Below, piece after piece: positions 1 through 64,000 of a stretch of DNA of 64,000 bases (position 1 is its first letter; each line of letters begins with the position of its first letter). Source of the DNA: Siniperca chuatsi (lineage: Eukaryota; Chordata; Actinopteri; Centrarchiformes; Sinipercidae); NCBI RefSeq assembly GCF_020085105.1, contig NC_058046.1, positions 14,429,175 to 14,493,174 of the forward strand. The letters are read 5' to 3'. A program made the position numbers and the translations under genes. Below the pieces are notes generated by a model. That model saw nothing but the letters and a program-made list of their open reading frames with translations. It ran no database searches and was not told where the DNA came from.

Positions 1-1338
1 AAATTAATCATGTATTAAATCCTGAACCAGGGACAAGCATCAATGTACCATGGGGATTCTGCAGGTTTTGAAAGTGAAACGCACCTTCACCCAAATATGA
101 AATGAAATCAGCTGAGTCTTTATGTGGAAAGAAAAGCTGCATTGTCTCAGCCCTCTAAAGCACATCAAAGTTATCTATCCCTATCCTAAACATCTTGGTC
201 AAATGGAAAAAAATAGAAGGAACAATATAAAGGTATAGCAGCACATCGTCTTTTTTATATAACTATTAATTGTATGACTTAAAATCTTGACTTCATCCCA
301 ACACATCCATTAAATACCTGCACTGCACGAACTATATCTAAAGGTCTTTTGTCAATAATTCTCAGTCTTGGTTATCAGACTGCTCAAGTTTTCACTCCTA
401 CACACATTTACTGATCCTCCTAATAAGGAAAGGAGTCTACTTTTATAACAACGGATATATTTTTGTGTAATGATGTAATGTAGCATGCATAATCAAAAGT
501 CAACACAGAGAAACAGAGAAACAGTTTCTCTGTAGTTCACCATATTTTCTGTTGAAAGGGGATGTAGCTGCAGGAAATGACACATTGGAGCATCACTTTA
601 ATCCTTAATTAGATTGTCTAGAATAAAAATCTAAATGTTTCTTTGACATTTTAACTTGATTCAAACAATAAGACACACCATTGTGTCACTCTCTGATTGT
701 ATTTGTTAATTTATTGTTCTAATGACTTAATGCCGAACATAAAATGCCAATTAAAATAAAAGGATTATTTCACTGGATAAAACCTTTCTATTGTTTTAAC
801 CTGCTTCATTCAGTAAATCAACTGAAAACCAACAAACAACATATGTACTTGCCATTATTTTTTTATCTTTGGGATAAACTTACCCCTGTTCTGCAGCATA
901 ATGCAGTATAATAGGGTGATGTGCTATACGTGGTTCACATAAGGATTTTTTTATTATTATAATCACCAGGTTTAGGTGGGAGCTTAGTCTCCATGGTTAC
1001 TCTGCATTTATGTGCGTTTGAGTGACATTAAAATGGTGAAATTAATTTGAAAGAAGAGAGAATTCCACAACAATGTTATTTGAACAAATGTCTTTTTAAG
1101 GGAGTAAATGTAATTTCCTAAATGAGAAATAATAATTAATAATAATAATTAGAATTTCTGAATGGCATCAAACCATGTAGTTTTAAGATAAAATGTTTCC
1201 TTTGTCAGATGAGCAACTATCCAAGGGGAAAGCATATTTCTTTATAAAAATGTTGGCGAAACATTTGCTCCATCAGACCCAGACATGAATTGAATCATTT
1301 ATGTTGTTGTTTCTGTTGTCTTAATTTGAAATCTTCAG
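1..1338. other. AT-rich non-coding sequence, probably an intron of bmp1
   Basis: No exon with convincing splice sites or protein similarity is visible here. The first exon recognised starts at 1339 in mid-codon, so its upstream exons (signal peptide and most of the propeptide) should lie left of the window, making this intronic. A block at about 405-610 resembles a block at about 1477-1770 on the other side of that exon; see findings. Confidence 0.6.
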
Positions 1339-19231
<17,893 letters not shown>

Positions 19232-20330
19232 CCAGCGGGGGCCGGAAGGGGCCGTGCAGGGCAAAGGGGCAAACGGAGGGGCCCCCAGGGGAGGCGCCAG
19301 CCTGACGCTCGGAAACCTTCGGCCACCAAGATGAATCAGACACGACAGAACAACCGCAAGACCACCAACCGCACCTCAGCTCCCAGGGGCTCTAGCTCCC
19401 CCCACAGACTGTGAGGAGTAAAGCCATTCTGCAGTACACCTTGTTTTTACCTTTTTATGGTTAGGATTGGGGTGGGAGGATGAACGTCCGCTTTAGGCGG
19501 ACAGTAGGGGAAAATTTATTGACCCAGTCCCCTCCAGAAATATTTTTGTTTGTTTCTATTTTTTTTTTTAAAAACATGCCTCCTAATGAGAGGTACAAAG
19601 GAAAACAGTGGATTCTCAGGACCTGTAGGAAGGCAGGCATCAGCTGGACAGATCCCTGCTTTTGTCGGGCCAACCCACCACATCCAGGGGGAGGAGAGGA
19701 AAAGGAGGAGGAGTATGGGAAGGTCTCCTGCACTCCTCAATAATTGCTCTCCTCTCCTCACACGCATCCCTTTGGTTCAAGGATTCCTATCTGTAAGAGG
19801 ATTAGAAGGACTTGACTTGAGATTTTGATACTGTATGTCAGTTAATTGCATGTAATTACAAGGAAAGAAGGAAAACTGTACAGTGACAACACCAGCATTT
19901 GTAATTGGCATTGTCCTGGCAACCAGTGGCAAGATTCTCGTTGTTACCATTAACAAGGAAATTAAGGAAGCAGTTATCTTATTAAAGGACTAATAAATGA
20001 ATTGTGGTCCATGTCTTCTGGTTGGTAATTGCTTGCCTGATGACTGGCTATTACTGTACCTCCATGTATAAAGTAATGTGTATGATCTTTCAAAGGGAAC
20101 ATGTGCTTTTCTCAGCTCGAACCAGTTAGCACTTTACAGTGAATTGTTCCAAAATCATGAGCTTATGAGTTTTTGTGAAATGCAATGCCAGTTCACTTAT
20201 TTTTAAATGCATTTTATCTCTCTTATTCTTAATTGTTTTGTTTTTTTAATTGCTCCATTTAGTTCCTCGGGCATACTTGAACATTGTGTGTGCCCTGTGA
20301 CATGGGGTAATAAAGATATGACTTATGTTT
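19232..20330 (+). other. bmp1: bmp1 3' untranslated region with poly(A) signal
   Basis: Follows the TGA at 19229-19231. An AATAAA hexamer at 20309-20314 is the best 3' end signal; an ATTAAA near 19982 and a nearby AATAAA are weaker alternatives. The first 180 bases are GC-rich and remain open in the bmp1 frame for 60 codons (see findings). Confidence 0.6.
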
Positions 20331-23192
20331 CAGTGTTGATTTACAGATCTGATGTAAAATAATTTCTCTCCAGAGAAAATGCCTTTTCTTGGTACAATGA
20401 AGTATTTCTCAAGAACCAAATGAGCCCGGGTATTTATTGTTATAGTAATTACATAAATAATGTAAAGGTGGAAAGGTACTGTTGAATTTAGCCCTATAAT
20501 TGCCTTCCAATGTGTAGCCATTGGTCTATGTTGAATATACTATGTTGCTCACTCATTCCTTTTCTCCATTTATTTCTCACTCAACACTATGAGAATAATG
20601 TTGTGTGACATTGAGCCGTCTGACACACCTGTTTGATGTCTGACCTTTGTTCACAATATGAGCTGATAACTGTAAACCTGTTTTGTGCCATTACAGTTAA
20701 GCTTGCATTGGGCTGACTGAGTTGCGTGTGGAGTGCAATCCAGGACATGTGAGTAGGAGGAGTAATACAGAAGTGAGGACTTAAATGGCACACTGGTGTG
20801 TGTTTGACATAAGTTTCAGAGGAATTTTTTGACACCCAGCAAACACAAAAAACAACAAAGCCGAATATAAATATCCCTTATTCATCTCATCTTCGGTTCA
20901 CTATTTATAGTTGGAGCTTATCATTTCAGACTACAGAAGGAAAGCATTTCCTTTTCCACCTTGCTAAATATTCATTCCCCTACATGTAACCTCACTCTCC
21001 CTCAATAATTATTCCATTACTATTCTGTTGTGCTTTTTTATAAAAACACGAGGAGCAGAGCAGTGTTGTTGCACAGAAAACTGCCAGACTGGCACGACTG
21101 AAATTGTCCCTCGCTCTACTTAACCCAACAGAAAGTCCTGCAAAATACATTAAGCTGTAATGAGACTGGAGTCTTGCTGAGACACAGTTTGGGTTAACGC
21201 ACTTTAAAAGGATCAAGATATATTTCACATACATGAATAGATTATAAAGATTCCTGAAAGATGCAGGTATCTTTTTACATAAACTTGTGTTTTCTTTTGA
21301 TGATGGAATTTCACGTATTTATCCCAAGAAGATTGGTATCATTTAGATTATTCATATTTTGGATTTGTGTAATCTGATGTACCTTTACTACATTTATCTG
21401 TATCAGATTGAAATGTGTCCTTTCTCATTTTAGTCAATAGTAAAAACAGTGAACTCATACTCCTATTAGATGTAGCGGAATTAACACAAATAAAAACATT
21501 AATGTTGAAACTACCTTGAAAGGAGTGTCTTTGCTCCAGTAAGGGCACAATATATTTCAAGATCAGGAAACACACCATCTTTCACATCCTTTCAAATTAA
21601 TATTATTTCTTTATGTACCAGCTGCACACACTTATTTGCAAGGAAATGTGATCTCCACACAAGAAGTTTTTCTACTGCAACATAATAAATTTGGTGTTGC
21701 TGCTTCAGTCAAAATAGAACTCTCTGGAACAAAAGTCTATGGTTTTAAGTATTTGTTTACATCTTCCTACATCAGGATGAGCAGGAATGCCACTGTATGT
21801 AGAACAACTTCCTTTTGTTTAATAAGTGACATGAAACATTGATGCCCTGCGATTCAGTGTAAAATCTGAGCCATTTCATATGAATAATTAATGGAAGCCA
21901 ACTGGAAATGTGACTCTGTCGACTGTAGCTCTCACAGTAACTATGTGACTGTAAGCAAGCAGTGACAGGTCTTCATCCTGCTCCGTTATATAACAATGCA
22001 GAAGAAAACAGTGCTGAGCTTTCACAAAAGAAAAGACCCGAGGCTTTCTGCATCTGTTTTATTTGACATTCACAAGTAACACACACACACACAAAACAGA
22101 TAGTTACTGCTCTCACCGCAATTGAGTCAGTCCCTCTCCCTAACCATTATTGTGTTATGTGGTTTGACAAATAGCCCTCACCTGCACTGCGGGGCAGACC
22201 AGAGCTGGCGTCGATGGGTGTATGAGTGGTGCTCTAAATTGTGTGAGAGCAGAGTTAGTTACAATTTAGTGCCTACAAGTGTGGTGGAGTGCGTGTAGAG
22301 GGTACACCTGAGGACCCGACAAGAGGTCTCTTTCAATTGGTGCTGATGACAAAAATAGAGACCTTGAAGCAGTTTGAGATCTAAGATATAAACATGTGAA
22401 AGGATCAGAAAAGAGGATGTTATCTTGTGGTGAGTATTGGTATGCATATCTCTTCAGAACAAGTGTGTGCTGGCGGCATCAGAGGTTCAGTTCAGAATGT
22501 GTGAGAGCAGCATACTGAAACATTTACATCACATTGAACAAAACTGTGCAGAGTATAAATTTGACTAGTACAACCTTTAATCCAGCCACATTAGGACATC
22601 ATAAGCTTCGTTACAAATGTGGCTGAAAACACATTCAATGCACAACTAAGAAAACACAAAAGTGATGTTTCACAAGATGGGCATGAATCATGTGAACCAG
22701 CAACACTAATCTTTACGGACGTCAGAGCACAGCGCCCTGACAGTTTTCACAACAGCAGGTCCCAGAACAGTCAGTGACTCTTCACAACTCAATAAGTTAC
22801 ACTCTGATGAAAACTGTGACTCAGCCAGTTTTCAAAACGATTACTCAATCATCTCCACCTCTAGGCGATCAGATTTTTAAAAAAAAAAATACCTCCGCTG
22901 AATCATCATGTCAACCCACAAAGGCCATTTAATCTATATTTTAAAAGAGTTACCCAGTGGGTAATACTTACAATCCATTGATCAATACAAGTGAAAATAA
23001 TGTGTTTTGTGATGACAAACAACTTCTAATTAAGGAATAGATTTGACATCTTTGTGCTGTAAAGTACAAGATCATTTACTGATATGATATTCCTCCTGAA
23101 CATGGAGTAAAATACAGTACTTGTAGTTCTCATTTTTGCATACAGAGGAACTCCTCTGCCTGACATCAGTGTGAGTTGGCGGACGGTTGAGT
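20331..23192. other. Intergenic region between convergent bmp1 and disp3
   Basis: No exon recognised. It should contain the disp3 3'UTR at its right end. TTTATT at about 22058 (AATAAA on the minus strand) is one possible disp3 poly(A) signal; ATTAAA candidates on the minus strand lie nearer, around 22575 and 22926. A short CA run lies near 22080. Otherwise nothing distinctive is seen. Confidence 0.5.
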
Positions 23193-26100
23193 TTACGTGC
23201 TGATTGATTGCCAGGCCAACGCTCCCAGCTGTCCTCCCACCCAGCACAGAGCTGCTCCCAAGGCTGCAGCCGCCATCACAGCCAGGCTGGCCTTCAGCAC
23301 GGCGCCGGGGGGTCTGCTGAAGTGGGCAGGGGCCATGCACGCCAACATGGCCACAGTCACGGTCAGGGTGAACAAAATGGAGACGGCGGTGTTAATGGCC
23401 ACTATCTGGCCAAACTTAGCAAAAGGCACAATGACACAGAAGAAGAGAGGGACTGTGGAGATCACCGTGGTGATGGCGCTGGACACTATGGCAACTCCCA
23501 CATGGTTCACTGCCTGCAGGGTCCGCCTCTGCCTCTCTGCCAGAGGCTCCTGGGAACAAAACACAATTTACTAGAAGGAGTCTTGATTCATGAGCCTTCA
23601 GGGCGCTTCTCGCCTTATTAAATCCAAAATCTTAGTCATTACCTTGTTTAACGTGTGTAAACAGAAAATTCTGTGGAAGTTTTTCACAATTGCTCATAAC
23701 TGCTGCTGTGAAACAAATTTACACTCCCATACCGAGTTATGACCAGGCGTAGAGGGCATTGTCTCCCCAGCCAGCAGGTATCCCTCCACCAGGTGCAGAC
23801 AGTAATCCACTGAAGATCCCACAAGTATAGAGAGAGAAATCGCCTCCACTGCTCCCATCTCCCAGCCCAGCCAATACATGACCGCCACCACCAGACAGAT
23901 CACTCCTGTTGAGGGCCAAAAACCCATAATTACACGCATGATCCCGACCCATGCCTGAATATTCAATTTTAAAAATCCATTAAAAGTCATTTCCAAACAT
24001 GAATATGCAACTTCATCTCTTACCTAGAATGGTTATGAGTACTGGCAGCAGCAGCAGAGGATGTGCAGTAAACACAGACACAGCTGCCACACAGATGGCC
24101 AGAGACAGCAGCAGACTCCAGAGAGCACTCTCCACACCTACAAACAGACCAGAGAGCAGTATATGATCAGATATTTACATACTGCTGCGCTCACGCTCCC
24201 TTTTCAGTTTGCATAACAAAAACCACATCTCTTCGACATGCAATGCCACCTCTCACTTGCCTATGATTTCCATGAAGATCTGCTTCCAGTGCTCGCAGGT
24301 CTGGAAACCCCGTTGCAGAGCAGAGGACTGCGGGAGGGAGGCGAGCTGCTCCTGGATGAAGTTCTCCCACTGAAGGAAGTCAGAATAGGTCTGAAAGGAG
24401 GATTTCCCCTTGTATGTGGTCTTGGGAGAAGAGAGGTAGAGCGTTAGGCACGGCACCAACTGAAAGTGAAGTGGAATTGTGCTGCTCTGTGATGCAGCAA
24501 GATGAAAAGCTGAAAGATGAAAGGACTTACAGACTCAAAGGCCATGGACAGCCAGCGGACCTTGCCTCCGTGCATTCCCACCGCTCCGTGGGAGAGCTGC
24601 CCCGGGAGCAGGTTGGGTTCAGGGAGAGAGTGACAATCAGGATGGAGCAGAGGCAGAATAGAGGACAGTTTATTACCTGACGAGAACAGAAGAAAGGACA
24701 TTACCTTTTACACACTTTCATTCTCTATATATGATTATTTTATCAGAAATGTATGTCATGGTTTATCTTCTTTTTGTTCAGGATTTGATTTGCCGGGTGT
24801 TTTTTTACCTAGTTGTTAAGCACTATATATTATATAAATAAGGTTTTAGGGCTGCAACTACTGATTATTTTCATTATCGATTAATCTCCTGATTGACTGA
24901 TTCATTATTTTGTTTATAAAATGTCAGAAAAAAGTGAAAAATGGCCATCACAATTTCCCAAACCCCAAGTTAACATCTTCAGATGTCATGTTTTGTCCAA
25001 CCGGCAGTCCAAAACCCAAAAATATTTAATTTGCTATAAAAGGAGAATAAGAAAACCAACAAATATTCACATTTGAGAAGTTGGAACTAGTGCATTTTTG
25101 GCACTTTTGCTTAAAAAAAAAAAAGGCTTTAACAGTCAAATTGATTTGATTTTTTGTTGATAAATTAATTAATCAAATAATCAAACAAACCATTTCAGCT
25201 CTGTAAGGTTTATATTATTGTTTTATGATATTTTATGCTAAAATAAAAGATTCCACTCTGAATTGCGTTACCTGAAGGCAAACACTGAGCTCCTCCTGGC
25301 TTCACAAGTTGTCTGTTTGCACTAATAGCTTTACATATTTTGCAAAGATGCCCCATTTCCTGGAAAATATCAAAGTCTGGATCCAATATAATGCTGCCCT
25401 TTGGAGACAATCAAACATCACGTCAGCCACATGAGAATATAATTTAAAAGTCTGGCTCTGCTTTATTTCTGTTGATTATTCAGATATACTGACACAGGCC
25501 TGACCCTCACCATATCTCCAATAACATGGTTGTCCCTGTGTTCAGTTCGGTTGACTCCCAAGATGCCAAACACAACAAAGACCATTGCCCCGGTGTCGAC
25601 CAGAGGACGCACCGCTGGGTGGCCACATGCACCGCCGCTGCATGGGTTGAAGCCAAACGTTTTGGATGGTTTCGTTCTGGCAGCAGATGAGGGATCTTTG
25701 AAAAAATAACCAGAGACAAATCTCTAAATGGCATTTATTTATACAGTGTAAAAATACAGTATGTGGGCAACTGGAGTGATGTGGAAAAATCCTCCAGTGG
25801 GTTCAGAGAGTGCCACTTTAAGAAGCTATATTTGAAAAAAGTGTCAAATCAGAGAATTTTCTCTATTTTTAAGACACAGTGTGACACATGCAGTGCGAAA
25901 ACTGTTTTCCTGATGGGCTAACAAACCATCTTTATGTTAATGATGCTTTCTGACACTAGCTCGCTCACCACTGGGGAGAGGAGTATAAAAGGTTCCCTGT
26001 GTGGGTCCATCAGGCCCAGAACTGACGCCGCAGCCAGGCGGGTTGACACACACTCGGCTGGGATGAGGGCTCAGGCGGCGCTGGGCAAAGCACAGTCTCC

Positions 26101-29100
26101 TAGGAGGAGAAAGCAGAGGTGAAATGACAGATTGTCCACTAAAACAACGTAACAGTCCATCTCACTTTTACTCTGATTTCCTCATTTGTGTTTCACCTGC
26201 TGTGCTGCTGTGGAGACGATGCTGCATAAAAAGAAAACTCTGGCGTCCAGCCATGACGGGGGTCACATGAGGCGGATGTGATCATCCAGCTGGGGTACGG
26301 GTGGTACACATGGGAAACACACACTGTCATTCTGGTGGTGTAATTGCTGCGGGGCTGATTATAAGCCTATTCAGATAAAACAAGATTAGTTATAAGCCGC
26401 TTTAGTGGCGGATATCACAGTTGGGAGATATAACGTTACAAATTATATAAAATAAAATTATTAAGTTGACTTTTATTGCTCTCTAACCTGAAATGATGAC
26501 ACCTCTTCATGCTCTATGCCGCACAGTTTCCACGGAGAGGGAGTGCTGGTGTTAAGGGAGAAGCGGTAAAGGGTTGTAGAGGCTCTGAGGTCCAACTTTG
26601 ATATGTACACTGTAAGTAAAGAGCCTAAAAAAAAGTACAAAGTGCAATATTTCAAAATAGTGGAATAGGTTTTAAATAAGGAGGGAGAGGATATTTATGT
26701 GTTGAATGTTTTACCTGTTTGGTTGGTGCTTGAATTTGGTTTTACTGAGCTCCGAGTAGCAGTGGAGGTTGTTGTGCTCGGCGTCTGCTGATGTGTAGAA
26801 AACTTAAATGCTGACGAGGAAGTGTGGGTGTACAAAGGGTGGGGCTTTTCCATGAACACACCTGCAGGACACAACGTGCATTTCAGATATTTATTTTGGA
26901 TCTCTGAGGTTAGCTGGCAGTGTGTTTCCATCACTGCCACAGTCTCACCTGAGCACATAGGGCAGGAGATGCCTTGACCGCTAAGGTTGCTCCTCAGAGC
27001 CAGCAGAGTCTGGAGGTTTGTGTCCCGGCGGAACAGAAGGGGGGCGTGGGTGGCCGGCCTCAGGAGACAGCAGCACCCGGCAGATAAGAGCAAAACCAAG
27101 AGGAAGACACCTGGGCCGACGGGAAGACAATGATAAACAATGGCAGAGAGGAGGGTCTGATGGAGTAGATAGAGAAGCTGAGGGACAGATCAGGAACAAG
27201 GATCAATTACAGTCATTCCTGAAAAGAAGGAGGATGAATACTCCATGATAGGCGATTGCTCTTCCCCTCAGGCCGGACACAGATCCAATACAGTTCTTAT
27301 TTGAGCTGCAGGTTACTCTCATGTCTAAATCATAGATCAAGAGCTTGACAGATATAAAGGCTGATTCTCCCTGAAGTTTAGGTTCCTGAATATAAATTGA
27401 GCTTAGCCGTATCAAAATCCCTTGTGAGTTCTCAGAGTTTATAGCAAGTCTCACCTAGAATGGCTTTTCGTCTCTCCACAGCTGGCTCTGCCAATAAGTG
27501 CTTCAGGGCCCACTGGAGATTTGTGCTCACCACACCCACATGCTGCTGCCCTGGAGGGGACAGAGGTGTCTCCACTGACAGAGAAAGAATGGCTGCATCA
27601 CCGTCTGTGTCACAGGAGCCTGGCCGAGACAAAGACAGGGGCTGAGTGGTGCCTGGACAGCAGCGTTTTACAGCCTGGACTCATTCCCTTTCCCATTCTC
27701 CCCCAATCATTCATTCAATGCTAGGGAGATAATAATCTCACCTGGCTCCATCTCCACTGACAGAAGTGCCACATCATCATCCTCGTCTGACAAAGGGCCG
27801 TGGCTGGCTGACAGGCCCGAAAACAGCTTCCAGCTTCAGAGGGAAGAGGAAGTTTAGGGAGAGAGACAGCTGAAGGGATTACATCTCGCCTGTGGTGTCG
27901 TGCAGCATGCACAAATAACATCTCACACAACAGTAAGAAATGCCTTACCAATTCAACCAGGCATGTTCCTGAGGCTCCACACTCTCAGTCCAGACACACA
28001 GGGTGGCTGGCATAAGGATGGACACCCAAAGCCAGCAGCAGCTGACAATGAGGGCCATGAATAGGCCAAAGTCATGCACGGCTGGGATCTAGGTGTCAGT
28101 TAAACAAAGCACAGTGTAAAGGACCTAGAAACATTCAATTTGTGCTTATCGCATAAAAATGGCTGTCTGCTGAGAGAGGCACTTCTATTCATCCATAGCA
28201 GGGGAGTCATTTATACTTCTTGTACAGATCCTGTTAAGGACTGCATTTTTCTTCTTACCTGAGAGAAGGTGTTAGCAGCATAGGCAGCTGCAGTGGTGAA
28301 GGAGGTGAGGAAAGTAGCTCGGCCAGCTGTTTTAATTGTGTAGATCATGCGCTGCTGTGGCTGGCGCAGATGAGAAGCCTGTCTAAAGGTGCTGATGAAC
28401 ACAAATACGTCATCCACCCCTGAACAACAGTGAGAGAACAAAAGATCTGCTTTATTACATATTATGGTAAATGTACTGTAAAAAGGTGTTTTTGCAACCT
28501 TTATAGGAATAGTTCTGACAGCCGGTAGCTTTACTTATATTGGTTTAGCTACACGGCTTTTGGAGGTTGTTGTTTTACGGGGGTTTATGTGCTGGACTAT
28601 TTCTTGGCCTGGTGCTGTTACTTCCTTAAGTCTCTGCTCGTTGCCTCACAGTGATGACAAGACTTCAGGAAGCTAGTGTTCCGGCCAAGAAATCCATCAC
28701 AAACCTTCCCATAAAACCACAACATGTTGTTTTTCACACTTCGTTTTTTGTACGGATTAAACAAACAACATATTACGTGTTAATTTGTGAGCTTTAGAGA
28801 TGTTGGTAGGCGGATATTGTCACTGTTGCACAGACCCATGCTAGCTATTTTCTCCAGTTTCCAGTCTTTATGCTAAGCTAAGCTAACTGGCTGCTGGCTA
28901 TAAGCATCATATTTAACATACAGACATGAGAGTGGGATCGATCTTCTCATCTGTTCCCAAAATTTCAAACAATTCCTTTAATCAAAAAATTGGTGTATTT
29001 CTTTTCCCTTACCAATACCGATAATGACAAAGGCTGCAACTCCATTGAGAATGCCCAGGTACCTCACGCCAAAGACAACATGGTATAAGAAAAGAGCCAT

Positions 29101-30875
29101 CAAGCAGCTCAGTCCGATGCTAGCGAGTCCAAAGAAAGTCAGAAACACTGCAGAGAGACGATAAAACAAGGAACTTGTAAACATTCATATGCTACCAAAT
29201 AACCGACTTTGACAGTTCATAGACTGAGATATGTACATGCCAATGCAAGTGGAATAAGGAACAGGTCATACTGTACCAGAAAAGGAGGTAAGGACATAGA
29301 CGAGCACAGTAATGCAGGCTCCGCTGATGACAGCCAGCATCATATCATTGTGGAAGGTGTGTCTCACCTCATCATCAAACAGCTCTGTCCCCCCATACAG
29401 CACCTTCACCTGGCTGCGACGAGAAGGAAGCAGATACAAAACAACATCAAATTTAAACTGCAACAAGGTGTAGTACATGTAAATAATGCAGCAAGATAAA
29501 CCCCTGAAAGGAATGATGATGTACTGTAATAAATGGCCAATATTGCAGTAATTTTCTCCTGACCCGGTAGATTGCTTGGCCAGGATGTCTGCATACTGAA
29601 CCACAAAGTTTTTGAAGCGAGATCTTTGCTCGTCAGCTCGGTCCTGCAGGGAGTAGTAGGAAGGAAGAGGAGCTCCGAAGTGGATCTCACTGCGTAAGAG
29701 AGAGGACGAGAGGTGCTCAGGGGACAGACTCTCATCCACGTACCAGTAGAACTGTGGGTGGGTGATGGCCAGACTTAGAGAACCTGGGAATACATACATG
29801 GCAAATCAGCACTGTTAGGAGGACTCTTACAGGTGTTCCTTTATGCTTGAAAGCTGTTCTTTGTTCTTTCTTTCTTCACTGTGGACTCACCTTGAATATC
29901 AGCAAGATCGGGGCCCATGCCATCATAGTATATCTTCCCTCCTCTCTCACTGGGGTAGAGGTAAGACAGGAGTGAGCTGGGTGGGGAGCAGTAGGACGGT
30001 CCCAGTGGCAGATCCCTCAACATCTCCAGAGGCTTCCAGCAGAACTGGTGAAACTGCGGGTGCTGCATGAGCAGCCGCTCCACGTGGTGAATCGTCTGCA
30101 GGCGCTCTGGGGTGAAGATGTTGCGATCGCCCTCCCCTTGAGCCACAAACACCAGCTCGATCCTCCACAGAGCCTGGCTCTGCAAGTAGTAATTGGGAGC
30201 AAACCTGCGCCTCCTAATGAGCGGTAAAGTGGAGTTTCCATCCCATGATCTCTCCTCGTCCTCCTCTGCTCTGTGATTTAAGTTCTTGTGCTTCCCCATT
30301 TCCTTCTGACCCAAATCAGGCGCTGTCCTTTTATCTCTGCCCGCCGCGGCTCCTCTCCTCTGATCATCTCCTGCATGTAAAGGGTCGTTTCGAGGAGTGG
30401 AGGACCTCGTGCCCTCATTATCTGTCCTGTTGAACACTCTCTGTCTGCCCAGCTTCTCCAGCAGAAGCTCCCGCAGGGCCTCAGACTCGCTGTTATCTAA
30501 GCCTCGCCTACGCCTGTCCCAGGACCCCAGCTGAGTCTTTACAGCAATGGTGAGGGCGTCGAAGCGCTCGGCAGAGAAGTGACTGTGAACCTCAAAGGCA
30601 CTGTAGGAGAGGTCTATGTCCAGAGGAGGGCAGTAGAGGAGCATGTAGGCAAACAGGGCACATGGCAGCAGGACAACTACCCCTATAATTACTCCACTGG
30701 CCCACGGCTGTGTGTACACCCACCCCACTGCCCTCCACAGCCCACACACCTCCCCAGAGAAACAGCTCTGTCCTGCTGCGTGTGGTAGTCCATCCTCTTC
30801 CTGCTGCTCCTCCTCCTCATCTTCCTCCCCTCCCCAGCTGGTCTGAAACAGCAGCGGCTCATCGTCCACATCCAT
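23193..30875 (-). CDS. disp3: Dispatched homologue 3 (PTCHD2), RND-family multipass membrane protein, complete coding region
   Basis: Polytopic protein of the Patched/Dispatched family with a sterol-sensing domain; DISP3 is linked to cholesterol homeostasis and neural progenitor differentiation and resides in endomembranes. Exons (5' to 3' on minus): 30875-29891, 29783-29564, 29413-29277, 29147-29013, 28419-28259, 28088-27949, 27833-27742, 27619-27455, 27110-26949, 26861-26715, 26624-26488, 26354-26197, 26099-25969, 25695-25511, 25398-25272, 24676-24531, 24420-24261, 24137-24024, 23905-23733, 23549-23193. They join to 1344 codons including the stop, near the human length (about 1392). An acidic N-terminus is followed by TM1 and then a long lumenal loop. 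Two proton-relay motifs typical of the family are visible: GIGVDDVFVF and LVGSSVDYCLHLVEG. Exon 17 uses a GC donor (gcaagt). The ATG at 30875 sits just inside an acceptor, so there is an upstream leader exon. Divergent segments are the loop after TM1 and the hydrophilic loop in exons 7-8. Confidence 0.95.
24848..25206 (+). mobile_element. Non-autonomous DNA transposon (MITE-like) in a disp3 intron
   Basis: Starts AGGGCTGCAACTA with CATTATCGATTAATC close behind, and ends with a reverse complement of similar ends (AATTAATCAAATAATC ... CAGCTCTG). The ends form imperfect terminal inverted repeats. The family is one I recognise as abundant in teleosts; a second fragment lies at 11872-12015. It sits between disp3 exons at 25272 and 24676 and has no coding capacity. 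Confidence 0.65.
28505..28982. mobile_element. Non-autonomous DNA transposon (MITE-like) with terminal inverted repeats in a disp3 intron
   Basis: The left end TAGGAATAGTTCTGAC and the reverse complement of the right end (TTAAAGGAATTGTTTGAAA) match imperfectly over about 15 bases. The interior contains ATGCTAAGCTAAGCTAAC and CATGAGAGTGG, which I recall from a frequent percomorph repeat. It occupies most of the intron between disp3 exons 29013 and 28419. Confidence 0.65.
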
Positions 30876-30887
30876 GCTGGCACCTGT

Positions 30888-32833
30888 CAGGGACACATAA
30901 CACCACTTGATCATCGCTCACTTCAAGCAACACCCCTTTTTCTCCTCGGGCAGGTGAACACGAGCACAAAATAGATGTTTGAACTACCAGCAGCTGACAT
31001 GGGCGTCAGACAAAATGAAGGACAAGGTAACTTCCAAAGTTGCACTGAGCGAGCAAGGATGTGTAAATTAAGTCTGTCCTCAAGCAGCTGTCAATGAAGG
31101 CAGCTCACATGGAGAAAACTGAGGAGGGGAGACCTTTTTTTTCCTCAAGGGCTTTTAAGAGAAAATGGTTGGCTGAGTCCTGCTTTAAGATGCTGATCAC
31201 AAGAGCTTGAGGGTGAGACAGGCTAAAGGCTGTAATTTAATTCTTCTCTCTGTCAGCGTGCGCAAGCCATTATCTCCCTGAGAGAGTCTGCTGATGGCTT
31301 TCTACATATCAGCAGTCGAAGTAGATGTGTCTGCTCTGCAGCAAATTAAATCATCTCACTTGTCTAATTACTGACAAGAAGAGTGATTGGGATATTAGAC
31401 AGAGTTGTGGAAAAAGAGAGGGTTTATCTCCTGTGATGGACAACCTTTGACTAATGGTGTCAATAGGTGGTTTTCTTGACATAAGATACTGCGGACGGTT
31501 TGTATTCACGTGCCAGTGAGCCACCAAACTGCAGCAATGTATCTATTCTCTTTAGAATAGTGCTTTAAGGTCAGGCAGGTATCTCAGTGAATCTTGATTA
31601 TGTGTAAAATATAGTTGCGCTCAGCTCTGTAGCTGAAGTGATAATCCATCATAAAAAAGAAGAATTTACCAATTATACCATTTAATCAATATTTGTAACA
31701 ATGACCAAGCGTCCTGGCGTTAGAAAGCAGAGAAGAAAGACTCTTGAGAGACAAACTCTGGAGCTAAAAATTAACTGCAGGCTTGTTGATTTATGGGATT
31801 TTTGTTTGTGCTCTTACACCTGAACGAACTTTATTTCATGGTAGTGCTAAAGAAGAAAATGTGCTCATGCCTGCTGCAGAACACACACCTCGTGTGCAGT
31901 CACTGTGTCCACAATGTCAGTCTCCAGTTCACTGGTAATGGAGCAGCTTATGGATGTGTTTCATGGCCACATCATTAACAGCCTTGGCTCTCTCACTTTC
32001 TGAGAGAGACAGTTTTTAATGTTCTCAAATGTCCACAGGTCTTACATATGCTAATGCAGTTTTATGGAGGATTTTATGAAAGAGATAAGAAAGCCTGTTG
32101 AGCGGAAAACCAGGAGCTCCACTGTGTCTAATTCTTTATGAAAAAAGGCTTATTTTGGGCCACTTGTTTTTATCTGCACAACATTTCCTTTTATTAATGA
32201 ACATGTCATCTTTCTCACTGACAAGAGCACCAGTGCACCTTTTAATGGGAGAGCAGCAACAGACCAGCATCTGCCCACGCAGCTTCCTGCTCTTTTAGAG
32301 GACAAATTCATTTATGGTGGTGGGAAAGTGTGAAAACAGAGAACCAAATATGCAATCTCAACACAATCCTCTAATTATTTTCAGTTACTTTTGGATTACA
32401 GTGCCTTGATATTTCTGTAATATCAAGGAAAATAATTTTTTCCAATATACAGGCAGTAATTTGGGGTCATTATGACTACACCCATCATGGGCTGTTATTT
32501 CAAAATGAGCACTATTATGTTGTTTTCTATAATGCCATAATGCAAGCCGCTTTTTCCCCTTCAAATGTTTTTCTGTCCAAGTAATGTGACCAATCTTTAA
32601 CAAATATGTGATATAATTGTGCATTTACAGCAAATGAAATAGAATACAGCTGCTAATTTTGGTAATTAGATTATTGTAATCCTGTTACATTTCTTCTCTG
32701 CCTCTGGAGCTTGTTTTGATGATGGTGCTCTCATCAACAGAAGATGAGAGGAGGCACGCAGACAAGCACAGAAATATGACGAGAGAAGTGGAATGGAGGA
32801 AATGGGGAAAGAAAAGCCTGGAGAATGACTGAA

Positions 32834-32879
<46 letters not shown>

Positions 32880-34958
32880 ACAGCCGTTACCCTTCAAACA
32901 AGCGTCCGGCACCTCAAAGATCTGTGAAAAGAAATTGTGTTTTTCTGCAGTTTAATATTCTTGGTGGAATAAAATTAAATGAGAGGACTATCAGCACATC
33001 TCCATTTCTGTGTCCGTTTCAACATCAAAACAGGCTGATTAGCTGTGCAGATGTCAAAGTGTGACAGTCTGAGGAACTCATTTGAGACTGATAATGCAGA
33101 CTTAGTGTGTATTAGGCATTAAGGCAGAGCTCTGTGCTTTATGCGAACCCTCTTTCACCTACTTTGTACCTCGCAACAGACAGCATGCAGGTATGGTGGA
33201 GGAAATATAACTAAAGTGATGCACGGCCTCAGGGACACATCCTTTTCTCTCTTCATGATCAGTCTGACGCTTCTTCGCGTCCAAGAACATTGCACCCCAT
33301 ATACAATAATTATGAGCGGTGTACAGCTACAAAGCACTGCGAGCAGTGCAGAGCCCGGTACAACTAATGTGTTTACAAGCTCCCAGAATTGTTCATTCAA
33401 GATTAGGAGTACACAGTCAATTTAAACCCTTCGCAGGTGTGGATTAAAAATAGAGTGTAATTTGGCATCCTGCTTTCTGTATTTATTGGAATAAAAGCTG
33501 TCTCCCATATGGCTCAGTCAATATTAAAGCTATGTCGTTCTTAATAGTGAGGCGGTGTTTCTTTGTCAACAATGTAGTTTTAGACTCAAAAACTGAGACT
33601 GAGTTAAATGCACTGATGCCTGAAATGAACATCTATTTGCAGCTTTTGAGGTATGAAATCTTGTTTTAATCGCTTGAAAGATGAACCTGCTCTTGTATTA
33701 TGTATGCTGTGGGACTGTGTATTGGATACCCTTGCCTTCCCTCACATAAAACTCAATTTTGAACTTGCTGTGTAGCGTTTTTATTGAATTCTTTTAAACA
33801 AGTGCTGCCCAGGTGGTCACGCTGTACCTGCCTGCTTGTTTCAAAGTACAGCAGCTGCATTTGATGGGCTGTGTTGTGCAGCACAGAGCTGCATTTGGGC
33901 AAAAAGGAGGGTGAACTCCACTAGACATAGATTTTCCTATGTATATTTTCTCCAATAAAAACGCGGATAAGCTGAGTGTCAGCGTTTTCCCCCTCCACTA
34001 CATCTCTGGATTGTGTCGGGTAGGTGATTTGGGAGCTCTGAGCAATCCCAGCCTGCTGTGTGCCTGAACCCATCGCCTATAATTATCTCTCTCAGAACCC
34101 TCTTTTTGCTCGCCATCCCTCACCCTCTTGCCCTTTTCCTCCCTTCAATCTGTCGGCCTTTTCTCTATGTCTCTATCTTGTCTACAAAGGTGAGAGATTT
34201 GTAACCTTCATTACTGACAGCAGCTAAAAATAACACCATCCTCCTCGGTTTATCTCCTCTCCATCTCATCCAATATGGATATCACCTGCTACCTCCTGCC
34301 CCACACACATTCAGCCTGGTGTAAACTCAGCCAGCATACCACCTCGTTTAGAGGGGGCATTCATTTCACCACCAGCGCTCTATGAATATATTCCTTATGC
34401 GTGAGCGCTCAGCAGTGTGTTGATAGCGGACGTGCCTTCTATTCTTTACGCACTGTGAAACCGGAGTCAAGTCAAACTCTCGAGATTTATTTGCGCCTAA
34501 CGATGGTGTGCTCATTTTCTTATTGTCGATTAATTCATGCTCGCACTGAAGGAAGCGCAAAGCTCTGTGCACGTTGTGTGAAGCATCCCGGGGCTGTAAC
34601 ACGCAATATCTCTCACTCTCCTGAATAAAACGGAATAAATAAGCCCCATGCTACGGTAAAGATAGTTTCTTTTTCTGGCGGCATATAAACAACAAATTCA
34701 AACGCATAATGAAGCCTATTTCCCAAAACTTATCTGCCTCAGAGTTACTCTGATGAACAATGCTTGTACTCCAAGCTGCAGGCAGATGGGATGAGCTTTT
34801 ATTGATTTGTTGAACCATTTATGACTTTCTCTTTCATTTTCTAGATAATTGCACAGTTTACTGCCTCCAGTAATTAATATTTGTATCAATATATCAACAA
34901 ATGAAAACAAAAGCATCCCTATCAAAACAAACATCTGCAAAACTGCGGAGACTCTTAC
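30888..34958. other. Non-coding region upstream of the disp3 start exon, probably its first intron
   Basis: An acceptor (ccctgacag) lies 12 bases upstream of the disp3 ATG, so this should be intron. No coding exon is recognised. A (CA)n run is at 32835-32879. A GC-richer stretch at about 34380-34620 has open frames on both strands but no recognisable domain. Confidence 0.5.
32835..32879 (+). repeat. (CA)n microsatellite
   Basis: About 22 CA units in the presumed first intron of disp3. Confidence 0.95.
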
Positions 34959-35060
34959 CTGAGGCTGATGAGACGAGAATTACAGGTGGAGCGTTCAGGC
35001 CTACTGGGTCCACTTGTAATGTGCTGAACTTGTGCTCTGCAATTTCATCCCCTCCATGCT
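34959..35060 (-). other. disp3: Candidate untranslated leader exon of disp3
   Basis: On the minus strand this stretch ends in CCTCAG followed by gtaagag, a near-consensus donor, and has no long open frame joined to the disp3 start exon. It is the best visible candidate for the 5' exon required by the acceptor just before the disp3 ATG. The 5' limit is a guess; no TATA box is evident. Confidence 0.3.
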
Positions 35061-35113
35061 CTGTTGTGGGGGGAAAATAATTTACTGCTTTATTGTCATA
35101 GTTAATAACTCAT

Positions 35114-35187
35114 CGAGAGAGAGAGAGAGAGAGAGAGAGACCAAGGGAGCCCTTACAAGAGAATGACACACAACAATCCACTCCCCT

Positions 35188-35237
<50 letters not shown>
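35114..35237 (+). repeat. (GA)n at 35114-35140 and (CA)n at 35189-35237 microsatellites
   Basis: Two simple repeats separated by about 50 bases, just upstream (on the minus strand) of the candidate disp3 leader exon, so possibly in its promoter region. Confidence 0.93.
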
Positions 35238-35239
<2 letters not shown>

Positions 35240-35240
<1 letters not shown>

Positions 35241-37992
35241 AAAGGAATCCTCTAATCTCAGCAGTTAATAATGTGTTGTTTTCCTCTCCTTTTATGCTCC
35301 CTGGTCCTCTCTCTCTCGTGCACCCACCCCTCCTCTCTTACCCGGTTGTCCAGGAGACAGAGTCAGTGAGAGACATTTCTTCCCAGAAGCTCCTCTCTCT
35401 CCCATGGCTTTGTTCAGCTGGCTCTGCTGACTGGCTCACCAGTGGAGGAGCGACGAGGAAGGGGATGCAGCCCGAAAACCTCTGTAAGCGACTGGTGGGA
35501 GGCAGGAGAGCCTGGAGGGATTTTTATAAATGGATCAAAATGTGTCTTGGACTGGCTCCACTTTAATTCAGCTAGTTTTACGCAACCAAAATGATGCGGC
35601 TGTCATGATACTGCAGCCGAGCACCCTGCTTTGCTGTCAGAGTTGGTATGGTCTAGTCTAGTCTCAGTTGGTGGGGAGGTGGGGTGTGTTATAAGAGGGT
35701 GATCAGAATGACTGGCTACAGTGGGAGTCAAAGTGCAAGCAATTTAAAATAATTACCTGAAGTAAGAGTTTATTAGCTTTTGTGGTTCATCTTCCTGTTC
35801 GAGCACGGTGCTCTCACACCAGATGAAATGAAGCCGATCATTCTGGCTCTCTGTTGTAGATGCAATTTAGCATGACTAAACACGACTGCTGTGCGAACCA
35901 CTAATACTTTGTGGGGTTTGTAAATTCAGCACTGATTTGACTTGTCATGTTTGCCTCGTTGTGCCAGTAATGCTTTCTCCTGGACTGTTAGTGCCCTCGC
36001 TCACTCTCGTCTAACATTAATGACCAGCTCTCCTCTCTTACTGCCACATTCAACTCATCCATCACCTCACTTCTCAGCCTCTGTTCAGGTTTGATTTGGA
36101 TTGCCTTGAAATCAAAAGCTAATAATCCATCATCTAAATGAGAGCGGATAACTCTGAAGCGAACTTTCACCCTATGTAGCTCTTTCCATAGCAGCTGGTG
36201 CAGTGTGGAGTCAAAAAACAAGAAAACAGGTTTGGAGTCTGGTGCTCATGTCACTGTTAGTATGTGTGTGTTGGCACCCTTCAGGACACTTCGTCTTCAT
36301 CCTGTTGGTGCGGCTGTGACAGACCCATCTGACCAAACTGACTTTTTCAGTCACTCGAGATCAATAAAGTGAAGCAGAGTGAGTCTAATCACATCTACAG
36401 TATTGCTGCAGCACTGTGGGAGACAAACAGATTTTATGAAAACTGATCAATTGTTATAACTGCATGTCATCAATAACACCCAAACTGCAGTGTCCTTTGT
36501 TAGGGTTTAATGAGTCCCTCCAATCTCAACAGACTTCATTCAGTAAACATGTATCACAAATATTGGCAGGCAAGAACTCAGAGGCAGTTGACACATGATA
36601 ATAATATACATTTAAATAATACAAAATATACATAAAGCAGCCATTCATAATTCCACACATGCATACTGAACACACACATGCAAACTTACACAGGGCTTTC
36701 AGAAAGACAGACTGACAGGATGTTGTGTTCGCTCCCTGATTACACAGAAGAAGTGTTGCTGTTTGATCATCCTGTTAAGGCAGGTCTTCCTGAAAAAGCC
36801 ACATTTTTAGGATAACTATGTGTATTGACTAAGAGAAGCGATTCACATTAATCGCTATAGCACTTGGGGGGAGGAATCTGCCTGAACAACAACCTAAGTC
36901 GGGAACAGATGGAAAAAGATGTATAATTTTTCACATCAAGCGATATTACACAACGAAATGATTGTTGGCACAGAAGCAAACGGCTCTGGCTAACTTAAGA
37001 TGCATGCAGGAGGTATCCACATACTGAGTCTCTTATACTTGGGGCAATATCCTTACTACTGGTCAGGGACAATAAGATAGTTCCCTATCTCTCCGTACTA
37101 TTAACAGCAGAAACCAATGAATAATTGTTTCAAGGAAATAAAGAGAAGCTACAGAACATTACAGTCCTACCCTCTGTGTATGTGTATATTATATATACAC
37201 ATTGTCTCCGTGTTTATGATTACATACAACACTACAAGGTCAGTGCAACAGTTAACAGTACAAATGGGCTGATATGTAAATTTGACTCTGGAAAATAAAC
37301 CTGATATTGATTAGCATTACCGAGCTGGAAAAACAATCTGCATTCATCCTGTAATTTCTGCAAATGGCAATGGTCTGTCTGCAGTGTTGCATTGCAGTCA
37401 GTTGAATTTTCACTTCATTTCCATCTCTGGTGAATGCTCCAACAAAGGGGATTAAAGTTGGAACACATCTAATCTAACATAATTTTAGCACCTGCTGAAG
37501 GGGCACAGAGGAAGCCCAGTTTCTGGAAAGTGTGGAATTGTACAGTGTGAACACATTTTGATCCAAAAAACACCCTGGAGAACAACTTAAATACTCCACA
37601 TATAATCTACATTTTACATTTACAGCAACAGTCTTATGACCCAACAAACATTTTGTCACAAAAAGACGCAAAAAGATTTTGTTCACAGCTTTGTCTTTCT
37701 TATTTCAACTTTGCAATAACACTTTCGGCCTGAGTGTTTAATTCATTTCCGTCACTACACAACGTTCACAGTGAAAAGCAACGGTCCCGGTGTATTGGTA
37801 AGGATTACAACTGACGGGAAAAAGTAGATCTAAATGTACTATGGTCGTTGGTCCATGAGAAAACTGTGGTACTGCCACACATAGACAAACACCCACGCTC
37901 TCACACACAATTACTCTCTGTGCTGTAAACTCACACACACTATCATACTCTCAAAGCTGTCCTATGATAAGGGAATTGTTCGTTTCCTCTGG
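35240..37992. other. Intergenic sequence between the disp3 5' side and the 3' end of the dynamin gene
   Basis: No exon is recognised. The right end should hold the 3'UTR of the minus-strand dynamin gene; no canonical poly(A) hexamer could be assigned with confidence. Confidence 0.5.
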
Positions 37993-43164
<5,172 letters not shown>

Positions 43165-43811
43165 CCTTCCAATAGACTGGGCACGCTTACTAAATTGATA
43201 AAACAGTACAAACATGAATGGACAGACATAAAGTACTGCAGAGTAACTCAGGTGACCTTAAATCATACTGAAAATAGAATGAGCTAACTCTGAACAAACG
43301 CTAGATAGAAAACGCTATTCCCAAAAGCCCAATAGGAATAAGATTTGCTGCATTCTACTCTGAGCAAGAAAAAACAAAACAGAACACTGTGTTGAATTAA
43401 TGCGACTGCAAATATACAAATACAAATATAAAAAATAAATAAGCTACAGTTATTCCACTGGGAAAACAGTATTGCTTTGCCAAAGGGAAAAAGTGGTCCT
43501 GATGAGAGGGGGTGTAACGCCCAAGCATCAGTTACACCAACACTGTGCCGAATCCTCCCAGATCACACACAAAAGTAGGATTTTAAGTTGAAAACTGGCT
43601 ATTCATCAATCACGGCACTGACCAAACGTCTAAGTTACATGGCAACAAATGATGTAGCAGCACAGGCCCAAAGGCTCGGTATTATCAGCTAATGTTAGCT
43701 GGCTTTAGCTAACGTTACTTGGTAAATGCAGGAAGTGAAAGAGAGAAGTATTAGCTTTGTGCTAACGCTAGCTTAACCCCTGGAATAGCCGATGCTCCAT
43801 TTTGACCTTAC

Positions 43812-43900
43812 CGATGTCCAACAAATAATATGCCACCTTAGCCAACGTGTCTGTCCTTCATAGCTCGTAGGAAACGGGCGAGTGTCAAAAACATCGCATT
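43812..43900 (-). other. Candidate 5' untranslated exon of the dynamin gene, with a short upstream open frame
   Basis: On the minus strand the exon ends GGACATCG|gtaagg, and the coding exon is preceded by an acceptor (caatttag) about 25 bases before its ATG. The leader contains an 18-codon upstream open frame (ATG at 43894-43892, TAA at 43840-43838) that terminates before the main start. The 5' boundary is uncertain. Confidence 0.5.
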
Positions 43901-43989
43901 TTATCCGAATAGTTATCCAAAATTAGCGCAAAAAAAAAAAAAACCGTCGATTTACTACATAGGCGGTACCCGCATTAGTCTTCAGGAAT

Positions 43990-44040
43990 TTGATTGGCCA
44001 TAAAATATGACTCATGAGCGTTTCCGTGACCTGATTGGTC
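43990..44040 (-). promoter_or_regulatory. Paired CCAAT boxes, presumed dynamin promoter
   Basis: Read on the minus strand there are two CCAAT elements, at 44038-44034 (GACCAATCAGG) and 43997-43993 (GGCCAATCAAA), about 41 bases apart and roughly 100-150 bases upstream of the candidate leader exon. No TATA box is apparent. The arrangement suits a housekeeping-type promoter. Confidence 0.5.
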
Positions 44041-44770
44041 GACACGTAAAAGACGCAGTTTGGTCCCGCCTTCTAAAGTCTAGACCCAATATCCTTTCAT
44101 TTCATTTGTATATTTAACCACTTCTACTTTTTAACGCTGAATACTGCTAAAAACGCTTCCCAGTCAACCTCCATTACATTCTTTTAGACTTCACATAAAA
44201 TACCAGCACACAACACAACAGGAAACATCAACACTAGCCTTTTTTCTGTGTTTTAATGTATGTATATATAAACATGATATTTACAAATCATACAATGAAG
44301 ATCAGTTAGTTACGAAATAAAACATGTATTACCTTCTCACAGATGGTTAACAGAAAACACCCAATCATCATCCAACACAGACATTACTAACAAATACCCT
44401 CCAGTTGAGGTTAGTGTCCCCCTGGGAGTTTTAGCAGCCAGAGATCATGCGCAACCAACAGCATAAATGGATTCCTTTGTATTCAAATATTATGTGATCA
44501 GGTCTTGTGTCATTACTGCAACATCAATGACGAGGATCAGTTCAAAGTGGCTTATAGTTTTCTTATCCAAGTCCTTTGGTCGTGGATAAGAAAGCCCTAT
44601 TGCTGAGATAATTAACAGTCAGTGCTATCCGTGTTCACTCAGCTTTGGCTCTCTGCAAGAAAACTGATACTGTATTTTCCATGCCTCACACTCTAAACAC
44701 TGTGCACACCTCCAAGCACTGAGAACCTCTCAAAAGACAAGCACAATAAGCAACTTCCAGCTATGCATTC

Positions 44771-44983
44771 TTAGTCCATGTATGAGGTGTCCATGCCCTC
44801 GCCGTCGGGGTGAAGCAGTCTTCCTGCCAAGCGCTCAATGTCATCGAGACTAAGCTGTCGAAGTGAACGTTCATAGTCCTTGAAGAAAAACAAAATAAAT
44901 AATGAGAAACAGCAAATTCAAAATTTTCTACTGATTGACTGACTGTGTGTGTGTGTGTGGGGGTTAATATATCCATATAACTT

Positions 44984-45056
<73 letters not shown>

Positions 45057-45607
45057 TATGGCTTCAAAAGGATAAACTGGTTGTGTCTTCCATATTTGGC
45101 CAAAAGGCGGCTTGCCCTGTTAAGATATATTCAGACTTTGAAGGATCCAGTCACTAAATTTAAAAAGCAGCATGTATATCAATAGAAACGAGAGGCAAAA
45201 GATCAGATGTCAATTGGAAAATATTGTCAAATATTTAAAATAAATATCACATCATCATCTTTGGCCCTCATCCCCACATGTTCATTAAACATACATAATT
45301 GGGCCAAGGGCCTTTAAATCAGCATCTGATGCTGCCTTTCTTAATTTTCTGACTCTCTAGCCTCCACTGGTTTGCTACCTTTTTTACATCAAACATTAGA
45401 TTTAACAATTTAGAAAATGTAAATATCCACCTGTCAAAATGGATTAGCAAAAATGTGATTGATTTGATCTCAGATAACAATGCATGGCAGCAAGCATGTT
45501 GCATTCAAATACCTTAATAAGTTGTTCATGGACTTTTGCTGCATCTGCTGGACTAAAGTGTCTAGCAAGGATAGTGGACACAGTTTGCCACACTCTTCCC
45601 TGTGTGC

Positions 45608-45640
<33 letters not shown>

Positions 45641-47293
45641 CTGCCGTCCCTGACGCTCCAGTCCTCTCCCCCACTGGACGGATTACCAGATTCAATTTAG
45701 CCTCTGGCCCAATGGAGTAATCACTCAGTCTGTGCTCATCTGAGGAAAGCATTAGTATGCAATCAACAAAAATGTAAACATTTGATTCATGTGCAAAATA
45801 GATTGGTGGACCAAGCAATTACAGTTCTGCAAAAGAGTTATGAAACAACTGTTGGCAAATCTACCTGCAAGTGCTTTCCCTTTGTAGAGCAACCGCTGCT
45901 GGTTTGCTGGTATGTTGAGACGTTCGGACACAAGTTCCTTCACTGTGGAGACCTTTTCGTCTTCCGTCACCTAGAAGATCAACAACGTGGTGAAACTATA
46001 TCTGGCAAGCATTCTCTCTTTAGATGGACAGTATTTAAATTGCAGGAAAGTGTAGCCAATCTGCAATTCTTACTTTGCATCAACTTCACATAAAACCAAC
46101 GATTAATGAGGACTTCACACTCACAAGTGACAAATGCACCTCTACCTTGGTAAATGGCCTCTTTAGCAGATTCTTCCTATAGAAAATAAACAGTCACTGG
46201 CCTATAGAGGTAGTATTTACCCCATAAGCACTGCAGACATAGCTGAGAACAGGCATGTTAGAGTGTGGGCAGGTACTTTTTTTTTTTACTTTCAGAGCAG
46301 AGCTAGGAGAAACATTGCATGGACTTGATCACTGACGTAGTTTAAAAGAATAGGGTTAAGCGTCACTTCTCTTCTACTGGGTACAAAATTTAGTCCAGTA
46401 TGTGAGATACTTCCCCATTTGATACACACATCATCACATGCTTTAGATTAGTGTTTGGCATCAATGTTGTTCTTTTTTAATTAACTATACACAAAACCTA
46501 AGACTAATGCAGCAGTATACTGATCATATTAAAAACTATAGTGGTTCCTACACTCACATGCTTTGCTGATAAAGTTCATACGCTCCTTTATTTAGCTGTG
46601 GGTGTTTCTACTCATATGTGACCTGCTATAGCCCCAGTCTGTGCCCCATACAGTAACGTTACCATTTTAAAACATGATAGGCACAAACTGGGGCGAGGAC
46701 TGGCCTATAATGAGCAAATAACGTCACAAAGGGAAGGCCAATTAACGATAGTAACGTGTAAGTTAGTAGCTAAGTTATACTGCTGTGCTGGCCTAGCCAA
46801 AACATTTTTCCTAAGATACTGCTTTATTTAAGTATTTGCCTTGTGACTTCCCGTTCCTACAAAAACCACCAAATAAGGACTTACAGAAATCCCTCCCACT
46901 CAACACCGCTGTGTTTGAAGGTGGTAACGCTACGTTACAGTTAACGTTAGTGTCTTTCTCTAAGATGTGGCTCGCAAGCTAGCTAGGAGTAACGTCGTTT
47001 CATAATGGAGCGAGATGTGATTGTACAATGGCTCCATTTAAGCTACACTGTGTGGAGTTTGACAACCTAATCTTTAGACTCAAGCAACATATGCTGCTTC
47101 CCTCAGAGGTAGATCAGCATGTGACAGGACACCGCTGTCGGCTAATCAGCTAGCTTGCCTATAGAGGATAGCTAATGTTGCGAATCAAGCTAGCGTTAGG
47201 GAGATAACAATTAGCAGTTAGCTTGCTCGGCGGTGCTTAACTTACCTGTACACTACATTCTTTTCCTTGAAGCGGTTTCACGGTGAGGATCAT
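44771..47293 (-). CDS. ubl4a: Ubiquitin-like protein 4A (GET5 homologue), complete coding region
   Basis: Component of the BAG6-UBL4A-GET4 complex that hands tail-anchored membrane proteins from SGTA to the TRC40/GET3 pathway in the cytosol. Exons on minus: 47293-47246 (MILTVKPLQGKECSVQ), 45970-45865, 45739-45513, 44878-44771. Joined length is 162 residues (human 157). The N-terminal ubiquitin-like fold spans roughly residues 1-75 (RLLYKGKALADEHRLSDYSI). The conserved C-terminal UBL4 region, which binds BAG6 in the human protein, contains DYERSLRQLSLDDIERLAGR. Between them lies a linker with ten consecutive serines encoded by an AGC repeat, longer and simpler than the human linker. The gene lies 0.9 kb upstream of the dynamin leader and in the same orientation; nothing suggests functional coupling. 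Confidence 0.95.
44986..45053 (+). repeat. (TA)n microsatellite
   Basis: About 34 TA units in the last intron of ubl4a. Confidence 0.95.
45610..45639 (-). repeat. ubl4a: (AGC)10 coding trinucleotide repeat in ubl4a
   Basis: Ten consecutive AGC/GCT units (with a partial unit at one end) encode the polyserine tract of the ubl4a linker in frame. Confidence 0.95.
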
Positions 47294-48179
47294 TTTCGAA
47301 GATAGCCTGAATAAAACACAACAACGCCTTCAAAGATTCAGCAACAAAATATACCCAAGTAACGTTACTCTGCTAACTTAAGATAGCCACAGGGCTTCTT
47401 CTCTTGTCAACGGCCCATCTTCTTCTCCAGCAGATGCGGGCTGCCTGCTGCTGCTCTCAGGTGCCATTACTGCCACTTACTGGCTGGAGTGTTGTAGGGC
47501 TGCTGATGGCTGCTCTCTGCGGAGGATAATTCACCCAAAAAAGAAAGGAAATTACAAAATATTTTGTCTCTTATGCTCGAGATAATCAGACCATAATTAA
47601 ATATTAAGGGGGAAAAAGAAGATGAAGGATAACCCTGGCTGGAGTTTGGAATCTAAAAGTGATAAAGAGCAACCTTTAAAAACATATAATTACTATCTAG
47701 CTTAGTTATTACTAATTATTAATATTACTAATCCTACATTGTAACCCAATTTTCTTTGTGCAGTATATAAAGGCTTAAATACAATGGATTAGATTATCTG
47801 TCTATGTCTTTGCTTGGGTCCTGTTGAACAAAGTTATGAGCCTGTGTCTTAATTTTCCTCCAAATTATTTACAACAATTTTTTACATTAACCATTAATCA
47901 GCCATTGTGACTATTGCTAATCATCGTTTCAGAATGTTTTAATGTTCAGACCAGCTGAAAACACTACGATTCTTGTCCTAACACCATTTAAGCATTATTT
48001 TTATGTTAAATGAGTTTACATTAAATGAAACATCTCCGTAAATTTATGTAAAGGTCACTGAAAAATAACTGCCAAAAAACTCACAATTTGCTGTGTACAA
48101 TGGAAGCAGAGTAAAACCTCTGATCAGTGCACATTGCCAGCCTTTAGTCTCTTTCACGTGTGCCAAATATCTGGGGATT

Positions 48180-48506
48180 AAATGATTGATGTTCACCGCT
48201 CAGTTTGGCGGAGACCCACCTCTCCCCAGGGCTCGGAAATACCCCAAAGACCCTCTGACCCAATTGGGATCCAGTCGATGCATTTTTCATTCCAGTCTCC
48301 CGCATGGTCTCCACTGTCTTGGTCATGTGATTACCTGCTGTCTGTGCCCAGCCCTGGCCAGCCCCGAGCAAGAGAGGAGCATCTCACATTTGGGCGGGTA
48401 CAGAGGAGATCAGCACCTGTCGGGTGGATTGTCTGCTGCCAAACAGGCACAAACCTATTCAGGACAAGTGAGAAAGACTTCCTCAACGCCAGACAGGCTG
48501 CAGGTG
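48180..48506 (+). other. Candidate untranslated first exon of the PKG-like gene
   Basis: GGCTGCAGGTG|gtaagtgat gives a strong donor at 48506/48507. The next plus-strand acceptor joined to a known exon is tttgcag at 49784. The open frame across this stretch does not continue in phase into the kinase frame, so it would be leader sequence. The 5' limit is arbitrary. Confidence 0.35.
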
Positions 48507-49155
48507 GTAAGTGATCTTTGTGTGTGTGTGTGTGTCTGTGTGTGAGTGATGTGAAATGCAGTACGGCGTTATTTTTTACAGGACAGAGCATGCATCTGTG
48601 TTTACAAACAGTAAGTAAGAAACATAAAACGCTGTTGTCATTCAAGTCACTCATGCATTACAAAGGCTGTTATCAGTGCGTATGGCTCCGGGCGCGCTTG
48701 CGACCCAAAATGACAAAAATCCATATTTTATTCCAGCAGGGTAAGTGTGTGTGACTCAATAAAGAGTCTATAATGACCTCATCTTAATCGGAGGTGTTTT
48801 ATCTGTTTGACATGACTATGGCACAGCAACCTTCTTGTCCTTTATTTTATGTCCTTGAAAACTGTTTTTAAAATGTTTTTTCCCATTAGGGTGAAAGAAA
48901 AACTAGACAAATACAAGAACTGCATAAACACACTGTATCTATAATGCATTGATTTGTACATGTAGCTACCTTTGGAAATCAAATCAAATACTGCAAGAAG
49001 TACTGTAGGCTCATAGAGCAGAGAAAGATTTATAGTCTTCTTTTTTATTGCATTGGAAACTGTGTCATTGGATTGTACTTGACCATGTTTTTTCCTATTC
49101 AGCCTGTTGAAAAGGAATGTAATCAAATAAGTTTAGTCAAGCCTAATATTAATGT

Positions 49156-49239
<84 letters not shown>
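49156..49239 (+). repeat. (TATC)n tetranucleotide microsatellite
   Basis: About 21 copies of a four-base unit in the presumed first intron of the PKG-like gene. Confidence 0.95.
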
Positions 49240-49428
49240 CTGGATTTATCTGCTTACCTGCCTGCTTGTATTTCTGTCTGTCTATATCAAGCAAATATGG
49301 GGATATGTATAAGCAAACTCTCCTGTGTTCTAATCCAAGTAGAAGCCATTATACCTTATTGATTCCCTGTTTATATTATTAATTAATTATTAATAATTAA
49401 TAATAATAATAGTAATAATAATCTTTCT

Positions 49429-49582
49429 GAGGTTTCTTCCATTTTTTTCCCTGTTAAAAGGGTTTGTTTGGAGGGAGTCTTTCCTCATTTGAATCGAGGG
49501 TCTGCGGACAGAGGGTAAAGCCCCTTGAGGCAAATTGTGATTTGTGATATTGGGCTATATAAATAAAACTGACTTGACTTAA
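49429..49582 (-). mobile_element. Dispersed teleost repeat (SINE/LINE-tail-like)
   Basis: Contains CGAGGGTCTGCGGACAGAGGG, GCCCCTTGAGGCAAATTGTG and GATATTGGGCTATATAAATA, then CTGACTTGACTT. I know this block as a very common fish interspersed repeat. Its end is the reverse complement of the start of the element at 14408, so the two are in opposite orientation. Confidence 0.6.
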
Positions 49583-49787
49583 TATGAATCACAGGAAGAG
49601 ATGCAGATGAATTTGAGAAGGGCTGTCAAGCTTTGAGTAAAGTGATATTGTAGCTGCAAATAGGACTAAGTGCAACTCAATCAGACAGAAATTGTACATT
49701 TAGTGTATTTGGACCCATATATGTTTGTATGTTTTGTGTAGCAACAGATATATTTTGCTGTGTTTTGTCACCTGATGTTTGCAGGTA

Positions 49788-52700
49788 ATGGGTACCCTTC
49801 GAGACCTCCAATTTGCCCTGCAGCTAAAGATTGAGGAGCTTCGCCAGAGGGACACATTAATAGATGAGTTGGAGCTGGAGTTGGATACAAAGGATGAACT
49901 CATTCGGAGACTGCAGGAAGAACTGGATCGCTACAGAGCCACTGTCTCCCTCCCAGGACCCTCTGCAGCCAGTGCAGGTACAGTATACCGAACATGGTGC
50001 TTTCATATGTCATATTTTAAAGCATCAACAGGTAGCACGAGCCTTAAACCTGACTTGTTGTGCATTTTTCCTGTAGCTTGCTCAGCTCAAATTGAGGACA
50101 AGCAGAGAGCCAAAAGGAAAACAGTAATTTCTGAGCCCTTCACCCTGGACCCGGTGACTCTCGCCATGGTTTCACAAAGAAGCTGTGACAAAAGCCAGGA
50201 GTAAGAGCACACAGTGTTCCCTCAGCTCCCACCTGCTCTAACTATAAAATCGGTTCCTCAAATGTTCAAGGCTCACCGACTGCTTTTCCACATGACTCAG
50301 AATCAATAAATATTTCGAATCAAACACTGTAGCCTATGACACTGCATTCAAGGCGTTTAATAGCTTACCCTTAAATGTTACATCAGTATCCTACCTTCAT
50401 GCCCTCAGGTCTCAGAGGCTGATTCAGGCAGCATTTTTGAGAAATGAGTTGTTGAAGAACCTTGACGAAGGAGAAATCAAAGCCATCATAGCCTGTATGT
50501 ACTCCACCACCATCAATCAAGGCTGCTATGTCGTTCAGGAGGGGACCGACGGGGCGCAAGCTTATGTTTTAGAAGGTAAATCATTCTCTTCTTACAGTCG
50601 CTAACATTAATCATGCTTGAGGATATTTATTAACATTTCCTTGTGATGACAGGTGCTTAAGAATAGTCTGATAAAACGATTTGTTTTTATCATATCTTTG
50701 TATATCAACTGTCTCGCTGCTGGCTCATAATTCGATTAGTTAGTAATTTGACACCACTCTCAAACACAGTGATGTGAGTCAGAATTGCATGTTTGAGCAA
50801 GAAAAGAGGAGGCACTTGGGGGAATGACAAGAGACCCCGCATTGATGTTTTGCGTTGAAATGTCAACTTGATACAAAAGACAGGAGAAAAGAGGTTCTGC
50901 TTTGCCCTGGTTGCAGAGTTCATTAGCGCTTGATTGTCCGCAGGAATCTTGGCTGCATTTGTAACGTGACAGCTGATGGAGAGATTTTCCTCTTGTTATC
51001 CTAACCAGCTAGAGGTGGTGGCCTTGTTTGGCTCAATGATGATTGCGTATCTGTTGTTTTTACACTATGTCTCAGACAGCTGAACGTTCTTGACAGTCTC
51101 CCTACATTTCTTGACACAAAAACACATGCACATAACAGTTCTACTGTGTACGTGCTATATTTCTTCACTGACTGTGTGTTTATTAACAGAAGGGAGGCTG
51201 GATGTGACAAAAGACGGACTGAAGCTTCTCACAATTGAGCCAGAAGACATGTTTGGAGAGCTGGCTCTCCTCTACAACTGCACCCACACCTACTCTGTCT
51301 CAGGTATCAAAGCATTGTGTTGGCTTCTTGGTTTAATATTTGCATGCAGATATTGCTGGAGATCTATCACACTGAAACACTGGTGGAGTTCCACTGCAAT
51401 TAATTCTGATTTGGTGGGGATATAAATAATTCTTGTTTAAGAGAATATCACAAGCAGACGGATTTCTGGCAGTGGTCTTAGACAGAAGACGTTTGTTGAA
51501 TTTAAAATCTAAGACCTTTTGAGATCTTAGACAACACCACAGCTTCAAACAGTTTTCTCTGGGATGTGGGGAATTTAAAACATTTTCTGCTTTACCCAGC
51601 TCCCTGACTGCCACATCTCCTCCCTGCAATCCAACATGCAGTAACTGATTTTTTACAAATAACATTTTCAGAAATAGTTTGTATTCAATTCACTCTTCTG
51701 CATGGTTGCATCATAACCTCTTCATCATCATATATACATTTCTGGTGTAAGAATTTGGGATATTCTTTAGAAAATAGAAAGTGTGCTGTCATTTCCTTCC
51801 AGCATCTGATCACAGATGTCCTGTGGGAAAACTTTGTCATCCATCGCCTGCATCTGACCTGGTTTCACAAATAAATAGGCTGTGGAAATGGCCAGGATCA
51901 GTTTAAATTGAAAAAAAAAAATCACTTTATTTGCCTTTTTTAGTCCCTAAGCTTCTCATTTCCTTTTCTTTCTTTTTTTTACTGCTTTCTTTATCTTGCG
52001 ACCAGTCAATTCCAATTTACTGTGTGTACTACGTGTCTGCTTTCCAGTAACAATGCTCAGCTCATGTCGGCAGTCTGTTGTCTTTTGTTCCATGTCCATT
52101 TCTGTCAGCCCTTCCCTTGGATCTGTTCGGGGCCCACTGTATTTATCTCCTTCCTGACCTGAAATTACTTTTTTTTCATTGTTGCCATCTGAGACCATCA
52201 ATAAGGCTTGTGCTCGTGTGGTCTCTTTCATTGTGACAGTGACAGTGATCATCAGGTCATGGAAGTTCAGGGTGGCGAAGGACATACTGCAGAAAATCCT
52301 CCTTTGAGAGCAATGTTTTTAAAAAAATATAAAAAATAAAAAAATATCCTGCACAGCATTCAGATCCAAATAAAGCCCTGAATTGCGAACTGAGATATCA
52401 GGGCTGCACCATATCATCAAAGGATGGATCTAATTAGACTGTCTAGAGGATATCTACTTCCATTTGCAGGAAGCTTCAGTGAACCAATCAATATGGGTCA
52501 TTATTAATTTACAAAACGCTCTTTCAAGCTCTACTATAAAGAAAAAGGGTAAGGAAATCAGATTAGATTTATATTAACAGTCCTTCTGTGTATGGAAAAC
52601 AAGCACTTACATTTCTTTTTATTCTACATGATGAGCATTTCTAATAGAGTCCTGGCCTGCTTACTGTGTGCTCTTTAGGCTGTAGCTGATCCTGCATTGC

Positions 52701-55700
52701 ACATCCACATCCATCACAAACTACATACGTCTGTTTCAATACTTGCTTTCTTGATCGTGTTTCCACCTGAGCTACTGTGTCACTGACACAGCCTTTATCA
52801 CTTCCTCTGCCTCTGTCTTTTGATCTGCAGCACAAGCGGACAGCAAGCTGTGGGTTATTGACCGCAAGAGCTACCAGACCATACTTATCCAGAGTGCTCT
52901 CAACAGCCTTTCTCATTCAGTGGAATTGCTTAGCAGGTGAACATCAGACCGAAACACTTGATTTGACATGGAGCAGGTCCAGAAAGCTGCTTTTTGTATT
53001 CTACTACTTTCAACCACAGTGCTGCATTTAGGACTGACCAAAATAGCAACATTCCTACGATGTTTCTGAATATGGTCAGGCACCCAGAAACTGTGGAAAA
53101 ATGAAATCAAACCCTTTTCATTGTGGATGATATGTTAGCATGTTCTTTGTACCTGTGTGTCTGCAGCATTCCCTTCCTGCAATCATTGCCAGAGGATGTC
53201 ATCATGAAAATGTCTGATCTCATGGAGGAGGTACAGATTAAGTACTTAAAATCTGAGTGCTGTGTAACCATCACTCGTTCTTTAGACAGAATACAGCCAA
53301 TAGATATGTGTGCACACAGCCGGCACCTTTGTATTTTCTATTTTCAGCTTTCCTTGTGTTGTATCAGTTAACAAGCAGGCGCTATGACAGAGTCAGAATG
53401 AATCCTTCATTGTTACCAGCCAACATCTTTATATCTGTAAGAGAGCTGGTTCTTGTTCTTGCTCTCTTTTCATCCTTTTTTAAATTATTTTCTACTGTTT
53501 GCTCCTCCATCTGTCATTTATTTTTCACAGGCACACTACGCTGAAGGTGACTACATCATTCGACAAGGGGCCACAGGAGACACCTTTTATATCATTAGCA
53601 AAGGCCAGGTAAAGTTTTACGCTCTCTGCCTGCTGCACAGATGAAGTGAGGCTTTCAGAGAAAAAGATTTAGATTGTGGAGGACAAAATGTCAGAGCAGC
53701 TTTAGAAATTACATTATGATGGTGATAATTGACTTTGGCGCTTTTCTACATTGCTCTCCACCATTACCTCTTTTTCATTACCTCTCTCGTTTTGGATTTG
53801 CCAGGTGAAAGTGACAGAAGAGAAGCCAGGCCATGAGGAGCAGAGAGTCCTTTCTAAGCTCTCTGAGAGACAGTGGTTTGGAGAAAAAGCTCTGTGGGGG
53901 TAAGGAGGAAATAATGTACTTTAAGAGGATGTTATGCAGAGGGAACAGCGGCTTTTTATGAAAACAGCACATGATAGTAAAAAGTGAAATTTGTGCCAGC
54001 ATGATATCAACGATGTTGTTTTTAATATATACTGTGTGCTTTACATTGATAACATTATGATTTTCTTATGATACTCTCTTCACTCTGTCTTTAGAGAGGG
54101 TGTTCAGACTGTGAATGTGATTGCTGCTGGCAAAGTTACATGCTTGGTCATAGACAGAGAGTAAGTGGATATTTTGTGTCAAAAAAATTCACTGCTGATT
54201 CAGTTGCTACACTATACTCTTAAATTGGCCATAAATTGATGTGCTTATCCAGAGATATGTAGAATATTCATATGCCTTTGTGTTTTCAGGACCTTCAAAG
54301 ACATCATCGGTGGGTTGGTATTTGACTGCAGTCATGAGGAGCAGCAAAGCCGTGAATCCAAAAGCGAGTAAGGAGCATTACAACACTATTTTCTACAACA
54401 ATTACATGTAATTTGCACCTATAGAAGAATGTATCAGCTCAACTCTGTTTTCCTTGTGAGCAGGTCAGACAAGGATCCTGAACTCCTCTTATCTTCTACC
54501 TTAAGTGATTTCCAGATTATTTGCACTCTAGCAGTTGGGGAGTTTGGTCACGTAGAGCTGGTAAGGGTTGATCTTATAGCAGCTCACAGACAATGACACC
54601 GATCCCCTGTGCTGGTGCCTCCTCGAGAGTCCATGTTTCTATAATGTAATCTATTGATTTCCACGTCTGTAAGGTGCAACTAAAGAGCAACATCAAGTGT
54701 CTTCTTGCCATGAGGGTCCTTAAGAAGAAGCTGATCCACAAAAACGGTCAACGAGAGCACATCCTGAGAGAAGGGCGCATCCTGATGGAGAATCACTGTC
54801 CATTCATAATCAGGTGTCTGTTCTTCAACAGTTATCTAATTAGAATTGTTTTGATAACATAATATGTTAATGATTAAAAAAGATCTTTATCATTTTGCTT
54901 TATTTCTGTCGATCACAGGCTACATAAAACCTTTAGAGACGCTGAGTGCCTGTACATTTTGACAGAAGCTTGTCTTGGTGGGGATTTATGTAGTCTACTC
55001 AAAGATAAGTAGGTATTTTTGGGACTAAAGAAAATAAAGATGCAAGGCCCTTTTTGTCATCATGCTGATAAAATATTTATAGTCCTACCTCTGTGTTTTT
55101 AGCCAAGCTTTCATCACAATGCAATTTTACGACCAGGGTTTGATGTCTTACATCTATGTACATCACACATTTGTTTTGTTGGCTGTGATGCTTAAATCAG
55201 CACTTCTACATACCGTTTCAGAGGATACTTGGACGAATGCAGCACCAGATTCTACACAGCTTGTGTTGTTGAGGCCTTGACCTTTCTTCACTGTCGAGGT
55301 GTCATCTATAGAGATGTCAAGCCTGAAAATGTTGTTCTGGATGAGCATGGTTATGCCAAACTGGTACTATAATTGGTTACAAACTTAAGTCCACATTTTA
55401 AGTGGTCTATTGAATTTTACCAAAGGTAACTGTAAATTTACTGATATCTGCCTTTTGTAGATTGGCTCCAGATGTCTGAAGAAGGTCGAGGTGGGCCAGA
55501 AAACCTGGACATTCTGTGGTACACTGGGATATATGGCACCTGAAATCATCTTAAACAAAGGCCACAGTATATCTGCAGACTTCTGGTCACTGGGTGTTTT
55601 TGTGTTTGACCTTCTGAGTGGTGGGTAAGTTTTACAGTTTTGTGCAGCCCTACTTTTTAAGCTCATTTCTCCAGTTGTAGATTGATAGTAATAGGCTTGT

Positions 55701-56539
55701 GTTTTCCTCTCCAGACTCCCATTCAGCGGCTCTGACCCGATGAAGATTCTCACTGCAACCATTCGTGGCATCGATCAGATCGACTTCCCAAAGACCATCA
55801 GCAAAAGTGCCTCCAGTCTCATAAAGAAACTGTGCAGGTGTTGTAAATATGACCCACTACACACCATGAATTATAAAGTTAATTTATAGTGCTTTTTCAG
55901 ACATAAAAACCATCCTCCATTGACCCACCATTATGCATTATATTATACTTCCCCTCCTCCAGCTCCAACACACAAACAGAGCAAATTAAGGAACGATGCA
56001 GGTGTATTGGACACGACCTCTGCTATGACACCACTTCTTGAATGACAGAATCTGATGATTAATTCATAGTTTATTTATTTGTGTGTTCTTATTTGCTTTC
56101 CATCACCAAGGAGCAATCCCTCAGAGAGACTGGGCAGTCAGAGAAATGGGGCCAAGGACATTCAGAAGCACAAGTAAGACGACAGATTTATTACACAGGA
56201 GAAAAACACTGAGGCCTGTGCTTGGAAACATGGTTTTATAGGATGTGATGCTCTTGTTTTTATGCAGATGGTTTGAAGGATTCAACTGGGACGGACTTTG
56301 TAAAGGCACATTAAACCCACCTGTTATTCCCCAAGTAAGATGCGATCAGTTTTGGCTTATTATTTTGTGTTTTGTGATAATCTTGTTGCAGTGAATAGAT
56401 CTACTTTACATGTCGTAGTGATTTTAGTATTTTTATTTTTTACACTGTCTTTCAGGTTAAGCGCCCTTTGGACAGTGGTACACGTGATCATTACTCTGAG
56501 GGATCAGAGGAGCTGTGCACAAACTGGGAGGATTTCTGA
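49788..56539 (+). CDS. cGMP-dependent protein kinase I-beta-like protein, predicted pseudokinase, complete coding region
   Basis: PKG-family architecture of 683 residues: leucine zipper, autoinhibitory linker, two cyclic-nucleotide-binding (CNB) domains, AGC kinase. Exons: 49788-49977, 50077-50200, 50409-50575, 51190-51303, 52831-52936, 53167-53230, 53531-53608, 53805-53899, 54095-54160, 54290-54367, 54464-54560, 54674-54813, 54919-55008, 55222-55363, 55461-55624, 55715-55837, 56111-56173, 56268-56334, 56456-56539. Residues 1-55 closely match PKG I-beta ([22 protein letters not shown]). CNB-A reads [12 protein letters not shown]: the phosphate-binding Arg is His193. CNB-B reads GEKALWGEGVQT: the Arg is Gln317. 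In the kinase, the glycine loop is AVGEFGHV, the ATP lysine is Arg407 (LAMRVLKKK), the DFG Asp is Gly519 ([10 protein letters not shown]), and GTPEY is [13 protein letters not shown], the alpha-C Glu and APE are kept. All exons are open and in phase. Family certain; paralogue uncertain; loss of activity inferred. Confidence 0.93.
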
Positions 56540-56840
56540 CGGATTAGCTGTGAACTGGACAAAGACAATACTTCATCACTTTCAGGTTTAGTCCTCATAA
56601 ATGATTCACTGCCCTCAGTCTAACTGCCATCAAGAATTAATTATATTTTCAGACAAAAATATTTTACACAGTATCAGTAACGGCAGATATTGTTTGATAA
56701 ATAAACCATGCTGCCTATACTGTGTTGAGCTCAGACTGTTTTTGATGCAGAATCTCTATAGATTTATAAACATTAAGAGTTCAGTGATGTGAATGCTGTT
56801 GAATGTAACTCAATAAAAATAGGCTACATGGTCTTTTCTT
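56540..56840 (+). other. 3'UTR and poly(A) signal of the PKG-like gene
   Basis: AATAAA at 56812-56817 lies about 270 bases after the TGA, giving a short, plausible 3'UTR. Confidence 0.65.
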
Positions 56841-56940
56841 TCCTCTTAAATCTGCATTCTCTCCGTTTCACTTTTTTGGAGATTGTACAACTCTGTCATT
56901 ATTTGGTCTCTCTCCAAAATGCATGAATATAATTAAGAAG

Positions 56941-56948
56941 TGACGTCA
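56941..56948. promoter_or_regulatory. Palindromic CRE-like site TGACGTCA
   Basis: Perfect 8-base CREB/ATF consensus, about 0.6 kb upstream of a candidate leader exon ending at 57570. A single match; no evidence of use beyond the consensus. Confidence 0.3.
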
Positions 56949-57479
56949 GAGCCGACCCAGTCTGAAGAATTGCGTCAAGCACCAGAAAGGTAGAAAGATG
57001 AATATAGGAAGTTGTATGATTTTAACTTCAAAATAAAGTAAGAATAAAATAGTTATATATAAAACATGTTCAAATGTTAACCTGTTAATCCTTATGTTAG
57101 GACGAAATATGGAGTGAAACTCGTGTTATAAAGAAGGTGACAAACTGATTTGATGCATGGTGTGGCTTGATAAAAGGATACTTCATTGAAAGGTATAATT
57201 GATTGACTTCATAGCTAAAAACAAAAAAGTAAATGGCAAATGGACAAGAATAAATGCTAAAATTATTTCATCACATTTCCTTCTTAGATTTACGTTTCCA
57301 CTATAAGTTTGAAATATGACATGTCAAGTAGTGGTAGAATGAAAATCCATTATAATTATATAAAAAAGAATTATTGTCTTTGTAAATTATCTGCCAGGGT
57401 GAACATTCCCGCTTTGGATGCGCACAATGCTTCCATGAATCGAGGTTTTATTTTGAAGGTTTTGACCAGAAATAAAAGT

Positions 57480-57570
57480 ATATTGTCTCCAACTTGACGT
57501 GTGGACAGATGATCTGCTGAAGTAGTAACTTTGGAGAGCAATCTAAGGAGACATTGGAGGCCTGCGTTAG
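57480..57570 (+). other. Candidate untranslated leader exon, possibly of the acyl-CoA synthetase gene
   Basis: GGCCTGCGTTAG|gtaagtacc is a near-perfect donor at 57570/57571. The first coding exon of the downstream ACSL gene begins right after an acceptor (cgtctctcag), so an upstream leader exon must exist. The link between the two is inference, and the 5' limit is arbitrary. Confidence 0.35.
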
Positions 57571-60500
57571 GTAAGTACCGTTGTCTGTCTTTGTTCTTTG
57601 TTTTGTTTTGAGTCGTGTCAGCTCGATACAGAAACATACGTAAACTACGAAGGCTTAGATTCCGATCTAACAATAATAAAAGTTTTCCTGCAGCCCGCTG
57701 AGTCTCCAGGCTACCGAGCTGGGAGCTCATTGTAGTCTTTGGAGAACTGTGAAGATGAATCAACCTGTTAAACTGTTGCATAAAGTTTTAAAGAACTCAG
57801 TTTTGCCTCTTAAATGATCCAGTGATTAGATGCAGGCCTCGCGGCGGCACAGTTCTTGGTAATACTGCATTCAAAACACATTTCATTGAGTGATTCTTAA
57901 CACTAATGCCTACTCTATATGAGATTTTTTTTTTGTGCATTGTGCCTTTACTCAACTGACGCTTTAACCTATATTGCCTTCATGGATTTCCTCCCAACTG
58001 TAGTATTTGTAGAATTACTGTATAGTGCAGACTGCAGAGACCTTTAGTTTTATATATATTTTTTGCAGTGCGCTCCCAAATTCTTTAAACTTGAACTGGG
58101 GTGCATGTATGTGTAGCTGTTATGTTAAGCACACTGCTGTGGTATTTTGTCCCTGATCCAGCTGGGGATAATTATGGTTGGGGATTGTTTCAGCTCTGAA
58201 CTGTAGGTTTTCTGACATTCTTTTGTCAAATCACACTCCGTCCTCATCTTGTGCCTGCTTTTGTTTTCTGTGTGTTGTATCTTTCTGTAGCTGCATGTCT
58301 AGATATTCTGGGTAATGCAACATGTTTCAAGTTGTCCACATGGCCAGATGCCAGCTCTCTTCAGTGTTTGACAGTTACACTGTGCAACATGGCAGCTGAG
58401 GTTTGTGTGCCAGGCCATGCAGGGCGGAATGATCTGCCCTGGCGCACAAAAACACTCGCTGATTCAAAAGAGACCTATGGGATGGGGTGCCAGGAAAACT
58501 AAAAGTGGAAGATGACCCTTGCATGATGATGTCAGAACCTGGTGCTGCTTAGTTAACATGAAACCGAAAATGTGAGACTGGAGAGAAAATGCACAAGTGG
58601 AATTGTCTGTGGGAATCCTGAATGGTTTCAAGTGAATTTGAGACCACGGGAGACTCGTGAGAGTCTTGTGGAAAGTGAAGGTGTTCTCTGCGTGCAGGAT
58701 GCGGTCTTGCTCATTTATTCTTCACCCCCCGACAAGAAAAACGTAATTGTGGCAAAGTGTGTGTCTGTGTTCTTCACGCTTCATTTGGGAATCACAGCCG
58801 GAAAACCCCCGTGAGTTTCGTTCTTTCTCTTTTGCTCCTTTACCCCCTCTGCCCCGGCCAGCCTCACGTGTGTCCCCCCCCCCCCAGCTCTTTCTCCCCT
58901 CGATCAGACCATTCCCTTCTCTGGGCACATGGAAAGGGTGCAGAGTTCTTGCTGGTGTGGGTTCAAAACGCTGTGGCCTCTCTCTTCCATTTAAAAACCT
59001 CCCCCCTCCTCGTGTCACCTCCTGCAGTTTTTTGGGTCAGGGGGGAGCATTCCCTTTCACTGCTCCCATCAACACAGAAGCTCTGTAGGTTACAGTACAG
59101 AGCCTCTACGTGTAATTCGGGGACTTGTTCTATGCAGGCATTTTGCTTTGAGTGAAGAAAATTACTTAATTATAGCTCTAGTAGTAGACGACATTTTAAG
59201 TTCAATTGAACAGGGAAATGACAAAATACAACACTCTCTTTTTACTGAAAGAATATCATCAAGGCCAGTCCTTTTCTGCTTGTCATGAAAAAGAAGACAT
59301 TTTCTGCATACATTTGTTAAAAGCAGCCTTGACTGCTTTTTCATACTTGAACAGTCCATAAAATGATTTTACAACTTGAACAGTCTGGCTGCCAGAGTTT
59401 CAAATGGAGCAAGAAATGAACTTCTCTCCTCTTTTTAAGCCCCTGCACTTGCTCCTTTTTTTTTACCTGACTATGCTGATGATATTGCCAAGATACTTAT
59501 TACTGTACTAAAAGCTTATAATGACGCTGCCATTTGCATTTATTAACCTAAACCCTGAAAATATTTCCCCAAATTAACTCGCAAATTCTACATTGAAGCC
59601 CTGATTTGACCCAAGATGAGGCGGTTCTTTCACTATTATTACTTTAACAATTAAGGTGTAAACACTTTAATAATTTCTCCCAGTATTTCACATGTCCTAG
59701 TTCACTTTATGTGAATGTGATTTATTAAAGTTATAGTCATCATTGATTACATGCCAGATTTGTCTCAAAACCAGTTTTTGGTTTCTGTTTTTCTGGTTTT
59801 TGTACACTTCACATTCTGCGTTGCTCTCTTTTTTTCTGTCACACAGTATACTGTAGCTCTGAATTATCTTCTGTGCTCTCAGCTCTGTCTCTGCTTGTCA
59901 GCTGGAGTAAATGTGTACAGACATGCCTAAGGCTGTTTGTTACACGTCTGCCGTCTCCCTGTGAACCTGTGTTCTGCTGTTTTATGGCATTTTGTGTGCA
60001 CTCCATAGCAGGATCTCAGTTTATTTCCATTTTTACACCATTTTTTTTGTTGGATCAAACATCATTTGCCCCAAGCACACTTTTATTCCGCTATTATTGT
60101 CCAAACATCACTCCACATGATGTTGTCATGTGTGCCCTGCTATGCAGTCACCCCTCTGAATGTAAATTCAAGTGTGAACCACCAAAACATCCAGCTTTTT
60201 CTCTCCCAGACTGACACAGTCTGTGAAGGTGTATTTGTTTTCCTTCAGTATATTTTCACATGTGTGCGCCATTTCTTTTGTCTCATGTCTTCCAGGGAGT
60301 AAAAGCTGAGAGCACAATGGTCCCTGTCTGGGCCTTGACAATAGCCATTATGAATGGGAGTGAGAGAGGAGGGAGCGATGGGGAGACAGAAAGAAAGGGG
60401 CTACAGGAAGCTCTCTTCACAGTGCTCTGTCATTTCTTTTTTTTTTTTGATGTTTTATTTCATAAAGCCCTTTGTTTTCCATTTACAGATTGAAAGGACT

Positions 60501-61489
60501 CAAGGGGATCACCAGCTGCTTTGTCGCCCCAGCAGGTGTAAAGTAGCAACTTAACTGTTTAATTCACATAAATTGATGCTTAAAGTAGATTGTGAATCCT
60601 CTGAGGACGGGTGGGGCATTGCTTTGCCCGTGCAGGGTAGGGAAGCAGCGCAGGAGCGGTCTGGTTAAAGAGGGAGGGAGGGGTATGATATCACTCCTTG
60701 TCCCCTCTCCTATTGGGTACTGGGGGAGAAAGTGGGTGAGAGGTTGAGGGGTGTTTGCGGAGGGGAGTGGATGTGGGAAAGCAGAGATTTATTCAGTGAG
60801 GTGAATTCCTTGCCTGGTGGAAGATGAAGTGGTTTGTTAGAGGGGGGTGAAATGAGCTGTTTACGGGAGACGTGTAGTTTTTCAGTTTGTGTGAGCAGTA
60901 GATGAGTTTGTTAATGCCACCCCCCCCCCTCAAATCGCCTGCTGTGTGTGAATGAACACTGTCGGAGTTTGTTTTGAGGCTACAGAGTGTTCTCAAGTTG
61001 CCTTTCCCCTCCCTGTTTCTCCCTCTTTCATTCAGTTTTGATTTGAACAATAAAGTCTCTAGCAATGAATCATTGGGTTGGACCAGTCCTCCCCCCCTCC
61101 CCTCCCCCATCTCACCACCAGACCCTCGCTACTGTACGCACTCCGAGTCTCTCTTCCCCCGTTGAATGAAAGAGTGGCACAACATGACTGAAAGTAACCT
61201 CAGTGCCTGTTTCTTTTAAGCCAATCGTTATTACGTCCTGGTGTCTCTCCACTCCCCCACCCACCCCTCCCTCCCCTGTATACAGCTCAGGCCCTTTCTT
61301 CTCCTCTTCTCTATCTGAATGGTGCCAAGCCTGTGGCCCAGTGTGCTTCAGACTGGTGTTTAACAGTTTCAGAAGTGAAATGATGGATGTTTTTAGTGAC
61401 ATTTTCTTTTAGGTTTTGTTGCATTCTATGTTTAAGCTAGATTGTAGTATACGAACAGAGTTTACTGTGGTTGATAGTAGGAGAGATGT

Positions 61490-61800
61490 TTAAAGGTAAA
61501 CTCCACTGACTTTACACTTCAAATTCTGTTTACAGGTCTTGGGGAGGACTACTGCACATGTGAAAAAAGTTGTATAAAGGCTTTTGTGTCTCCAGAGAGA
61601 GCTGCACAAAATAGGATAAATTGCCTCAAGTGATGTCACTTCCTGCTACAAGTTTGAAAATGGAAATAAATCTGGGGGTGTAGAGTTTGAAAGAAGTGAG
61701 TTCACCAGACCTCTGTAGCCCGCTCCTAATCTCTGCTTGAGGCTAGCGGCTCGAGGCTACATTAGCCGCTACTAGCATAAAACATCATAATCTCCATGTT
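61490..61800. mobile_element. Probable dispersed repeat of the percomorph type
   Basis: Contains ACTTTACACTTCAAATTCTG, TTACAGGTCTTGGGGAGGAC and AGTGATGTCACTTCCTG, and a run of GCTAGCGGCTCGAGGCTA, which I associate with a repeated fish element. Boundaries and class are uncertain. Confidence 0.4.
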
Positions 61801-62107
61801 ATCTGCATTGTGGGTAATGTAGGCACCAGGTTTTGACAAGGACAAAGAATGTGTGGAATAGAAAAGACGATATCTATGGTTCTCTCCATCATGAGTTCGA
61901 TTATGTTATAGGAGTGCAATGCTAAATCATATAAGTCTTGTTTATTTTCCAGTACTGATCCAGTGGGAATAGGATCCATTTTTTTATACAGTTGTAGCGA
62001 GTTTATTTTATTGTCTACAAATCGAACACGTTGTTCGAAGTTGTGATGGCCATTTTTGTTTTTTACTATTTTTGGACATTTTACAGACTAATTTAAAAAA
62101 AGAATCC

Positions 62108-62345
62108 GTAATATAGCCCAACCGATACAAGATTTTTGAGGCTGATATGGATATTTGGAAGTTTTAAAAAAGTCATTTTTAAAAACAAACACATGACATA
62201 AATAAGCAATCTTGATACTGAACCCTTACATTTGTTTTTGTTTTTATACATACTGACCAAACCTAGTTTTCTGTACTGCATTTTCTTTTACTTATTGGTA
62301 ACAATATATCTGCAATAAGCTATCGGCTGATATTTGGCCCTCACT
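62108..62345. mobile_element. Probable dispersed repeat fragment
   Basis: Starts ATATAGCCCAACCGATACAA and ends GCTATCGGCTGATATTTGG; the two ends share CCGATA/TATCGG sequence in opposite orientation. I recall similar sequence as repeated in teleosts. No coding capacity. Confidence 0.4.
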
Positions 62346-62792
62346 CTAAATGGTAGATTAGTCCTTGAAATAAATATCTGTCACAATCAGTACTGCTCCT
62401 TCTGTTCAAGAAAGTTACAAAGTGCATCACAGCAAAAGATAAAAGAAAAAGGATGATAAAATCAAGGCATAGACAACTTACAAAGTAAGTTACCCCAAGG
62501 TTAACAGATAAAATGTTAAGGAAAACAAGTAAATGCAGTCACAATACACATTATAAAACATTAAAAAAACGCTTTAGCAGGAAAATTGCATGTTTAAAAG
62601 TGACTTGAAAGGACACACTGGCCCTGTCAGCCGGATTCAATCTGCTACATGTTTACTGTGTGGTGCCCTCTGCAGGAGATGCTGCAGTTTTTTTAACACA
62701 ATGAAGCTTTTGTGTTATAAATGCACCATATAACTTCCTTCTGTTTCACTGTGTCCTTTTTCTCTCATTGTTTCTGTCCTCGTCTCTCAGCT

Positions 62793-63266
62793 ATGCATTT
62801 CCAGGAGTGGTTACGGTCACTTCGCTCCAGCACTGGACTCAAAGGGTCTGAATCAGAGAACTTCTGGAGTCTTCTGCCGTCTCTGCCTCTGTCCTCCTTC
62901 TCCCTGTCCTCCCTGTCTCTGTCACCCTCCTCTCTCCTGGGTTTAGGAGCCCTGGCCTCTCTCACTGCGTACTGGCTGGTGACCCGTCCTCGACCCATGC
63001 GTCCTCCCTGTGATCTACAAGCCCAGTCTGTAGCTGTGAATGTGAGTGGATCAGGGTCGCTCGTGGCATCCTAATATTTAGACTTGTGTAAATGGCACAT
63101 GTCATTATCGTAAGAGTGTATTAAGGTGTTTGATAGGTGTGTTTGTTGTAGGGAGATCCCAGCTGCAGGCGATCAGCTCTACTTAAAGATGACGCACTGC
63201 TGGAGTTTTACTACGAGGACACCAGGACAGCCTATGACATGTTCCAGAGAGGCCTGAGGATCGCAG
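62793..63266 (+). CDS. Long-chain acyl-CoA synthetase, ACSL1/ACSL6 type, first two coding exons (3' partial)
   Basis: ACSL enzymes activate long-chain fatty acids with ATP and CoA at ER and mitochondrial outer membranes. Exons: 62793-63041 and 63152-63266, in phase. The second ends GCA G|gtggtg and the gene continues beyond the window. The N-terminus MHFQEWLRSLRS is followed by a Ser/Leu-rich low-complexity stretch, a membrane anchor (LLGLGALASLTAYWLVTRP) and the family signature PPCDLQAQSV. Exon 2 reads RRSALLKDDALLEFYYEDTR ... MFQRGLRIAG, aligning with ACSL1 (RRSALLDSDEPLVYFYDD) and ACSL6 (YYDDARTMYQVFRRGL). The AMP-binding catalytic core is outside the window, so the ACSL1 versus ACSL6 assignment is left open. 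The ATG lies two bases after an acceptor, implying a separate leader exon. The Ser/Leu run between the N-terminal helix and the anchor is unlike what I recall of mammalian ACSLs. Confidence 0.88.
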
Positions 63267-64000
63267 GTGGTGACAAGGGACACCTTCACAACAGAGTTCA
63301 TTGAACTTTAGCCTAAATTTTATTGTGTAATCATATCAAAGAAGACGATAAAAATGTCAACTAACATTGAAAGTTATATGTTCAGTTTTATGAGACAAAT
63401 GTTAATGCCCTTTAGTCTTATGAAAGGCTATCACGTTACTAAATGGGAAGTTGTTTTTTATGTTTTGGACAAAACTGACATTTTGTAGGATTTGAAGCAA
63501 CAGCCCTGATTTACAGTTAGTGCAGAAAATGGATGAAATTCTTAACAACCAAAAGTAATTTATTGATATATTATCAAAGTAACTCATTTGTTAAACAATC
63601 ACATTTATGTTAATGACAATGAAGTGTACTTAAAGTCTGATTTTAAAATGTGTTTTTGAATTATAACTGGTTACCATAATTAATTAACATTAGCTTTTTA
63701 TCATTCATTTAGTCAACTGTGGTGTAATAGCTACAATTACTCACACTACATAAATAATTCCACCAGAGCGTGATAAATGATTTTATTTCTTATTGTCCAT
63801 GCTTGTTTCTAGCTGTAGTAGTCAGATAATAAGTCATTTTAATTCCTTTTCATTTTCACATAACTTTTATTTGATTTGGGTCATAAGCAGAACTTTGATA
63901 TTCAAGGTAATAAGTCCCTATTCAAGCAAAAAAAAAAAAAAGCAAGATATCACAGACACCGTACTATAAATGTTGCGTATGTTTGAGCTGATGTGACACA
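63267..64000. other. Intron of the ACSL gene, AT-rich, nothing recognised
   Basis: Follows the donor at 63266/63267. No further exon with ACSL similarity is seen before the window ends. Confidence 0.6.

Follow-up and report, generated by a model that had tools for sequence, protein, structure and literature searches.

A PKG I-type gene of Siniperca chuatsi with a conserved zipper, predicted to be catalytically dead and uncoupled from cGMP

PKG I is a main effector of NO/cGMP signalling in smooth muscle, platelets and neurons. Its leucine zipper determines partners and localisation, and parting the zipper from the kinase functions normally needs engineered mutants. IRAG1 has been described as binding the PKG Ibeta zipper via acidic residues (PMC10298018). 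In the first cyclic-nucleotide-binding domain (CNB-A) of human PKG I, exchange of the arginine that holds the cyclic phosphate (R177Q in Ialpha, R192Q in Ibeta) is reported to reduce cGMP affinity more than 1e5-fold, and R192Q to imitate the cGMP-bound form without ligand (both PMC9417419); in a heterodimer, the wild-type subunit 'likely' inhibits the mutant one according to PMC6684604. Pseudokinases are defined in PMC4718504 as kinase folds without at least one of the beta3 Lys, the HRD Asp and the DFG Asp. Among the matches listed from the open-access literature, none reported a pseudo-PKG in fish in its title or the start of its abstract.

The gene analyzed here, psPKG, lies in a stretch of 64,000 nucleotides (the window) of the Siniperca chuatsi contig NC_058046.1. 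Its exons run from 49788-49977 (exon 1) to 56456-56539 (exon 19), all 18 introns are of the GT-AG type, and the joined coding sequence of 2052 nt (683 codons and TGA) contains no internal stop. The best solved relative is human PKG Ibeta (7lv3, E = 7.2e-212, residues 73-675), while the first 54 residues resemble 3nmd, a cGMP-dependent protein kinase chain (E = 2.7e-19). Pfam recognizes Pkinase (PF00069, 187.1 bits, residues 383-636) and cNMP_binding (PF00027, in two stretches); PKcGMP_CC reached 30.8 bits, which is under the cut-off of 35. Frame, introns, the 7lv3 match and the tree described below confirm that this is an intact, full-length gene of the PKG Ibeta kind, as had been proposed from the DNA letters alone. 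By descent it is thus a PKG I (PRKG1-type): it branches with PKG I and combines an Ibeta-type zipper, an autoinhibitory (AI) segment, two CNBs, an AGC kinase and a tail within a single polypeptide. The features are:

49788..56539, + strand, psPKG, whole coding gene (19 exons, 683 codons and TGA)
49788..49977, + strand, exon 1, PKG Ibeta-type leucine zipper, residues 1-63 (3nmd match, site conservation)
50077..50200, + strand, exon 2, autoinhibitory/pseudosubstrate segment KRKTVISEP (comparison with PKG Ibeta KRQAISAEP)
50409..52936, + strand, exons 3-5, CNB-A (gene model, alignment, PF00027)
51285..51287, + strand, phosphate-binding Arg of CNB-A changed to His193 (CAC), equal to human PKG Ibeta R192 and Ialpha R177
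53167..54367, + strand, exons 6-10, CNB-B and linker (gene model, alignment)
54105..54107, + strand, phosphate-binding Arg of CNB-B changed to Gln317 (CAG) (gene model, family alignment)
54464..56334, + strand, exons 11-18, kinase domain, beginning inside exon 11, and start of the C-terminal tail (PF00069)
54713..54715, + strand, beta3 Lys changed to Arg407 (AGG) (gene model, family alignment)
55464..55472, + strand, DFG changed to Gly519-Ser520-Arg521 (G519 codon GGC, 55464-55466) (gene model, family alignment)
56456..56539, + strand, exon 19, C-terminal tail and TGA stop (gene model)
56700..56705, + strand, AATAAA, candidate poly(A) signal (by eye; a second AATAAA at 56812-56817)

The four exchanged residues H193, Q317, R407 and G519 were found exactly where the original prediction had placed them, as were its glycine loop AVGEFG, in which the first glycine is replaced, and its P+1 loop GTLGY, in which Pro-Glu is changed. 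Two properties of a functional PKG are therefore absent, namely the cyclic-phosphate arginine in CNB-A and CNB-B (H193, Q317) and the beta3 Lys together with the DFG Asp (R407, G519). Two of the three residues that define an active kinase fold are missing and one, Asp501 of the YRD motif, is retained; KPEN, the alpha-C Glu and the activation-loop Thr are kept as well, and the CNBs keep their Glu and Thr in addition to A186 and A310. Loss of the beta3 Lys and the DFG Asp makes the predicted pseudokinase a well supported one, and the loss of both cGMP-site arginines likewise speaks for the predicted blindness to cGMP. Compared with PKG Ibeta, the pseudosubstrate has Thr for Ala78 and Ile for Ser80, Ala78 being taken as P0 because I79 is given as P+1 in PMC9417419, whose section 6 covers the roles of the human pseudosubstrate residues. 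In total, A78T, I79V, S80I, A81S, P537L and Y582L alter the pseudosubstrate and P+1 contacts.

It had further been proposed that four independent ligand-site losses occurred in a fold that is otherwise kept. The losses are real, but functional sites did not change more often than other family-invariant sites. With a 41-residue list of functional sites drawn from general knowledge, 39 of which fall in the family-invariant set, psPKG has changed 9/39 functional and 142/424 other family-invariant sites (Fisher p = 0.21; 151/463 in total), and in a strict kinase set 7/27 and 23/95, respectively (p = 1.0). This absence of enrichment rules out the losses as an argument for a targeted event; they belong to a broader acceleration that extends over the CNBs, the linker and the kinase.

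Five other PKG loci were found in the genome, and all four sites are canonical in every recovered copy (CNB-A Arg in 4/4, the C20 exon not being found; CNB-B Arg, beta3 Lys and DFG Asp in 5/5 each). The sister of psPKG is an intact PKG gene on C18 (2.49-2.51 Mb; ultrafast bootstrap 98, 56.2% identity), possibly the gene called prkg1l in zebrafish nomenclature (name in PMC12498267). The two share the exon 1/2 intron and the zipper residues L13 and T34, whereas the C18 gene has canonical active-site residues and cGMP-site arginines, an additional intron within the counterpart of exon 3 and a far shorter branch in the tree (0.16 versus 0.67 for psPKG). Local synteny was tried with three neighbours of psPKG and none gave support: the dispatched-like exon matched only itself in the genome search, none of the eight matches of the dynamin-like exon lay near C18:2.5 Mb (one weaker match is at C18:11.78 Mb), and the closest copy of the tolloid-like exon is on C18 at 13.80 Mb, 11 Mb from the PKG gene. 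The tolloid-like exon also matched a more distant astacin exon (49%) at C18:2.39 Mb. Given these results, a whole-genome duplication as the source of psPKG is plausible, no more.

The exceptional feature of psPKG is its zipper, which the original prediction did not mention. Among the first 50 residues, 43 are identical to the C18 gene and 43 to the C11 gene. With zipper boundaries picked after the data were seen, sites invariant in PKG1 and C18 are changed at 0/46 positions in residues 1-47 and at 151/554 elsewhere (p = 1.3e-6), compared with 2/46 and 28/554 for changes confined to C18; expressed as a ratio against C18, the contrast is borderline (p = 0.015 to 0.058 over five boundaries). Outside the zipper, psPKG evolved several times faster than its intact sister. 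Third codon positions are about equally diverged from C18 in the zipper (27/50) and elsewhere (361/632), which rules out a recent gene conversion from that gene; relative to C20 the divergence is somewhat lower in the zipper (22/50 versus 352/593). In sequence, the zipper is thus kept as expected of a zipper-anchored PKG subunit.

Such a pattern has to be weighed against the view that psPKG is a recently non-functionalised duplicate on its way to a pseudogene, its frame being open by chance. This would agree with the faster protein evolution compared to the sister and with the lack of preferential loss of functional sites, and neutral evolution of short duration would be hard to recognise, as 2.9% of simulated runs remain stop-free after 100 neutral substitutions. 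The observed excess of 121 replacements, however, takes about 214 neutral substitutions, and in a simulation that comprised substitutions but no indels 0/1500 runs were then stop-free (mean 6.74 stops). Where the relatives are constant, changes are distributed very unequally over codon positions 1, 2 and 3 (117/518, 96/552 and 104/240; p = 2.9e-13); this asymmetry persists in the kinase (35/214, 45/235 and 46/99; p = 9.8e-9), in CNB-B (p = 0.0021) and in the zipper, and is not significant in CNB-A (p = 0.14), which again would suit decay, in the AI segment (0.16) and in the linker (0.66). The branch omega, computed on paralogues of a single genome and rough because their silent sites are saturated, is 0.155 for psPKG versus 0.028. 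Compared with a single ratio, 2dlnL is 9.2; compared with omega = 1, which is rejected, it is 14.4, and by region 10.9 (zipper and AI), 8.05 (CNBs) and 4.55 (kinase, a weak rejection). Within these limits the omega comparison that had been called for counts against a decaying pseudogene, as do the near-frozen zipper and the intact state of every splice site. We consider decay unlikely, and the coding frame appears to be under purifying selection. The psPKG branch covers both the period preceding the losses and the one following them, and some of the constraint on the kinase could therefore stem from a time when it was still active. The GC content at third positions is lower in psPKG (0.53) than in three relatives (0.63-0.71), which could reflect weaker expression.

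If psPKG is retained, its role might also be that of a whole-fold scaffold rather than a zipper decoy, for example with a regulatory module that is permanently closed and docks in the manner of activated PKG. The ligand-free mimicry by R192Q and the codon-position asymmetry still present in the kinase fit this idea, and residues named as contacts or cassette for human PKG Ibeta are kept at 23/37 versus 291/565 other sites. This excess is not significant (p = 0.24), so that retained docking between regulatory and catalytic parts finds no support, and the altered pseudosubstrate and P+1 contacts and a zipper conserved far above either domain also oppose it; we regard such a scaffold as rather doubtful, if somewhat less so than decay. 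It is highly improbable that psPKG still works as a kinase or ligand sensor by some unusual chemistry (CASK-like, WNK-like or a nucleoside-binding CNB). The retained YRD, KPEN, alpha-C Glu, activation-loop Thr and CNB Glu and Thr would allow for it, and a trypanosomatid PKA regulatory subunit without the same arginines is reported to bind nucleosides (PMC10959531). CASK, however, has an intact G-loop and beta3 Lys (PMC4718504), both of which are altered in psPKG, and the psPKG G-loop offers no lysine, making Mg-independent CASK-type or displaced-lysine WNK-type activity unlikely; the nucleoside switch involves an Ala to Glu exchange in the cassette (PMC10959531), and this defining Glu is absent from psPKG. 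That one assembly underlies the data would leave room for an artefact of assembly or gene model, but sequencing error would not produce 151/463 changed invariant sites together with a stop-free frame and codon-position bias, and we give this explanation hardly any credence.

We therefore favour, with a probability of roughly 0.5, the reading that psPKG is a cGMP-uncoupled, catalytically dead PKG subunit which is kept by selection and acts through its zipper as decoy or scaffold. Going by known PKG I biology, the product would bind no cGMP and transfer no phosphate; it would dimerise through the zipper with itself, with its C18 sister or with PRKG1 products, and as a silent subunit it may occupy zipper-dependent anchors of the IRAG type, so that NO/cGMP/PKG signalling would be dampened or re-localised. 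The sequence KRKT, which has taken the place of the pseudosubstrate, might make psPKG a target for phosphorylation by an active partner. R177Q renders an otherwise normal PKG constitutively active, and loss of the CNB-A arginine alone hence predicts no inhibitor. More tentatively, and in our view with the odds against it, psPKG could act as a naturally occurring dominant-negative of PKG I in a vertebrate: having arisen as an old PRKG1-type duplicate, it would have lost both second-messenger input and catalytic output, and its zipper-borne silent subunit would titrate PKG I dimers or IRAG-type anchors. If true, this would constitute a built-in brake on NO/cGMP signalling in some fish. A natural gene that keeps the zipper and has lost both signalling ends would make the separation of zipper and kinase testable in living fish, and psPKG would add a case of a kinase losing sensor and catalyst together.

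Several known systems are close to psPKG. The human allele p.Arg177Gln, found in aortic disease (PMC6684604, PMC9417419), affects the same CNB-A arginine as H193; as described there, it is an active, constitutively on kinase, while psPKG has His at this position, has lost the arginine of the other CNB as well and carries a kinase predicted to be dead. PRKG1/PKG Ibeta (human 7lv3, C11, C20) shares with psPKG the order zipper-AI-CNB-A-CNB-B-kinase-tail and the Ibeta-type N-terminus, and human PKG Ibeta is identical at 314/602 residues; the exon layout of PRKG1 genes is near-identical from exon 3 onward. Unlike PRKG1, psPKG is changed in both cyclic-phosphate arginines, the beta3 Lys, DFG, the first G-loop Gly, the P+1 Pro-Glu and the pseudosubstrate Ala78, and its exons 1 and 2 are separated by an intron that is absent from C11 and C20. 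In psPKG both regulatory CNBs are altered besides the kinase, unlike in TRIB1, BIR2 and titin, whose pseudokinases are, to our knowledge, not fused to cyclic-nucleotide-binding domains. As presented in PMC4718504, these three resemble psPKG in keeping the kinase fold with altered catalytic motifs. Finally, the trypanosomatid PKA regulatory subunit described in PMC10959531 has likewise lost both cyclic-phosphate arginines; psPKG differs from it in lacking the Ala to Glu ribose switch and in carrying its CNBs on the same chain as a kinase that is predicted to be dead.

Rebuilt from the DNA, the window gene (a PKG Ibeta-type paralogue at window positions 49788-56539, + strand) consists of 19 exons, with GT-AG borders at 18 of 18 introns, and encodes 683 codons followed by a TGA stop, with no internal stops. 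Among solved structures the best match is 7lv3, human PKG Ibeta (E = 7.2e-212); for the first 54 residues, 3nmd, also a PKG chain, is matched with E = 2.7e-19. Pfam recognizes the kinase domain and two cyclic-nucleotide-binding (CNB) stretches; the PKG coiled coil scored below its cut-off. The four residues singled out by the original prediction, His193 (CNB-A), Gln317 (CNB-B), Arg407 (beta3 lysine) and Gly519 (DFG aspartate), are found at exactly the claimed positions. Third-position GC is 0.53, compared with 0.63-0.71 in three relatives, and a TATC tetranucleotide microsatellite occupies 49160-49240, some 0.55 kb upstream of the start codon.

Searching the genome at the protein level (718,788,923 bases in 65 contigs, the window being 64 kb of contig C5, 14429175-14493174) revealed at least five further PKG-type loci among the best-scoring candidates. 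Within the aligned part, the loci on contigs C11 and C20 share 93.5% and 90.8% of residues with human PKG Ibeta and presumably represent the two PRKG1 duplicates, a third PKG I-like gene with 20 exons as assembled is found at C18:2.49-2.51 Mb, and those at C5:4.0 Mb and C16:15.06-15.08 Mb were taken to be PKG2-like and of a further kind. The CNB-B arginine, the beta3 lysine and the DFG aspartate are each present in 5/5 of these loci, and the CNB-A arginine in 4/4 recovered copies, the C20 exon not being found. Among the PKG loci found in this one genome, the ligand-site losses are peculiar to the window gene. An additional phase 0 intron in the C18 gene (C18:2484000-2513999) divides the equivalent of window exon 3; since the window gene, C11 and C20 showed no such intron, it is an apparent gain.

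Seven protein sequences were placed in a tree, the human one starting at residue 72, C20 lacking one exon, and the PKG2-like gene and C16a entered as kinase pieces only. The window gene and C18 are sisters there (ultrafast bootstrap 98), separate from a C11-C20-human group (support 90); the window branch measures 0.67 replacements per site and the C18 branch 0.16. Both also share the intron between exons 1 and 2, which C11 and C20 lack, and the residues L13 and T34 in the N-terminal leucine zipper. Because C11 and C20 cluster with human PKG I, the lineage of the window gene and C18 seems to predate the fish/tetrapod split, a placement to be read with caution given the long window branch.

The neighbouring features of the window are as follows:
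2000-18000, + strand: exons of a tolloid/BMP1-type look-alike (astacin by Pfam; CUB and EGF by eye)
23000-31000, - strand: large exons of a membrane protein look-alike, which we take to be dispatched-type
39200-43300, - strand: exons of a dynamin-like gene (PF00350 in two pieces)
45755-45970, - strand: ubiquitin-like exon (PF00240)

Three neighbouring genes provide weak support for synteny between the window and C18; the closest copy of the tolloid-like gene is on C18, yet 11 Mb from the PKG gene there. One astacin exon of the tolloid-like gene agrees with an exon at C18:13.80 Mb in all of 57 residues (100%) and with C3:9.91 Mb in 93% of 58. The first GTPase exon of the dynamin-like gene shows, over 37 residues, 81% identity to C23:14.10 Mb and 84% to C4:7.92 Mb, so that it is apparently one more gene of that type. 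Two pieces of the dispatched-type exons had no Pfam match, and a genome search with the 358-aa exon gave no match at E <= 0.001 other than the exon itself.

The window gene is changed at 151 of 463 sites that are identical in C11, C20, C18 and, where present, human. The lost residues include both cyclic-phosphate arginines of the CNBs and, in the kinase, the first G-loop glycine, the beta3 lysine, the three DFG residues and the P+1 Pro-Glu; retained are the CNB Glu and Thr, the alpha-C Glu, YRD, KPEN, the activation-loop Thr and APE. Of 41 functional sites listed from general knowledge, 39 fall within the invariant set and 9 of these are changed, versus 142/424 other sites (p = 0.21); when identity in two outer genes was required as well, the kinase gave 7/27 versus 23/95 (p = 1.0). 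The functional sites have therefore changed no more often than others, and the suggestion that ligand sites were lost on an otherwise preserved fold fails; the domains are loosened as wholes. Among 37 residues that in human PKG Ibeta make contacts or belong to the cassettes, taken from PMC9417419 plus Ala78 by inference, 23 are retained, versus 291/565 others (p = 0.24), and C18 retains 34/37. The pseudosubstrate KRQAISAEP reads KRKTVISEP, a threonine replacing Ala78 after KRK.

Selection has acted on the gene. The dN/dS comparison proposed with the original prediction (677 codons, four paralogues of one genome, silent sites saturated) gave an omega of 0.155 on the window branch and 0.028 in the background; a single ratio fitted less well (2dlnL 9.2), and so did omega = 1 (14.4), which by region lost 10.9 for residues 1-104, 8.05 for the CNBs and 4.55 for the kinase. 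Because of the saturation, a model-free test was added, counting window gene changes at nucleotides constant in the relatives: codon positions 1, 2 and 3 are changed at 117/518, 96/552 and 104/240 (p = 2.9e-13). This asymmetry is kept in the kinase (p = 9.8e-9), CNB-B (0.0021), zipper (0.0057) and tail (0.034), and is not significant in CNB-A (0.14), the autoinhibitory segment (0.16) and the linker (0.66). In simulated neutral decay of the C18 coding sequence (substitutions only, 600 codons tracked), the excess of 121 replacements (151 window-only minus 30 C18-only sites) takes about 214 substitutions with 6.74 stops on average, and 0 of 1500 runs stayed stop-free. After 100 neutral substitutions 2.9% did, and a short recent neutral phase may have occurred.

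At PRKG1-invariant sites, with zipper boundaries picked after the data had been seen, window-only changes amount to 3/54 in residues 1-58 versus 148/546 elsewhere (p = 2.1e-4; C18-only 3/54 and 27/546), and to 0/46 in residues 1-47 versus 151/554 (p = 1.3e-6; C18-only 2/46 and 28/554). The stricter window-only to C18-only ratio gave p = 0.015 to 0.058 over five boundaries. Both genes differ from PRKG1 at 8/54 zipper sites. Third positions have diverged between them about equally in the zipper (27/50) and elsewhere (361/632), and therefore the conservation reflects constraint at the protein level and recent copying from C18 is rejected.

From the residues lost, cGMP binding and kinase activity of the window protein are predicted to be absent. 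If the kinase is dead and its regulatory module cannot sense cGMP, the zipper would most plausibly be the part under selection. The preferred interpretation is thus a silent subunit borne by its zipper, which might serve as a decoy for dimers of PKG I or for its anchors. Retention as a whole-protein scaffold, to be weighed with the codon asymmetry of the kinase on one side and, on the other, the altered pseudosubstrate and P+1 contacts, the lack of a significant excess of retained contact residues and the better conserved zipper, appears less likely. Late pseudogenisation, with the loosened domains and a possible short neutral phase to be set beside the intact frame, the rejection of omega = 1 and the simulations in which no run stayed stop-free, appears slightly less likely still. 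Nucleoside sensing of the trypanosomatid PKA type, which according to PMC10959531 involves a cassette Ala to Glu change, is very unlikely given the retained A186 and A310. CASK-like activity without the DFG Asp is very unlikely too: CASK keeps its G-loop and beta3 lysine (PMC4718504), and both are altered here.

A decoy subunit of this kind would dimerise, anchor and dampen through its zipper, and for PKG Ibeta PMC10298018 describes IRAG1 binding the zipper through its acidic residues. PMC6684604 suggests inhibition of the mutant subunit by a wild-type one in a heterodimer. According to PMC9417419, R177Q in PKG Ialpha (R192Q in Ibeta) lowers the cGMP affinity of CNB-A more than 1e5-fold and nonetheless activates the enzyme, as the cassette can close; the window gene differs from human PKG Ibeta in having His193 at the position of R192, and glutamine at its CNB-B counterpart.
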